Shown here: positions 1 to 64,000 of the stretch, one piece after another
Numbering within the stretch: position 1 is the first letter of the stretch
How the letters are laid out: every line of letters starts with the position of its first letter
From: Streptococcus infantis
GTDB lineage: Bacteria; Bacillota; Bacilli; Lactobacillales; Streptococcaceae
Direction of reading: 5' to 3'
DNA length: 64,000 nt
Assembly: GCF_021497965.1 (NCBI RefSeq)
Contig: NZ_CP046525.1
Coordinates: forward strand, 1,364,001 to 1,428,000
Program-made: the position numbers and the translations under genes
The notes under the pieces: model-generated
What the model saw: only the letters and a program-made list of their open reading frames with translations
The model's database searches: none
Told to the model about the DNA's origin: nothing

Positions 1-1712
1 GCTTGTGCTTTGGCATATTTTTCATAGCGTTTGTTGAGGTCGCTCGTTTCTGACGCTGCATCATCCAAGAGTTTCTTGTACTCATCAAGTCCAACTTGAG
101 CCATGACTTCTGGATCTTTACCTTTTGTAATACCCAAGTGTTTAAGAGCAGAACCCTTCTTGGCATCTAGGATATTGAGGTAGGTTGCTGGGTCTTGATA
201 GTCCGGCCCCCATCCAGTTCCATTCAAGTCATAGTCTTTTTGAGAAGGCACTTTGGCTTGAGATGTGATACTCATTTTCTCATTGTCAGTCATTTGAAGT
301 ACATCGATAACAACATTTTCACTTCCAAGCGCTGCTTCGACAGACTGTTTGAGAGAGTTGGTTTGTTGCACAGCAATAACATCTGTCTGTTCAACTGGAA
401 TATCCAAATGAATTGGGAAGGTTACACCTTTGGCTTGCAATTCTGTTTTTGCTTTTTCAAAGGCAGCCTTTGCTTTTGTTGGATTGTAAAGAGTATCCTT
501 ACCATCTGTCAAAGCAACATCTTTCCATTGATCTCCGTATGTTACCAATTGTTCTTGCGCCAATTCACCGAAGGTCTTTTCACCAACCTGTACATAGTCA
601 TAAGGCACAAGGCTAGTACGGATAATCTTGTCTGCACCTTCTTCACCATTCATCTGTGCAGAGTAGGCATGACGGTCTAGAGCAAAGTTGATAGCTTGAC
701 GGAAGTTTTTATTGAGAAGGGCTTCTTTAGTTGAAGTTTTTTGTGCTTCATCTGTCTTGGCTGTTTTATTATAAGACTGACGATTTACGTTGAAAGTAAA
801 GTAATAGCTTGTCGCTTCTTGAGGACTATAAACAATCTTATCGCCGTATTCTTTCTTAGTTGAGTCAAAACTTGAACTAGTTGGGAAGAGGCGAGCTGTT
901 GTATAGGAACCTGATGCAAAGCTACGGATCAATGATTCTTGGTCAGAACCGTCGTAGAAAGTCAATTTGACGTGGTCAATCTTAACATTGTCCTTGTCCC
1001 AGTAGTTTGGATTCTTTTCGTACTCAATCACTGATTTTGAAGTGAAGTTCTTCAAAATATATGGACCGTTGTAGAGAATACCTGAAGGAGCTGCTGCTCC
1101 GTAATCCTTCCCTTGAGAATTAAGGAATTCTTCATTAACCGGGAGCATGGTAGCCGTTGTCACCTTAGAATTCCAGAAACTTTCTGGCTTGTTCAAGGTA
1201 TACTCAACTGTATAATCGTCAACTGCTTTGACACCGACTGTTGAGAAGTCATTTGTCTCACCGCTAACATACTCTGCCAAACCTTTGATAGAGTCTTGGA
1301 TAAGTGTTAAACCATCTGATTTCCCATCTGCAGCATGCTTCAAGCCAGTCACAAAGTCTTGGGCCTTGACTTCAGCGTACTCTTCTCCTTCAGAAGTATA
1401 CCATTTGACACCTTTACGTAACTTGTAAGTATAAGTCAAGCCGTCTTGTGAGACTGACCAATCTTCGGCAAGCGACGGAATCAAGTTCCCGTATTTGTCA
1501 TTTTCCAAGAGTCCGTCGACCAAGTTGGCGATGACGTCTGATGTTGAACTTTTACTAGTAATGCTATAGTCCAATGTTGTCGGATCGATGGCATATACGT
1601 ATGAAAATGTTGTCGGAGCATCTGCTTTTTTCTCAGCCTTGTTACAAGCCGCTAAAAGTAGAGCTGCGCTCATCGTTATCCCTGCTATTGCAAGCCACTT
1701 TTTCGATTTCAT
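1..1712 (-). CDS. Oligopeptide ABC transporter substrate-binding lipoprotein, AliA/AliC/AliD family (C-terminus cut by window edge)
   Basis: Extracellular lipoprotein that captures peptides for the Ami oligopeptide permease. The start ATG at 1712 is preceded by AAAGGAGA. The N-terminus is a lipoprotein signal: a basic start, a hydrophobic run and a lipobox LAAC with the Cys at residue 23. The body carries family phrases such as NLVDGLLENDKYGNLIPSL, LAEDWSVSQDGLTYTY, WYTSEGEEYAEVKAQDFVTG and NYWDKDNV, typical of SBP_bac_5 proteins of streptococci. About 570 of the usual roughly 650 residues are in the window. It lies downstream of dexB in the same direction. That is the place of aliA in pneumococcus, or of aliC/aliD in capsule-negative strains, so the exact paralogue is not settled. 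Family assignment is firm; the symbol is left blank for that reason. Confidence 0.93.
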   Translation of the reverse strand, partial: MKSKKWLAIAGITMSAALLLAACNKAEKKADAPTTFSYVYAIDPTTLDYSITSKSSTSDVIANLVDGLLENDKYGNLIPSLAEDWSVSQDGLTYTYKLRKGVKWYTSEGEEYAEVKAQDFVTGLKHAADGKSDGLTLIQDSIKGLAEYVSGETNDFSTVGVKAVDDYTVEYTLNKPESFWNSKVTTATMLPVNEEFLNSQGKDYGAAAPSGILYNGPYILKNFTSKSVIEYEKNPNYWDKDNVKIDHVKLTFYDGSDQESLIRSFASGSYTTARLFPTSSSFDSTKKEYGDKIVYSPQEATSYYFTFNVNRQSYNKTAKTDEAQKTSTKEALLNKNFRQAINFALDRHAYSAQMNGEEGADKIIRTSLVPYDYVQVGEKTFGELAQEQLVTYGDQWKDVALTDGKDTLYNPTKAKAAFEKAKTELQAKGVTFPIHLDIPVEQTDVIAVQQTNSLKQSVEAALGSENVVIDVLQMTDNEKMSITSQAKVPSQKDYDLNGTGWGPDYQDPATYLNILDAKKGSALKHLGITKGKDPEVMAQVGLDEYKKLLDDAASETSDLNKRYEKYAKAQ

Positions 1713-1744
1713 CGGTATTCTCCTTTAAAATACTATTTTTCACC

Positions 1745-1772
1745 ATTATACCCTATTTTTATATAAAAGCAA
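1745..1772 (-). promoter_or_regulatory. Sigma-A type promoter of the ali gene
   Basis: On the minus strand a -35 box TTGCTT (1767-1772) and a perfect -10 box TATAAT (1745-1750) are separated by 16 bp, 33 bp ahead of the ali start codon. With the dexB terminator just upstream this gives the ali gene its own transcript. Confidence 0.75.
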
Positions 1773-1841
1773 GGGTTTTCATGGAATTTTTTAGAAAATT
1801 CAAACTAATATTTTTTAAAGAAATTTCTACACTTATTTTAG

Positions 1842-1871
1842 AAAAAAACTCAAGCATCTTAGATACTTGAG
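1842..1871 (-). terminator. Rho-independent terminator of dexB
   Basis: The minus strand shows arms CTCAAGTATC / GATGCTTGAG around a short loop, followed by a run of seven T. It begins about 10 bp after the dexB stop codon. Confidence 0.85.
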
Positions 1872-1880
1872 TTTCTGGTT

Positions 1881-3561
<1,681 letters not shown>

Positions 3562-3642
3562 TCATCTTTTTTTCTCACTTTTGCGACTCTCTAGTTTCTA
3601 ATCTTCTATTTTTTTTATATAATAGAAAACAGAGGTAAAAAA

Positions 3643-5133
3643 ATGAAAAAACAAGCTTTCAGTTCTGAAAAATATCTAAATTTACAACGCGACCATATTT
3701 TGGAGCGTATCAATCAATTTGATGGCAAGCTCTACTTGGAGTTTGGAGGCAAGATGCTGGAAGACTTCCATGCCGCTCGCGTACTTCCTGGTTATGAACC
3801 AGACAACAAAATTAAACTCTTGCAAGAGTTGAAAGAGCAAGTTGAGGTTGTGATCGCTATTAACGCTAGCAATATCGAACACTCAAAAGCTCGTGGAGAC
3901 TTGGGCATTTCTTATGACCAAGAAGTGCTTCGTTTGATTGATAAATTCAACGAGCTAGGTATCTTTGTAGGTTCAGTTGTTATTACTCAATATGCTGGCC
4001 AACCTGCAGCAGATGCTTTCCGCAATCAGTTAGATAAAAACGGGATTGATTCCTATCTTCATTATCCAATAAAAGGATACCCGACTGAATATGGCCACAT
4101 CATTTCTCCAGAAGCATGGGGAAAAACGACTACATCACAACTAGTCGCCAACTTGATTGTCGTAACTGCTCCTGGACCTGGGTCAGTAATTGGCAACTTG
4201 TTGTCCTAACATGGACCACGACCCACTAAATGGCATTAAAGTCTGGTTTAGCCTAATGTTGAAACCTTCCCATTTTGGAACCTTCCTCTCCATCATCCAG
4301 TCAACTTAGCTTATGAGCGGCAACAGCAGACCCTAGATGACGTTAATATGATTGACCCATTCCATCTCCAAACTTACGGAGAAACAACAGTCAACTACAA
4401 CCGCCGATATCGAGATTTTCCCTTCCCTTAAGCGTATGCTAGAACGATAGCTTGGGTGAATCTCCTTATGCATCTCCAACGACATGGGTGTAAATATGGT
4501 GGGTTTTGCAATTACTGATATGCGCCGCTGCAATTGAAGCATCTAACAAGAAATTATCCGTCCGCTATATCAACAGTTCTCGACTTTAAGGCTTGAAAAG
4601 TTGCTGAGTCTGCCTGCAAGAAAAATCGAACTTCTTATGAACTATCTCGTATCACACCAGCTGACCGTAAGGTATCTGTACCGCTCGTCCAAAGAGCTGA
4701 AGAAACAGACGTACCAGCTTCTGGCTCTTGAATTACCATCTGGTGAAATCGTTTACAGGTATAGAACTCCGAACTCTTCGGCCCAACAGCTGCTGCCTGA
4801 TCAATGCTATCAAGAAGTCGCAAATACGATGCAGAAAACAAAATTAATTGAACAGAAGGGGTAAAACCAATCCAAGGATTGAAAATCAATCACTTGGGTA
4901 GTCGCAATCTACGTCTTCATTCTAACGAATTCCTCAATTGCACTTGCCATCACAGCTATGCAAATCCTGATGCAAGATCGTGCCATGAACGAACTCGGAA
5001 ATCTCAAAGGAAGCGAAGCCATTCTACAATTATCTAACGGATGAAGACAAGAACTTCCTTCGTAAACTAGGAATCAACGTAACATTTGAATCCTTACTAC
5101 CAATACGAATCGTTATATCGTAAGGTAGATTGA
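3643..5133 (+). pseudogene. UPF0371 / DUF1846 family protein, frame-broken after about 4200
   Basis: The first 188 residues (3643-4209) are intact: [58 protein letters not shown]. This is the UPF0371 family, of which the pneumococcal member sits beside dexB. From about 4200 the frame shifts repeatedly, but family phrases remain readable across frames (RKIELPELR-like at 4620, ALELPSGEIV at 4725-4752, LKINHLGSRNLRLHSNEFL at 4880-4940, LYRKVD-stop at 5131-5133). The span of 1491 bp matches a gene of about 495 codons, so the whole gene is present with small indels. RBS GAGGT precedes the start. The function of the family is not well defined. I suspect sequence errors more than a true pseudogene. 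Confidence 0.85.
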
Positions 5134-5157
5134 AGACTAATAGAAAACTTCTTACCA

Positions 5158-5212
5158 TAATCACCCCTCTTCGATAGATTTTCAATCTCTCTTAGGGTGA
5201 CTTTATTTTATT
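5158..5212 (+). terminator. Probable terminator after the UPF0371 gene
   Basis: The arms TCACCCC...AGGGTGA enclose a smaller hairpin (AGATTTTCAATCT) and are followed by a T-rich stretch. It lies about 25 bp beyond the UPF0371 stop codon. The sequence here is error-prone, so the exact stem is uncertain. Confidence 0.5.
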
Positions 5213-6777
5213 AAAACTCTGGCAATCTACAAATATCTTTTTTTTCTAATTATTCCAACATGACTTAGGGAGTTTATTTATACTGAGAGAATTACTCAGT
5301 CAAAAAAGGAGGAGGGGGCAAAGACATTAAAGATTTAGAAATATTTGTTTGAAATCCGACTGGATTTATCTTTGATGATTTAGCCTAAAATCATTGGCTA
5401 CAATGCTCGATTGTAAGAGTGATATCAAGGAATTACGTGAATCTTTCCTGACTTTGATATCAGACACTCAACTGCAGGGATTATGATGGTCAATGTCCAA
5501 CATAAATTGCATCGAGCCGAATCCTACCAATATTTTTACAAACATCTGATTATTTTCAAATCTTTAAAGCCTTTTTCCCTCCAGACAGTCCTTTACCTAT
5601 GAACATCTTTCTGAGAATCTCTAGATATCTCACTTCCGTCCTTACGAAAGAAGTGCAGATATTAACAAGACACTGACGGAGCAAAAAGACCCCAGTATCG
5701 CTTTAATGCTAAGGTAACTCCTATTTCTATCATTGGAGCGAAAGATATTCGTTTTTTCTTCCTCCCAATATTTTCCATGAGGCCTATAGCTTTTTTAAGT
5801 GGCCTTTCACGAAATCACAGAAGTCAGATATTGATACTTTGTTTCTTTCTTTATCCATTTTAGGCAAAATTCCCTGCCAAATTCAAAAATCCTCTACCAA
5901 ATCCGAACGCAGGCTACGTCGATTTGCCCAGAATGAAGAGAGGCTATTTTGTTGCGTTTGCCAAAACAAAGTACTTCTTTTGGTTGAGCCCATCTACGAC
6001 CAGCTTGATGATTTCCAACAGCAACTGCAAGAATTGGCCCAAGGCCTCAATGTTGAAAATTACCGCAGAGAACCTCAATCAGATTTTTAGCCCTTTTGCG
6101 AACCTGCTCCTTCTTCTTTACAGTTTGAAAGATTCCTATGGCCCGTCAGTCCCTTGACAACATGGATCGTTCCTACCATGCGGCACGAGACATTTCTAGA
6201 CCAACTTGACTCGAAGATTTGGTGTTCAATTTTTCAAATACTGATACCTTGATTTGAGCTTTACACATAACTGCCTTTGCTTGAGCGAAGAGAAATCAAC
6301 TCTGAATCAATCAATTTCACAAAATAAAGATTACCCCTTGGAAAAGATAAAAAATTCTTCCCCAAATTTTTATGAGGCAACAGTCTTGAAATGTGCGATA
6401 GCAAGATATTATGGGGCAAAAGGAGAAACTCCGGCCCCTTTCTCACCTAATCTACACCCTATTTACTCATCCGAGGGCCTTACAGATCAATTATTTGAAC
6501 ATAAAAGAAAGTCAAGGTCTTTGTCCTAAGTGAGTATGATTCGCCCATACACAATTCTTGATTCCCTCTACGAATTCCATCTTCAAATAAAATCCGAGTA
6601 TGAAACTTGGGATCAAAGAAACCCTCTAATATCGAAAAGAAATCATGGATATGACTACGATGCTATTACTCAATAATTTTGATATCAAAGGCTCGAAGAC
6701 ATGCTCGTCATCAATATCAGTCGACTATCTATCTGCAGTTGTCAACGAACCAATAAGAGTCTATGCAAGATTTATAA
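5213..6777 (+). other. Frame-broken region without identified gene
   Basis: About 1.5 kb with only short open stretches. Protein-like phrases occur on the plus strand (for example EPIYDQLDDFQQQLQELAQ near 5985-6045 and a hydrophilic stretch at 6254-6529), after a purine-rich AGGAGG at about 5310. I cannot match them to a family. The pattern is the same as in the neighbouring UPF0371 and glmS genes, so one or two real genes with many indels are likely here. No RNA gene or repeat was seen. Confidence 0.35.
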
Positions 6778-6808
6778 TAAAAAAGTACTAGTGTTAACTA
6801 GACTTTTT
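6778..6808 (-). terminator. Terminator of glmS
   Basis: The minus strand forms AAGTCTAGT / ACTAGTACTT arms followed by six T. It starts immediately after the glmS stop codon. The plus strand also ends in a T-run, so it may work in both directions. Confidence 0.7.
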
Positions 6809-6809
6809 T

Positions 6810-8608
6810 TATTCTACTGTTATGATTAGCAAGGTTACGTGTTTGTCCACATCGAGTCCACGGGTAGGGTTGCAAATGTAAGCGACTAGTGCGTTGGTAC
6901 GACATGCGATTGGTGAGAGGTAAGTGTACGGTCGTAAGAACGATATCGCTGTATCTTTGGCAACATTTTCTTCTGCGATGGTAAGGACTTCAGCACCCAC
7001 GCGTCTGCAATTCTTGGATATTTCACGAGTGGGTTAGCAAGAACTGGATCTGACAAGAGGGCCAAAAACAGGTGTCCCTCTTCAATCAAGGCAATCGTTC
7101 GTGCCTTGAGGTTACATCCAGCCGCAAAACCTTCAACATTGGAGTAAGAAATCTCTGAGTTTGAGACTAGCTTCCATAGCCAAATATTAGTTCTTGACCA
7201 CGTCCGATGTAAAAGGCTTTGCGTGTTGTTCAAGGATGGTCACGAACTTTAGCATCAATCAATTCTTTTTCTGAAAGAGTTGATTTCGATAGAAGGAGCC
7301 ACGATAGATAACGCATGAAAACAAGTCAAAGGCTTTGGCTTTTTCATTGCCAGTTGCTCACCAACCGCTTTTGCAAGTGAAGGACAAGGCTGCGATTTGT
7401 GCTGTATAAGCCTTAGTGATGCTACGGCAATTTCCAGGACACCTGCATGAAGCAACATAGTATGGTTGGCTTCACGTGACAGCGTTGATCCTGGCACGTG
7501 TCACTGATCAAGCTTGGATACCCATTCCCATTTAGCCTTGGACCAAAACGACGGCTATCAGCTGTTCACCAGACTGACTGATAAAGATGAAAAGAGGTTT
7601 CTTGTGAAAGTGGCATATCATATCCACACTCAAGAGAGATTCCAAGTTCAACGGGTGATCCGTCAAGCTCCAACATCTTCTTGAGAAGCGAAATCCTGCA
7701 TGATAAGATTGTTCCAGCTGAAAGGATGTAGATGCGATCAGCGTTCTTGCAACAGCCTTGATGATGGTGGCGTTCTACACTATACCAGCTCCATCTGTGT
7801 AGCTGGATGAGCTTACGCTATCACTGTTGGTTGCTCTCAATTTCTTTGAGCATGTGTAAGGAGTAGGTTCCCGTTCCGATATCAAAAAAGTCCTCTCAGC
7901 ATGTTAGCAGCACGCGCACGGCTGTTGCCATCGTAGTCTTGCATCGTTCAACGCTATCAGCTTTCACGATAACCCAACTCTTTGGTGCATGGGTCTCCAT
8001 ACGTATTGGGTTATATCGGTGTCACGAGCATGGCCATAGCGTCTGATCAACCATGTTATAGGCTTCCCGAGACCAACAGATAGGTGATTTGTTTTTGCCT
8101 ACATAGGCTGACATCTGGATTTTCAGAGTCGATCAAGCAAAGGCATAAACCACGGGATGTGAGGTCTTTTTGAAAGCCAATAATGACAAGCCGTCTTCTT
8201 CCGCAAAAAAAAATTTCCAATCAATTAAGGGAACGGCGATTTCGTATCTGTTTGTCCCTTGAGTGGTGACCCGCAGGTATTCTTCCTTGATTTCAAGTTT
8301 TCAATCACCCCGTTGTGCACCAAGACAAAACGTCCTGTCTCAGAGCGGTGATGGTGGCATTGTCCCCTCTGTTTGGCAGTTCCACCGTGAAGTGGGCCCC
8401 AACGAGTATGTCCGACTACCAATTGTGTCAAGCTCAACACCAGCCGTTTTAGCAGACATTCTGGCAATACACACCCTTCACCAAATGTTGTCAGCAGCAC
8501 CTAGGACAAAAATCCTATCAAACGGCAGTGTTAGGATGAGCTTTTTCAGCCCTTGAATCAAATATCAGGTGACATTTGTGTTTCCAACCACACCAACATT
8601 CCACACAT
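6810..8608 (-). pseudogene. glmS: Glutamine-fructose-6-phosphate aminotransferase (isomerizing), full length but with many frameshifts
   Basis: GlmS makes glucosamine-6-phosphate from fructose-6-phosphate and glutamine, the first step towards UDP-GlcNAc and peptidoglycan. The start (8606-8608) begins ATGTGTGGAA, giving the Cys2 amidotransferase nucleophile, and is followed by VGVVGNTN. Further phrases in order across shifting frames: VGHTRW, HRSETGRFVLVHNGVIEN, KGQTDTE, PGSTLSREANHTMLLHAG, EIAVAS, LAKAVGE, ALIEEG, LALLSDPVLAN, LTIAEENVAKDT, HRGLDVDK, ending at 6810. The span of 1799 bp is close to the roughly 603 codons expected. All domains (N-terminal glutaminase, two SIS isomerase domains) are there, so this is a complete gene spoiled by small indels. 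GlmS is essential in most bacteria, so errors in the sequence are the likeliest cause. Confidence 0.9.
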
Positions 8609-8649
8609 ATATTAAAAACCAAATATAACGACCAGTGTGTGTGTGGGGT

Positions 8650-11600
8650 GCTTTCTCCTGAAAATTAGAGTCCTAGTTCTCGAGCCGTTGTGGCGATCAG
8701 CAAAGAACAGTAGATACTTGTTTCTGGCACTTAGTCAAGAACTAAAAATTGTATAGTTCAATTGGCTTTTACGAGACAAACAGTGTAACCATTTCAAGGA
8801 AACGCTCGTGAACGGCTAGGAATGATTCAAGGGGGGGGTGCCGTGCGATTGTGTGTAGTGCAACACATAATTTTCCCCGTAAGGGGGCCCCAAAGAATCT
8901 TTACTGATGTTTACGCACAAGTCCAAGAGAGCAGAGTCGGGTCGGGGACAATTCCCCTCCGTTTCCTCTTCACCTAAATAAAACCATTTCCCTACCGCCG
9001 TCCTTGGCGTTTCCTTGACTCAAGACAAAGTAGTCCTTTGGTTGTGATAGCCATGCGTTCGTTAGAATGTCGTCAATCAGAAAAGTCAGGGGTACATTCA
9101 TAATAGAGTATTTTTGCAAAATCTTCCTAAAACTATGTAGATCATCGGCAGAAAATAGTCCATCTGCCCCCCAATTTATTTTCATAAAGCTTTTTCTTAT
9201 ATCATAAACTTCCTCCTGACACAGTTGAATTTCTAGGAGGCTCATCAACCCTTAGCAGTCTGAGTCTAATAGCCATCATCCGCTTCCTAACCAGAGACTC
9301 CTTCAGGAGATAATTCTCTTAATTCAACCAATATCCTGCTTTTGCACTCTCTTTCTCTTAAATATGAAAGAACCACTTTTAGTCTATTTATAAGAGTGTG
9401 AGGGGCAAAGAGCGACTTCTCAAGCAGGAGTCAAAATCTAGTCGAAAAATCGACACAGCATTTTTAGTCTCACTGAGCGAGCTCGTATGCTCTTCTGACA
9501 AAAAGAAGCCACATCCCTTCGGCGCCATCCCTGGATCTCATGATATGTCCCTTGTCGGATTGGAAGGGCAAATAAGAACGATCAATCATTTTAGCCCATT
9601 CTAACCCTCCAGCAGGACTGCCCCTCCGATTAGCCCTTACTTCTGGAAATCACCTGTCTCGATGCATCCTCTAAGGCCGGGGTCGTCGGGACCAGTCGAC
9701 ATTTAAGAGAGAAAGAAGTAAATCAGAATTGCCTCTCGAATTGGGAAATCAATAGCCCCAGTCTGGAGCCCTTCTTCTTTTTCTACTTTATCAACCATCA
9801 TCAAAAAGGCGAAATCAAACCAAAGGATTCGTCCACAAACTCGGACATAACTGACAGCAACAAATACTGACGGCCCCCCAGCAAGCTGTATTGCCTTATA
9901 GGAACTTGCCAGGACATGCCCGACCAAAAAATGGTGTTATTGGTTGGCTCACCTTCATTGCGGTGGGATATGAGGATGTTGTTTTCATTTTTTCGTTACG
10001 AGGAGCGTTTTGTGTTACCTGCTGTAGAAAAACCAGATGGATAGATACCACCGTCGTCTTCTTTCTAGCCCCCTTCGAAGAAAAAACCGATAGCCCAACT
10101 GTTCAGCCATCTCTCGAAGGATAATTTCAATATCTCGGAACTGCCGTTTTGAAATAGTCTCCTCTGGCTGATAAAATTTTGCGAATTTGCCCTCCAAACC
10201 ATGAGATTTAGCTTTATACACGGTTAGATGAAATTACCTCGTCAAATCCCATTGCCAGCATGAAACCATAGGCGCAGTCCAGCGTGGCCAAAGTTCTTTC
10301 TTCAGAAAAATCCGGATTGCTATTGGCTAATTCTGGAATCGAATAAATCTCTAAGGCATTCAAGCGGCTTCTCCATCCGATGTCCCAATCCCCAAAAGTC
10401 GGTCATCTTTGGAATGGACCATGACATATCTGTCACATCTTGATAGGACCAGTTGGCCCTTTAGTCGGTGTGTGCTTGGCTTCATTATCCAAGGCAAACT
10501 TAGCAAGCAGAGGATTGGCATTCGAATGCCGGACCGTCGAGTAAATCCCCGGCTGCCGCCAGATCATTCCCTCTGGATACGGCCGAAGCATATCAGCTTA
10601 TCCTTGCGAGAAATTGCATGTCCTGGGACAAAATAATTGAGCGAATGGTAAATCGATATAAAACCTCATCAATAGAGTAAGGATGATATCCATCTGGGAC
10701 TCCATCGTTCTGAAGATTCGTTGGATTTCCCGATTAACTGCGATATACTTATCCATCCGAGGAGGAACAATCCACGGTCGCTCGAGGCCCAGTCTTCGAT
10801 GAAGTTTTACATAGGTCTGGGTCTGTACCGTAAACCTTCGTTTCTTGCATTATAGTATGAAAAATTTACGCGTCTTGATATCAAAGGGCAGGTCATAAGC
10901 ACGGCCTACATTTGCTTTTCAAAAAACTTTTTAAACATAGGCGAGGAGGCAAGAATAAGCCCAACAGGCAATTATCCGATCGGACTCAGGACACAAAAGG
11001 GAGGTTTTGAAGGGGAATGGGTTCCTCTTTCCACCAACACTCAACCACTGGATTAAAAAGGGACTCTCATATTCTCAACAAAGGCAATAAATCAACTTTT
11101 GGCTCTTGGGAAAAATTCAAAGTAATAAGCCACATCGGCATCCCCTCCATCGGTACAAAAATTACCACGATAATGCCCACAATTCGCGGATTATTCTTCG
11201 TAAGAAATGTGAATATCCTTGTATTTAGGATCGATAGAGACCCAGACGCCAGAACATTCTTCTTCACCGTTTGATATAGGTCTGAGGTGGGGATTGCAAC
11301 GCATCCTGCAGAGGACGCGCTCCGTCATATGCAAATCGTCGTCTCGAATCTAGAGGCACGAACCATTGGGTTGATATTTAGGTTCCATCGGAATCCCCAG
11401 ATACCCATGAAGCAAATCGTGATGCCAATTACTTCATTGAAGTAAACCGTATCAAAGTTTCGATCATCATAAACCCGAAGCGTGCCGGGGGATACCAGCC
11501 GACACTTGCACGTTCATAGACGTAGATACTCGTAGATTGTGTTTTATTTTTCCCCCCCCCCCCTGAAAAATCATCGAGTGCACGCGTCTTGGCATTGGTT

Positions 11601-11980
11601 GCTTCTTGAGCCAAATTACGGGGCATAGGAGCTGACCACCTTTTTCTTTCCCGTGGTGGTTCGAGAGGCTATTATAGAGACGGAACAAATTGTCGAATTT
11701 GGGTGAAATAGCTTTTGGTACTTTACAGATTTTCTGCTAGGCTGCGTAACCTTTCCTTCAGAAGGCTCTTTGACACCACGCTCACCAAGCCGAATAAGCC
11801 TGAAAAACTATGCCAACGCTGCTCTGCAATTTCTTTCTGTTGTTAGCTTTAGCTCTTTTCGGTCCGTAGCTTTGATTTTTCTGGTTTGGTACCTGTTTTT
11901 TACCTCCTAGCGAGTGATGTTTGGTCATCGTAGTTGTACTTGTGGTTGCAATTGGCACCATTTTGGTTTAGTTTTATTAT
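8650..11980 (-). other. Frame-broken coding region, product not identified
   Basis: About 3.3 kb of error-rich sequence. Minus-strand phrases with protein character include a 92-residue stretch at 8970-9248 (SFMKINWGADGLFSADDL), FAKFYQPEETISKRQFRDIE at about 10130-10200, and FRLYNSLSNHHGKEK near 11640-11690. They appear to run in one direction and may belong to one large or two medium genes upstream of glmS. I do not recognise the family. A run of 12 C at about 11555-11566 is typical of an unresolved homopolymer. No repeats or RNA genes seen. Confidence 0.35.
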
Positions 11981-12887
11981 ATAAAAAGTAAAGAGCTGTC
12001 GGGTGTCTACTCAAATGTTGGGGGTTGGCAAACGGCTGTAATGATGATGCTATAGAATTCTTATGCTCAATACTCCGTATGAATCCACTCGTTATTCATT
12101 TGAAAGTACATTTTCTATATTTTACCAACCAGGTAAAACCATTTTTGTAAAAGCACACTCTTGTGAAGCCAGAGTTGTAGCGTTGCGTCCCGCAATGACA
12201 TGGGTTAAGTAAACCATAAGTATAAGGCCTTATCATAAAGTAGTAAAGCCTTTCTAAAACGAGTTTACCGCTTCGCTGGCCATATCCTAAATTAGTAACA
12301 TTTTCTCCACTCTATATCCAAGTTTCTGCTGTTTTTCTATCCTTCCCTAAAAACTTAAATTGATTCTTCCAACCATAACACCTTGTGTATCTCTAATAAG
12401 ATGCAGGAGACATCATGATCTCTTGTTCCCTTAACAATTCCTTGTAATTTCTTTAAAACTTTCCTGAATCCAAAAAAAAAAAAAAAAAAATAAGTTGGAG
12501 CTGGTCTAGGAGGAACCAACCTTCGCCCAAAATTACTCTCGTATTTTCTTTTTCAAAAGAATAAACACTATGCTATTTTTCTTCAGACATCAACTCTAAA
12601 CTTATCATTGTAACACCACCTCCTACCCATTCTAATAAAATTCAAATGTAGTCATGTTCACACAAAAGTGATATTTACAGGGAATTTTACAGAGCTATCG
12701 TAATTTAATTCATATCGCATCTACATTATAAACACAAAACATACTATGAAGAAAAATAATAATCCATTCAAGGTCCTTCATTTAAATTCCAACATCTGCT
12801 AAACAAGGCTGGAAACACCTATGGAAGCTATTTTTAAACCCCTACTTGCTTATTAAAAAATGAGAATGACTTACAAAATAAAGAAGA
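11981..12887. other. Non-coding or unreadable stretch
   Basis: No open frame of useful length and no recognisable phrase in either strand. A run of about 18 A occurs near 12472-12490. Base composition is AT-rich, like an intergenic region or a badly resolved gene. Confidence 0.4.
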
Positions 12888-12922
12888 AAAAACCATCTCA
12901 TCAATTGGAGATGGTTGATTAT
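12888..12922 (-). terminator. Rho-independent terminator
   Basis: The minus strand reads ACCATCTC-CAATTGAT-GAGATGGT followed by TTTTTTC. It should end the transcript of the broken gene at 12925-13510. Confidence 0.8.
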
Positions 12923-12924
12923 TA

Positions 12925-13510
12925 GTCTACTTTAATAAAAATTGTCGAGCTAGTTTGAGCAGCTTGGACCAGCAGTTAAGCTGTTTTTGACTAAGGCAGA
13001 ATCTAACCCATCTATAATAAGTCCAGCAGGGTACACACTCATTCCATACCTGGTAAAACCAGATCTAACACTGAATTCACATAGTTCAATGGCTACCATG
13101 CTCCCTTTCTCAATGTGTCCCACTGTTTTACTAGTCCATTTTTATCGAATGTAAATCTTGTCAAAGCCCATTTCTCATGGACAAACTAGAGTAGAGAAAT
13201 TCATTTAGAATGGCTCTTGCTCACTATTTTTGTGATTCAGCATTCGTTTTCTCTTTCTTGTGTCCGAAGGTCTCTTCCTCCTCTGGTGGTTCGTAGTAAT
13301 ACTATCTTGGGGAAGCGTTGAAACTAGAAGTACTTGTGAAACGTCGTTGTCGTACTAGTAGTAGAACGCTGTTCCGTTGTAGGAGTAGTCACTACTTCCT
13401 GCACTTGCTTCTTATGATAAAAAAGAAGAGAGAGAACTTATCAGCCACTATAGGGATTAAGGCAACAATAACAAAATCAAAAGCCAATTTATGCCTTTTC
13501 TATTTTCATT
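12925..13510 (-). pseudogene. Possible secreted or lipoprotein gene with a Ser/Thr-rich linker, frame-broken
   Basis: On the minus strand, between an AGGAG at about 13515 and the terminator at 12888, one can read a hydrophobic start, then a stretch rich in Ser, Thr and Asn (about 13420-13320) and a C-terminal part with phrases such as YPAGLIIDGLDSALVKN and LTAGPSC. The layout (signal, low-complexity linker, globular end) is that of a streptococcal surface or lipoprotein of unknown function. The frame changes several times, as in all genes of this stretch. Identification stays open. Confidence 0.35.
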
Positions 13511-13732
13511 CATAACTCCTTTAAATTATCTTGACTTAATATATAATACTACACTCATACAAGGAACAAAATATTGATTTAAAATATATTGTTGGGTGAA
13601 TTTTGTATTTTTAAAACAAAAGACATCCAAGAGAAAATTCTGAATGTCTGTAAATGTTTATAGTATCGTATTGATTAAACGTTTTGAGGCAACTGACTTT
13701 GTCATGTGCACCCAATCTTAGTAAGAAAGTAC

Positions 13733-13768
13733 AAAAAAAAGAACACCTCCCGAAAGGTGCTCTTTGTA
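13733..13768 (-). terminator. Terminator following rpsI 3'-end copy 1
   Basis: The minus strand reads AGAGCACC-TTTCGG-GAGGTGTTCT followed by eight T. It lies about 25 bp after the end of the rpsI-like copy at 13793-13833. Confidence 0.8.
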
Positions 13769-13792
13769 AGTATAGTAATATTCTCTCGAAGT

Positions 13793-13833
13793 AACGTCTA
13801 ATAAATGTGATGCTTTACGAGCTTTTCTTAAAG
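13793..13833 (-). repeat. rpsI 3'-end copy 1 (putative attachment site, weakest copy)
   Basis: Read on the minus strand it encodes LRKARKASH and, allowing one indel, the end of ribosomal protein uS9 (KKARKASQFSKR). No rpsI body precedes it. I read it as an attachment site left by an integrative element that targets the rpsI 3' end. It lies in the error-rich part, so its exact sequence is uncertain. Confidence 0.55.
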
Positions 13834-13839
13834 GTCTAT

Positions 13840-14870
13840 TGAATATATTATTTTTTTAGCTAATAAAACAAGAAACTTACTCATACCTAAAACTGTTTTC
13901 CCACCCAAATTAACCTAAAATATTGACCTATTGTCTGATATGGAAATCGAGAATTTCAAAGCTTTGTTTAGTTTCTATGTTTCCCCATAAATATCTTGTT
14001 TCAAACACTAAAACCAGAAAAATTTATCATTTCATCATAAAAAGAAATATTAATAAATGTAATTGATGCGATGACCTGTAGTATTTTCAAAATTCCCCAC
14101 GTATCGTTTCTCTTCTTTGGACCATTCTTCAACCTCTTCAACTACAAAGTTTTTTGCATCAAAAAGTATCTACTAAATATTTCCGTTAAAAAACTCTATT
14201 AAATTCTTAACAGCTTCACGGACCTCAATATATGATGGAAAAACTATTTTATCTTGAACAGGGATTTCACTTATTGAATGTACATAGCTAAAAGTAATTC
14301 ATAAACGTTTTATATTGGGTTGGTTCCACGCGTTTCTAAAGAATTCTATCCAAGTATTTTCGATTTATTTTGCCGTTTCCTTTTCCTTCTTAAGGACAAT
14401 CAATATAGGTGCTCAAGCTAGTTCTTTAACTCAGGATTTCGAACTCTCGATTTTTATATTTCTTAAGTCATTTAGTTCATAATCCACACAGATTCTATAG
14501 TTTTTTAGGGATTCTTTATATACCCCCTTTTGGCAACAAACTCCCAACGTTATCAACCCTTTTGCTAACGAAGTTGGAAATCATTATCTAGGTATTATGT
14601 TGTTTTACTTTTGCATTAAATATAAGCAAAAGCAAATCATTAGTAGAAGTATTGAAACTACAACCTATTGTTTTTTTCCTCACAATCAATCCTCTCATTT
14701 TTCTATCTTTTTTTCTATTAAAACACTCCTTTGATTTACTGTCAAACTAATAGAAGTTTTACTAGAATATTGTATACGGTCCCTTTTTATATCAAATAAA
14801 TTTCATTTATTTGATATAAGTTATCGATAAAAAATAACTCAAGAAAAATTTTGTGATAAGTCTTACTTTG
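13840..14870. other. AT-rich stretch between rpsI copies 1 and 2
   Basis: No intact gene. At about 14604-14690 the minus strand carries a close relative of the small hydrophobic reading frame found intact at 23378-23488 (GTTGTAGTTTCAATACTTCT and flanks), here with indels. Sequence with the same hairpin plan as 14873-14917 occurs at 13612-13690. Otherwise I see only broken, AT-rich sequence. Confidence 0.45.
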
Positions 14871-14872
14871 TC

Positions 14873-14917
14873 AACAAAAAAGACATACAAGAGTAAATTC
14901 TTGAATGTATGTAAACG
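14873..14917 (-). terminator. Terminator following rpsI 3'-end copy 2
   Basis: The minus strand reads ACATACATTCAAGAATTTACTCTTGTATGT followed by TTTTTT; the outer arms ACATACA / TGTATGT pair well. It differs in sequence from the terminators behind the other copies. Confidence 0.75.
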
Positions 14918-14935
14918 TTATATAATCGTATTGAT

Positions 14936-14991
14936 TCACGTTTTGAGAATTCGTGATGCTTTACGAGCTTTCTTAAGACCTGGTTTGGAAA
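14936..14991 (-). repeat. rpsI 3'-end copy 2 (putative attachment site)
   Basis: The minus strand encodes SKPGLKKARKASRILKT; with one base removed the end reads ASQFSKR, the C-terminus of uS9. The sequence next to it at 14992-15130 is similar to the tails beside copies 4 and 5 (shared block around AGGGGAATAGTTTAGGTCT at 15095-15113), which marks the common end of the elements that used this site. Confidence 0.75.
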
Positions 14992-15130
14992 GTATGGGTT
15001 TCAGTGTGCGACTAAAAACAGCCGTATTATCAAGGCTTTTCAGAACCGATACTACGATTAATCTCATAAAATCTGAATCAATAGGATATAAATAGGGGAA
15101 TAGTTTAGGTCTCCTAAGCATTAAATAATA

Positions 15131-17139
15131 CACCTAACTTTGGTCCCCGTTTTTTAGTTATCACTCTTGTTTCGGATAAGTGTTTTAAAGTTATGATGTA
15201 AAATGCCGCAATTACATCAGAATCGGATATAGAGGAATTAAAGGGATCGAATCAATCCCACACTCCTTTAATGATTAGGTCATGGTATCAATAACTTTCT
15301 ATCTTGTGCGGTAAGCTTTCACAGTAATCTTTCTGATCTATATTGGGTTTTATCAATTAAATTTATGTAAAACCGTTTGCTACCGATTGAAACAATAAAC
15401 GATCAGTCCATAAAAGAGCGGGCCGATCTATTATGATTCATGAATGACCACTAATATTCCAGTAGCCATACGCGGCATAAATGAAACAAAAAATAAAAGA
15501 ACCACATTCTTTCAAATTCCTCCCTTGTCAACTTGGCTAACTTGCCTGCATTACCTAGGTCGCTGCTTTAAATTATACTTTTTCTTAAACATTTGATACG
15601 AGTAGGTATTCCTTGTGAGGAATTTTCATCAAAAAATTTCATAGATAAGTCCTATTATAGAATCATTGGCTAACCAGTAGTAAATAATAGTTGTTATCCT
15701 AGTTGATTAAAAAAAATCTCTGATTTCTCATCTTTTATAAAATAATATAAATTTTCCCCTCTTCCTTCTAGTGCCAAGCGTTTTGATTGGCTAGTTTACG
15801 AAGGGGTGGGAGGCAGTGTGACATACTGAGACGCCTTAATAAACAGGGCTATATCGCCAGACACAGAGTTCCTTCGACGGGCAAGGAGAGAAAAGATGAT
15901 TTTATCTGTTTACTATCGGTAAACTTGATAAAGAATAGCGAAGTGATTTTGGATTTTTTCCGTTTTCAAGGTAGTTCTTGCGTATTGTCAACATTTTGTT
16001 GATTTATAAACATCACTGGCAGACGACCTATCTTTTTTCATTAATATTTTTCTCCTAGCTTAACAAAGGTCCATAGCATGCAAAAACGTTGTTTTCAATC
16101 AGGATATAGTATCCCCAATAATAAAATAAACAACGCGCAATAAACCATCTGCTATATTTTTCCAAGTTCTCACAGAAGGGACTTGTGCCAAACTTTTGGG
16201 CAGAAAAAACCAAGCAGATAAATCATGACTAGAAAAGTAAGTAAAGCCACTATCAAAAATTACTCATTTCTGCCCCCTCTTTCTGCGCATTTCATCCCCG
16301 CTAAATTTAAGGTAATAAAATAGGGACAAAAAACACCGATACATGGTCAGCACACAACCTTGCAAAAGTATATCATATTCGAATGAAACAGATCAGGATT
16401 TTTATTCATCTTTGCGGCAAACCATCTTTTGCAATAGCGTTCTCCATCAGAATCTGCCTAAAAGTCAAAACTTTGAGTCCTAGAAAATTTCGAATCAAAA
16501 CGAGCAAAAACCTAAAAATCTTTAAATAGGACATATAATTTAAGACAAATGCAAAAGTAAACTTAGCAATATAGGACTAACAGAGCCTAGAAATGTCCTA
16601 AATAGATGTTAATGATTGTCTTTTCGCTTTCTTTTAGGCAAAAAAATAAATCATAGGATAATAAGTAAGTTCGGCTGTCCCAGAATACAGGACTTATGGA
16701 AGTAACAACATTTTGAATCATAAGAACACCTCATTCAAATTATACTTTTAGCATGCTATTCTAACATTAACCTTTCGTACGATGCATCAAACTTAAAATC
16801 CACATTAATAATTGCACTGTCAAGTTTGTATTGTGAAACTAGTTTCAGACAATTATAAGTCATAAAGTATGTCCACTGCCAATGGTTTTTTACAATAATT
16901 TAGACAGGGAGGACACCCACATTTTGGTCCCTCTCCAGGGTATATATTTTGCCATCACACCGCCATACAGTTGACACAACGGAGCCAGTACTTCTCAACA
17001 TGAGACAACTCCAGTTCTTAGTTTTATAACCTCAGCTTCTCGGTCTCTTACCTACTTTGAATATGCAAAGACTAGTACGAACGGCGATTCTTACAAAGTA
17101 TGTTCAGCATTGTGCAATATCGAAAGATTAGCTGGGGCT
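15131..17139. other. Frame-broken region, no gene identified
   Basis: About 2 kb with no frame longer than 75 codons and no phrase I recognise. It lies between the tail of rpsI copy 2 and the heavy-metal ATPase remnant. The 3' part may still belong to the ATPase gene, since its C-terminal region was not located with certainty. Confidence 0.4.
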
Positions 17140-18560
17140 CTTTAACCCAATTTAGAGACACCAACACACCAATTAAACTTCATTTATTCACAACTGTTTC
17201 TTGAACTATTTCTCTTGAATTAATTCTGCAACGATTCAGATAAAGAATTCATATTCCTCGAAGAAATCTAACGATTATCTAATATAAAATATCACTCATC
17301 GGCTTAGAAATATCAGCACTTTCATTCACACAACCCAATATCCTGCCAAGCGTCAAGCAGCAGAGTCACGCACTTAAACCCGTCCTCAACCAATGCAAAA
17401 ACTAGTTCCGCCAGCTTTCTGTAATTTCCTGAACCAACTGAAAAATTTACCACCTGGTTGTTCTTTTCAAATCAGTATAACACGTTGCAAAGGCAGATGC
17501 TCTTAACCAACTCTTCTGTTTTCTAGCCAATCGTATCACAGTTGCCAGAATCAGTTGTTTCCTTGGGCTTTAGCTTTCAATGCAAACTGTCGCCTCGCCT
17601 CCAAGGCACGTGTGAGATATCAAAACATCCCAATTAATCTTTCTGATAAGCCAAAAACAATAATTGCTAATGCGAGTCGTTTAGGTGCTTCCAATCAAGG
17701 CCAGCCTGCTCACAGAACTTAATTCTTACCTGTTAGTCTGGCATGAGTACATAATTTCACTGCACAAACGATTGCACCATCAAATTTGCGATTAATCCCT
17801 TGCTTGCAAACATACGGAAGCTGCCTGCATTTCTTCGTGTTCAATGCCTTCAATTTCAGCTTGTTTAAACAATTGCATTTGCAAATAGGAGATAGAATGT
17901 CCTCCAAACATGCACTATTGCTGTAAAATATATCTTTCTCAGTATAATCTCCGAAAGGAAGAAAATTTTTCACCCAAAGGATAACTCGTCGTTGATGGTA
18001 CCCGTTTTATCAACAAGATAGTATCCATCTTCCAGATATTTTTCTAATACATCACCATCTTTAGAACCATGTTCTCGATTTAAGACCCTTCCCTTTATGG
18101 CCGTAAGGGTAGGGCTACAGGTGTGGATATTTTTAGAGCACATGAAAATCCACCAATAAAAAGGAAATGGCTTTTGGCAAAACGAACCTGTTGAACAGAT
18201 AAGTCAAACCAGCCACCTAAGAAGTTATATTTTTACAACCTTGTCGCCCCGCCATCCTAATAAGACGTTGTTTTGTCTTCTACTCTCATTCAGATTTTTT
18301 CATCACGTGATGAGTTGCAAAAAAATAACGATATGTTTTATCTGAGTTATCAGTCACACGAATCTCTGTAACATTCTCGGTTTCCAAAACAGATATTCGC
18401 AACATACAGAATCTCCCTTTTTCTTTTCAACAGGAAGCTCTCCCAGTAAGGATACTTCATTGACCATGCACCTAATCCTGAAACCAATTGGCCGTCAAAC
18501 AAGATTTCATTCCTGGAGACCACTAATACAACCTACTTGAACATCAGAACTCTTGTTTGT
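17140..18560 (-). pseudogene. Heavy-metal-transporting P1B-type ATPase (CadA/ZntA-like), frame-broken
   Basis: Such pumps export Cd2+, Zn2+ or related ions across the membrane, driven by ATP. Reading the minus strand across frames from about 18560 downward gives: EILFDGQLVSG followed by a damaged actuator loop; ICFGNRE and VTDNSDKTY-like text; SCALKISTPVA, matching the membrane CPC-ALxISTPV motif with one Cys codon lost to an indel; DTILLIKR, the damaged phosphorylation site (normally DKTGT); and GYTEKD...ACLED followed by HPIANAI-like text of the nucleotide-binding domain. The order is right for P1B ATPases. The N-terminal metal-binding part should lie at 18.6-19.4 kb but was not clear. It lies between rpsI copies 2 and 3, so it may be element cargo. 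Confidence 0.6.
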
Positions 18561-19769
18561 TTTTTTTTGTTTTTTTTTTTATTTTTATTTTTTTTTTTAT
18601 GTTTTGTGTATGCTTGTGATGAACCATGTCTCCCCGACACTAAGACCAAACAATCACTTTCTGTAGCACAGAAGGCTTTGTTAAAATCTGTTTCTGTTTT
18701 TTTTAAAGACACTGATTTACAGAGTACCCAAATTCAAGACATAAATATGCTGTTGCTAGCTGTCTTGGCTGCGTTCATAAACAAGGACAACAAATGGCGA
18801 ACGCAGTCAAGACCTCCATGGTTAGGTTCCTTGCGCGACTAAAAGTTTGATAGGCTTCTGTACATCAACCCACCAAGCCTGAAAACAAGTCCAAAATAAA
18901 CGAATAGGTAGGTACACAATCGAAACAGCAAACGACTTGAATCGCTGCACACGATACAATTGAAAGAGCACTCTGCTCTCTACGAATGGAAGCTATCATC
19001 GAAAGTCCGAAACTTCCCTTGTCAATCTTTTTAAAAAGGCCTCTGCAGCTTTTCTAAATACAGAGAAGCCTCTTTCCTACGGTAGAGTAAATGTTGTGCT
19101 GATCCTCTTATAAAACTGACCATAGAGTGAGCCCCTTTTTAATCTTTTAGCCAAGGAACGAAGAATTAAATCTTGTTAATATCCAAGGGCACAGTGAAAA
19201 CAGAGGAACGATAATCGGATTATGTTGATATCCTCTCGTCGTAGCGCTTTAAAAGACATATTATTCACCTGTCCAGCTATCTAATTGTTCTTCTTGTTCC
19301 TTTCCTGTTCGTAGAAATATTAGCGTCTTGTAAAACATCATCCACACCGTGTGTTTTACAACAGACACACAGGATCCTGCCATACAAGCGCCGTGCTTTC
19401 TAATTTTGATAAGCTTTTAGCACAGGAGCCTTAGAATAGCCTTGTCCTTAGCGTCTTTACTGCTAAGACTTTCAAGCAAGCGTCCCAAATGCATACCCGT
19501 CCTAAGAAGAGAGATGATTTTTTCGAACTTGCGACATTTAATACTTCTTTTAACTGTTATTTCCTCTTGAAATATTGTAGCGAAAAAGGACAGCAACAAG
19601 CAATGCTGCGATAGGCCTGATATATAGATAAAAATTCTCTATACTGATATTTAATCTTATTATGATGAAAACAATATACTTAGTTTTTGTATACTGTCAA
19701 AAATTATGTGAAAACTTAAGTAGAGTACGAGTGTTAATAATAAGCTTTCCAAGTCGTATAAGAACATGG
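18561..19769. other. Broken sequence with a T-rich tract
   Basis: Contains a tract of about 40 bases made almost only of T at 18558-18599, and minus-strand phrases such as LESLSSKDAKDKAILRLL (19417-19480) of unknown family. It may hold the N-terminal part of the ATPase gene. No RNA gene or clear promoter seen. Confidence 0.35.
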
Positions 19770-20340
19770 ACCAACCACCCCTTTAGGATTCGGTGACTTT
19801 GCTAAAATTATAATCGTCAATCTTAAACAACGTAACTAAGTAACGTTCCAGAGCCTCCTCATTTAGGAAAAAGAACGTCTTTTTCGTTGATGTTTGATTC
19901 TTTTGTTAAGAGACTCAATGAGGTTTGTCGAATACATGCTGTGCCCAAATCTGGTAGGGAAACTGATAAAAAAGTTAAAGATTATCGTATTCTCCAGACT
20001 TTCCATGACTTCCATACTTTGGTTTCCATTCGGCGAGAAAGTCCTCTAAAGCCTTGTCCTGCCTTTCTAAATTTTCAGCACGATAAATCATTATAAATTG
20101 CCCAGAATAACGCTATATCTGCTCGTTTCACTTTACTCGCAGATTTCACTAATATGAATTACGCAACCATTGTTGTTTAGCCATGGGTGAGCCTGACTGA
20201 TATCTGCTCAAGCCCTAAAGCCGATCTGTAACTACAGAGAAATCTGTTGGATTCCTTGGTTTTGAAGCTTGTCTAACAGGGTGGGACCAAGAAGCATTGT
20301 TTTCTTGAGGCAACTGTGCATAGCATATCTCTATGCGACT
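19770..20340 (-). mobile_element. IS256-family (Mutator-type) transposase remnant, C-terminal half
   Basis: Across frames on the minus strand one reads LLDKLQNQGIQQISLVVTD (about 20240-20290), a gap, then LERQDKALEDFLAEWKPKYG (20010-20070), FYQFPYQIW, YSTNLIESLNKRIKHQRK (19885-19935) and NEEALERYL with DYNFSKV. These are, in order, the DDE-domain and C-terminal signatures of IS256-type transposases (compare the family motif YTTNAIES). The N-terminal part and terminal inverted repeats were not found. It sits directly left of rpsI copy 3. The frame is broken by indels, as in everything around it. Confidence 0.75.
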
Positions 20341-20385
20341 AAAAGTCGCTAGAGCTATCCTAATGCGCACCGCCAGTTCTCATAG

Positions 20386-20426
20386 AAAAAAACACCTTGC
20401 CAACTGGCAAAGGTTTCGTTTGTATT
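20386..20426 (-). terminator. Terminator following rpsI 3'-end copy 3
   Basis: The minus strand reads ACCTTTGCCAGTTGGCAAGGT followed by GTTTTTTT. The perfect stem CCTTTGCC/GGCAAGG makes this a strong terminator, again different from those behind the other copies. Confidence 0.85.
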
Positions 20427-20445
20427 CTGCTGTCCAGTTAACGAA

Positions 20446-20496
20446 TTAACGTTTACTAAATTGTGATGCTTTACGGGCCTTTTTCAAGCCTGGTTT
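20446..20496 (-). repeat. rpsI 3'-end copy 3 (putative attachment site)
   Basis: The minus strand encodes KPGLKKARKASQFSKR-stop, the exact C-terminus of streptococcal uS9. Upstream (20497-20540) it shares the non-ribosomal extension seen at copy 4 (block TTTCAGTTGGACTAAAAACA), then diverges. The rest of rpsI is absent. Confidence 0.88.
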
Positions 20497-20809
20497 GGAA
20501 AGTATGAATTTCAGTTGGACTAAAAACAGCGTAATATCAAGACTTTTCTCCGCTTTTATAAAAGCGTTTTTCCAATCAAATTCAACTAATTTTATCTAAA
20601 TGGTGTGGATTTTACCCCCAAAATTACAGAGAATGGAGCTGATAAACACTAAACGTTCACACCATTAGTTAAATGATTTTTTTCATCATTTTTCTTAGAT
20701 GATAGAACTTCTAATTTATTTCTTATTCAAGCAAAAACAACCTGCTATAAGTAAGAAAGAGGAAGATACAAGAAAAACACGGCGTAAAAACCGATTCAGT
20801 TCATTGTCC

Positions 20810-21859
20810 TCAATCCTTGTCTGCTTCATTTTCTTTTACGAGATCGTTTTGTGAATCTTTTTCAGAGAGTTTTTGATCAATATACTTGTCAATGTTTTCA
20901 TAAAATTCCTTGGTCGCTTCACTATCTAATGTTGGCGAGTTCTGAACTTGATTCACTTTCAATTGAACAGATTGAATACCGTAAGAGGCTTGTTTTTGGT
21001 GGAGTGTTTCTAATTCTTCTTCTGAAATCGGATCTCCAACAACCGTCAAGACCAATTCATTGTTACTTGACTTGTAGACTTGATTAATAACCGTATAATT
21101 GGCGAACTCTTTTCCTACAAACTGTTTGATCCCTTCTTTGCGCGCTTGTTCTATTGTCAGAGTAACTGCCGAATAGCTAGCTGGAAGAATCAACAATACA
21201 ATCAAAGAAATCAAGCCAATTCTCATTTTAATGCTCAGCTCTTTAAATGAAGTTAAAGGAGATTTTCTCATCAAAATTCTTGTTCCAACAATGTTGGCTA
21301 GCATGATAAAGACACAGTTGATCAAGAAAAGATAGAGAGCCCCCAATAAAAATCGTACATTCCCATTAGCTAAACCATAGCCAGCAGTACAGATAGGCGG
21401 CATCAGAGCTGTAGCAATGGCTACTCCTGGCACGATATTGTTTGCTTCTTTTTTCCTTGAACCGATCACACCAGCAATCCCACCAGCAATAGCAATGAGG
21501 ACATCCCAAATGGTTGGAGAGGTTCGTGCAATCAACTCGCTACTTGCATAAGACAAGGGAGAAATCCAGAAATACAGAGTCGAGACAAGCAAACTGACCA
21601 ACACTTGAGTCAATAAAACCTCTAGAGATTGCTTGATTAAACGCGTATCAAAAATAGCTAAACCGAATCCCAGTCCAACAATCGGTGTCATGAGAGGTGA
21701 AATCAACATGGCTCCTATAATGACAGCTGTTGAATTCATATTTAGTCCGATAGAGGCAATAAAAATTGCACACATCAAAATCGCTGTATCTCTCAATCGA
21801 ACATGAAGGTCATCGTATAATTTCTCACGGTATTCCCGTGTTGAATAATTGGCAGTCAT
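20810..21859 (-). CDS. DUF389 family membrane protein
   Basis: Protein of 349 aa with an N-terminal soluble start and six or more hydrophobic segments between about residues 20 and 235 (RDTAILMCAIFIASIGLN, AVIIGAMLISPLMTPIVG, GVAIATALMPPICTAGYG). These are the hallmarks of the DUF389/TIGR00341 family, which is of unknown function. The C-terminal 110 residues form a hydrophilic domain that ends in a charged tail. Its start overlaps the stop of the K+ channel gene by 4 bp (ATGA), so both are translated from one mRNA. The segment lies in clean sequence between rpsI copies 3 and 4 and may be element cargo. A transport or sensing role beside K+ channels is inference. Confidence 0.9.
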   Translation of the reverse strand: MTANYSTREYREKLYDDLHVRLRDTAILMCAIFIASIGLNMNSTAVIIGAMLISPLMTPIVGLGFGLAIFDTRLIKQSLEVLLTQVLVSLLVSTLYFWISPLSYASSELIARTSPTIWDVLIAIAGGIAGVIGSRKKEANNIVPGVAIATALMPPICTAGYGLANGNVRFLLGALYLFLINCVFIMLANIVGTRILMRKSPLTSFKELSIKMRIGLISLIVLLILPASYSAVTLTIEQARKEGIKQFVGKEFANYTVINQVYKSSNNELVLTVVGDPISEEELETLHQKQASYGIQSVQLKVNQVQNSPTLDSEATKEFYENIDKYIDQKLSEKDSQNDLVKENEADKD

Positions 21860-22179
21860 TTGTCCTCTCCTCTTTCCTTATTTAAATTGGTATAATAATT
21901 AAAAATAACAGCTGATAAACAGCCAAAAAATATGAGCCCATAAATCGTCAAGAAGACACTGGTAATCCTTCCAATCAAGGTCACAGCTAGGAGATCCCCG
22001 TAGCCGACAGTCGTCGAAGTCACAAAAGCATACCAAAGACCGTCTCCGTAATTTGTGATAGCAGGTTCAACTAGGAAAAGCACGCCTCCTGACCCAAAAA
22101 CAAAGGTCACAAAACTCAGAGCAAACCGAGTAAAACCCGTAACCTGCATAATATGCCATAACATTTTTAAACGTTTCAT
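21856..22179 (-). CDS. Two-TM potassium channel
   Basis: Small channel protein of 107 aa with two membrane helices (about residues 18-38 and 68-95), a pore helix and the selectivity filter TTVGYGD at residues 56-62, as in the Ion_trans_2 family. There is no RCK/TrkA-N domain, so gating by nucleotide is unlikely. The start overlaps the preceding gene and the stop overlaps DUF389, both by 4 bp, so it is the central gene of a compact operon. Confidence 0.92.
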   Translation of the reverse strand: MKRLKMLWHIMQVTGFTRFALSFVTFVFGSGGVLFLVEPAITNYGDGLWYAFVTSTTVGYGDLLAVTLIGRITSVFLTIYGLIFFGCLSAVIFNYYTNLNKERGEDK

Positions 22180-22538
22180 TTGTTCTCCTTATTCATACTA
22201 GCTCCTGACCGAGCCGTTTTTTTCCAATAATCAAAGTGAAGATAGGACATGATCTCCATCAGAGAAAGATAGACAAACTGATAGATCTGATTTAAGCTGA
22301 TTATCAACTGATATTGTTTGAAAAATGACTGGAAGAAAGACCAGATATGACTGTCTTGAATCAGTCCCTCCTTAATATCAGACAGGATATTAGCTAAAGC
22401 TCCCAAGGACTGAAACGGTAAATCCTTGACATTTATATAGATCCGGTCCACCACATCATTCAGACTGGTATCTTGGATGGCATGAAATTCTCCAAAGAGA
22501 ACTCCTGCCGCTCCAAGAGTAGAAACAAATTCCACCAA
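22176..22538 (-). CDS. Hypothetical protein, possibly the 3' part of a broken gene
   Basis: Open frame of up to 120 codons whose only start is TTG at 22538, without a good ribosome site. It reads GEFHAIQDTSLNDVVDRIYI and continues as a mostly hydrophilic, helical protein that ends with KTARSGASMNKENK. The stop overlaps the channel start by 4 bp. It overlaps the end of the TMEM175 fragment in another frame. I do not recognise it; it may be the C-terminal part of a protein whose 5' end was replaced by TMEM175 sequence through deletion. Confidence 0.5.
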   Translation of the reverse strand: MVEFVSTLGAAGVLFGEFHAIQDTSLNDVVDRIYINVKDLPFQSLGALANILSDIKEGLIQDSHIWSFFQSFFKQYQLIISLNQIYQFVYLSLMEIMSYLHFDYWKKTARSGASMNKENK

Positions 22539-22762
22539 ATAATTTCTGAGGAAATTTTCTCAACCTTTTCCCATAATGTGTTTAGTGCCATCCATAACGA
22601 TCCCAACCAGAAAAAGGAAAGAAAACAAGCAAAGAAATTTTGCCGTAAATCCCAAAAAGCTTCAAGACTTGGTGTTGTTGGTTTTTCTAACTCTAAAACC
22701 AAGATGGTCATAATAATTGCTAGAACAGCATCTGTCAATACAATTAATCTGTCTTTCTTCAT
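22460..22762 (-). pseudogene. TMEM175-family (DUF1211) potassium channel, truncated
   Basis: The start ATG at 22762 is preceded by AAAGGGGA at proper distance. The product starts MKKDRLIVLTDAVLAIIMTI, which matches the first helix of bacterial TMEM175 proteins (family signature R-x3-FSD; here RLIVLTD), and continues through two or three helices to about residue 80 (EIIWWNLFLL). Then the reading frame runs into unrelated sequence and stops after 100 codons. Normal members have about 190-210 residues and six helices, so the second half is missing. This is in clean sequence, so the truncation may be real. Confidence 0.7.
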
Positions 22763-22859
22763 CGGATTGCATCCCCTTTCTTTTTTGTAACATTCTATCT
22801 TATCGCATAATATTGGATATTCTTTCATAATCCGACTACAAACAAAAATAAACCAAAAA

Positions 22860-23062
22860 GTATGTCCCTATTATACTATATTTAACTCTAGAAGTATTCA
22901 TCCATCTAATTAATAAATATATCATATTTCACAATAAGTGAATACTATCAAAGATTCATCCCCTTTCACTTCATCATGTAGTGTTGCTTAGATTTATCAA
23001 AAACAACCAAATTTGTATTAATTTCAAGTATCACCTAGTTACAAAAATTTGGGGTGAACAGA
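22860..23062. other. Intergenic stretch upstream of the TMEM175/K+ channel operon
   Basis: About 200 bp without open frame. It probably contains the minus-strand promoter of the operon, but no box pair stands out. Confidence 0.4.
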
Positions 23063-23098
23063 AAAAGCATCCCGTATTTTTGATACGAAATGCTTTCA
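23063..23098 (-). terminator. Terminator following rpsI 3'-end copy 4
   Basis: The minus strand reads AAGCATTTCGTATCAAAAATACGGGATGCTTTTTC. The stem GCATTTCGTAT / ATACGGGATGC is strong and is followed by T. The same hairpin, with one base changed, stands behind copy 5. Confidence 0.9.
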
Positions 23099-23115
23099 AT
23101 AAGTTTAAATAAGTT

Positions 23116-23167
23116 TTAACGTTTACTAAATTGTGATGCTTTACGAGCTTTTTTCAAGCCTGGTTTG
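23116..23167 (-). repeat. rpsI 3'-end copy 4 (putative attachment site) with element tail to 23370
   Basis: The minus strand encodes KPGLKKARKASQFSKR-stop. The frame stays open upstream as LFLVQLKSILS, which is not uS9 sequence. The plus-strand flank 23168-23370 resembles 26392-26600 over about 200 bp and 14992-15130 in part, so these are related element ends. Confidence 0.9.
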
Positions 23168-23377
23168 GAAAGTATGGATTTCAGTTGGACTAAAAACAGC
23201 GTAATATAACGGCTTTTCAGAACTATATCTACTAATTAATTTCATAAAATATGAATCATTATTTTTTAAATAGGGGAATAGTTTAGGTCTGTAAGAATTA
23301 ACTTATACACTTACAAGGTTTATTCTGATCGACTTTATAACTGTCTACGAAAAAAAGACAGAAATGAGAGATTGAGT

Positions 23378-23488
23378 GTGGGGAAAAAACTATTAGGTGT
23401 AGTTTCAATACTTCTACTAATGCTTTTGCTTATATTAATGCAAGTAAATAGTCAATTCGTCCGAGCATTTCCTTCTCCATCTCCGTAG
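23378..23488 (+). CDS. Small hydrophobic protein of 36 aa
   Basis: GTG start at 23378 after GAGAGATTGA. The product is MGKKLLGVVSILLLMLLLIL followed by MQVNSQFVRAFPSPSP: a basic start, one membrane helix and a polar tail. It is not in any family I know. A damaged relative lies on the minus strand at about 14604-14690, also near an rpsI copy, which argues that the reading frame is conserved and belongs to the integrating elements. Size and shape recall small membrane toxins or subunit-type peptides, but nothing proves such a role. Confidence 0.45.
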   Translation: MGKKLLGVVSILLLMLLLILMQVNSQFVRAFPSPSP

Positions 23489-23555
23489 CAGAAAGTTGAG
23501 TTTATTTAACAAACTGATAAAATAATAGAGAAACTAGTTATTTCGAGGCCCAATC

Positions 23556-25802
23556 ATGAACCTATCAAACGTATTTCAAAAATTATCCCCAAATACTCCC
23601 ATCTTACAAGCTACCTTTGGTCTGGAGCGCGAATCTCTACGAATCAATACTGAAGGCCGTGTCGCTCAAACGCCACACCCTGAAAAATTGGGTTCTCGCA
23701 GTTTCCATCCCTATATCCAGACAGATTATAGCGAACCTCAACTAGAGCTCATTACACCGGTAGCACAGTCGACCACGGAAGCTCGTCGCTTCCTCGGGGC
23801 CATCACCGATGTGGCTATTCGCTCAATGGATAAGTCAGAATATCTTTGGCCTTTATCCATGCCACCTGTGATTGTAGAAGAAGAGATTCAGATTGCCCAG
23901 TTGGAAAGTGACTACGAGTATCAATACCGAGTTGGTTTGGCAGAACGCTACGGCAAATTGCTCCAGTCCATATCTGGAATTCACTATAATTTTGAACTCG
24001 GCAAAGATCTGACCCAGCAGCTCTTTGAAGTCAGTGATTATGACGATTTACTGACCTTCAAGAATGCCCTCTATCTCAAGTTAGCTCAGAACTTCTTGCG
24101 TTATCGCTGGCTCTTGACCTACCTTTACGGAGCAAGCCCGCTAGCAGAAAAAGGGTTTTTGACAGATGAAATTGGTTGCGTGCGGTCGATTCGTAACTCC
24201 AACTACGGCTATGTCAATGCCCCCGATGTTCACATTTCCTTCTCTTCACTGGAGCAATACGTGACCGACATCGAAAACGCTGTTGGATCTGGGCAACTGT
24301 CCGCCGAAAAAGAATTTTACTCTGCTATCCGTTTACGCGGTGCTAAGACTAGCCGGGACTTTTTGACTAAGGGCATCTCCTATCTAGAGTTCCGCAACTT
24401 TGACCTCAACCCCTTTGAGCCACTGGCAATCAGCCAAGAAACACTAGACACCACCCACCTCTTTGCACTCGCACTCTTGTGGCTAGACGACATGGAGCAA
24501 GTCGACGAAGAATTGGCAGTAGCTACTACTCTCAACAACCAAATCGCTCTCAGCCATCCCCACACACCACTTCCTAAAGAGGCTGACCCTAAACCTATCG
24601 TGACAGCCATGAAGGCCATCGTCGCTCACTTTGGACTGGATGACTATTATAGCCAGCTTATCACTAAGGTGGAGGCCTCTCTTCTTGATCCACGTTTGAC
24701 CCTTTCTGGAAAAATAGCAGAGCAGGTTGAAGAAGGGTCCCTTGAAAAATTTGGCCAACAACAAGGACAAGCCTTTCATGACTACGCTTGGACAGCACCT
24801 TATGCCCTCAAAGGCTATGAAAACATGGAACTCTCCACCCAAATGATTCTCTTTGACGCCATTCAGCTGGGCTTGAACGTAGAAATTTTAGATGAGGAAG
24901 ACCAATTTCTCAAACTCTGGCATGGTGACCATGTGGAGTACATTAAAAATGGCAACATGACATCCAAAGATAACTACGTAATTCCACTGGCCATGGCTAA
25001 TAAGGTTGTGACCAAAAAGATTTTGGACAAGGCTGGTTTTCCAGTACCTGCGGGAGCAGAATTTGCTAACAAGGACGATGCCTTGCGGTACTACGGACAA
25101 ATAGCCAACTCTGCTATTGTTGTCAAACCCAAATCCACCAACTTCGGTCTGGGCATTTCCATCTTCCAAGAGTCAACAAGCCTTTCTGGCTATGAAAAAG
25201 CCCTAGACATCGCCTTTTCGGAAGATAGCCATGTGCTAGTCGAGGAGTTTGTGGCAGGGACCGAGTACCGTTTCTTTATCTTGGATGGAAAATGCGAGGC
25301 TGTCCTGCTCCGCGTCGCGGCCAATGTCGTAGGCGACGGAAGCTCAAGCATACGAGAATTAGTCGAAAAGAAAAACCAAGACCCTCTGCGTGGTCGCGAC
25401 CATCGCTCACCTCTTGAAATCATCAATCTGGGTGATATTGAATTACTCATGTTGGAACAGCAGGGTTACACACCTGATACAGTCTTGCCTAAAGGTATCC
25501 AAGCCTTTCTGCGTGGTAATTCTAATATCTCAACTGGAGGCGACTCCATTGACATGACTGACCAGATGGGCGAGAGTTACAAACAACTAGCTGCCGATAT
25601 GGCGACTGCTATGGGGGCTTGGGCCTGTGGAGTCGATTTGATTATCCCAGACTACACCAAGCCTGCTAGTAAGGAGCTACCAAATTGCACCTGTATCGAA
25701 CTCAACTTCAATCCTGCCATGTACCTGCACGCCTATACTTACGTAGGGCCAGGACAACGTATCACACCGAAAATTTTACGGAAGTTGTTTGGAGAGATAT
25801 GA
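23556..25802 (+). CDS. gshF: Bifunctional glutamate-cysteine ligase / glutathione synthetase
   Basis: Fusion enzyme of 748 aa that makes gamma-glutamylcysteine and then glutathione in the cytoplasm. The N-terminal half (about residues 1-440) is a GshA-type ligase with FGLERESLRI and DYSEPQLELITP. The C-terminal half (about 480-748) is an ATP-grasp domain with VVKPKSTNFGLGI, VEEFVAGTEYRFFIL and CIELNFNPAMYLHAYTY. Length is as usual for GshF. RBS GAGG lies ahead of the ATG. The gene is visibly richer in G+C than its surroundings and lies alone between rpsI copies 4 and 5, so it looks like imported cargo. Pneumococci and most mitis-group strains lack this gene and take up glutathione instead, so it would give self-made protection against oxidative and metal stress. 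Confidence 0.96.
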   Translation: MNLSNVFQKLSPNTPILQATFGLERESLRINTEGRVAQTPHPEKLGSRSFHPYIQTDYSEPQLELITPVAQSTTEARRFLGAITDVAIRSMDKSEYLWPLSMPPVIVEEEIQIAQLESDYEYQYRVGLAERYGKLLQSISGIHYNFELGKDLTQQLFEVSDYDDLLTFKNALYLKLAQNFLRYRWLLTYLYGASPLAEKGFLTDEIGCVRSIRNSNYGYVNAPDVHISFSSLEQYVTDIENAVGSGQLSAEKEFYSAIRLRGAKTSRDFLTKGISYLEFRNFDLNPFEPLAISQETLDTTHLFALALLWLDDMEQVDEELAVATTLNNQIALSHPHTPLPKEADPKPIVTAMKAIVAHFGLDDYYSQLITKVEASLLDPRLTLSGKIAEQVEEGSLEKFGQQQGQAFHDYAWTAPYALKGYENMELSTQMILFDAIQLGLNVEILDEEDQFLKLWHGDHVEYIKNGNMTSKDNYVIPLAMANKVVTKKILDKAGFPVPAGAEFANKDDALRYYGQIANSAIVVKPKSTNFGLGISIFQESTSLSGYEKALDIAFSEDSHVLVEEFVAGTEYRFFILDGKCEAVLLRVAANVVGDGSSSIRELVEKKNQDPLRGRDHRSPLEIINLGDIELLMLEQQGYTPDTVLPKGIQAFLRGNSNISTGGDSIDMTDQMGESYKQLAADMATAMGAWACGVDLIIPDYTKPASKELPNCTCIELNFNPAMYLHAYTYVGPGQRITPKILRKLFGEI

Positions 25803-25954
25803 GAATAAGATCAGAGATTTTCTGAGCTTACTTTTTTATATTTGATAAATGGTAAAATATAGTGCAACAAAAAACTCATAGAGCCCAATCTCGTATAAAC
25901 TGTAAGTAACCACACTAAACAGAACACGGGAGAAATCTATAAGCTACCATCATA

Positions 25955-26280
25955 TTACCATAATTGAGCGAATTAAGATAGAGACTTACCTAGAATTAGG
26001 TCTCAAACCCTGCCAAATAGCTAGAAAATTAGGCGTTCACAAATCAACCTTCTCAAGAGAATTAAGTGTGGTAATGACACTTACTCTGCACAAGCAGCAC
26101 AAACACACAATGAACAATTGGCGAAGCAGAAGGGAAGAAAATCGAGTTAGACTCCTGTGAATTGAAGTAGGAAATTAAAGAGCGATTACAATCTTCATGG
26201 TCTCCAGAACAAATTTGTAGTCGTTATCAACTTGAAAATAGGTCCATGGTGTCCTTCAAAATCCAATTTGTAAAATTAAG
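25955..26280 (+). mobile_element. IS30-family transposase remnant (N-terminal part)
   Basis: Across frames the plus strand reads ERIKIETYLELGLKPCQIAR, KLGVHKSTFSRE (the IS30 helix-turn-helix), YSAQAAQ, and LQSSWSPEQICSRY. These are the N-terminal signatures of IS30/IS1239-type transposases. Stops and frameshifts break it and the DDE catalytic part is missing. It ends just before the terminator of rpsI copy 5. Unlike the genes at 5-20 kb it lies in clean sequence, so this decay is probably real. Confidence 0.8.
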
Positions 26281-26285
26281 CTAGA

Positions 26286-26325
26286 AAAAAAGCATCTCGT
26301 ATTTTTGATACGAAATGCTTTTAAT
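26286..26325 (-). terminator. Terminator following rpsI 3'-end copy 5
   Basis: The minus strand has the stem GCATTTCGTAT / ATACGAGATGC with seven T behind it. It is nearly identical to the hairpin at 23063-23098. Confidence 0.9.
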
Positions 26326-26340
26326 AAATGTAAATAAGTT

Positions 26341-26391
26341 TTAACGTTTACTAAATTGTGACGCTTTACGGGCCTTTTTCAAGCCTGGTTT
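26341..26391 (-). repeat. rpsI 3'-end copy 5: probable left attachment site of the ICE
   Basis: The minus strand encodes VKPGLKKARKASQFSKR-stop, the exact uS9 C-terminus; the frame continues upstream as ALFLVQVKIIL, not uS9. The flank 26392-26600 is the tail shared with copy 4. All genes from here to the window end belong to cargo or conjugation modules of one type, so this is the likely outer end of that element. The other end, with integrase and full rpsI, would be beyond 64000. Confidence 0.85.
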
Positions 26392-26649
26392 GACAAGAAT
26401 GATTTTTACTTGAACCAAAAACAATGCAATACCTTGTGTTTTCAGAACTATATATACCTATTGATTTCATAAAATATGAATCAATATATTTTAAAAGGGG
26501 AAATAGTTTAGTTCTGTAAAAATTAACTTATACTCTTACAAAGCTTATTTTGATAGACTTTATAACCGTCTGCGAAAAAAAGGTAGAGAAAAAGGTAGAG
26601 ACTGAAATAATAGAAGAGATTCAGCAATCAAAGTTACTATTTCTACATC

Positions 26650-27558
26650 TTAATCACTCTCACTAGTAAATAAATCTTCCCACTGAGTGATAGATGCTGG
26701 TAGGATTAATTTATATTTCTCATAGAAATTTAATAAATCGTTGTCCCCTATCCTAAATACATTTTCTATCTTATCTAAATTTATTACTCTCGGAGCATAT
26801 AAATATACTAGATAACCTTCATCTACATATTGTTTAAATTCTAAAGCGTCAAGTTCCTTTGCCTTTTTGCCTTTCACTTGAACTACTGCTTTTCTAGGGT
26901 CATCAATTTCTCTTGAAATCATTTCACATTCAATTTTTATTGTTGTTGACTTCTTTGCAATTGAATTAGAAAGGACATAATAGTTTTCCTTAATTTGAAG
27001 GTATGAGATGACAAGTTCTTCTAAATCAAATTCAGGCAAATTATCTAAGAGACCTCCACTATAGGTTGTTACCTCAAAATAATTCTTTTTCGAAAATTTA
27101 TTAAATATCAATTTTGAGTATTCTATTATACTTTTATCCCGTATCCTCTCGACGGTAGCACCAAGAGGTCTATTAAACGATGCTTTAATTTGCCCAGGGA
27201 CTTGCATTCCCACATTAAATGCATCAACTGGGATGACTGATCCAATATCCAAATGAGTATCGCAAACTACTATAGCTGGAGATTTTACTTTACAAATCCA
27301 GTAATTTCCACTTAAATCTCTGGTCCAGAACAAATCATCTTTCTTTGCATCTCTAAAAATATTTATTGCTGGATGTGCTTTACCATTATGTTTTTTAATA
27401 CGATTATAATATTCTAAAAAATTATCTAATTTAATATCTTCACTCAACCAACTCCAGCCAATCGCAACATACTGTTCAGAATTATTTAAACAGAAATCAA
27501 TTAACTCTTTCCTAATGTTATCGTCTCTTTTTAAATGTATTCTAGTCACATAATCCAT
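26650..27558 (-). CDS. Possible PUA-like (EVE/ASCH-type) domain plus PD-(D/E)XK nuclease
   Basis: Protein of 302 aa. The N-terminal half has a pattern seen in PUA-fold readers of modified bases: YVAIGWSW at about residue 30, then DLFWTRDLSGNYWICKVKSP at about 75-95. The C-terminal half has IECEMISREI (about 212) followed by KAVVQVKGKKAKELD (about 226-240), the E...QxK arrangement of the PD-(D/E)XK fold, as in Mrr-type endonucleases. The stop-to-start gap to the gene before it is only 5 bp, so the two are made together. I infer a restriction-type nuclease that senses DNA through the PUA-like part; no close family is recognised. Confidence 0.6.
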   Translation of the reverse strand: MDYVTRIHLKRDDNIRKELIDFCLNNSEQYVAIGWSWLSEDIKLDNFLEYYNRIKKHNGKAHPAINIFRDAKKDDLFWTRDLSGNYWICKVKSPAIVVCDTHLDIGSVIPVDAFNVGMQVPGQIKASFNRPLGATVERIRDKSIIEYSKLIFNKFSKKNYFEVTTYSGGLLDNLPEFDLEELVISYLQIKENYYVLSNSIAKKSTTIKIECEMISREIDDPRKAVVQVKGKKAKELDALEFKQYVDEGYLVYLYAPRVINLDKIENVFRIGDNDLLNFYEKYKLILPASITQWEDLFTSESD

Positions 27559-27563
27559 TTAAA

Positions 27564-28367
27564 TTAGCCTCTCTTACTTTTTTCTTTCAAGATTATTTCG
27601 ACTCCCGCTTGATGTAAAATATCATATCTAGCACGACTTATATCTGATTCATCGATTAAATTAAGAAGATTATCAATTTCTTTTCTTCCTTCTTCACTTA
27701 ACTTTGGCTTTATTTCAACTAAATTTTTTTGTAGTCTAAAAAACAATTGAATAGCTACTTCATAATCTTTTTTCTCTTGTAATTCTTGCTGCTTAGCTAA
27801 AATTTCTTTTTCTTTCTCTTCATTTTTCTTCCTATTTTGTTCAGCCATATCACGAAGCTTTTCATAATCCACTTTGTGATTCTCAAAGTCATCTTTGACT
27901 GACCCCATAAATTTAGGTGTGATTCGAATACGATTATAGGCATTTTTGACTAAGGAAGTGATTTTATCCCAATAAGGTACTTCTGAGTCTTCTCGGAACA
28001 TTAATATTTCTCTATCCGTTATGACAATTTTCTTTTCTTCATCAATGAAATATCCTTTTTCTTTGTAATTATTTAAATCAGAAATATACTTGTCTAATCT
28101 CCACTGTTTGACAATTTTTTTGCCATTGTCAGATAAATCATCGTCGACTATATATCTATATAACCAATCAGGAAGATTAACATCACCTATTGTCCATCTT
28201 TGCTTCTCATCTGAATATATTTCATTTCTTAGTTCTCTATCAGGAAATTTAACTTTATTATAAACGTACTTAATAATCTCATCACCCTCTTGAATGTATT
28301 CGTTCCAATACTTGTCATACTTAGCGTAGGGGCTAAATGGTCGAGTTCTATATATAACTCTACTCAT
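27564..28367 (-). CDS. Hypothetical protein with central coiled coil
   Basis: Protein of 267 aa, start ATG 28367 with AAAGGAGA. It has an N-terminal globular part (IYRTRPFSPYAKYDKYWNEY), a segment FIDEEKKIVITDREILMFRE, a highly charged coiled coil at about residues 165-205 (KLRDMAEQNRKKNEEKEKEI), and a helical end. I do not recognise it. It is translated just ahead of the nuclease gene at 26650-27558 and probably forms its partner subunit. Nothing shows a catalytic site. Confidence 0.75.
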   Translation of the reverse strand: MSRVIYRTRPFSPYAKYDKYWNEYIQEGDEIIKYVYNKVKFPDRELRNEIYSDEKQRWTIGDVNLPDWLYRYIVDDDLSDNGKKIVKQWRLDKYISDLNNYKEKGYFIDEEKKIVITDREILMFREDSEVPYWDKITSLVKNAYNRIRITPKFMGSVKDDFENHKVDYEKLRDMAEQNRKKNEEKEKEILAKQQELQEKKDYEVAIQLFFRLQKNLVEIKPKLSEEGRKEIDNLLNLIDESDISRARYDILHQAGVEIILKEKSKRG

Positions 28368-28447
28368 TTCATCTTCTCCTTTAGTTTATATAATTCACAG
28401 TATTCTTTTCTAACAGACAAAAATTTATCTTATTCGCTCTCAAACTT

Positions 28448-29398
28448 CTAGTCAATGTAATTTTCTTGCATTCTCTTAATAAGAGTTTTTACATCATCAA
28501 TTAACGATTGAGGAGACAAAACCGTTAGAGCATCCGCTTGACTCAACAACCACCTCTTCAGCCCTGGTGTATCTTGACTCACAAACTCAATAATATTGCC
28601 AGTTGATGTTTTTTCAATAATTGTTGCTAATGGAAATTGATCAACAACAATCGCTGGATCATTGTCGAATAGAACTCTGATATTTAACTCTTTTCCTATG
28701 AATGGATCTACTCGTTTATTACGAATTTCTCCATCTCGAAATTTTCTTCCATATGAGAGAGAAGGTTTTTCTTTTTTAGATTCTTTCCAACTGAGTATTC
28801 TATCTAATTTTAAAGTCATATAAGAATCAAAAAGTAAATTATAGGCTACTATGTAAAAATAATGAGTATCATAGTAAAGAGAAACCGGAAAAATTGTATG
28901 TCTCTTTTCAGTATTATAAGGAGATTGATAATCAATGTCTAAGACCAACTCTTTACGAATCATTTCAGACCATTCCCAAACCTTATCAATACGGTTTTGT
29001 GTATCTGACAGCGGTGCATAATTTAGCAACTCACTTGCAATAATACTGGAAACTTCTTTTTGCTCATCTTTTGAAATAAGTGCCAATAAACTATCAAGTA
29101 ATGACTTGTTTTCTTCTTTATTCAAAGAACGATTTTCTAGTAAAATCTTTGAAATTACAAGAATATCCTTTTTATTAAATAAAGATTTTCCTTTTAAATA
29201 CCTAGTATGGTGCCTCGTATCGTAGGCAAGTTCTGCTGCAACCATCGGTTGTGTATCTAAGAAACCCGACAAGAGAGAAAAATCTCGTTGTATAGTCTTT
29301 TCACTAACACCAAATTCATCTGCAAGCTGAGCCTTAGCTAAATGCGCGCCAGACTGTAATCGTAAAAATATAGTTAATAAGCGTTCTTGGTCGTTCAT
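28448..29398 (-). CDS. WYL-domain transcriptional regulator
   Basis: Protein of 316 aa. Residues 1-60 form a DeoR-type winged helix (FLRLQSGAHLAKAQLADEFG, VSEKTIQRDFSLL). The middle part (about 150-215) is a WYL domain with HTIFPVSLYYDTHYFYIVAY and LKLDRIL. The C-terminal part (about 240-310) is the usual WCX-like extension. Regulators of this kind (BrxR, CapW) often control phage-defence operons in answer to a nucleic-acid ligand. It has its own promoter (29422-29451) and divides the cluster into an upstream and a downstream group. That it controls both groups is inference. Confidence 0.88.
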   Translation of the reverse strand: MNDQERLLTIFLRLQSGAHLAKAQLADEFGVSEKTIQRDFSLLSGFLDTQPMVAAELAYDTRHHTRYLKGKSLFNKKDILVISKILLENRSLNKEENKSLLDSLLALISKDEQKEVSSIIASELLNYAPLSDTQNRIDKVWEWSEMIRKELVLDIDYQSPYNTEKRHTIFPVSLYYDTHYFYIVAYNLLFDSYMTLKLDRILSWKESKKEKPSLSYGRKFRDGEIRNKRVDPFIGKELNIRVLFDNDPAIVVDQFPLATIIEKTSTGNIIEFVSQDTPGLKRWLLSQADALTVLSPQSLIDDVKTLIKRMQENYID

Positions 29399-29421
29399 AT
29401 AATCCTAAATCCTTTAACAAT

Positions 29422-29451
29422 ATTATAACATTTCCAATGACTTAGATTCAA
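29422..29451 (-). promoter_or_regulatory. Promoter of the WYL regulator gene
   Basis: Minus strand: -35 TTGAAT (29446-29451), 18-bp spacer, -10 TATAAT (29422-29427), 23 bp ahead of the start codon; AAAGGAT serves as ribosome site. Confidence 0.65.
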
Positions 29452-29535
29452 TCAATTTCCTAGTTCAAATCTTCTACCGATACAACTATTGGACAAGTAC
29501 CTAATCTTTCTTTTAAAGTCTATTATAGGTTACTC

Positions 29536-31401
29536 CTACCTTCCGAATCCTATCAACGATATTGATTTTGATGATTTTGCTTCAATAGCTACAATAGCCT
29601 TATTGATATCTGTCAATGTAATTTGATTTAAAAAGGTATCATCTTCTAACTGATTCTTATCACCTTCAATCACTCGTTGTGCTTGACTGAAGACAATCTC
29701 ATCTACTAATTTTCGAACGTATCTAGCATTTCCAAAGTTTTTACAATTGACAACTTCTGAAAAATGCTGACGTAGTACCATCTTACAATCATCAGTTAAT
29801 TGATAATATCTCTTATTTATCATCAATTCCAAAATAGCAATTAGTTGTTCAATTGTATAATCCAAAAATTTTATTTCTCTAGAAATTCTAGAGGAAAGTC
29901 CCGGGTTAGTTTCAATGAATTGGGCCATCAATTCTTCATACCCAGCAAAAATAACCAACACCTCATCCCGACGATTTTCCATTTCTTGTATAAGCGCTGA
30001 AATAGCTTCATGTCCAAAATCTCTCTCACTACTAGGGATAAGACTATAAGCCTCATCTATAAAGAGTACTCCTCCTTTCGCTTCATCAAAAGCTCTTTTT
30101 ACTTTTGGAGCAGTCTGTCCAACATATTCACCAACAAGGTCCGCACGCCCCACTTCCACTAACTTATTCTCTTGAATTATCTTGTTATTGTATAAAATTT
30201 TTGTATAAAGCCTAGCCACTATAGTTTTCCCAGTCCCAGGATTTCCGGAAAAAACGAGATGACGATTTAATATTTCATTACTAAATCCATGAGCCTGACG
30301 CAACGCAGAAACTCGATCATAAGCTAACTGCTGATTAAGGACTATCTTCACTTCTTCTAAACCAATTAATTCACTCAACTTTTTCTCCGCATTTTCTTCA
30401 TCTTCAACTGAAGATTCATTTTGGAGAATAAATCCATCCAGATTTAATTCGTTTTTATCTGTAGGATCATAATTATTTTGTACTGCAAATTCAACAAGTT
30501 CTTGAACAAAAAGTCGAACTTCTTTAGCATCCTTTAGTACTTTATTTCCAGCTATTAATTGTTCATAGTCTTCATTACTCAACTGAATACCTTTTTGATT
30601 TAACATTTGAAGGCCGATCTCTTTAAGCTCTGCTTCATCATATTGCGGAAAATTAACAATTGATACTTTACTAAAATCTTCAAGTAATTCTTTTCTAATA
30701 GATTCTGCCTCCTGCCTAGTTCTCGCAATAATGACATTAAATGAATATCCCTTTTTTTGCCTAAAAACATCAAAAACATCTGATTTTGTTCTTGGTCTTG
30801 CTGAAAGATAATCAACTAATACTGGGAAATCTTTTTCGCCTATCTTAGGAATAAAAAAATTGTTACAATTTACAAATATTGCATTCATGCCAAAAAGAGA
30901 CATCAGAAATTTGATAGCAAACTTACGGCCAGATCCCCTCTCACCATTAAAAATATAAAAGTGTTGCTGTTGTTCATTATCATTTATTTTTTCTTGAAAT
31001 GAAAGATATGTAATTAGTTCTTGAACAGCCTTCTTAAAATCAGTGAGACCATAAATGTTTTTCAATTCATCCAGTTTTTCAAAATTAGGTTTTAGATAAT
31101 GAGAAATTGTTTCTTTATTTGCACTTAATAAGAATTTTACTAGTTCTCTTCTATCACTTGTTTCAAGTTTCTTTATAAAATCACTTTCTGATAGAGTTTT
31201 AACTTTGTTTAATGTAAACTCATGATCAAAAAAATCCTTTATTTTCCCCATGATTTCTTGATCATTGTAATTTTCTTTAGAAATAAGGTAATAAGCGTCA
31301 TCCTCTTTAAATAGTAATAAACGATTAGTCTTAATAAAATCTTCTGTTTGAGTTTTTAAGAAATCATCAGGATTCTTAAACTCAACTTGATAATAATTCA
31401 T
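29536..31401 (-). CDS. Double AAA+ ATPase, SpoVK/CbbX type
   Basis: Protein of 621 aa. Residues 1-100 are an unknown N-terminal part (YYQVEFKNPDDFLKTQ). An AAA-like domain at about 105-300 carries a deviant P-loop GERGSGRK near residue 154. The second AAA+ domain (about 340-600) is a full CbxX/CfxQ type: LIGLEEVK, GNPGTGKT near 387, GEYVGQTAPKVKRAFDEAKG, Walker B GGVLFIDEAYSL near 446, and sensor segment GNARYVRKLVDEI. Such rings remodel proteins or nucleic-acid complexes. RBS GAGGTG precedes the start. It lies between a terminator (31437-31467) and the WYL gene. In this setting it is a likely effector or loader of the neighbouring nucleases, by inference. Confidence 0.9.
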   Translation of the reverse strand: MNYYQVEFKNPDDFLKTQTEDFIKTNRLLLFKEDDAYYLISKENYNDQEIMGKIKDFFDHEFTLNKVKTLSESDFIKKLETSDRRELVKFLLSANKETISHYLKPNFEKLDELKNIYGLTDFKKAVQELITYLSFQEKINDNEQQQHFYIFNGERGSGRKFAIKFLMSLFGMNAIFVNCNNFFIPKIGEKDFPVLVDYLSARPRTKSDVFDVFRQKKGYSFNVIIARTRQEAESIRKELLEDFSKVSIVNFPQYDEAELKEIGLQMLNQKGIQLSNEDYEQLIAGNKVLKDAKEVRLFVQELVEFAVQNNYDPTDKNELNLDGFILQNESSVEDEENAEKKLSELIGLEEVKIVLNQQLAYDRVSALRQAHGFSNEILNRHLVFSGNPGTGKTIVARLYTKILYNNKIIQENKLVEVGRADLVGEYVGQTAPKVKRAFDEAKGGVLFIDEAYSLIPSSERDFGHEAISALIQEMENRRDEVLVIFAGYEELMAQFIETNPGLSSRISREIKFLDYTIEQLIAILELMINKRYYQLTDDCKMVLRQHFSEVVNCKNFGNARYVRKLVDEIVFSQAQRVIEGDKNQLEDDTFLNQITLTDINKAIVAIEAKSSKSISLIGFGR

Positions 31402-31436
31402 TTAATTTCACCTCTTTTTATTGATAATTTAAGTTT

Positions 31437-31467
31437 ACAAAAAAGAGTGGACAAAGTATGTCCACTC
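31437..31467 (-). terminator. Terminator after the zinc-ribbon gene
   Basis: Minus strand: GAGTGGACA-TACTT-TGTCCACTC followed by six T. It separates the helicase/HAD/zinc-ribbon transcript from the AAA gene. Confidence 0.85.
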
Positions 31468-31508
31468 AATTGTTGTTACAAAAAATTTTTCAAAAATGTA
31501 GAAAATCT

Positions 31509-31625
31509 CTATGCCTCCTCTGTATCTTCAGAACCACACCATCGACACTTTTTGAAGTTATCTGTTTCATCGACATCATAACTATAGTACCCTAGACATT
31601 CATTACAGTAACGATCAACTTCCAT
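31509..31625 (-). CDS. Small rubredoxin-like zinc-ribbon protein, 38 aa
   Basis: ATG at 31625 has a perfect AAGGAGG eight bases upstream. The product begins MEVDRYCNECLGYYSYDVDE and ends with KKCRWCGSEDTEEA: two CxxC knuckles (Cys7/10 and Cys27/30) in a fold too small for more than one metal ion. It follows the HAD gene by 32 bp and is followed by a terminator, so it is the last gene of the helicase transcript. The role is unknown; such peptides often bind Zn or Fe and act as partners of nucleases or ATPases. Confidence 0.8.
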   Translation of the reverse strand: MEVDRYCNECLGYYSYDVDETDNFKKCRWCGSEDTEEA

Positions 31626-31657
31626 ATTATCCTCCTTCTATACTTTAAAATTTACAC

Positions 31658-32350
31658 TTAACTAATATCATTTATCGAATAAATAACATCTTTACGTTCA
31701 ACAACAATATTACATGCTACCCCCTCTTTCTTTAGTTTATCCAATAACTTTTGATTTGGATTTATAGCTGTTGGATGACCAGTCATTTGAAGCATCGTAA
31801 AGTCACCTGTCGTATCCCCATAAGAATAAGAATTATCTAAATCAAAAGGCAGTCTCTCTAGAATTTTCTTTTTAGAATCAGCATCCCACATTGGAATTAC
31901 TTCTCCACTATACTTGTTGCCATCATTTAAGTATTGAGATGCAAACCATAAATCAGCTCCTAATTTTTCCGCCATTTTTTCAACTAGAAAATCCGGGGAA
32001 CCAGAAATAAAGATAATCTTATGTCCCTGTTCTTTGTGCCATTTAATACGATCGCGTGTAAAACGATAGAGCTTCTTACTTTCTTTTTCAATCACTTTTT
32101 TAGCCACAAACTCAACATCTAGAATATCCTTATTAGATATATATTTTGTATACAATTTCGATGCTGTATACAGATAATCATCGTAGTCTAGTTCTCGATT
32201 TTGCCAAGCATTTTTATGAGGTTTTAGTTCCATCTCTACTGATATTGGAAAAACATCATATGCAATACACTTCTCCATATGATGAAGAAGAAGTGAATCT
32301 CTAAAAATAGTCCCATCAATATCAAAAATTGCTGCAATTTCTCGACTCAT
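31658..32350 (-). CDS. HAD-IB family phosphatase (SerB-like)
   Basis: Protein of 230 aa with all HAD motifs: IFDIDGTIF at about residues 8-16 (nucleophile Asp), FISGSPDF near 115 (motif II Ser), DADSKKKIL with Lys, and YGDTTGDFTML near 187 (motif III/IV). The helical cap between 20 and 90 places it in subfamily IB with phosphoserine phosphatases. It follows the helicase stop by 27 bp. A phosphatase inside a nuclease-helicase operon is unusual; its substrate may be a nucleotide, a modified DNA end or a signal molecule. That is inference. Confidence 0.9.
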   Translation of the reverse strand: MSREIAAIFDIDGTIFRDSLLLHHMEKCIAYDVFPISVEMELKPHKNAWQNRELDYDDYLYTASKLYTKYISNKDILDVEFVAKKVIEKESKKLYRFTRDRIKWHKEQGHKIIFISGSPDFLVEKMAEKLGADLWFASQYLNDGNKYSGEVIPMWDADSKKKILERLPFDLDNSYSYGDTTGDFTMLQMTGHPTAINPNQKLLDKLKKEGVACNIVVERKDVIYSINDIS

Positions 32351-32377
32351 TTATTCTCCTAACTCTCTAGCCATTAT

Positions 32378-35300
32378 CTAATTTTTCTTATTTGACTGCG
32401 ATTCTAAATTCTCTTTCAATAATTGAAAATCTACAAATTCTCCCAATCGACAATAATCACAATCATCCTTACCACAACCACCAGTAAAATCAGCTACATT
32501 TACTTTATCATAGAATTCTTGAATCTGAGTACGAACTATATCCATATCCTCTTTTGTAACATTTACAGTATGGATGGAGTAGCCTTCTTTTGCATCATCA
32601 TCATCTAGGAAAATATATTGCGTTTCAATTCGTTTACCAGTAGTATCTATTTCAGAAAAATTTTCTAATAAAATATTATAGAAGACGGCTTGGCGCCAAT
32701 AATCACGTCCAACTGCGAGTTCTTCAACACCTCTCTGAGCAGAACCTGTCTTATAATCTACTACTCGAATCAGATCATCGTCAAATTCTAACTTATCTAT
32801 AATCCCATTAATTGAGTACTTATCTCCTAATTTGACACGAAGTTCTTTCTCTAAACAGACATTCTTCCCTTTTAAACTGTTAGGAATATAATGTTTAAAA
32901 AGATTGGTTAGTAAGCGATGCCCATATTCTTTTAATTCTTCAACGGACATTGTATCTACGATTTCCTCTTGATGTGAGTGCAATGAATTATCGTAGTATT
33001 CAATTGCTTTCCCCAATTGTAAATCTACTTTATAGATTTGTTCCATAGTTTCGTGAATTGCAGTACCAAACACAGGACCAGTTGGGGCATGCTTAACTGT
33101 TACTTTTGCAGCCTTTTCTTTTGTTCCTGCAGATAATCCAGCTGGTTGAGATAACTGTAAAACATCATCAAAATATACACTCTTCGGACAACTTAAGAAA
33201 CGATTCAATTTGCTAACACTTAAACTCTTATAGTTGTCTCGTGCTTGTTGGTAAGTTGCAACCTCTAAGGCTTCGGTATTATCAAATTTAGGTTCTCTAT
33301 TATCGAATGCTTGGAGGCAGTAGTCGCAAGGGTAATTATCTCTGTTCTTTTTCAATAGTCCACAACCACAATTAAAATCACCTTGTTTAATTTTCATAAT
33401 AGACTCTTTAATCTGATCAAGTACTATATCAACTTCCTTTTGAGTGATTCGTATATCTTCAGTTTCAGAAAAACCGTCTTCACTAGTTGAATCCTCAACA
33501 AAAACATATTTAACTAGTATCTCTTTGTTAGAAATATCGATATCGATATCAGCATTTGTAACGAGGATATAGTAGAATACAGCTTGGCGCCAGTAGTTAC
33601 CACCGAGAGGTTCTTTTTCACTCGGAGCTACTAATTTCTTTTTAGCATTTTCAGCTTCTCCTGTTTTATAGTCAATTAATCGTATAATACCTTCTTCACA
33701 CTCAATTTTATCAATTTTCCCATTTAACTCAACATCAGATACTTCTGATAGATCAACTTTGGTGTTCAAAATATCACCTAGCTTAATTCCTTTGATATGC
33801 TGCTCAACTGCAATTACACCATCTTTGAGATAACCAGATTTTTTGTAGAGATTTTCAATAATCTCTTTACCTCTTGCATAGACATCCGTCTTTACTCTAT
33901 CTGAAGATAGTTGATAAGATTTATCTAAGATTGTCTCAAATGATACTAAAGCTTCTTCTTTAGACAGAACTGTTTTTGCTGTTAGTTTCGAACTTTGCGA
34001 ATCATCCTTAGAACTATATATTTTTTCTAAGACTTCGTGAATGATACTACCAAATACCATAACTTCGTTTGTTTCAGATGATAATTTTAATCCCTTATTG
34101 AAATAAAAACTCAAAGGACATTTAAGGAAGTCACTCAATGTACTAACACTTAAACTTAATTCACCTAAAATTTCACTCAGAACATCATTAGAAAATTTTG
34201 GTACTACTACTTTTTCTACAGATTGACAATCTTCAAAAGATTCTGTTACTTCTACCGAATCAATAAAATTCTCAAATTCACTAATAAAGTGGGTTTTATC
34301 GAAATCATCAGAATAAGAGAGATGGAGTACCTTCTTTGCCCGAGTCATTGCAACATAAAATAGGCGACGATTCTCCTCTTCTTTCAGTTGAGATTCATTC
34401 TTAGCTTTTCCATTTAAGCTTGGTGGATAAGAGAACCTACCCGAATTATTTTCACCTCCTGGCCAATTTGTATTCTTTTGTTTTCCATCATTACATTTCA
34501 TCATAAATACATGTTCAAACTCCAGTCCTTTGGAACCATGAGCTGTCATTAATTGAACACAGTTACTTGGAGAACCCGAGATATCTTTAATGGGTAGACT
34601 AACCTTCATTTCTTGTAAAGACGATAATTGATTCAAAAATTCTTTTACAGTTAATTTAGGGTGGAGGATACATTCCGTTAACATTAACTCGTAAATTGTA
34701 TTTAAAGTAGAAACCAAGTGATATTTTTCTTTTGATTTCATGATATAGCCATCAATCCCTAAAGATTTTAAGAGTTCGCTAAGGATATACATAGGTGATA
34801 AGTATTTTTCCGATTTACTAATCTTTTTACGAATCGATTCTAATTTCTTATCAATTTCTGCCATTGAAGGAATAGAAATTTTTTCATCATTCTTGAGATT
34901 TCGTATTTTTGCGATTTCTGAGACTTCCACCTCAAAGAAATCAAAATATAAAATTTTTCGAAGTTCTCTAACATTTCTTGATGGTTGGCAAATATATTTT
35001 AAAATAGCTAGTATTTTTTTGAAGAAGGAATCTTTAAATAAATTCTTCTCTTCTTTTTTCATTTGAACGAAAATACCATTATCACGAAGAATCTTCGCAA
35101 ACTTTTCTCCATAGGAATTTCTTCCATAGATGACTCCTATCTCCTTAGGAGACACACCTGAATGAATCAACTCTTTAATCTCGTTCAACACACCAAACAT
35201 CTCAGCTTCTGCATTTGGGTAAGATTTTAAGATTGGCAATTGATAATCATAATCTTTGTTAGCGCCAGCTGCAACAAGAAGCTTCTCTTCTCTTGGGTTA

Positions 35301-35785
35301 TGACTGATTAGTTGTCTAGAAGCATCAATGATAGCTTGGGAAGAACGATAATTCTCTTCAAGGATTATTTTCGTAGGTTGATACTCCTCTTCAAAAACTT
35401 GAATATTATCTGCACTTACTCCTTGGAAACGATAAATACTTTGATCATCGTCTCCTACAACAAAAATATTTAGTTTCTCTTTCTCTTTCCCTTTTACTAA
35501 TAATTTTATGAGTTCATACTGAATAACTGAAGTATCCTGAAATTCATCCACAAATAAATATTTTATAGACTCAGATACACTTTTTTGAAATCCTTCATCT
35601 TTCTTCAACTTTTTAATAGTCTTCAGAATCATATCATCAAAATCGAAATAATTATGCTCTCGGATTTTTTCACGATATTTTTCTACAATGGATACACCAT
35701 CAAGTAATCGTTGATACTTTTTTCCCCCCTTGCATTCTTCAATTTTCTTTTCAATTTTAGCTTTATTCAACCCTTGACGTTTCAT
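32378..35785 (-). CDS. UvrD-type helicase with two PD-(D/E)XK / Fe-S nuclease modules (main part)
   Basis: Reading frame of 1135 aa that continues the 160-aa frame upstream after one in-frame stop (TAA, 35789-35791). Helicase motifs: LFVDEFQDT, VVGDDDQSIYRFQG, LEENYRSS, VQLMTAHGSKGLEFEHVFM and EEENRRLFYVAMTRAKKVL. Then two copies of an AddB/Cas4-like nuclease follow. Copy one (about 540-830): DFLKCPLSFYF, IIHEVLE, ELNGKIDKIE, IRLIDYKTGE and a C-terminal Cys cluster. Copy two (about 855-1120): RFLSCPKSVYFD, AIHETMEQIY, GIIDKLEF, VVDYKTGS and CGKDDCDYC. Each copy keeps the catalytic H, D, D-K set and four Cys for an Fe-S cluster. The ATG at 35785 lies 3 bp behind the stop, so re-initiation is possible. 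Role in DNA degradation or phage defence is inferred. Confidence 0.9.
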   Translation of the reverse strand: MKRQGLNKAKIEKKIEECKGGKKYQRLLDGVSIVEKYREKIREHNYFDFDDMILKTIKKLKKDEGFQKSVSESIKYLFVDEFQDTSVIQYELIKLLVKGKEKEKLNIFVVGDDDQSIYRFQGVSADNIQVFEEEYQPTKIILEENYRSSQAIIDASRQLISHNPREEKLLVAAGANKDYDYQLPILKSYPNAEAEMFGVLNEIKELIHSGVSPKEIGVIYGRNSYGEKFAKILRDNGIFVQMKKEEKNLFKDSFFKKILAILKYICQPSRNVRELRKILYFDFFEVEVSEIAKIRNLKNDEKISIPSMAEIDKKLESIRKKISKSEKYLSPMYILSELLKSLGIDGYIMKSKEKYHLVSTLNTIYELMLTECILHPKLTVKEFLNQLSSLQEMKVSLPIKDISGSPSNCVQLMTAHGSKGLEFEHVFMMKCNDGKQKNTNWPGGENNSGRFSYPPSLNGKAKNESQLKEEENRRLFYVAMTRAKKVLHLSYSDDFDKTHFISEFENFIDSVEVTESFEDCQSVEKVVVPKFSNDVLSEILGELSLSVSTLSDFLKCPLSFYFNKGLKLSSETNEVMVFGSIIHEVLEKIYSSKDDSQSSKLTAKTVLSKEEALVSFETILDKSYQLSSDRVKTDVYARGKEIIENLYKKSGYLKDGVIAVEQHIKGIKLGDILNTKVDLSEVSDVELNGKIDKIECEEGIIRLIDYKTGEAENAKKKLVAPSEKEPLGGNYWRQAVFYYILVTNADIDIDISNKEILVKYVFVEDSTSEDGFSETEDIRITQKEVDIVLDQIKESIMKIKQGDFNCGCGLLKKNRDNYPCDYCLQAFDNREPKFDNTEALEVATYQQARDNYKSLSVSKLNRFLSCPKSVYFDDVLQLSQPAGLSAGTKEKAAKVTVKHAPTGPVFGTAIHETMEQIYKVDLQLGKAIEYYDNSLHSHQEEIVDTMSVEELKEYGHRLLTNLFKHYIPNSLKGKNVCLEKELRVKLGDKYSINGIIDKLEFDDDLIRVVDYKTGSAQRGVEELAVGRDYWRQAVFYNILLENFSEIDTTGKRIETQYIFLDDDDAKEGYSIHTVNVTKEDMDIVRTQIQEFYDKVNVADFTGGCGKDDCDYCRLGEFVDFQLLKENLESQSNKKN

Positions 35786-35788
35786 CCT

Positions 35789-36271
35789 TTAAAATAGTTC
35801 TAATAATTGCTTCTTAGAAGAATAACGATCTCCACTGTTTTTATATAATGAGCTATTTTCCGTTATATACTCATCCATAATTTCTTTAAGTAATTCATAC
35901 TTCACAGCTGTCGAAATTACTTTTGGTTGTCTTCCAAACAAATCTGAGTTTTCCAAAATTAACTCACTACAAAAAGAGTGAATAGTCGATACTCTAACTT
36001 TTCGCCCTTCTTCACCGATTAATCCTTCAAGACGATCCAACATTTCAGATGCACCCGCGTCTGTATATGTTAAACAGACAATCTCTTCTGGATGTGCCTT
36101 GTCCTTTGTCAAAATGTTGGCTACTCGACGAGAAAGAATCTGAGTTTTACCTGTACCAGGACCAGCAATAACCATTACTGGTCCTTCTATAGCATCAACT
36201 GCTTTTTTCTGTTGCTCATTCAGTTTTTTATATTCTTGTTCATAAATGTCTTTAAAATCCTTTAATACCAT
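35789..36271 (-). CDS. UvrD-type helicase, N-terminal part (160 aa), ended by an in-frame TAA
   Basis: Holds the first helicase motifs: LNEQQKKAVDAIEGPVMVIA, Walker A GPGTGKT, then LTYTDAGASEMLDRL and VRVSTIHSFCSELIL. The frame stops at TAA (35789-35791) and goes on in the same register as the 1135-aa frame. Together they would give one protein of about 1297 aa; a single base change would join them. RBS AGGAG precedes the ATG at 36271. Either this strain carries a nonsense mutation, or the protein is made in two chains. Without the Walker A part the main fragment cannot act as a helicase. Confidence 0.88.
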   Translation of the reverse strand: MVLKDFKDIYEQEYKKLNEQQKKAVDAIEGPVMVIAGPGTGKTQILSRRVANILTKDKAHPEEIVCLTYTDAGASEMLDRLEGLIGEEGRKVRVSTIHSFCSELILENSDLFGRQPKVISTAVKYELLKEIMDEYITENSSLYKNSGDRYSSKKQLLELF

Positions 36272-36316
36272 CTTTTTCTCCTTTGCTATAATTGTTCATA
36301 ATTGTTTAGTAGTTTC

Positions 36317-36349
36317 ATTATAACACTTAGCATGGACGATTAACGTCCA
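36317..36349 (-). promoter_or_regulatory. Promoter of the helicase operon with a palindrome over the -35 region
   Basis: Minus strand -10 TATAAT at 36317-36322. The place for the -35 box is covered by the perfect inverted repeat TGGACG-ATTAA-CGTCCA (36333-36349). No good -35 hexamer is visible, so the promoter may need an activator, or the palindrome is a repressor site. The WYL regulator of the cluster is the obvious candidate. Confidence 0.55.
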
Positions 36350-36440
36350 CCTGTATAAATATTTTAAATTTTTGAGTTAGTTCATTTCATAATATCATTT
36401 CTGCATATTTGTTGATATAATAAAGTGGGAGGAAAATATT

Positions 36441-37523
36441 ATGAAATCATATATTGAAGCAATTGACCAAACACTAAATCATAAATTATCAATGAGTAAT
36501 ATGGAGCTATACCACAGCAATTTACTTGCAAGAGTACTTGAAAAGTATAAAGAAGAACCGTTTTCGTTACTGGAGGGAGTAGTTCCAAACTATAAAGCAT
36601 ACCGTACCATTTGTGTAGAAAGGGAGAGTAAACACAAAGACTTAACTATTATACTTTCAAACGGAAATCAAACTATAACAGTAATTATAGAAAACAAATT
36701 CAAATCATTACCTGAACGAGAACAATTAGAAAAATACACAACTAAGGATAGTAATATGTACTATATTCTTCTATCTCTAACAGAGCCTGAAAAGGATATC
36801 TTACCAGAAAAATGGTGTTGGAAAAATTACGATGAATTAAGTAAATATTACTCAAAAATAGCAAAGAAGACTAATGATTTACTCTTTAAGGAATTTCTAA
36901 AGGATTACATAAGGTATATTTCGGCAGTATCTAAACTATTAAATGCAAGCGAACTTGATATGGAATTAGAAAAGTATTATATAGAACCATCTGTGAGAAA
37001 AGAATTAAAAAATATAGGATTAGTTGATTTAGTAGATAAAATTAGATATGAAAAAATGAAAAACAGAATTAAGTGTAACAACGGAATTGGTAGACCCTAT
37101 TCTAATAGAATGAGTGGAGGATTTTATTTTGGTTATAATTATGAAATAAATGAATATCTAAGTTTTGATATACAAATTCAGGGAAACCAATATCGTCATA
37201 AACTAAACATTAAAAAGAGTATTGGAAAATCCAAGGAGGAGTTGATTGATATTTGTGAAGATTTAAAAACAAAGAAATTATTTTTCACTTTCGAAAAAAA
37301 TGATTTTTTAATCACACCTTCAAGAAGAAGAAACAATTGGAATAAATATGAAAGTGATAAATCAATTGATTTGTATGATTATAAAAAGATTGTGGATCAA
37401 GCGACTTTTAAGGATTTGATTACTTATATTAATAACCAAATTAAAATATTAGTTCGTAATTCTAAAGAAATTGAAAATTTGGTAATGAATGAAGAACAGA
37501 CTTCAAGAAACTTAAAAAAATAG
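36441..37523 (+). CDS. PD-(D/E)XK nuclease superfamily protein (PDDEXK_4-like)
   Basis: Protein of 360 aa, start after GGAGG, with TATAAT further upstream. The N-terminal domain reads MELYHSNLLARVLEKY, then ESKHKDLTIIL (Asp) and VIIENKFKSLPEREQLEKYT, the E-x-K active site and the Q-L-x-x-Y that follows it in PF14281-type proteins. The remainder (about 180-360) is a lysine-rich domain of unknown type. It is transcribed away from the helicase operon and stands alone. Such proteins are common in accessory and defence regions, but no defined pathway is known to me. Confidence 0.8.
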   Translation: MKSYIEAIDQTLNHKLSMSNMELYHSNLLARVLEKYKEEPFSLLEGVVPNYKAYRTICVERESKHKDLTIILSNGNQTITVIIENKFKSLPEREQLEKYTTKDSNMYYILLSLTEPEKDILPEKWCWKNYDELSKYYSKIAKKTNDLLFKEFLKDYIRYISAVSKLLNASELDMELEKYYIEPSVRKELKNIGLVDLVDKIRYEKMKNRIKCNNGIGRPYSNRMSGGFYFGYNYEINEYLSFDIQIQGNQYRHKLNIKKSIGKSKEELIDICEDLKTKKLFFTFEKNDFLITPSRRRNNWNKYESDKSIDLYDYKKIVDQATFKDLITYINNQIKILVRNSKEIENLVMNEEQTSRNLKK

Positions 37524-37875
37524 AATACCTAGCATTGAATAAATTCTATCATCGAATTGGACTCATATACCAATGTAGTGTCCCTTTATTTCTAAAATAT
37601 GAATTTAAAAAATTTTTAATTTTCACTTGAATAAAGGCTGTTTTATAAAAGATGAGTATCTAATAATATTTATCAGTATTTATTTAAACAAAGTACATTA
37701 TTGATAATATATTGGTTACAAAATTTTTTGGTTACAGATCATCAATTTCCCCTTGTTTTTCAAACTATCTTTCCGAAAAATGTATATTTTCTCGAAAGAT
37801 ATTTAATAGTAGCTGACAACATCTATATTATACTTGTGATATTTATCTGGTATAATATTGAAAGGAGGAAGCAAA
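37524..37875. other. Intergenic stretch before the small lipoprotein gene
   Basis: AT-rich, no gene. A TATAAT at 37851-37856 is the likely -10 box of the lipoprotein gene; no convincing -35 box lies at 16-18 bp from it. Confidence 0.45.
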
Positions 37876-38238
37876 ATGAAAAAAATAATCGTATTGATAT
37901 TGGTGTCTGTGTCTACATTTTTGCTAATGGCCTGCTCTAAGCAATCAAATAACTCCTTAGATGGAGAATATTACTGGATAAACGAAAATAGAAATGAAGT
38001 AGCTTTTGTTATATCTGGGGATATGGGAACTATTAAACATGGAGAGGCCGAAGGGTTTACTATAGACAAAGAAAAATCAACCATTCAATTATTAGGAGAA
38101 AATATCATTAAACTTACAAAAAGTTATACTTTTAAAGATGATGTATTTACTGTAGATATTTCAGGTATGAAACACGACTACTATAAAAAAGATAGCAAGG
38201 CTTATCAAGAAGCTTTAAAAAAATATGGCTATCAATAA
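37876..38238 (+). CDS. Small lipoprotein
   Basis: ATG at 37876 with AAAGGAGG seven bases ahead (an earlier ATG at 37858 lies on that site and is not used). 120 aa. Signal peptide MKKIIVLILVSVSTFLLMAC gives lipobox LMAC. The mature part reads SLDGEYYWINENRNEVAFVI and ISGDMGTIKHGEAEGFTIDK, a small beta-rich domain of a type often called DUF-lipoprotein in streptococci. Function unknown. A strong terminator follows at 38277-38306. Confidence 0.88.
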   Translation: MKKIIVLILVSVSTFLLMACSKQSNNSLDGEYYWINENRNEVAFVISGDMGTIKHGEAEGFTIDKEKSTIQLLGENIIKLTKSYTFKDDVFTVDISGMKHDYYKKDSKAYQEALKKYGYQ

Positions 38239-38276
38239 TATACTCGAAAATTAGGGAAGACTTTGCTTAATTCATA

Positions 38277-38306
38277 AGAACACTACATTCGAGTGTTCTT
38301 TTTTTG
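38277..38306 (+). terminator. Terminator of the lipoprotein gene
   Basis: AGAACACT-ACATTCG-AGTGTTCT followed by seven T. Confidence 0.9.
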
Positions 38307-38423
38307 TATCCGTAAAACATTTTAAAATACTTGTTTATAATCTGTATAGACAGTTCAGAGTTGTTTTTAATCATTTGAGAATTACTAGAGTAATCATATA
38401 ATTTCTTTTGATATGATATAACC

Positions 38424-38621
38424 ATGAAAAATATAAAAGAAAATAACATTCAAAAAGCATTATGGCATATCAAACGCCATTGTTACTATATAGAAAATAA
38501 CCACTCTCATAGCGATATGAAAGCTGAACTATTCCATTTAAAAGCAAGTGTTGACACATTACTTCGAGTTTTTAATAATGAAAAACCCTATCCAAATTTG
38601 GACAGGGAGGAAGTATTTTAA
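38424..38621 (+). CDS. Hypothetical protein of 65 aa
   Basis: Starts MKNIKENNIQKALWHIKRHC and goes on as a charged helical protein. There is no ribosome site before the ATG; a TATAAT lies about 27 bp upstream (38391-38397), so the message could be nearly leaderless. No family recognised. Confidence 0.5.
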   Translation: MKNIKENNIQKALWHIKRHCYYIENNHSHSDMKAELFHLKASVDTLLRVFNNEKPYPNLDREEVF

Positions 38622-38684
38622 ATCAATATACCATTTTATTGGAATGGAGAGCTCACTATATCTTAAAAGATCACATATCCCTTA

Positions 38685-39089
38685 TCATTTATGTGACATT
38701 TCAAATTCAATAAGAGAAATAATCTTATCAAAACAAATATCTTGTATTCTAATATTGCCAGCACTACGACTATCCTTATATTTTTCGAGAATTTCATTCT
38801 TTAACTCATCTAATTCCTCGTATCTTACAGCATTGGAAGCTTCAGCCATCCAAAATATCAATTCACCACATTGCACAGTCCTAGGAAAATCCTTGTTTTC
38901 ACCTCTACGTATCTTATCTTCGCAATAATTCATTAAATGGATATATTGTGACGGCATATCATCTATTTGTTCTATTCGATAGCCCGTTCCTTCTTTTTGA
39001 ATATAACCTCCTCTCATAAGTGCCTCAGTTAATGGACAGTCTATATCTTTTTTATTTTTAAAGAAATCATATAATTGCTTAATTTTCAT
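38685..39089 (-). CDS. Hypothetical protein of 134 aa
   Basis: Reads MKIKQLYDFFKNKKDIDCPL near the start and has a central motif TVQCGELIFWMAEASNAV, then a helical end with charged residues. I do not recognise the family with certainty. It lies head-to-head with the methyltransferase gene and tail-to-tail with the 65-aa frame. It may belong to the R-M locus or be a separate cargo gene. Confidence 0.75.
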   Translation of the reverse strand: MKIKQLYDFFKNKKDIDCPLTEALMRGGYIQKEGTGYRIEQIDDMPSQYIHLMNYCEDKIRRGENKDFPRTVQCGELIFWMAEASNAVRYEELDELKNEILEKYKDSRSAGNIRIQDICFDKIISLIEFEMSHK

Positions 39090-39317
39090 AATAAATAATC
39101 ACTTCTCAATTTTCTAATACATATCGAAAGTATAAATCATTCTTTCGAGATCTTATCTCAATAATATTGATAAAAAACATTCAAATATTGGCCCCATTAT
39201 ACCATACAAATTCTTTTCCAGCTATTTTTAGAATAATTCTACTTAATTTTATCAATCATATAGAAGTTGTTTTATGGTATAATTGAACTTACTACTTGCT
39301 TTTTAGAAAGGCTAGAC

Positions 39318-41438
39318 ATGAAATTCAATGAACTACTCAATCTTCTTAATGACAATTTAGAAGAAGGACATAAAATGTCAGAAGAACAGCTAAAAACTAT
39401 ACTTCTGGATACATCTCGTATTGCAGATAAATACATAACTGAAGATATTAATGAAATTAAAAAAAATTACTCAATCAAAATTAACTCTACTCAAAAAGAG
39501 CTATTACGCAAAGCCATCCTTGGATATAACATCGACGATAAAATAATTGAGGATATCGTCGGTACAGAGAACATAGATTCACTATCCTTTATGGATTTAA
39601 AAGATTCCTCCCATTTATTAGAATCAGCATTACACTCTGTAAATGAAGGTTTCCAAAGAAACTCTGAAAAAATGCTCCATTCCTTATCAGCACGATTTTA
39701 TACCATGTATCTGAATAGAGGGAATGATTTAAATAACTATATTAGATACTTACAACATTTACAGCATAATCAAAGTCAACTTTCTATCGTAGAAATCGAT
39801 GGAGATTCTCAACTATCCGCTAATAACATAGCCGAAATTATAAAGAATGAGTATGATAATCTCTCTAATTTCCACTATATGATTATTCTATTTAAAGACA
39901 CTTCTAAACATAAAATAAAGTGGTCAACCGTATCCGAGGTTGCTATTTTTATGGAACATTTCAAAAAAGAGCACCAATTCAGTGTTTTTGAAAAAAGTAA
40001 TAAAAAACATCGAATCGATGAAATGATAAAATTTATTGATGAAAACAACCACATTGATTTAGATAATGATTTGATTTCTGCTATTAATGCTTTTTACGAT
40101 GGGGTTGATTACGGTTTTCATTTTGAAGATTTATTATTATCGTCTGATGGATCTCAAAAAGCTTTGATCATGCAAAAAGTAGAATTAGATGAAAACCCCA
40201 AAAAATGCCCAGTTTGTCACGAAGAAATTGTTCGAGGAAACTCATACCCACGTCTACTTTATAAAAGTTTTGAATGTCAAAATCCATATTGCTCATCACG
40301 AAGTAAAATAGGGCGCGGAAAAAGATATGATCTATTCTCGGCAAAAAGACAAATAATGCTTGAGCGAAATAGTTATTATGATCAAATTTCTGATGACATT
40401 TATAAAAACTATAGAAGAGATATTCTCAATTCGAAAAAGATTGAAATTCAAGATTTAATTCAATTATATTCGTGGGACTCAGATACTGTCAAATTAATTA
40501 ACAGTACATACAATAAGAAGAATTACCTGGGCAGATCCGTTCAAAAAATAGTATATCACGATTTTTCAAATAATGATTATGTAAATTCATTAGAATTAAC
40601 GGCTCTCTTTGATAAAATAGTTAATAAAATATATTTCAAAGAAAATTATAAAGTTTTAAACAAAAATAAGATTAAAGACTCGATTATACTAAATGGAAAT
40701 TCTAGTGATCTAATTCCTTTCATAAGTGAAATTACCAGTGCTAATACTATCACAGGAGCAATCACTTCTCCACCGTATTACAATGCTCGGGAATACTCCC
40801 AATGGCCTAATCTTCTTCTTTATTTAATTGATATGATGATAAATGCTAAAGCAATTTTCGAAGTATTGGAAGACGATGCTGCATACATATATAACATAGG
40901 TGATATAGTAGGACAAGACAATATCTATATAAAATCAAATATGTCAAAAAGACGGCAAATGTTAGGTTTTTACTCTGTATTCATCTTTTCTATTATTGGT
41001 TTCAACCTGACAGGAAATATAATTTGGGACAAAGGGGAAGTCCAGAGCAAACGAAACTCTACTTCAAATCATGTAAGTGGATATCTTAAACCAGTCAATG
41101 CATACGAACATTGTTGGATTTTCCAAAAACAACCAAATAGTTATAAATCCCAAACAACTATCGTTAAAATTGATCCAGTTAAAAAGATTAATTCAAAGGG
41201 AGATAATATATTTGGCCACACTGCTCCATATCCGATTGAATTGGTGAAAATTATATATCCATTTATCAAAAATAAAAACGGATATATATTAGATCCATTT
41301 TTAGGTAGTGGAACAACAATTATTTCCATGATGGAGAATGGATATAAAGCTATTGGATTTGAACTTAATGAAGATTATTATAATTTAGCTGTACAAAAGA
41401 TTGAAGAGTCTACCAACACTTTATTTAATTTAAATTAA
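39318..41438 (+). CDS. Type II DNA methyltransferase, beta class (N4-cytosine type likely)
   Basis: Transfers a methyl group from SAM to DNA to protect it from the paired endonuclease. ATG at 39318 chosen because GAAAG lies ahead; a TATAAT is at 39278-39283. 706 aa. The long N-terminal region (1-470) is of unknown type and holds a zinc-ribbon (CPVCHEE near 296, FECQNPYC near 320). The catalytic motif IV TSPPYYNAREYSQWP (about 484) comes before the SAM motif I LDPFLGSGTT (about 658), the order of the beta class; SPPY points to N4-cytosine. The end of the gene meets the endonuclease genes tail-to-tail at a two-way terminator. Confidence 0.93.
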   Translation: MKFNELLNLLNDNLEEGHKMSEEQLKTILLDTSRIADKYITEDINEIKKNYSIKINSTQKELLRKAILGYNIDDKIIEDIVGTENIDSLSFMDLKDSSHLLESALHSVNEGFQRNSEKMLHSLSARFYTMYLNRGNDLNNYIRYLQHLQHNQSQLSIVEIDGDSQLSANNIAEIIKNEYDNLSNFHYMIILFKDTSKHKIKWSTVSEVAIFMEHFKKEHQFSVFEKSNKKHRIDEMIKFIDENNHIDLDNDLISAINAFYDGVDYGFHFEDLLLSSDGSQKALIMQKVELDENPKKCPVCHEEIVRGNSYPRLLYKSFECQNPYCSSRSKIGRGKRYDLFSAKRQIMLERNSYYDQISDDIYKNYRRDILNSKKIEIQDLIQLYSWDSDTVKLINSTYNKKNYLGRSVQKIVYHDFSNNDYVNSLELTALFDKIVNKIYFKENYKVLNKNKIKDSIILNGNSSDLIPFISEITSANTITGAITSPPYYNAREYSQWPNLLLYLIDMMINAKAIFEVLEDDAAYIYNIGDIVGQDNIYIKSNMSKRRQMLGFYSVFIFSIIGFNLTGNIIWDKGEVQSKRNSTSNHVSGYLKPVNAYEHCWIFQKQPNSYKSQTTIVKIDPVKKINSKGDNIFGHTAPYPIELVKIIYPFIKNKNGYILDPFLGSGTTIISMMENGYKAIGFELNEDYYNLAVQKIEESTNTLFNLN

Positions 41439-41466
41439 AAACAAGGATAATATTCCTTGTTTTTTT
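41436..41466. terminator. Bidirectional terminator between methyltransferase and endonuclease genes
   Basis: Stem ACAAGGA-TAATAT-TCCTTGT with a T-run on both strands, placed between the two converging stop codons. Confidence 0.9.
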
Positions 41467-43123
41467 ATTTGCTACTGAGATGTCTAATAACTTCTAACAA
41501 CTGATCTATTGTAAAGTTTTGTTGCATCATATTTGATGTGTGAAACGACCAGAATAAATTTGTTGGACGCGCTGCAGTTAAAATTCTATTTAGGTCGGTA
41601 TTCACGTAAAATTTCTGGAATTTAGCAGATTCATTGTGTGAAACATCCATCGATCTATCCCAGTCAGTTTTATAGGAATCTCCTATTGAAATATTTGCTA
41701 TTTGTCCTAATTCATAAGAAAAATCAAGATAATTTATTTTTTCTTTTGTTAATGGATCAACCAGCTTGTCATCAACTATACATCCAGATATATTTACACA
41801 ATATTCTTCTAAGGTCATTGTCTTCCCATTTTCTTCGTAGAAAATCTCTGATAGAACTTCCCTTATTTCTTTAATTAAAGACCTTTGTTCGTCTTTAAAT
41901 GATTCATCAAATGAATGTAAAACAAAATAAAGCAAAACTAATAATATTTCCTGACAAACTTCCCCGTTAGCATATTCTCTAGCAGGATTAAATAGATATC
42001 CCCTGTTCTTTTCTTCTTTTCTAAATGTGTGACTCGAAATAGAATCTTTTTCCCCGCCCTTAATAGATACAAATAGAAAACCAGTCCATTTTTCATTTCC
42101 AAAAAAAACACTATTCTCATTTTCGAATTTATCTTTCCTGATGATTCTGTAAAGGTTAAAATCTAAGTTTGAAGCGTCATCAAATTGTGGTGATACATCA
42201 AGATTATTTACTTTAATTGGTTTTTTTCTCCAATAATTTATAAACTCCTCATAACTCTTTTTTGCATTAGCACCAGATGATTTTCCATCTATACTTCTAA
42301 ATGAAATCATTGAGGAAACATTCTCATCCGAACCTATTCTTTTTAGCAATTCTTCAACTACTACACTATTTGCAGTGTTGTTAGAATATTTTACATAGTC
42401 ATCATTAACAAATTCAACTACTACACCACCTTTGAAGTAGTTTAACTCATCTATTGTTAAATCACTGTCTATTACTGTTTTTATAGAAATTAACACTCTA
42501 CCCGTTCTTGGTGTTCTTTGTTGAAATAATTCTTTTGGGACATCATATGGGCTAGTTTTATCAATAATATTTTTTACTTTAGTTCCAACTTTTTTATTTT
42601 CTGCTGTAACTAGTTTCTTTGCTTTTTTTATTAGGGTTTTAATTTTCTTATATCTCTCTAGATGCTCATACTGAGATTTTTTAGCAACAACAATATTAGC
42701 AGCATGTTGTACTTTATTTACTTTCCCATTTTTTATTCTAACTCCATCTTTATCATAGAAAATTAATATGTTATTAGCTATAAAATCGTCTAGCTTAATT
42801 GGCATTTTGTCAAAATAATCAACTAATTCACCTTTACAGACACTTCCTGAGCATTCATCAATAATTGATTTAAATGATCTCTCAGTCCCATCCGTAGATA
42901 ACTCACATTGAGTCTCTTCAAGTTTTTTTATCAAATTTTTTTTATCAAATTTTTCTTGTATTTCTTTTGATAAAGATAAAAATGCTAAATATTGAATTGC
43001 ATCAAAAACTAGTTCATCTTTGAAATTTTCAAGTATATTTTCTTGATTCATTTGAAAATAGCCTTCTAAGCTAGTCTCTTTACCTTCAAAATGATTAGTG
43101 AAAATCAGCTGTTTTGTTTTCAT
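41465..43123 (-). CDS. Putative restriction endonuclease subunit 2 (paralogue of the next gene)
   Basis: Protein of 552 aa. From about residue 195 it matches the 395-aa protein upstream in the same order: PxELFQxRTPR, RVLISxK, GGVVVEFVNDDY, EKWTGFLFVSIKGG, LFNPAREYANGEV and FWSFHTSNMMQQNFT. The first 190 residues are extra and contain FYDKDGVRIKNGKVNKVQH. I do not recognise the family, and no standard PD-(D/E)XK or HNH site is obvious. The position between the methyltransferase and the controller gene is that of an R gene. The start overlaps the upstream stop by 4 bp. Two paralogous subunits would fit a heterodimeric enzyme, as known for BbvCI-type systems; that is inference. Confidence 0.7.
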   Translation of the reverse strand: MKTKQLIFTNHFEGKETSLEGYFQMNQENILENFKDELVFDAIQYLAFLSLSKEIQEKFDKKNLIKKLEETQCELSTDGTERSFKSIIDECSGSVCKGELVDYFDKMPIKLDDFIANNILIFYDKDGVRIKNGKVNKVQHAANIVVAKKSQYEHLERYKKIKTLIKKAKKLVTAENKKVGTKVKNIIDKTSPYDVPKELFQQRTPRTGRVLISIKTVIDSDLTIDELNYFKGGVVVEFVNDDYVKYSNNTANSVVVEELLKRIGSDENVSSMISFRSIDGKSSGANAKKSYEEFINYWRKKPIKVNNLDVSPQFDDASNLDFNLYRIIRKDKFENENSVFFGNEKWTGFLFVSIKGGEKDSISSHTFRKEEKNRGYLFNPAREYANGEVCQEILLVLLYFVLHSFDESFKDEQRSLIKEIREVLSEIFYEENGKTMTLEEYCVNISGCIVDDKLVDPLTKEKINYLDFSYELGQIANISIGDSYKTDWDRSMDVSHNESAKFQKFYVNTDLNRILTAARPTNLFWSFHTSNMMQQNFTIDQLLEVIRHLSSK

Positions 43124-44307
43124 GATTTTCTCCTTTGCCTACGTGTAACTCTGCTATATTCCTCCTCGAAATATTTTTCTAAAGTAAAATTCTGTTGCAT
43201 CATATTAGATAAGTGTTTTGACCAAAAAACATTTGTCGGACGTGAGGGAGATAATAGCTGTTTTCGTCCTTTATCCCAGTAATACTTCTCATAGAAAACT
43301 GCCTCGCTATGTGTAAAATCTATTGATTCTGGCAAATTTTTATCATCAACTGAAAAATCTTTAATCTCAATTTTTTTCATTTGAATAGGGTCACAAAGAT
43401 AACCATCATCAGAAAATTTTATTGATGGATGATTTTCACAATAATCTAACAAATTTCCATTAAATTCTGGCGTTTCATAGATAGTTTTTGCTAATATATT
43501 TTTTGTTCTTTCCAAAAGGGAATTAAAAATGGGAGTTTGTTTACTTTTTGATCGTATACTTCTCAATGCAAAATAACACATAACTAAGTTAATGTCTTCC
43601 CCAACTTCTTTACTAGCATATTCACATGCTGGATTAAATAATGTAATATTCCCATGGTGGCTTATAATAGTATCTTGTTGACCTCCTCTAATTGAAATAT
43701 AAAGGAAACCTTCCCACTTTTCATTACCTGTCCCACCAGCTCCACCTTTCTTTCGCAAATAATAATTTTCGAGATTTTTTGGATTCAATACAGCAATTTT
43801 TTTCTCCCCCTCCTCCTCATAATTTACTTCAGTATTTTGAATTAATTTCTCATAAGCATTTCTTTGTTCTTCAGACGAAGAAGACCCTGCCTCTGAACGA
43901 ATTGAAATTATCGAAGAAACAATACCATCTGATCCTAATTTATTCTTTAACTCTGTAAACAAGGGGTCAGTTTGGTTTTGTTCCAAAAAGAAATCATTAT
44001 TAACAAACTCAATTACAACACCACCTGAAAAAGAATTTAATTGCTCCATTGTTAAGTTATTTTCCTTAACTTTCTTCCAAGATATTAAAACTCTATTTTT
44101 TCGAGGGGTCCGTTTTTGAAATAGTTCTTCAGGTACATTATATCTACCTGTTTTTGCTGTAATATTACTGAACTTTTCCTTTATTTTTGCATTTCTTCTT
44201 GCAATCTCTTCCGATTTTACTCCTTCATCGAAATCGCTTTCATCTAAAACATTACGTAGGAATAGGAATAAATCCCTCCTCAAGTTTATTTTTTCTTTTA
44301 ACATCAT
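43120..44307 (-). CDS. Putative restriction endonuclease subunit 1
   Basis: Protein of 395 aa that lacks the 190-residue N-terminal part of its paralogue. It shares YNVPEELFQKRTPRKNRVLI, FSGGVVIEFVNNDFF, NEKWEGFLYISIRGGQQD, FNPACEYASKEV and FWSKHLSNMMQQNFT. The start overlaps the stop of the controller gene by 4 bp, so controller, subunit 1 and subunit 2 form one operon. Conserved Glu, Asp and His residues (EFVN, GG..D, SHH) are candidates for an active site, but the fold is unknown to me. It could also be a non-catalytic recognition subunit. Confidence 0.7.
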   Translation of the reverse strand: MMLKEKINLRRDLFLFLRNVLDESDFDEGVKSEEIARRNAKIKEKFSNITAKTGRYNVPEELFQKRTPRKNRVLISWKKVKENNLTMEQLNSFSGGVVIEFVNNDFFLEQNQTDPLFTELKNKLGSDGIVSSIISIRSEAGSSSSEEQRNAYEKLIQNTEVNYEEEGEKKIAVLNPKNLENYYLRKKGGAGGTGNEKWEGFLYISIRGGQQDTIISHHGNITLFNPACEYASKEVGEDINLVMCYFALRSIRSKSKQTPIFNSLLERTKNILAKTIYETPEFNGNLLDYCENHPSIKFSDDGYLCDPIQMKKIEIKDFSVDDKNLPESIDFTHSEAVFYEKYYWDKGRKQLLSPSRPTNVFWSKHLSNMMQQNFTLEKYFEEEYSRVTRRQRRKS

Positions 44308-44534
44308 TTTTCTCCCTCTACTTGATAATATAGTAATTGATAAGGCATTTTGTGAAGAGCATCCGCAATCTTAGCAACATTTTCAATAGAAACATTCCTT
44401 TTACCTCTTTCAATTGAACTAATGTAAGTCCTGTGTAATCCTGTATCGAATGCTAAATCTTCTTGTGATAATCCTGCTTCTTTTCTATAATGTTTTACAT
44501 TTTCTGCTAATACTAGTTTTAAATCTATAATCAT
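44304..44534 (-). CDS. XRE-type controller (C) protein of the R-M system
   Basis: Protein of 76 aa that is almost only a helix-turn-helix domain: AENVKHYRKEAGLSQEDLAF, TGLHRTYISSIERGKRNVSI, ENVAKIADALH. The length and RTYISSIERGKRN motif are those of R-M controller proteins, which delay and then limit endonuclease production until DNA is methylated. Two C-boxes stand 38 bp ahead of the gene (44572-44595). It is followed by both R subunits in one operon. Confidence 0.92.
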   Translation of the reverse strand: MIIDLKLVLAENVKHYRKEAGLSQEDLAFDTGLHRTYISSIERGKRNVSIENVAKIADALHKMPYQLLYYQVEGEK

Positions 44535-44571
44535 AACGCTTTCACCTCAAAACAATAATACTCAAAAGAAT

Positions 44572-44595
44572 ACTATAAGTCTACACACTATAAGT
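44572..44595 (-). promoter_or_regulatory. Pair of C-boxes (controller protein operator)
   Basis: The minus strand carries two identical sites ACTTATAGT (44587-44595 and 44572-44580) with 6 bp between them, the arrangement of controller operators such as that of Esp1396I (GACTTATAGTC repeats). This explains self-regulation of the C-R operon. Confidence 0.85.
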
Positions 44596-44598
44596 AAC

Positions 44599-44624
44599 AA
44601 AAAAAGAAGCCTTAGCTTCTTTTA
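44599..44624 (-). terminator. Terminator of the ASCH-like gene
   Basis: Minus strand: AAGAAGCTAAGGCTTCTTT with a following T-run. The stem starts at the stop codon of the ASCH-like gene and lies just upstream of the C-boxes, insulating the R-M operon. Confidence 0.85.
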
Positions 44625-45101
44625 TAAACAAATATTATTGGGAAGTAGATCTTCTAGATTGTTCGTTATGATTTTATCTATAAATTCTTCTTTAGATTTT
44701 ATGTAATTAGCAAGATTTGGAAAATTATTTAAAAGTAAATATGATTGTGGTGCAACGAATCCCTCATTATTTATTCTTAGTTCTTCTAGTGTAATTGGTT
44801 TTATTTTATGAACAGCTTTAATTTCATAGGCATATCTATATTTTTTTAAATATTCATCAATTTTTTTTACTAATTCTGTATCGTGAGAATATTCTTTTTT
44901 CCAATCCTCTAGATCATACTTTTCTCCAAAAAATACAATACCACAAATGGCCTTCACAGGTGAGCTAATATACATATACGCATAATTGCAGTTGTCTGGA
45001 AATCTTCGTCTATATTCTAATAGCTTTGTTTGGTTACAAATTCTATCATATACATTTGGCCAAAAACTCATCAACGGAATATTTGTTACTTTCTTTTCCA
45101 T
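44622..45101 (-). CDS. ASCH/PUA-like domain protein
   Basis: ATG at 45101 selected because AAAGGGG stands 7 bases ahead; the longer frame to 45140 has no site. 159 aa. The N-terminal half reads IPLMSFWPNVYDRICNQTKL, LEYRRRFPD and YMYISSPVKAICGIVFFGE, with the pattern of ASCH/PUA-fold proteins (small nucleic-acid or nucleotide binding domain: S-[FI]-x-P..., YE-R-R, YxYxSSP). Such proteins bind RNA or modified bases, and several are linked with defence. It is placed directly ahead of the R-M operon but has its own terminator. Confidence 0.75.
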   Translation of the reverse strand: MEKKVTNIPLMSFWPNVYDRICNQTKLLEYRRRFPDNCNYAYMYISSPVKAICGIVFFGEKYDLEDWKKEYSHDTELVKKIDEYLKKYRYAYEIKAVHKIKPITLEELRINNEGFVAPQSYLLLNNFPNLANYIKSKEEFIDKIITNNLEDLLPNNICL

Positions 45102-45230
45102 TACATCCCCTTTAATAAATTCATATTGTTTTAAGAACAATTATATAGTCATTTCCCTGTTTATTCAACTATTGACCTTGCTTTCTTAATTCATATATTT
45201 GAACTTTATCTTCATAAGTTAATTTCATAA

Positions 45231-45277
45231 TAAAAACACCCCGAAAGTTAGATTTTTTCTGTCTAACTTTTGGGGTG
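45231..45277 (-). terminator. Terminator of the kinase gene
   Basis: Minus strand: long stem CACCCCAAAAGTTAGA / TCTAACTTTCGGGGTG with a short loop and TTTTTATT behind it. Confidence 0.88.
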
Positions 45278-45288
45278 CAGTTCATTAT

Positions 45289-46488
45289 TTAATAGGGTGG
45301 TTTTATTTTTGAAAATGCCCTCTTTAATTCATTTATATCACTAAATCTTTGATTCAAATTTGGATTTGTTCCCTTATTAATAAATTCCTCTAAATTACTA
45401 TATTCAAATTTTGTAAAGTCTTTATATCTTCCAGTTAAGACAAAGTACAATAATTTTGACAAAGCAAAACCTTCAAAATGAAAATTATAATTACAAAACC
45501 CAACTCGTTGGAGTCCTGAATAATCATTAAATGCACCTCTTATTTCTGTATCTAGAGATGTTAACATGCTATTACTTAACTTTACATTCCCCAAATCAGC
45601 AATTTTAATAATTTTTACATCATCATACTCTTTAATCAAAATATTATTAGGTGATATATCTCTATGAAGTATATCTTTTTTAGCTAGATACTCAAATCCT
45701 TTTATTATTTGATAACCTAGGTTCATTCTCTCGGAAAAAGTCAATTTCTGATTATGAGTCTTTATATATTTAAAAAGTGAAGTGTCAGCATACTCCATAA
45801 CATACTCATTTTTCGTTTTATCAATAGAGTAAACTTCGAGTACATACGGAGAATGTAACTGCTTCATTATATCAAATTCTAAATAAAATCGCTCTAAATC
45901 TTTGAATAGAATAGTTTTTTTTGCACGTTTTAATGCAAAAGTTTTGTTGTAATTTTCATCATAGAAACTAAATACAGTAGCATAAGAACCATCACCAACT
46001 GTTTTCAATTGGAACCGTTGTATAGTGTTATTCGGGAGCTCGAGAATATCCGATACTTCAAAAATTGGTAACTCATAGTATATTTCAACTTCCGACATAT
46101 CATCTGGTACTGGGCTTCCACCAGATGACGATAGAAAACTATTACATTTTTTTAATACTTTATCATAGTATTCAACAATTCTAACTTTCTCACCAGAATT
46201 CTTAAGGTTGTTGACAAATCTGTTTGATAGTGAAATTGATTTTATCAAATTTCTACTTGGTTCAGCCCAGAAATGTCTCCCACCATTTATACTATCATTT
46301 AATATTCTTAATCCCTTCACCAACTGATAGTGTATGCTAGAACATAACTTACTCAGTCTGTCATCAAAAATATCTTTGTAAAGATGTTCATAATCAATAG
46401 CAAACTCTTTACCAAAGTAATCCAAATAATCCCTTTCAATACCTACTATACTATTTAATAGTTTTACATTATTATTTACAGAAATCAA
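45289..46488 (-). CDS. Eukaryotic-type Ser/Thr protein kinase with N-terminal helical domain
   Basis: Protein of 399 aa. Residues 1-150 are a predicted helical domain of unknown type. The kinase domain follows: glycine loop VGDGSYATVFSF (about 166), Lys in FALKRAKK (about 185), LHRDISPNNIL (catalytic Asp, about 275), and IADLGNVKL (about 296), where DLG stands for the usual DFG. All residues needed for catalysis are there. No membrane helix and no PASTA repeats, so it is not the housekeeping StkP but a soluble cytoplasmic kinase. It is the last gene of a three-gene group with 47851-46597. Soluble kinases of this kind occur in phage defence (for example Stk2); such a role is inferred from context. 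Confidence 0.9.
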   Translation of the reverse strand: MISVNNNVKLLNSIVGIERDYLDYFGKEFAIDYEHLYKDIFDDRLSKLCSSIHYQLVKGLRILNDSINGGRHFWAEPSRNLIKSISLSNRFVNNLKNSGEKVRIVEYYDKVLKKCNSFLSSSGGSPVPDDMSEVEIYYELPIFEVSDILELPNNTIQRFQLKTVGDGSYATVFSFYDENYNKTFALKRAKKTILFKDLERFYLEFDIMKQLHSPYVLEVYSIDKTKNEYVMEYADTSLFKYIKTHNQKLTFSERMNLGYQIIKGFEYLAKKDILHRDISPNNILIKEYDDVKIIKIADLGNVKLSNSMLTSLDTEIRGAFNDYSGLQRVGFCNYNFHFEGFALSKLLYFVLTGRYKDFTKFEYSNLEEFINKGTNPNLNQRFSDINELKRAFSKIKPPY

Positions 46489-46580
46489 TTTTTCTCTTCT
46501 CTCTATTTAAAATAGACTTACAATATAAAATAAACTTAATCTATTTTAATTAATTGGGCATATGTTACCTAAATCGTTTT

Positions 46581-46590
46581 AGCGGCCGCT
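46581..46590. repeat. GC-only palindrome (NotI site) in AT-rich spacer
   Basis: AGCGGCCGCT, a perfect 10-bp palindrome, lies 7 bp after the end of the 267-aa gene. No T-run follows, so it is not a normal terminator. Confidence 0.6.
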
Positions 46591-46596
46591 ACTTTC

Positions 46597-47400
46597 TTAT
46601 ATTGTTATTCCTATAATCTTAGCAAGTAACTTAATCCCTTCGAATAAATCTGGTGTCAAGGCAACAGTTGTTGCGATAAATTTCATCGTATTAAAAGCTG
46701 AAGTCAAGATGGTCTGCTTTGGTTGTGGTTCTTGAATCTCATTTTTAATAATTTCCAAGTTCTGCTTGAGTACTGATTTAGATTCGCTATTTTCTAATGT
46801 TTCAATAGCATCTTCAACATTCTCCATAGCTTTAGAGAATTCCTCGCTATTAATAATATTTACCTGATCAGCGTTGACTGTACTTCCATGTTCAGCTATA
46901 TTAACTTGTACCCCTGAACTATTAATCGTTATGTTATATGAGCTATCACTATCAAATCCCATATCTGTCGCAATATCCTTAATATACTCCTCAATTTCTA
47001 AAACAAATGGATAAATCAATCTGTCACCAAATGCTTTCGCCATATCTTGATATTTTTTACTATGTGCATAGTACCATCCAAAATTAATTGTAGACAACTT
47101 TTTAAGGGCAATATAGTCAAATGCTCTATATAGAAGATAAGTTCTTTTACGGCTATCAGTCCCCAAATTTAAAGTTTCATTTCCATATGAGGAATTAATC
47201 CTATCAAGTTCTGATTCTAACCCCTCTACATCATAAGATAAACTCTCAACATAATCAAATATCAAAGATGTCTTTTTTATATAATCCAGAAATTCTATTA
47301 ATGCATCAGTCTGTTCCCCGAAATAAGCATTCATCACATTTGAAGCCAACGTTCTAAATCTTCTGCTAATTTTTCTAAGCTCTTTTTTATTAATCTCCAT
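46597..47400 (-). CDS. Hypothetical protein with C-terminal hydrophobic segment
   Basis: Protein of 267 aa. The N-terminal 150 residues are helical (KISRRFRTLASNVMNAYFGE, AFDYIALKKLSTINFGWYYA). A beta-like repeat YNITINSSGVQVNIAEHGST and VNADQVNIIN follows at about 175-195, then a coiled coil, and at the end a hydrophobic segment (FIATTVALTPDLFEGIKLLA). The layout (helical part, VNADQVNI repeat, membrane-prone end) is seen in several unnamed defence-island proteins, where the end may insert into the membrane. Its start overlaps the end of the zinc-ribbon gene by 11 bp. Function unknown. Confidence 0.75.
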   Translation of the reverse strand: MEINKKELRKISRRFRTLASNVMNAYFGEQTDALIEFLDYIKKTSLIFDYVESLSYDVEGLESELDRINSSYGNETLNLGTDSRKRTYLLYRAFDYIALKKLSTINFGWYYAHSKKYQDMAKAFGDRLIYPFVLEIEEYIKDIATDMGFDSDSSYNITINSSGVQVNIAEHGSTVNADQVNIINSEEFSKAMENVEDAIETLENSESKSVLKQNLEIIKNEIQEPQPKQTILTSAFNTMKFIATTVALTPDLFEGIKLLAKIIGITI

Positions 47401-47851
47401 CTACTAACTCCCCACAAAATGGACAATAGCCACCCTCGAATTTTGATATAGTTCGTAATTTTACTACTTTATCACAACACAAATATCTTTTCTCTTCGAA
47501 GTCTCCAACTTTCCTTCCAATTGGCATTTCTGATTCCTTATCTATCTTTTTACCACCCTTAAATTGTATGTCCTTATTGTTTCTGAATGTCCTCTCCAGA
47601 TCTTCTGAAAAATTATTTAATAAATCAGCAATATAGTTTTGAATTATATTTTCTGCCAAGTCATTTATATCATCATCTAAATAATTATCACTTTTGAGCC
47701 CACACTTAGGACACCAAACATCTATCAAGCTATCATCATTTACATCTTGGATTTTAATCATAAATTTTTCACTACAAATTGGACATTTTAAAACAATAAA
47801 TCCATCATTATCACTAGGAATAGATATTTCAAAATTTTCATCATTTGACAT
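47390..47851 (-). CDS. Protein with zinc ribbons at both ends
   Basis: Protein of 153 aa. N-terminal ribbon CPICSEKF...WCPKCGLKS at about 19-48; C-terminal ribbon CCDKVVKL...YCPFCGELVDGD at about 127-153; a charged helical linker between them (DLLNNFSEDLERTFRNNKDI). It is the first gene of the group with the 267-aa protein and the kinase. Zinc ribbons at both ends suggest binding of nucleic acid or of the partner proteins. No family name is recognised. Confidence 0.78.
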   Translation of the reverse strand: MSNDENFEISIPSDNDGFIVLKCPICSEKFMIKIQDVNDDSLIDVWCPKCGLKSDNYLDDDINDLAENIIQNYIADLLNNFSEDLERTFRNNKDIQFKGGKKIDKESEMPIGRKVGDFEEKRYLCCDKVVKLRTISKFEGGYCPFCGELVDGD

Positions 47852-48356
47852 TGTATACCTCTTTTTAACTAATCCTATTTATCTATCTTTAAACATATGA
47901 AGTATCTTCATAATATTATAAAAAGGCAACTAATAAAGAAATAGCCATAAGGAGCGATTCCCCAAAAACTGTTATATACTAAAATTCGGCGAAAAGTTTG
48001 CCAATAAAACTAGCTAAAATTAAAATAATAAATTAACGCTAAATGTTTTATTACGTCTGCCATACGTATTTTAAAAAGTTGTAATCTTCGCACTTCCAAA
48101 ATTTAGGATTCCAAGTTAATAAGTAACCTTTTTTTCATTTATATTCAACTCCCCTATTGTTATGATGTTAATTATTTTATAAATATAATTATAATATAAG
48201 TTCTGTTTTATTTCTATACTCATTTTGAAAAAGCTTCTACAAAATAATCACAATACTGATTTATCTTTTGAAGAAATTCTTATCCATTAACTCTTTATTT
48301 TTATAAACTATTTTCTATATGTATTCATTTTATCTGATTGAACAATCTTATCTCTT
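47852..48356. other. Intergenic stretch of about 500 bp
   Basis: No gene, no RNA recognised. It separates cargo (left) from the ICE control module (right). A minus-strand promoter for the zinc-ribbon group is expected in the part near 47870-47950. Confidence 0.45.
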
Positions 48357-49220
48357 TCATTGCATTAATAGTAATTGTAATTCTGCTTTCCTTCTTGCTT
48401 CTTGATCTGAGATTTTTGTACTATCCCACGCATATGCTACTGATTTTCCTTTGTTATAAATCAACCAAATTTTTAAATTATCAATACTTTCTCTTAATTC
48501 TTTCCAATTATTCTGGTCAATTAACTCTGGCAGTTCCTGACTTGAAACAAATCCCTGTTCAAAAATACGATTTTGGGTCTGAACCTTTAGAGAAGCACTA
48601 TATTGATTGAACTCATCAATTAATTGTTGTTTTATTTCATGAAACAAACTACGTATTGAAGAATTATTCGTCTCCAGATAGTCATTAACAGCATGTTTAA
48701 TTTTAACTTCCCCATTTGGAAAATACACTCGTAACAAATCTATCAAACGAAAGTACAGAGCTTGTTTGGAAACCTCCAAACTTTCTTGTACTTCCTGAAA
48801 ACTATCGCAACTGTAATAGATTTTAGATAATAAGACAATATCTGGCATCAACACTAAAGCAGAAAAAATATTTGCCTCACGTTCTAGTAAACTTTCTTGA
48901 TTTTCGACAGATTCTGTAAAACATGTACCGTTATGGTTTAGAACAAAATGGCCTAATTCATGACATAGGGTGAAATTCTGTTTAACTTTAGGGTTATCCT
49001 TCTCATAAGAAAAACTAATCCCATACTCATCCATTATGGTTAAACCTTCAATCTTGTGATTTGTAAAATGATGACTAATCACTTGAATTTTATTCATCTT
49101 TACACAATGATAAAAAAATAAATTGAAATGATATTTTAGTAGAGGAATATTATTATCTTTCATGTACTGATATAATCGTTGTTTTGTAATGCTACTTATT
49201 CTTAAATACAATTCATCCAA
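48357..49220 (-). CDS. ImmA/IrrE-family metallopeptidase
   Basis: Protein of 287 aa with the zinc site LCHELGHFVLNH at about residues 85-96 and a downstream Glu (LEREANIFSALVLMP), the pattern of ImmA/IrrE proteins. In ICEs and prophages these proteins cleave the XRE repressor to start excision and transfer; the XRE repressor gene lies at 50544-50888. The N-terminal 60 residues look like a small winged helix or adaptor. It has its own -10 box TATAAT at 49278-49283 (minus strand), just behind the terminator of the upstream gene. Confidence 0.9.
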   Translation of the reverse strand: MDELYLRISSITKQRLYQYMKDNNIPLLKYHFNLFFYHCVKMNKIQVISHHFTNHKIEGLTIMDEYGISFSYEKDNPKVKQNFTLCHELGHFVLNHNGTCFTESVENQESLLEREANIFSALVLMPDIVLLSKIYYSCDSFQEVQESLEVSKQALYFRLIDLLRVYFPNGEVKIKHAVNDYLETNNSSIRSLFHEIKQQLIDEFNQYSASLKVQTQNRIFEQGFVSSQELPELIDQNNWKELRESIDNLKIWLIYNKGKSVAYAWDSTKISDQEARRKAELQLLLMQ

Positions 49221-49283
49221 CGAACATTACCTCCTTTGAGTCTTAATGTAACAAACTAAACCAAATTGGTTGAATAAATTATA

Positions 49284-49308
49284 CAAAAAAAGTGGACGGC
49301 TGTCCACT
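49284..49308 (-). terminator. Terminator after the control-module genes
   Basis: Minus strand: AGTGGAC-AGCC-GTCCACT followed by a run of T. Same arms as the hairpin at 31445-31467. Confidence 0.82.
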
Positions 49309-49354
49309 GAATAACTTTTAAATTAAACTATTTTAAAGTGTAGAAAAAATAAGT

Positions 49355-49540
49355 TTATTTCTTTAGTTTCCCACCTATTTTACTTCCGAGCACAGCACTT
49401 AACGGTACAATTGCTGCTGCTATATATTTTCTAGTATTCTTATAAGTTCTTTCATGTTCACCACAAAACAGAGCCTGTGGGGTATAAACCTCCTTATCAC
49501 AATTTAAGAACTTACAAATTTTAATTTTTTTTGATTCCAT
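49355..49540 (-). CDS. Small protein with Cys/His cluster and membrane helix
   Basis: 61 aa: MESKKIKICKFLNCDKEVYT, then LFCGEHERTYKNTRKYIA and a hydrophobic end AAAIVPLSAVLGSKIGGKLK. Cys9, Cys14, Cys28 and His31 could bind one zinc. The gene overlaps the end of the 335-aa gene by 20 bp, so they are translated together. Function unknown. Confidence 0.65.
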   Translation of the reverse strand: MESKKIKICKFLNCDKEVYTPQALFCGEHERTYKNTRKYIAAAIVPLSAVLGSKIGGKLKK

Positions 49541-50528
49541 CTTTCTTTTCCTCTATTAATAACTCCTCTGAATTATCAAGAAGTCTATCAACATTACTAG
49601 TTATACTCTGAGTTAATTTTTCAAATGAGCTTGTGTTCCCCTTTGAGAAATTATCAATCTTCCATGCTAAACTTTTTCCATCATATTTTGGCTCTAATAA
49701 AGTTTGTTCCATAAATCCTTGGTAATTACTTAATACAGCGATCACTGAATCTTGTTCTTCTAACAACGTATAAGCTATGACATTCAATTGCAATGTTGAT
49801 GATAAATAACTAAATGATTGCTGAAGTAAATTACTAATCCTATCTGCATCTTTTGGTTTGAGCTTAGAATTCGTAAAATCAGTACTGTCAGTATAAATCG
49901 ATAACATCAATTTTGAAATAGTAGTATTATTTTCTTTTATTGCTGAAACTAATAAATCTCTTTTCAATAGCTCATTTTTTGTAGCCAAAGCCTCTATAAT
50001 TAATTGTCTTGAACTAAAAAATCCAGAGAATCTATCATTGTATTGACCTTGTTCGACTCTGATGACTAACTCATTCAACGATTCAATTTGTTCAGAAATA
50101 GAAGCTAGCTGACCTTGAATTGCAGAAAGTTCTGGGAGATTCCCAAGTTCTTGAACAGCTCTTTCTTCTAGTGTTACACTACTTTTAATCTTTCCAGACG
50201 CCGTATCTTTAATAACCGCATAAGTTTCACCCGTCTTTCTCCGAATCCCATAGCTCCACTCACCTGTTTTTAATTTTTCTTTTGCTACTTCTGATAATTT
50301 TGCAACATGTTCCACATCATTTTTATCTTCAATGAGTTTTTTTAATAACTCGATTTCAGAAACATGATCAAATAAGTAATTTTTGATTTTATCAGCAATC
50401 ACTAAGGAAGCTTCTTTTTGCAACGGTAGTAAGGAGTATGATTGAAAGTCATAATTATATAATTCCTTTTTTCTGACGTCAATTTCAAAATCCTCAATCT
50501 TAGGTAGTTCAATTTCAAAATTTTCCAT
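49521..50528 (-). CDS. Hypothetical protein of the ICE control module
   Basis: Protein of 335 aa, mostly helical, with a central coiled coil (LSAIQGQLASISEQIESLNE, about 135-160) and a C-terminal helical part. The section YGIRRKTGETYAVIKDTASG may be a small beta domain. It follows the XRE repressor gene by 15 bp and shares its transcript. I do not recognise it. It could be a lysogeny-type accessory factor, an exclusion or an abortive-infection protein; nothing in the sequence decides between them. Confidence 0.7.
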   Translation of the reverse strand: MENFEIELPKIEDFEIDVRKKELYNYDFQSYSLLPLQKEASLVIADKIKNYLFDHVSEIELLKKLIEDKNDVEHVAKLSEVAKEKLKTGEWSYGIRRKTGETYAVIKDTASGKIKSSVTLEERAVQELGNLPELSAIQGQLASISEQIESLNELVIRVEQGQYNDRFSGFFSSRQLIIEALATKNELLKRDLLVSAIKENNTTISKLMLSIYTDSTDFTNSKLKPKDADRISNLLQQSFSYLSSTLQLNVIAYTLLEEQDSVIAVLSNYQGFMEQTLLEPKYDGKSLAWKIDNFSKGNTSSFEKLTQSITSNVDRLLDNSEELLIEEKKDGIKKN

Positions 50529-50543
50529 ATTACAGTTCCTTTA

Positions 50544-50888
50544 TTAATCAGTATCTTTCACAAACGCCTTTTTCCGCTCTTCCATAAACTCAATCAACTC
50601 TTTTTTGAAAACTTTCTTCTCATCATCTGTAAGTCCCGTTGAATTCATACGGAATAGTAATTCTATGTTATCTAAATCATCATCTTTATTTTCTGAATTG
50701 CCAACTAAGTAATCTACTGACACATTTAAAATCTGTGCAATTTTAACTAGATTTTCTTGTGTTGGTTTCTTTACTCCACGTTCCCATGCAGCGTATGCCT
50801 GTTGAGAAATATCAAGTTTTTCAGCAATTTGAGCTTGTGTTAGTTTTACTCGTTTCCTTAGTGTTTTCAAGCGTTCTGCGAATTCCAT
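50544..50888 (-). CDS. XRE-family (cI-like) repressor of the ICE
   Basis: Start ATG at 50888 (upstream GAGGT); a longer frame from 50900 is not needed. 114 aa. N-terminal helix-turn-helix: RLKTLRKRVKLTQAQIAEKL, DISQQAYAAWERGVKKPTQE. A helical C-terminal part (ELLFRMNSTGLTDDEKKVFK) probably makes dimers. It is divergent from the transfer genes. Two operators of the form ACAAC-N5-GTTGT lie between the divergent promoters, so it should repress the transfer operon and itself. The ImmA/IrrE protein of the same module is its likely antagonist. Confidence 0.92.
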   Translation of the reverse strand: MEFAERLKTLRKRVKLTQAQIAEKLDISQQAYAAWERGVKKPTQENLVKIAQILNVSVDYLVGNSENKDDDLDNIELLFRMNSTGLTDDEKKVFKKELIEFMEERKKAFVKDTD

Positions 50889-50930
50889 ATGTGACCTCAA
50901 AAAATTTTTAAAAATTTTAGCAGAAAATCG

Positions 50931-50981
50931 TTGACATTTACAACTGCTGGTTGTATAATATAATCAACAACTAATAGTTGT
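50931..50981 (+). promoter_or_regulatory. Promoter of the conjugation operon with two repressor operators
   Basis: Plus strand: perfect -35 TTGACA (50931-50936), 17-bp spacer, perfect -10 TATAAT (50954-50959). Operator 1 ACAACTGCTGGTTGT (50940-50954) fills the spacer; operator 2 ACAACTAATAGTTGT (50967-50981) covers the start point; centres are 27 bp apart. On the minus strand a promoter for the repressor gene (-35 TTGTAA ending at 50942, -10 TAAAAT near 50915) abuts operator 1, so the repressor can control both directions. Confidence 0.88.
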
Positions 50982-50989
50982 ATAGCGAT

Positions 50990-51412
50990 TGAAAATAATA
51001 ACCTTATCTTCAAGGCTAAATTACGATCTTTGAAAATTTAATAAAAAGTGCGTCTGACAACCAGAAGACTAATCATCAGAACTACACATAAACTTCGTAC
51101 CTTTATTGTAAATGTTTTGGAAAGAAAAGTCAAGCTTCTTTATGGTTGAAGTGAAGATATAAAACATTTTTGTGGGCTTCCACGCATTTCGGACTTTCGC
51201 ACTTTTCCGCATAGTAAAGTGAACTGGCTTCGCCAAAGGGCGTAAGAGAATCCATGAGGTATGATAGTGACTACCTTTTGCGATTGGCTGGGCAAGCGAT
51301 GGTAATTTACGCAAAGCACCTTGCTAAACGTTGCCACCGTGGAAAGAGTAATCTTTCCAACCAAATAACTTTTCTTTACTGCTGTCTATCTTTATTAGAT
51401 AGACCAACTCTC
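50990..51412 (+). other. Long untranslated leader of the transfer operon
   Basis: More than 400 bp between the promoter and the first gene without a coding frame of the expected kind. It ends with two hairpins (51384-51404 and 51413-51449). Such leaders are used for attenuation in Tn916-like elements. The stretch 51180-51340 has a higher G+C content than its surroundings and may hold a structured RNA; I cannot name it. Confidence 0.5.
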
Positions 51413-51449
51413 AAGCTACTAAGTCTTCAAAATTTCTTAGTAGCTTTTT
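51384..51449 (+). terminator. Two consecutive hairpins, the second an intrinsic terminator/attenuator
   Basis: First hairpin GTCTATCT-TTATT-AGATAGAC (51384-51404). Second hairpin AAGCTACTAAG ... CTTAGTAGCTT followed by TTT (51413-51449). They lie between the promoter at 50931 and the DUF961 genes, so read-through must be allowed for transfer. Confidence 0.75.
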
Positions 51450-51537
51450 ACTTAAACAATAAAGGAGAAAACTATGACAAACTTTTTTCGCATCACAATG
51501 TAAAAGACTCTACAATAATTATATCTTCACTGATAGA

Positions 51538-52052
<515 letters not shown>

Positions 52053-52073
52053 TTACATAAAGGAGAAAATTAA

Positions 52074-52535
52074 ATGGCTAAAATTGGATTAAACTACGGA
52101 GAAAAACTACAAATTGCTGACAAAACTTATCGCGTCATCACTGATGGTTTAGACGTCCCGGCAGTCCTTGGAAAATTGACTTTCAGGGGTATTGAAGGAC
52201 CTGATATTATCTTTGAAGAGGATCGTTCACAAAGAAACCCTGACGGTTCATTTGCTCAAATTAATACCGGAGAAGTTCGTGGTATTGTTGTTGCGATTCA
52301 TTCTTCTGTACAACATCAGACACTCTTTTTTACTATTGCAGATATGTCCGAATCTGAAATTGAAGAACTTGGCCTAAAATACCGTGAAGAAATTGAACTA
52401 GATGTTATTGTTATTACGCATACTCACGTAAATCGAAATGATATATTCAAATTATTTGCTTCTAAAATTAAGAAGAAAACAGGAGGCACACCATCCAAGG
52501 AAAATAAATCTGTAGAACATAAAAAGCAAGACTAG
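52074..52535 (+). CDS. DUF961-type conjugation protein (Orf22-like)
   Basis: Protein of 153 aa: MAKIGLNYGEKLQIADKTYR, FRGIEGPDIIFEEDRSQRNP, GEVRGIVVAIHSSVQHQTLF. The last 30 residues are a charged tail. RBS AAAGGAG. It is the second small accessory protein of the transfer operon, 14 bp before the coupling protein gene. Probably binds near oriT or helps replication of the excised element, as shown for HelP-type proteins of ICEBs1; family membership is clear, the exact role is inferred. Confidence 0.85.
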   Translation: MAKIGLNYGEKLQIADKTYRVITDGLDVPAVLGKLTFRGIEGPDIIFEEDRSQRNPDGSFAQINTGEVRGIVVAIHSSVQHQTLFFTIADMSESEIEELGLKYREEIELDVIVITHTHVNRNDIFKLFASKIKKKTGGTPSKENKSVEHKKQD

Positions 52536-52548
52536 GAGGTAAAACATT

Positions 52549-54234
52549 ATGAAACTCTTTACCTATCGAGGACAAAGAGTTCGAATCATTCACCGAAAAA
52601 TTAAGGGAATCACTTGGTTAATTCTGTGGTTTCCTTTTTTATTATCTATTAGCCTTTATACTTACATTCATCTAGAAGAATTAAAAATTCATCCCCTACC
52701 ACAAGCTTATTTTATAGGCGCTGTATTCTTTAGTTCTTCTGTTCTTGCTTGGTTCATTAATCAGCTTTGTTACGAGAAGTTACTCTTCTTTCAAAAAATG
52801 AATAGCTTACGTATTTTATCTAGGTTTTTATTGGAGAATAATCTCTACCTATCAAAAAAAATTAAACGAGAAAATAAGATTAGTGAAAAGATTGAACTTC
52901 CCCAAGTATATCTAAAACAATCACCATATAGAATTGAAATTAGCTTCATCTTAGAAGGGAATAAATTTCAGGATCGTTTCTTAAACCTCGGTTCCACTCT
53001 TGAAGTAATGTTTAATGGAGATTTTCGAAATAAGACTTTCGATAAACGCTTTATCAAATATGAAATTGCCATCAATCGTATTGATAGTCGTATTTCTATT
53101 GATAATGTTATAGTCAAAGGTTCGAAACTACAACTCATGAAAGATGTGACTTGGGACTTTATTGAAGAGCCTCATCTTCTCATTGGCGGTGGAACCGGTG
53201 GAGGTAAAACTGTTGTCCTCATGACCATCATTTATGCACTCGCTAAAATTGGTTTTATTGATATTTGTGATCCCAAAAACTCTGACTTAGCTGGTTTAAA
53301 AAAGATACCAGTCTTTCATAACCGAGTTTATACTAGTAAAGAGGATATCATTAACTGTTTTAAAGAAAATGTAGAGTTTATGGAAAAGCGCTATAAACTA
53401 ATGTCTTCTTCCCATAAGTTTCAAGCTGGTAAGAACTTTACGCACTATGATATGAAACCAAAATTCATTCTAGTCGACGAGTGGGCAGCTCTCATGGCAA
53501 AAATAGACCGTGATTATAGCCAACAAGCCGAACTCATGGAATACTTATCTCAACTCGTCCTAGAAGGCCGACAAGCTGGCATATTCATTATTTTTGCAAT
53601 GCAACGACCTGATGGTGAATTTATCAAAACAGCTCTTAGAGACAACTTTATGAAGCGTCTCTCCGTCGGTCATTTAGAATCAACAGGATATGACATGATG
53701 TTTGGAGATGCAAATAAATCAAAAGAGTTTAAAAAACTTGATGAAATCAACGGAATCCGTATTAAAGGTCGAGGCTATATTGCTAACAACGGTGATTTAG
53801 CAGGCGAATTTTTCTCACCTTATATTCCACTTGATCAAGGTTTCTCCTTTTATGAAGCTTACTCACAAATACCAGTTATCGAATTTGAAGGAGAAGAGTT
53901 CTCTGTCTTTGAAGAATTCCAATCACAAACTAAAACTAAAATAGATACACAGGAGTCTGTTATGGAACTTAAATTTACTAATCGTACCCTTAAAGACTTT
54001 TCTGATGAGCAAAATTTAAAAATGACAACACTACGAAAAATAATCTATCTATTAGAGGAAGAAGGAATGACTTTTGAACGTTCCGACTCTGCTATTTTAG
54101 TAGAATCTTTCCAAGAAAAACTCCTTCTTGAAATACTCTCACAATTTGATGAGGACGGACGCAAATCTTATCCAAAAGCTGTTGAAGCGATTATTAATCA
54201 TCATGGGCTAGGACAAGGGCAAGGGCAAGCCTGA
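52549..54234 (+). CDS. FtsK/SpoIIIE-type coupling protein (TcpA, Orf21-like)
   Basis: Protein of 561 aa that brings relaxase-bound DNA to the secretion channel. Two membrane helices at about 20-42 and 55-74; Walker A GGGTGGGKT at about 214-222; Walker B FILVDEWAAL near 305; AMQRPDG near 352. RBS AGGAGG. The C-terminal 90 residues form a winged-helix-like end that finishes with a short Gly-Gln repeat. The last part runs into the oriT region. Confidence 0.95.
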   Translation: MKLFTYRGQRVRIIHRKIKGITWLILWFPFLLSISLYTYIHLEELKIHPLPQAYFIGAVFFSSSVLAWFINQLCYEKLLFFQKMNSLRILSRFLLENNLYLSKKIKRENKISEKIELPQVYLKQSPYRIEISFILEGNKFQDRFLNLGSTLEVMFNGDFRNKTFDKRFIKYEIAINRIDSRISIDNVIVKGSKLQLMKDVTWDFIEEPHLLIGGGTGGGKTVVLMTIIYALAKIGFIDICDPKNSDLAGLKKIPVFHNRVYTSKEDIINCFKENVEFMEKRYKLMSSSHKFQAGKNFTHYDMKPKFILVDEWAALMAKIDRDYSQQAELMEYLSQLVLEGRQAGIFIIFAMQRPDGEFIKTALRDNFMKRLSVGHLESTGYDMMFGDANKSKEFKKLDEINGIRIKGRGYIANNGDLAGEFFSPYIPLDQGFSFYEAYSQIPVIEFEGEEFSVFEEFQSQTKTKIDTQESVMELKFTNRTLKDFSDEQNLKMTTLRKIIYLLEEEGMTFERSDSAILVESFQEKLLLEILSQFDEDGRKSYPKAVEAIINHHGLGQGQGQA

Positions 54235-54440
54235 CCACAGGTCAGGCGCAGACCGTAGACCGACGTTCCTAGTCCATGATGAAACTTCAACCCCCGGTTT
54301 CTAACAGGGGGGTTACATTTGGCAAAAACGCCACGTCCACCCCTCTTCATTCCTTATAGGAGTTGAGTTTACAGATTTTAAGAAGTGTGTAACTTTCGTC
54401 AAAAAAGTGTGTCACTCTAAAAAAGGAGGTATACTCATGA
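54235..54440 (+). other. Origin of transfer region (oriT)
   Basis: Non-coding stretch between coupling protein and relaxase genes. It contains the inverted repeat AACCCCC-GGTTTCTAACA-GGGGGGTT at 54289-54313, which matches the core of the Tn916 and ICEBs1 oriT (CCCCC ... CTAACAGGGGGG), with the nick expected in the loop side of the repeat. A second inverted repeat (CTGACCACAGGTCAG) lies at 54230-54244. The relaxase MobT should act here. It may also hold the start for replication of the excised circle. Confidence 0.88.
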
Positions 54441-55673
54441 ATGGATAAAATCAGCCCATTCAATCTTAAAAAATTTCGTCAAGAAACTGGAATGAGTCAA
54501 AAACAATTTGCAGAAGCTATTGATCTTCCAACTAGAACCTACCGTTCCTATGAATCCGGAGAACGAGGTTTAACTATCGAAAAGTTCCGAAATCTTAAAG
54601 AGAAATTGGGATTTCATAAAGATTATGAAGAAAATAGACTGCGTGCTAGAATTGACTATGTAAGAATTTCATTCCCATCCCTACGAGATCTAGAAAGCTT
54701 TTGTAAAAACTTTCTCTATTGTCATCTCACTGAATTCACAGAACAAGAAACACGGCTCATGAATTACACTCATCTCTGGCAACGAGGAAATATTTGGATC
54801 TTTGATTTCTTTGATAAAATCGAAACAAAGGATTTTCAAGCTTGCCTTCAATTATCTGGTCAAGGTTGCCGTGAGATGGAAGTTCTTTTAGAACATAAAG
54901 GAGTAACCTGGCAGACATTCTTTCAAAATCTTCTTTATGCTTATGAGGATTGCCGCATTAAACGACTAGATATAGCCCTAGACGAGCTCTACAAGGGGTT
55001 CGGTAAAGAGGATGAACAAATACATCTCCCTGAGTTAATAAAACGTCTATACGCAAAAGAAATCGTCCTAAAGTCACTTAAAAAATGGAATGTGACTGGT
55101 GGAGGTTCTTTTACAAATAATGACGACATGGAAGCAAATCACGGACTATCTATTTATTTTGGTTCCCGTCAAAGTCAACTCTACTTCAACTTCTATGAAA
55201 AACGCTACGAACTTGCTCAACAGGAAAACATCTCCTTGGAAGAATCCTTGGAGATTTTTGGTATCTGGAATCGCTATGAAATTCGCTTTTCCGACCAAAA
55301 AGCACAAGGTACAATCGAGGAATATGTCAATGGAGTGGATCTTGGGGAAATTGCTCGTGGTATCGTTAATAAAGAAATTCAAGTCTATAATGGCACTAAT
55401 CAATTTGGAGCTTATAAACCAGACGAAAAATGGCAAACACTTTTTGGAGGTGTTGAGCCTTTAAAACTATCAACAAGTCCACAACCTTACAGTTTTGAGC
55501 GTACTATTCGCTGGCTAACCCATCAGGTATCGAACTCCTTAGCGCTCGTGAATGAAGCGGATAAAATCATGCAGACGGAGTATATGAAAATGATACAAAA
55601 TAGTGGAGAAATTACAGACCGTGGGAATGCTATGCTAAATCTTATTAAAGCAAATAAACATTATGAAACATAG
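54441..55673 (+). CDS. mobT: MobT-type relaxase / replication initiation factor (Orf20-like)
   Basis: Protein of 410 aa, ATG 54441 after AAGGAGGT. Residues 5-60 are an XRE-type helix-turn-helix (KFRQETGMSQKQFAEAIDLP). Residues 65-350 are a Rep_trans domain: RARIDYVRISFPS, WIFDFFDKIETK, IKRLDIALDELYKG, LYFNFYEKRYEL, NRYEIRFSDQKAQ. This is the relaxase of the Tn916/ICESt3/ICEBs1 superfamily; it nicks oriT and may begin rolling-circle replication. Its target lies directly upstream. Confidence 0.95.
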   Translation: MDKISPFNLKKFRQETGMSQKQFAEAIDLPTRTYRSYESGERGLTIEKFRNLKEKLGFHKDYEENRLRARIDYVRISFPSLRDLESFCKNFLYCHLTEFTEQETRLMNYTHLWQRGNIWIFDFFDKIETKDFQACLQLSGQGCREMEVLLEHKGVTWQTFFQNLLYAYEDCRIKRLDIALDELYKGFGKEDEQIHLPELIKRLYAKEIVLKSLKKWNVTGGGSFTNNDDMEANHGLSIYFGSRQSQLYFNFYEKRYELAQQENISLEESLEIFGIWNRYEIRFSDQKAQGTIEEYVNGVDLGEIARGIVNKEIQVYNGTNQFGAYKPDEKWQTLFGGVEPLKLSTSPQPYSFERTIRWLTHQVSNSLALVNEADKIMQTEYMKMIQNSGEITDRGNAMLNLIKANKHYET

Positions 55674-55686
55674 AGAGGAATTATAC

Positions 55687-55917
55687 ATGGAATATAAAGT
55701 AGAATTAAGCTCACTTGAAGGCTTTAAAGCATGGGCTGGCGCCCTAGATACATTAAATACCGTTCGAGAGCGAGGAGGAATGGATGACTTAACCACTATC
55801 TGTGAAGAAATTTTCAGCGGAGAAATCCCAACCGAAGTACAAATTAATGACTGGCTTTGGTTTGACTCTGACTTTATCTACCAAGCATTAGGTTACGAAG
55901 ACCTATTGGAAAACTAA
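55687..55917 (+). CDS. Small acidic protein of the transfer operon
   Basis: ATG 55687 (site GAGAGG ahead); the longer frame would start inside mobT. 76 aa: MEYKVELSSLEGFKAWAGAL, DTLNTVRERGGMDDLTTICE, IFSGEIPTEVQINDWLWFDS. Strongly acidic. Position and size match accessory proteins of ICESt3-like elements; an anti-restriction role (DNA mimic) is possible because of the charge but is not shown. Its stop overlaps the start of the next gene. Confidence 0.75.
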   Translation: MEYKVELSSLEGFKAWAGALDTLNTVRERGGMDDLTTICEEIFSGEIPTEVQINDWLWFDSDFIYQALGYEDLLEN

Positions 55918-56345
55918 TGTTTAAGAAAATATATAGAGAAGATTTTTTTCTATTACCTGATCAAGAATTTTGGACATTCTACATCCTTTTACGAAAAGGA
56001 AAAGAGTTTTACTATGAATGTGCTGCAAAATCTAGAGAAGAATCTCCTAACTCAAAAGGATTTTATACATACGACCATGCACTATTCACAATAGATGGTG
56101 AGTTAATCAATTTCAACTTAAACATGCGCCTTCTCTCATACACCTATATCAAAAAAAAACAATTAAAGTCAATCAAGAAATATTTAGAAAAGGGAAATAA
56201 TTATGGCTACAAAAAACACAATTTGAAACGAAAGTCTGTCAACTTCCTTAGGAATTTGGGAATTGCCAAGAAAAAAGGACCACAATCAGATTGGACAAAC
56301 GTGGGTGAGGTTAAATGCTCCTCCTCAAAAAGCAAGAGAAGTTAA
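55917..56345 (+). CDS. Hypothetical protein of the transfer operon; 3' end uncertain
   Basis: Overlaps the preceding stop (TAATG). Reads MFKKIYREDFFLLPDQEFWT, LRKGKEFYYECAAKSREESP, then DHALFTIDGELINFNLNMRL. The first 90 residues look genuine. From about 56210 the sequence enters the second error-rich part: another start (ATGGCTACAAAAAACAC at 56203, after AAAGGG) appears in a different frame and breaks at once. The true end of this protein is therefore not certain. Confidence 0.6.
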   Translation: MFKKIYREDFFLLPDQEFWTFYILLRKGKEFYYECAAKSREESPNSKGFYTYDHALFTIDGELINFNLNMRLLSYTYIKKKQLKSIKKYLEKGNNYGYKKHNLKRKSVNFLRNLGIAKKKGPQSDWTNVGEVKCSSSKSKRS

Positions 56346-57480
56346 AGAATTAAAACAAGATCTAGTAAGAGCAGCTACAAAATGAATTGCTGAGGATACT
56401 ACTTCATCACGGGGAGATTGAAAAAGCCAAATAAACGGCTTTATGCAAAAAGGTTCAAAATTATGAATAGCTAATATTTAAAAGGAGTGCTATGAATAAA
56501 TCAAAGAAACTACCTACTAAAAATTAGAGATTATCTCTCAAATTTTGAAAAAAAGAGAGGAAGAAGGAAAACCACCAAAATAAAATTGGGTAAATAAAAA
56601 GACTCGTAAAAATGCTATGATCGGAGGAATTTTTTCCTCCTTTTTATTGTCTAATGGGTTCCTTTCCGAGCGATTACTCTTATCATAATCCAAGTCACTT
56701 CTCTCAAGAAGTATTAAAACATAGACATCACTTCAAATCAACACTAAAATGGAGCCCGCTCATACAACTATCAACTTCCAATACTACTGAATGACTATGT
56801 TATGCTTTATTTTACTCTCTCCCAAGAATATCCGATAAGCAAACAGAGCAAGTTAAACGATTAGAAAACTTCTACAACTTTGTTTCCTGATTCAAATCAC
56901 AAGGTCAAATTCGAAACCCCCAAAGTGAACTTGGTCTCATCTCATTACTGACTGTAGAGGGATAATATTTGCCAGATATAAGATTTTAAATACAAAGAAA
57001 AGAAAAGATCAATAATGAGAATCCCAAAAGGAAATACCAGATAGTTTCAACTACCTTTGCAAGAAAAAATGGAAAATTCTTTATATCGGACTACCGTTAT
57101 CTGCTTTAAAAAAAACATATACAAGCCTGGACAGTTTGAACGAAGAAGAGGAAAAACTAAAATTATCTGCGGGAAGATCACATTCTCTGACTCAAAACAT
57201 ATAGAAAAGTAGATAAAACCTTTCTTACGATTTTTCTTTACAAATTATACTAGCAATCAAGATAATTTAAATTTAATTGCACCAGATATCACTTGTTGTG
57301 TATAATACAAAAATTTTAAAACTATCGTACTATATTTATCTTAAAAATGAAAGAGGGACCACTATTGCTTATGTGCAATTACTTTTGAAGTTGGAGGAAG
57401 TTACTCACTCAGAAAACTTACTTTTACCCTCTCAGAAAAAGAACAGAAGTAAATGTCACAAAATTAGAACACACCATTCA
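56203..57480 (+). other. Frame-broken transfer-module genes, not identified
   Basis: Short starts with ribosome sites are visible (AAAGGAGTG before ATG at about 56492), but every frame stops soon. A hairpin with T-run around 56622-56646 (GGAGGAAT...TTTTCCTCC) may be a terminator. The order of Tn916/ICESt3-like elements suggests small accessory or anti-restriction genes here. I cannot name them. Confidence 0.4.
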
Positions 57481-57483
57481 TTA

Positions 57484-57752
57484 AATTATGCAAACGAGAC
57501 AAGAAATAGCGAGAGAAACATATGAATACTGGAAATCTCACGAACATTTCTTCAATGTGAATGCCGTTTGGATATAGGGAGCATTTGCTGTTCTATTAGC
57601 CATTAAAGCATGGCGCAATAGTCTTGCGATTACTCCCCCTTTCAGTACTAGGATTTTATGCCGTCATCGTCTCCCTGACCAAAGGGACAAAGATATCTTG
57701 AAAGCTTTGGTTGGTGCCTTAGACCTTTTCGGAATGAAAACAGGTCTTTAAT
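57484..57752 (+). pseudogene. Small membrane protein of the conjugation module, frame-broken
   Basis: Across two frames: QTRQEIARETYEYWKSHEHF, a membrane segment AFAVLLAIKAWRN, a second one VLGFYAVIVSLTKGTKD and LVGALDLFGMKTG. It stands directly ahead of the TcpE-like gene, as small membrane subunits do in Tn916-type modules. Family not certain. Confidence 0.5.
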
Positions 57753-57754
57753 CC

Positions 57755-58085
57755 TGAATGAAGAAAAAACTATATGACTACAGTAAGGGGCTCAAGTGCC
57801 CCTTATGGATTCAAGAAATCAAAAACGATAGAAAGCGTACACGAATTTGGTATTTCGCAACACCAATGCAGTTATCTTTGTTTATTGTCTTTCATCTTCA
57901 TTGTTTGTGATGATGTTGCTTTTGCGAGGATTTATTTGATTCCAATCGCACAGTTCACACACTCTATTTCATACTTACTCTATTGGTATTTCCTTATAAA
58001 TTTAGCTAAATTTTATACGGAATATGAACCTAAGGTTAAGAAAAGGCATGTCTTCATTGGAGACTATATCATTTACTTTTGATTT
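57755..58085 (+). pseudogene. TcpE-family conjugation membrane protein, frame-broken
   Basis: Begins with YDYSKGLKCPLWIQEIKNDR (family pattern YDYSKG...P.WI), followed by membrane segments that can be read in two frames (ATPMQLSLFIVFHLHCL, then LYWYFLINLAKF). TcpE is a channel subunit in Tn916, ICEBs1 and CW459tet(M)-like elements. It lies between the small membrane gene and the VirB4-like ATPase gene, the usual order. Confidence 0.7.
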
Positions 58086-58189
58086 AAATTAAACAACAGC
58101 AATCTACCACGAAGATAGAATAAAACCAATAGATGAAAATAGTTTTTGAAAAAACAAATTTATAGAAAAGGATGGATTTATTTTTTCAT

Positions 58190-61110
58190 GAGTATTATTT
58201 TAACTTACCCAATTAAAATGCAACAACAAAAATTTAGCACTCCAAAAAAAGAATAATTCAGTGTGACTTACTACGGATTCCTAACATCCTAATCACCATT
58301 ACGGATGAAGATAAAATAAGAGAAACACAAGATAACCGTTTTCTCAAATCATGAAGAAACTAAAGAAAAAAATAAGCACTTTGAGATTTCACTAATTCCA
58401 AAGATTACCTCTTAGAAGAGAAATTCCGAGACTTTTCTGGAAGCTCTGCGAATGATTAGTCGAAACTGGAGAAGAACTCTTCGCTATACGTTATATAGAG
58501 AACTGATGAGATGGAACTTCCCTATCAGTACGATTGGGTTATAGGTGAAATCAAGGTTACGTAAACAAAACAATGGTGCAACCTAAAGAACTAAGCTACT
58601 GAAAGCTTCACTGAATTCTCTGAGAAAAAGAAAAATTGCTAAATGGATTTGGGAATGAACTTCAAAAACAGATTCTTGAAATTGGTATGACGATTATAAA
58701 AGCGATGAAGAAACTAATCTTTCAAGCTTTCTACTCTTCGTGCTAATCGTCTTACTGATGAAGAACTCTGTATTATCAAACGCCATGCACTTACCTTCGT
58801 CTATATCACCGCACTTATAAGAAAGAAGGTTCCTGGCCAATCGTTCTCAATTTCAATATTAAGACACTCTAATCAAAAGTCCTTAAGGTGGTATACTCAA
58901 AACTTGAAAGTCTTATGGTTCGTCCTTTGTTACTATCCTTCCAATTGGGAAAATATCCTGTGCAATTTCAAGGTTTTCATTTAGGAGAGTTTGTCCAAAC
59001 GATTGACTTCCCTTAGAGCTACGAATAAAGGCAGGCAGAATTCATTTGATTCTAAACAAAATAAAGGGAAAATGGGGCGCTTAAACACTCGCTTTAGAAA
59101 AACATCATGGAAAGAAGGAAGGAAAACACCGATACTGTCCAACAAGATGAAAGTATATGGGGGTTTCCACCCCTAAAAAAGGTAATCTCATGAAAAAGGT
59201 GGGTAACAAAGGAAAGAAATCATTGAATACGGGGATTAACTTGTGGTATCAGCCTCAGTGTAACTCAGCTCGTCTCAAGAAGAAAGTTATTCTAAATACT
59301 CGATGATATGGGTGTTGAAATTAGCGAAGCTTACAGGCTGGCCCCTTACCCTTTTCAAGCACTTCTTTAGGAAGAATCTCTTCAGAAAAAAACACGGAGC
59401 ATGGCACCACATTGGTCACAGTGCAGAGGTTTCTCTGAACTTATGCCCTTTACAAGTACTTCCTCAGGAAATCGTATTGGGTTGGTATATCGGCCGTTGT
59501 CGATAACGGATGGACGCAGGGATAACATCGAAGAAGAGCTATTGATTCTTCAAAGAATCTTAGTCCTCTATAATGCCACTGGCGGAAATAAAGAAAGATA
59601 TCGCTGGTACGATCCTAAAAACCCACACATCAATCATTACAGGGGCAACAGGACACGGAAAATCTTTCCTGGCTCAAGATTATCTTTTTAGTGTTGCTTA
59701 CAAAATGTCAAAACACTCTATACTCGATCCAAAACGGGAACTTAGAAAATCTTATCATGAAGTAAGTTAAATTCTCCGCATTTTTGAAACTATTACCCAG
59801 ACGAAAAAACAGATTGGAAAACTTCCAATTTTGTGACTCTCGCAGTTCTCTCCCTTCTAATATGGAGTGTTTACGATACAACAATTATAGTTCTAGGAGA
59901 AAGAAAAATCCGTAGAAGTCTCTAAAAATATGCTCGAGTTTCTTTTACAAGCTGTTGATGTGTCTCAAGGATCAGAAGACTAGCAATCACAGAAAGCAAT
60001 CAAGTAATCGTAGAACGTTTAGAGCAGCAGGTTGAAACAGTAGGATTCAAACAGTTTAGGAAAACAATCTCAAACTCCCATTAAAGACTGACATCAACCA
60101 AAAAAATCTGGACAGACACCACTCCGAGCGTCTAAGCCTTCACAGCGCTAGAGTGATGTAGGATAACCAATGTCAGATGCCACGTGAAGGGCTCAAGAAA
60201 CTCTACAATGTGCAGGAAACAGAACCAGTGGGTGCTTTCATCTCGACCGTACTCATCTTGGAACAAAAGCCCACTCTCAGAGAACCGTACGGTATAACTC
60301 GCAAATATATAGAAAAATGAGAAGTGGCACTATCTACAAATGTTAGCTTCTTACCAGACAAAGCCTTGGATTCTAATGAAATCCGCGAAGGACGTCACTT
60401 AGCGGTCGCACGCATATAGTGGGACGCTCACCCTGATGAGAAGACTCATCATCACCACACAGCGATGTCGCTTTTAATTGCGCATAATCTGAAATGCTTG
60501 AGGTATCAAAGCCACTAATACGAATCGACCTAGCGTGCATGAAAAACGACCCCAGGACTTGAAGTTCACAAACTATTCTATTCACAGTATGTCACAGGTT
60601 CTGCTGGCCGTCCACACATGATTTTGAAACAAACTGGTCAGAGTGGCACGAGAGGATATTCTGAAAAAAAACGAATGTTGCGCTTGGTATTTCACTTTGT
60701 GTTTGTTTGGTATCGTTCACTACAACCAGATCGTGCTTATTATGGAATCATACTCGAATAAGTACTCCCTAGGAAAAACACAATTCTAACTAGAGTGTGT
60801 GCCCTCTGACTATACCGAACTGCACATAGTGAGTATGTCCCACTTTAGTCTCCGTAAGTAGTACAACGTTTATTATGGATGAGCTACGGAAATATTAATA
60901 TGATTGCAATAACATCTATATTGAAATGATGAGTATCGATATGCTTTTGACAAACCCGCAAATGAAAGCCCACTGTATCTTCACTATTTTGAGCAAGCGC
61001 AATAACCTAAACGGGCTCGTGAAGGTGGATATGTACAATTTGACCTCTATTGTTAAAATTTTACCTACATGGAAGACCAACAGGTTCATGCAGCCATCAC
61101 GGCTTTTTAA
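58190..61110 (+). pseudogene. VirB4-like ATPase of the conjugation channel (TcpF / Orf16-like), frame-broken
   Basis: A gene of about 2.5-2.9 kb can be followed across frames: MSIILTYPIKM at the start (58188), YLLEEKFRDFSG, LTDEELCIIKRHALTFVYI, then at 59635 GATGHGKSFLAQDYLF (Walker A), SVAYKMSK, LDPKRELRKSYHEV, later MLEFLLQAVD and IYFEYFEQ-like text near 60990. These are signatures of the Tn916 Orf16/ConE type ATPase that powers the secretion channel. Indels occur every 50-150 bp, as elsewhere in this stretch, so I take it as a real gene with sequence errors. Confidence 0.75.
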
Positions 61111-62930
61111 ATAGAATCAAGGCATGCCGGATGAGTGCTCCACAAAATGAACTTCCTTTGTCCAATCTCTTCTTGTGTAGTCATCAATGCTTAACTCATC
61201 GTTTAGTTGGCTAATCATTTACTTTTGTTCTTTTGTTCAATTTCCGAAAAACACAGTACTACTGTAAACTGACGAACTCCGAAAGATAGGATCTTCTATG
61301 GTTCCAAAACAATACAAAATTACAGAACAGGGCATACGTTACGCGAAATATCAATCATTTCATCTAGTTTGCAAATTAATTCTTTATTGGTACGCACGGT
61401 TTATTGATTCACATCTCATATAATTACTAAACCATCGAGTATTTTCTTGTCTTAAATAGGATCAGGATCGACTAAAACTACTTCTTCGATGTTTGGTAGC
61501 TCATGCTACTAGGATTCTAAGTCATATTTTGGTATTACCAATGCCCCATAGAAAATTCCGGCAGGACTTTATTATTGGATACCTCCGCAGCAAGCAATGT
61601 TGTATTTTTTCCTAACGACAAGACAAGGTCATATAGATCAAACAAAAAGATGGTGAAGTCGATTGCAGGTGAATATGCCAAAAAGACAAAAGTCTGTAAA
61701 AGTTGAGGTAGAAGTACTTAGTGCCAGTGCCATAGCTAAGAGCTGAAAACTCATATAAAGCCTATCTTCACTTGTAAATACTGGCCAAGAGAACGGCAAA
61801 TACAAAAACGTCCCAAAATGGAAAAGAAGAAGATTTCGATGATAGCAAGGCCTTGGAACTAGTGATAGTAAAGGCATTTCACTGCCGGTAAAAACAAAGA
61901 ACGTTCAATATCTGGACGAACTAGGTAATGGTGCTAATGAGGATGGGAAAAAGGAATCGTGGGTTTCTGCAATGCCAGATTTATCTTTATACGCACATTT
62001 ATGTCATCTTTAAGGATAGAAGCATTTGTCTTAGCATACAATCATTGTTATTCAATTATTAAATATAATCGCCACAAATTCTATGTGTAACAATGATTCT
62101 CATATTCCAATCGTTCTTCTTATTTCTTATTCCTCGAATGCAAGATTTAATTTTGGGTTCTTAAAAGTTATGTTGGGAGGTTAGCCTTTCCAGTATCTTA
62201 GTTTAGTTTATTAATCTGTAATTTTCTACATCGAAAAAAAATTGTAGAAAATAGATTATCATAGTTTTGATACTATTTGAAGAATCTGCCATCCTTAGTC
62301 TACTGGTCTAGTCTTAAGTTATTAGTTTCGGTAGTTGCTACAGGGTGTCATACTACTTCCTAATATGTAAGTACAAAGCAGAATTATTCAATTTATCCTG
62401 GCGTCTAAAGCTAGAATGGTAACATCTGAATATGGTACTTTCTTTCTCAGGTCGAGAATGCGTACATAAAACAAAAGAAATTACATCTCAAATTCCAACT
62501 CAAAGCTTGAAGACAGCTCAACATCTGGAACTTTACACTAGCAGGTGCTGGATTTGCTAGTTGAATGTAATGGAATAGCAAGAGCACTTCCAAAAATATT
62601 GGCTCCTATTTTACACAAGAGATTCAAATCCATCTATAGAGAATCCGCAGCCTAACCAAGCTGAAAAACTCCAAATTACACCGAACCCTTCTGAAAAAAC
62701 TAATCATAAAATAGAAACATTCATAAAAACATTCAAAAGCCCGTTGTTACTTTAATGTTCCCACAAGAAACTACTCCACACTAATGAGAATTTCAAACTC
62801 TGAAGGAAGAGAAAGAATTTCACCTTCAAGCAGCATCGGATCAATAATATTGAACAGCAATTAGAAAAAATATAAGATTCCAATCAATGTATTAACACAA
62901 GGTTCAAATGCTTTTCACTCGTGCTTATCG
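61111..62930 (+). other. Frame-broken region, probably the membrane (VirB6-like) gene of the transfer module
   Basis: Short starts such as MVPKQYKITEQG at 61299 and, near 62640-62760, a Pro/Asn/Gln-rich stretch (ENPQPNQAEKLQITPNPSEK) can be read, but no gene stays open. In Tn916-like elements the gene between the VirB4-like ATPase and the lysozyme codes for a large membrane protein. The evidence for it here is only position. Confidence 0.4.
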
Positions 62931-64000
62931 AAAAACAATGGACACAGATAATAAATTGAAAGCAAATATCGAACGACGTAATCGATGTACTCAACGACTA
63001 AAATCAACTGAGAGGAGAACTAAATGAACATTAAAATACGCTCAAGAAATTGCCTTCCCAAAAATCCTTTTGAAGAAACACTTTACAATCTTTATAGAGA
63101 AGAAAACGTTCTGTCGATGTCCTTGTTAATTTTTTTTCCGTTTAGAGGAAGAACAAGAACAAATTATGACCAAGTTAAATCTCATTCTGTGTTTTGGATG
63201 CTACTAAGTGGGAGATTCGGAACGTCTTAATTTACGGCTTATATTAAACCCTAAAATTAGAAAAGGAGATTCTAGAAAAAAAACTAAAATGGTATCTATT
63301 GTCCTTGCCTCATTCCATTAATAATCCAGTCTTCTGTAATTATAATCTCATGGGAGTAATGGGGGAAGTGCAAATAAGATCTCCCAAAACATCAAAAGAT
63401 TTCAAATATGCTGAACACTGGTCAGATGGAGGACCCATATACACATAATCTCCTTGTTATCGGTATGGTATACAAGGGCTGAACATTAGACGGCTTTTTA
63501 GAACATTAGGAATCGCGTTTGACCGAAACAGTATTAACGGGAGGAAAAACTTTAGAATGGGAAGCTAAGTCTAAACTTAAGATGTTCGTGGGAATTGTAG
63601 CAATCGCATTAAATGAAAGTTCACTAGGAACGGCTGGTGGTGGCACGAAATCCAGGCGCTAATATGTTTGGCTTTGTGCATTTGACTCCAATCCAGACAA
63701 CGCGAAGGAATTCAATGATGATATAGCAGGTGGTTAGTCTAAATCAAGCAAACAATTATTGGAAATAAAAAGAAAACCTTTAAAATACAGGTGATAAAAG
63801 CTCTCAAGTAGCGAATGAACTCTTAATAGTTATATAGAGGTGGAGTATATTTTTACAGACACTGCGGTTCGGAAAACGGAGAGCAGAAACCATGCAAAAA
63901 CACTCGATCCAGTATATAGAGAAACATGGAGGAACTCCAACAGCATCCAAAGGAAACAAATGTCCTGGTTCTAGAATCACTTCAAGCGAAATTCCATCAG
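62931..64000 (+). pseudogene. Cell-wall hydrolase of the transfer module (lysozyme part of Orf14-like protein), frame-broken and cut by window end
   Basis: Towards the end the frames give GGKTLEWEAKSKLKMFVGI, VAIALNESSLGTAGG, NMFGFVAFDSNPDNAKEFND, TMQKLDRVYREHGGTP-like and SSEIPSG. This matches the lysozyme-like domain (bacteriophage T4/phage tail type) of the bifunctional wall hydrolases in ICESt3- and Tn916-type elements; the CHAP or NlpC/P60 part would be beyond the window. Such enzymes open the wall for the conjugation channel. Confidence 0.65.

Follow-up and report, generated by a model that had tools for sequence, protein, structure and literature searches.

Gene content of the locus

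In this work we have analysed a 9.6-kb gene cluster in the window, a stretch of 64,000 nucleotides of Streptococcus infantis DNA. Its genes and sites are as follows:

26650..27558, minus strand: P302, candidate modification-dependent nuclease, PDC-S02 (PADLOC PDC-S02, E 5.5e-52)
27564..28367, minus strand: C267, partner of P302 in its cassette, coil-rich by eye (beside P302 in relatives)
28448..29398, minus strand: WYL regulator, HTH-WYL-WCX (Pfam WYL 1.6e-8, WCX 7.5e-7, HTH_11 4.5e-5)
29536..31401, minus strand: SpoVK/CbbX-like AAA+ ATPase (Pfam AAA 3.2e-19; TIGR02881 280.9 bits)
31448..31464, no strand: palindrome TGGACA-N5-TGTCCA before the AAA gene, proposed WYL operator (fixed-spacing site search)
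31509..31625, minus strand: 38-aa CxxC...CxxC zinc-ribbon-like protein (motif by eye)
31658..32350, minus strand: HAD-IB hydrolase (TIGR01490 138.8 bits, cut-off 98.3)
32378..35785, minus strand: C-terminal part of a UvrD helicase, with two PD-(D/E)XK domains (UvrD profile positions 149-271)
35789..36271, minus strand: N-terminal part of the same helicase, with the Walker A half (UvrD profile positions 1-123)
36333..36349, no strand: palindrome variant TGGACG-N5-CGTCCA, 61 nt before the helicase (fixed-spacing site search)

An ORF check confirmed that all ORFs of the cluster lie on the minus strand, with the coordinates (26650..36271) given in an earlier note on this DNA. That note had seen defence-like DNA here, rightly in our judgement, next to an R-M system inside an ICE. 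A MobT-like relaxase and an FtsK-like ATPase in the surroundings, both scoring below cut-off, are consistent with the ICE. As for the R-M system, one of three flanking genes gave a weak methyltransferase match (E 2e-6), whereas the other two gave none.

The WYL regulator was found with the expected domain architecture, its HTH_11 match lying under the cut-off, and the predicted HAD gene scored above the NCBIfam cut-off. The 38-aa zinc ribbon keeps its motif, but profile searches returned no convincing family match for it; among the loci gathered at that point it was present only in the window and in genome G002. The ATPase had been described as a SpoVK-like double AAA+ protein. It does resemble SpoVK, CbbX and EccA, yet it stays below all three cut-offs (422.95 bits for the SpoVK equivalog TIGR02881), and Pfam recognises a single AAA domain, C-terminal and intact. 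In the N-terminal half the P-loop (GERGSGRK) is degenerate and the matches are all weak (Pfam, alignment). The protein occurs at full length in 28 of 284 genomes of the genus; outside the genus the listed matches, from 196 relatives in 37 genera, span the C-terminal half only.

The UvrD-type helicase with two nuclease domains is recognisable from its UvrD matches and two PD-(D/E)XK stretches, but it is split between two ORFs. It is one broken gene in two pieces of 160 and 1135 aa, which share a frame with a TAA between them at 35789-35791, and alignment with the open copy of G002 shows it to lack about 40 codons; intact copies exist elsewhere. We considered a programmed split, since the helicase of G255 likewise has a frame break at nearly this point, but the window copy carries two lesions and the gene is open here in three relatives, so we set the idea aside. 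The helicase also resembles GajB (1.2e-52, PADLOC profiles). Gabija was rejected despite the GajB matches, no GajA being among the matches listed for ten window proteins.

The second nuclease of the earlier note, with a possible base-reading domain, is P302 (302 aa), and the description is plausible. P302 matches the PADLOC profile PDLC04816 (PDC-S02) over its whole length (residues 3-299), and the N-terminal part of this profile also matches AAA_5 (McrB-like) proteins, which makes the N-terminal domain of P302 a candidate reader. We take the 'S' of PDC-S02 to stand for a single-protein candidate, whereas P302 is found here with partners. By eye, the C-terminal half has a PD-(D/E)XK-like motif, and residues E180, E181, E210, E212, Q227 and K229 are invariant (n=8 sequences); Pfam, NCBIfam and PDB profile searches gave no support for a nuclease fold. 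Values of dN/dS between 0.10 and 0.27 indicate purifying selection. On these features we regard P302 as a likely, still putative, modification-dependent nuclease. Could its reader half be evolving faster? This was not supported: in six pairs the reader half was the less alike in four and the nuclease half in two, and since dS differs together with dN, the differences between the halves point to mosaic exchange. A viral contig scan found no P302 relatives. C267 had no family match above cut-off among Pfam, PADLOC and NCBIfam profiles.

Cassette exchange and the helicase set

The WYL gene adjoins the AAA gene in 28 of 29 AAA loci, while the genes that follow WYL vary: a GmrSD pair in 16 loci, P302 in ten (eight of them with C267, in both gene orders), Nmad2-Nmad3 in one and no complete cassette in two. 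Each GmrSD locus has two GmrSD_N proteins, the larger of which also carried GmrSD_C in the pair tested. Exchange is most directly seen at one site in S. suis records, where AAA-F4-WYL DNA 91-96% identical is joined to either of two cassettes, GmrSD in L097, L099 and L101 or P302-C267 in L098 and L100. L098 keeps 358-bp scars of an AAA 5' region and of a GmrSD 3' region. A WYL tree with 50 rows requires nine or more changes of the cassette label; it is a quick tree, in which good support is limited to 10 of the 46 inner branches and from which 8 of 58 rows were left out (L094, L107, L112, L131, L132, L133, L137 and L143); L139 is absent because its WYL gene is broken. We used the cassette label alone because labels of the gene before WYL are rough (the 172-aa ORF of L152 and the ORF of L113 were both called DnaA-like by length alone). 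The travelling part is thus AAA-WYL with an exchangeable cassette. Unit A of the window (AAA-WYL-C267-P302) is an intact member of this streptococcal module, which is probably anti-phage and whose interchangeable nuclease cassettes are of the type-IV-like kind thought to act on modified DNA.

Is the ATPase part of the effector? WYL may simply regulate and the AAA protein do something else, for example as a chaperone, the cassettes being self-sufficient nucleases behind a regulated promoter. GmrSD acts without an AAA partner, WYL-GmrSD without AAA is found in many loci, and P302 is carried by plasmids of S. salivarius as well, where the one stretch examined has no AAA, WYL or palindrome near it. 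However, AAA and WYL stay joined through cassette exchange, and in most loci of one WYL-locus survey the gene directly before WYL is AAA or an ATPase-type gene (DnaA-like or DnaB-like). We therefore think self-sufficient cassettes rather unlikely. Our preferred reading, to which we give a fair degree of confidence, is a WYL-controlled modular locus of type-IV-like restriction and, next to it, a fragment captured from another WYL-controlled system, unit B, whose helicase is now broken.

Unit B, in this reading the adjacent transcription unit, comprises the helicase, HAD and zinc-ribbon genes. In G094, G255 and G339 the helicase stands beside WYL and a Clp-like ATPase, and in G094 a HAD protein 72.6% identical to that of the window is encoded near it; elsewhere, then, the helicase belongs to another WYL arrangement. 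The earlier note had instead read the whole 9.6 kb as one undescribed defence system in which all seven proteins act together. The genes share a strand, the palindrome described below stands before both units in the window and in G002, and in G002 the set is complete and its helicase open. The full set, however, is found in just two of the 29 AAA loci, and eight of the ten P302-bearing AAA loci have AAA-WYL-P302 without helicase, HAD or zinc ribbon. The note had staked its proposal on the genes travelling together; they do not, since the helicase is present in 6 of the 284 genomes of the genus, in two of them beside this AAA and in most without it. With the window helicase broken as well, a single seven-protein system is very unlikely. 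The cluster is two adjoining gene sets with a common DNA control site, not one seven-part machine. The earlier note had missed that the helicase is broken, that cassettes are exchanged and that one palindrome is common to both halves.

The palindromic site

When inverted repeats were sought with exact arms, only scattered ones turned up, and it was the fixed-spacing search that revealed the site. With up to one mismatch, TGGACA-N5-TGTCCA was counted 53 times in the module DNA (28,391 nt) and three times in the 223,801 nt beside it; these counts are not independent because the 44 loci include many near copies. Module DNA here means DNA outside ORFs of at least 210 aa, taken from 140 nt ahead of the module's first gene up to the gene that follows WYL, with a limit of 420 nt beyond WYL; the L151 site, about 200 nt before WYL, lies outside this count. 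Of the 179 further palindromes that these letters allow, none reaches a count above one. With up to two mismatches the site is present in 43 of the 44 loci, and the whole genome G000 contains three copies of TGGACR-N5-YGTCCA, two of them in the cluster. From this distribution, the WYL protein very probably pairs with the palindrome as its putative operator.

Some observations speak against our preferred reading. Across the 284 genomes the exact site lies within 5 kb of only 31 of 64 WYL loci, and it is also present in 31 genomes without this WYL gene (E 1e-60). The helicase-side copy, with two mismatches, lies 91 nt before a divergent gene at 36441 and may serve that gene. The AAA-side copy overlaps a terminator-like stem (31445-31467) followed by T6, and might itself be part of a terminator. 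We nevertheless hold a recurrent bidirectional terminator, in place of an operator, to be highly improbable. Across unrelated arrangements most copies are found either 35-51 nt ahead of the module's first gene or between WYL and the cassette, close behind WYL. The arms are conserved in their letters as well as in their pairing, and the alternative palindromes that these letters allow are hardly ever seen.

Known systems and a possible mode of action

The earlier note knew of no named system with this composition, and we matched none in PADLOC-DB 2023 or in the literature, which was searched by title and abstract start in a collection with most subscription papers outside its coverage. In the same search no paper was found describing the locus. 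The closest regulators are BrxR and CapW, which PMC9122601 describes as HTH-WYL-WCX proteins, the BrxR homologues mostly from Proteobacteria, beside a range of defence genes, type IV restriction among them, with palindromic sites near. The window WYL protein has the same domain architecture but no recognisable relation to them: structures of both are said to exist (PMC9122601), and a search of its profile against PDB chains gave none at E 1e-3. Its gene, moreover, lies inside an operon with a genus-wide conserved site.

McrBC likewise sets an AAA+ ATPase beside a putative modified-DNA nuclease, and some McrB-like proteins have an N-terminal domain in common with P302. The window ATPase, by contrast, is SpoVK/CbbX-like, without the McrB-type AAA_5 domain and without McrC; Pfam and NCBIfam scans of window proteins gave no McrBC or AAA_5-type match above cut-off. 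In the CoCoNuT type III-A extension, a SpoVK-family ATPase is found in a type IV restriction neighbourhood, as here, flanked by VWA genes and beside the McrBC-like CnuB and CnuC (PMC11090510); VWA, CnuB and CnuC genes were not found in the window cluster. Where 16 AAA loci carry the GmrSD pair, the window has P302-C267 in the same slot, and a Pfam scan of ten window proteins found neither GmrSD_N nor GmrSD_C, both present in relatives. To our knowledge, GmrSD does not include an AAA-WYL pair as partners.

How might unit A work? We hypothesize that WYL dimers on TGGACA-N5-TGTCCA keep expression low, and that an infection signal acting on the WYL domain would release them. The cassette nuclease, here P302, would then use its N-terminal domain to recognise phage DNA that is modified, and would cut it, while the AAA ring might load or remodel the nuclease or the nuclease-DNA complex. 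We offer this remodelling of the cassette tentatively, as somewhat short of an even chance. If the proposal is true, a single regulator family together with one short palindrome identifies a set of interchangeable defence loci throughout the streptococci, and searching for the site could turn up new nuclease cassettes. PDC-S02, an uncharacterised PADLOC candidate, would then gain partners and a likely control circuit.

In some relatives, replisome look-alikes are added beside the module. Perhaps the ATPase slots of this site-defined family, filled by replisome copies (DnaA domain III, the DnaB motor, a DnaQ/PolC-type exonuclease) or by the SpoVK-like AAA protein, are decoys or sensors. A phage protein that hijacks the replisome would bind the look-alike, and this would license the modified-DNA nuclease or lift WYL repression, combining a guard-type trigger with type IV restriction. 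We hold this to be a long shot; if it is true, the role of the look-alikes and of the SpoVK-like ATPase in phage sensing becomes testable.

The AAA-WYL module and its exchangeable cassettes

The genes which an earlier note had read as one undescribed defence system are all present on the minus strand of the window, from 36271 down to 26650, in the following order:

31509..36271 (-), helicase unit: UvrD helicase (two ORFs), HAD-IB hydrolase and a 38-aa zinc-ribbon-like CxxC...CxxC protein
29536..31401 (-), SpoVK/CbbX-like ATPase (AAA)
28448..29398 (-), HTH-WYL-WCX regulator (WYL)
27564..28367 (-), coil-rich protein C267
26650..27558 (-), P302, a 302-aa candidate modification-dependent nuclease

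The observation was largely real, but its reading as a single system was not borne out, since the helicase and HAD lie beside AAA in only two of 29 AAA loci, those of the window and genome G002. The genome holding the window, G000, is 1.71 Mb in size. The closest named records in a WYL search were streptococci of the mitis group (S. pseudopneumoniae, S. infantis and S. peroris).

Full-length AAA was found in 28 of 284 genus genomes, at 29 loci (E 1e-65 or better), all of which, the window among them, were fetched and their neighbouring ORFs clustered. WYL adjoins AAA, or comes after a small gene behind it, in 28 loci; AAA is truncated in the remaining one. Downstream of WYL, 16 loci encode two GmrSD-type proteins (in L087 the smaller of them is split), ten encode P302, eight of these with C267 in either gene order, and one (L076) encodes Nmad2 and Nmad3. 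These counts place three unrelated cassettes behind one ATPase and regulator. No complete cassette follows WYL in loci L042 and L071; among the upstream neighbours of L071 is a protein of 511 aa that weakly matches a GmrSD HMM built here. Pfam identifies the GmrSD domains (in one protein pair), Nmad2 and Nmad3. GmrSD is a known modified-DNA restriction family and the name of the Nmad domains refers to nucleotide modification; P302 would likewise be a modified-DNA restriction cassette.

The cassettes are exchanged. Among S. suis-named records, three (L097, L099, L101) have the GmrSD pair and two (L098, L100) have P302-C267; their AAA-F4-WYL DNA (F4 being the gene between AAA and WYL) is 91-96% identical over 3.6-4.8 kb in four compared pairs, and the same 433-aa gene lies on the far side of the module in the compared records. 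This is a natural cassette swap. Remnants of an earlier module persist in L098, namely 358 bp from the 5' region of AAA and a stretch from the 3' region of the large GmrSD gene that matches L099 at 98% identity. A quick tree of 50 WYL rows requires nine or more changes of the cassette label, and well supported branches force at least three changes for GmrSD and at least three for P302. In L072 / L139 (Streptococcus sp. k-402), WYL is split into ORFs of 155 and 123 aa, and AAA, C267 and P302 have open frames, which makes this locus a natural example of regulator loss.

P302 matches PDC-S02, as do proteins in 18 of 398 class genomes. Outside the genus the matches cover the N-terminal part only, with one exception (L155/L173), and two of the proteins matched in this way, 768 and 832 aa long, contain an AAA_5 domain, the latter adjoining McrC (Pfam E 1.9e-69). 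McrB has its DNA reader at the N-terminus, and because the N-terminal part of P302 is shared with these two AAA_5 proteins we call it reader-like. In the C-terminal half, E180, E181, E210, E212, Q227 and K229 are invariant among eight sequences and could plausibly form a PD-(D/E)XK core, which was confirmed by no HMM. In six pairwise comparisons dN/dS was 0.10-0.27 in both halves and dS differed between them, which argues that the gene is kept and mosaic. Plasmid records of S. salivarius, five in all, hold relatives with 55% identity; the single stretch that was examined had no AAA, WYL or site nearby. L045:5064-8740 (genome G030) holds a P302 fragment (residues 151-302, 91% identical), adjoined by a gene which by eye is cytosine-5 DNA methyltransferase-like.

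Defence genes under WYL control, like type IV restriction, are already known (PMC9122601), and we therefore regard the AAA-WYL-cassette module, together with the conserved site, as a variation on this known kind; we found no description of it in open papers. We infer an anti-phage function for the module, binding of WYL to the palindrome and whatever mechanism is assigned to AAA. Elsewhere in the window, the product of 45289-46488 (-) is Ser/Thr-kinase-like and is similar to MAD6 from the MADS defence system at E 4.8e-17, far below the cut-off.

A palindrome shared by the module genes

The palindrome TGGAC-N7-GTCCA recurs between the module genes, and a scan of spacers 2-14 over 1.07 Mb of WYL loci gave spacer 7 in 30 of 35 matches. 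Near copies among the loci (14 on the polC side; L096 with L180) mean that the site counts are not independent. With that proviso, module DNA (28,391 nt) contains 53 sites that differ from TGGACA-N5-TGTCCA by 0-1 mismatch and the rest of the same loci (223,801 nt) contains 3, both counts being taken outside ORFs of 210 aa or more; the best of 179 other palindromes of the same letters has one site, and 43 of 44 loci have the site with at most two mismatches. The majority of sites are placed 35-51 nt ahead of the first gene, or shortly after WYL in front of the cassette; 0-1 mismatch was reached in 28 of 44 upstream regions versus 4 of 880 random 139-nt windows from the same loci. Of 74 exact sites in 284 genomes, 33 have a WYL gene no more than 5 kb away; the 41 that remain, 0.14 per genome, come close to the chance level by simple arithmetic, and a control pattern read backwards occurs about 21 times across the 284 genomes. 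WYL and site occur together in 32 genomes, WYL only in 29, site only in 31 and neither in 192 (Fisher p 2e-9, genomes treated as unrelated). Against the connection of WYL with the site counts the fact that just 31 of 64 WYL loci have the exact site within 5 kb; the site letters vary.

In the window the exact site lies before AAA (31448-31464), at the position of a terminator-like stem; the site before the helicase (36333-36349) has two mismatches but remains palindromic. TGGACR-N5-YGTCCA occurs three times in the whole G000 genome, two of these being the window sites. In G002, AAA is preceded by the exact site and the helicase unit by one with a single mismatch. The WYL proteins of genomes G094 and G255 share 47-49% identity with that of the window and have RTAQRY in the presumed recognition helix; the site there reads TAGACA-N5-TGTCTA. 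In G339 the site is TGGACA, and WYL has KTIQRD in this helix, as in the others. This co-variation of site letters and presumed helix, in few lineages, is suggestive.

A divergent gene, 36441-37523 (+), with PDDEXK_4 (E 1.4e-5) and weak PDC-S26 matches, starts 91 nt from palindrome 36333-36349 and may share its control. Genome G054 has two exact palindromes 3 kb apart (C14:148510 and 151549), spaced as in full modules, and no WYL match at E 1e-60; the pair possibly marks a more distant WYL or a new cassette.

The helicase unit and other WYL arrangements

The window helicase gene was taken as broken: one UvrD helicase with two PD-(D/E)XK stretches lies in ORFs of 160 and 1135 aa, in the same frame with a TAA between them, and the UvrD profile runs on from the first into the second. 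It is about 40 codons short compared with the 1337-aa copy of G002. The gene is open in G002, G094 and G339, and frame-broken also in G255.

The helicase occurs in six of 284 genus genomes, in G337 as a fragment near a contig end. G094, G255 and G339 (loci L151, L152, L153) show a second WYL arrangement, in which WYL, a Clp-like double ATPase (domains read from the G339 copy) and a gene of 176-179 aa, whose product in these loci had no Pfam match, precede the UvrD helicase with its two nuclease domains; a small gene of 76-81 aa is also there, in varying position. In G094 a HAD 72.6% identical to that of the window lies beyond a KAP-type NTPase, and in G002 the helicase is still preceded by a relative of the small gene. 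From these neighbourhoods, the window helicase unit looks like a piece of this second WYL system, captured beside AAA-WYL.

The WYL alignment, run against a single genome of each species, picked up 53 loci, whose genes were annotated with purpose-built HMMs. WYL is constant across them and the preceding gene varies, encoding AAA, a protein resembling DnaA domain III or one with a DnaB motor domain. The DnaA-like protein of L075 matches Bac_DnaA at E 1.2e-23; a degenerate one in L118 has E 1.1e-4, a tenth of a bit under the cut-off. WYL homologues of other genera (about 30% identity) have different neighbours. Compared with a protein of 461-464 aa in G345 and G000, presumably their replicative helicase, the DnaB-like protein shows 55-57% identity; the DnaA-like protein and the presumed DnaA of these two genomes share 35-39%. 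A GIY-YIG protein occurs in L111. Look-alikes of DnaA domain III, the DnaB motor domain and a DnaQ-type exonuclease thus stand within WYL-restriction loci (L102, L115, L130, L182, L116-L128), and in the mitis-type ones the module follows polC directly. Example orders are:

L115: DnaA-WYL-DnaQ-DnaB-GmrSD pair
L102: AAA-DnaB-WYL-DnaA-DnaQ-P302
S. suis phage phi-SsuFJZZ32_rum: DnaB-WYL-DnaA-DnaQ-GmrSD
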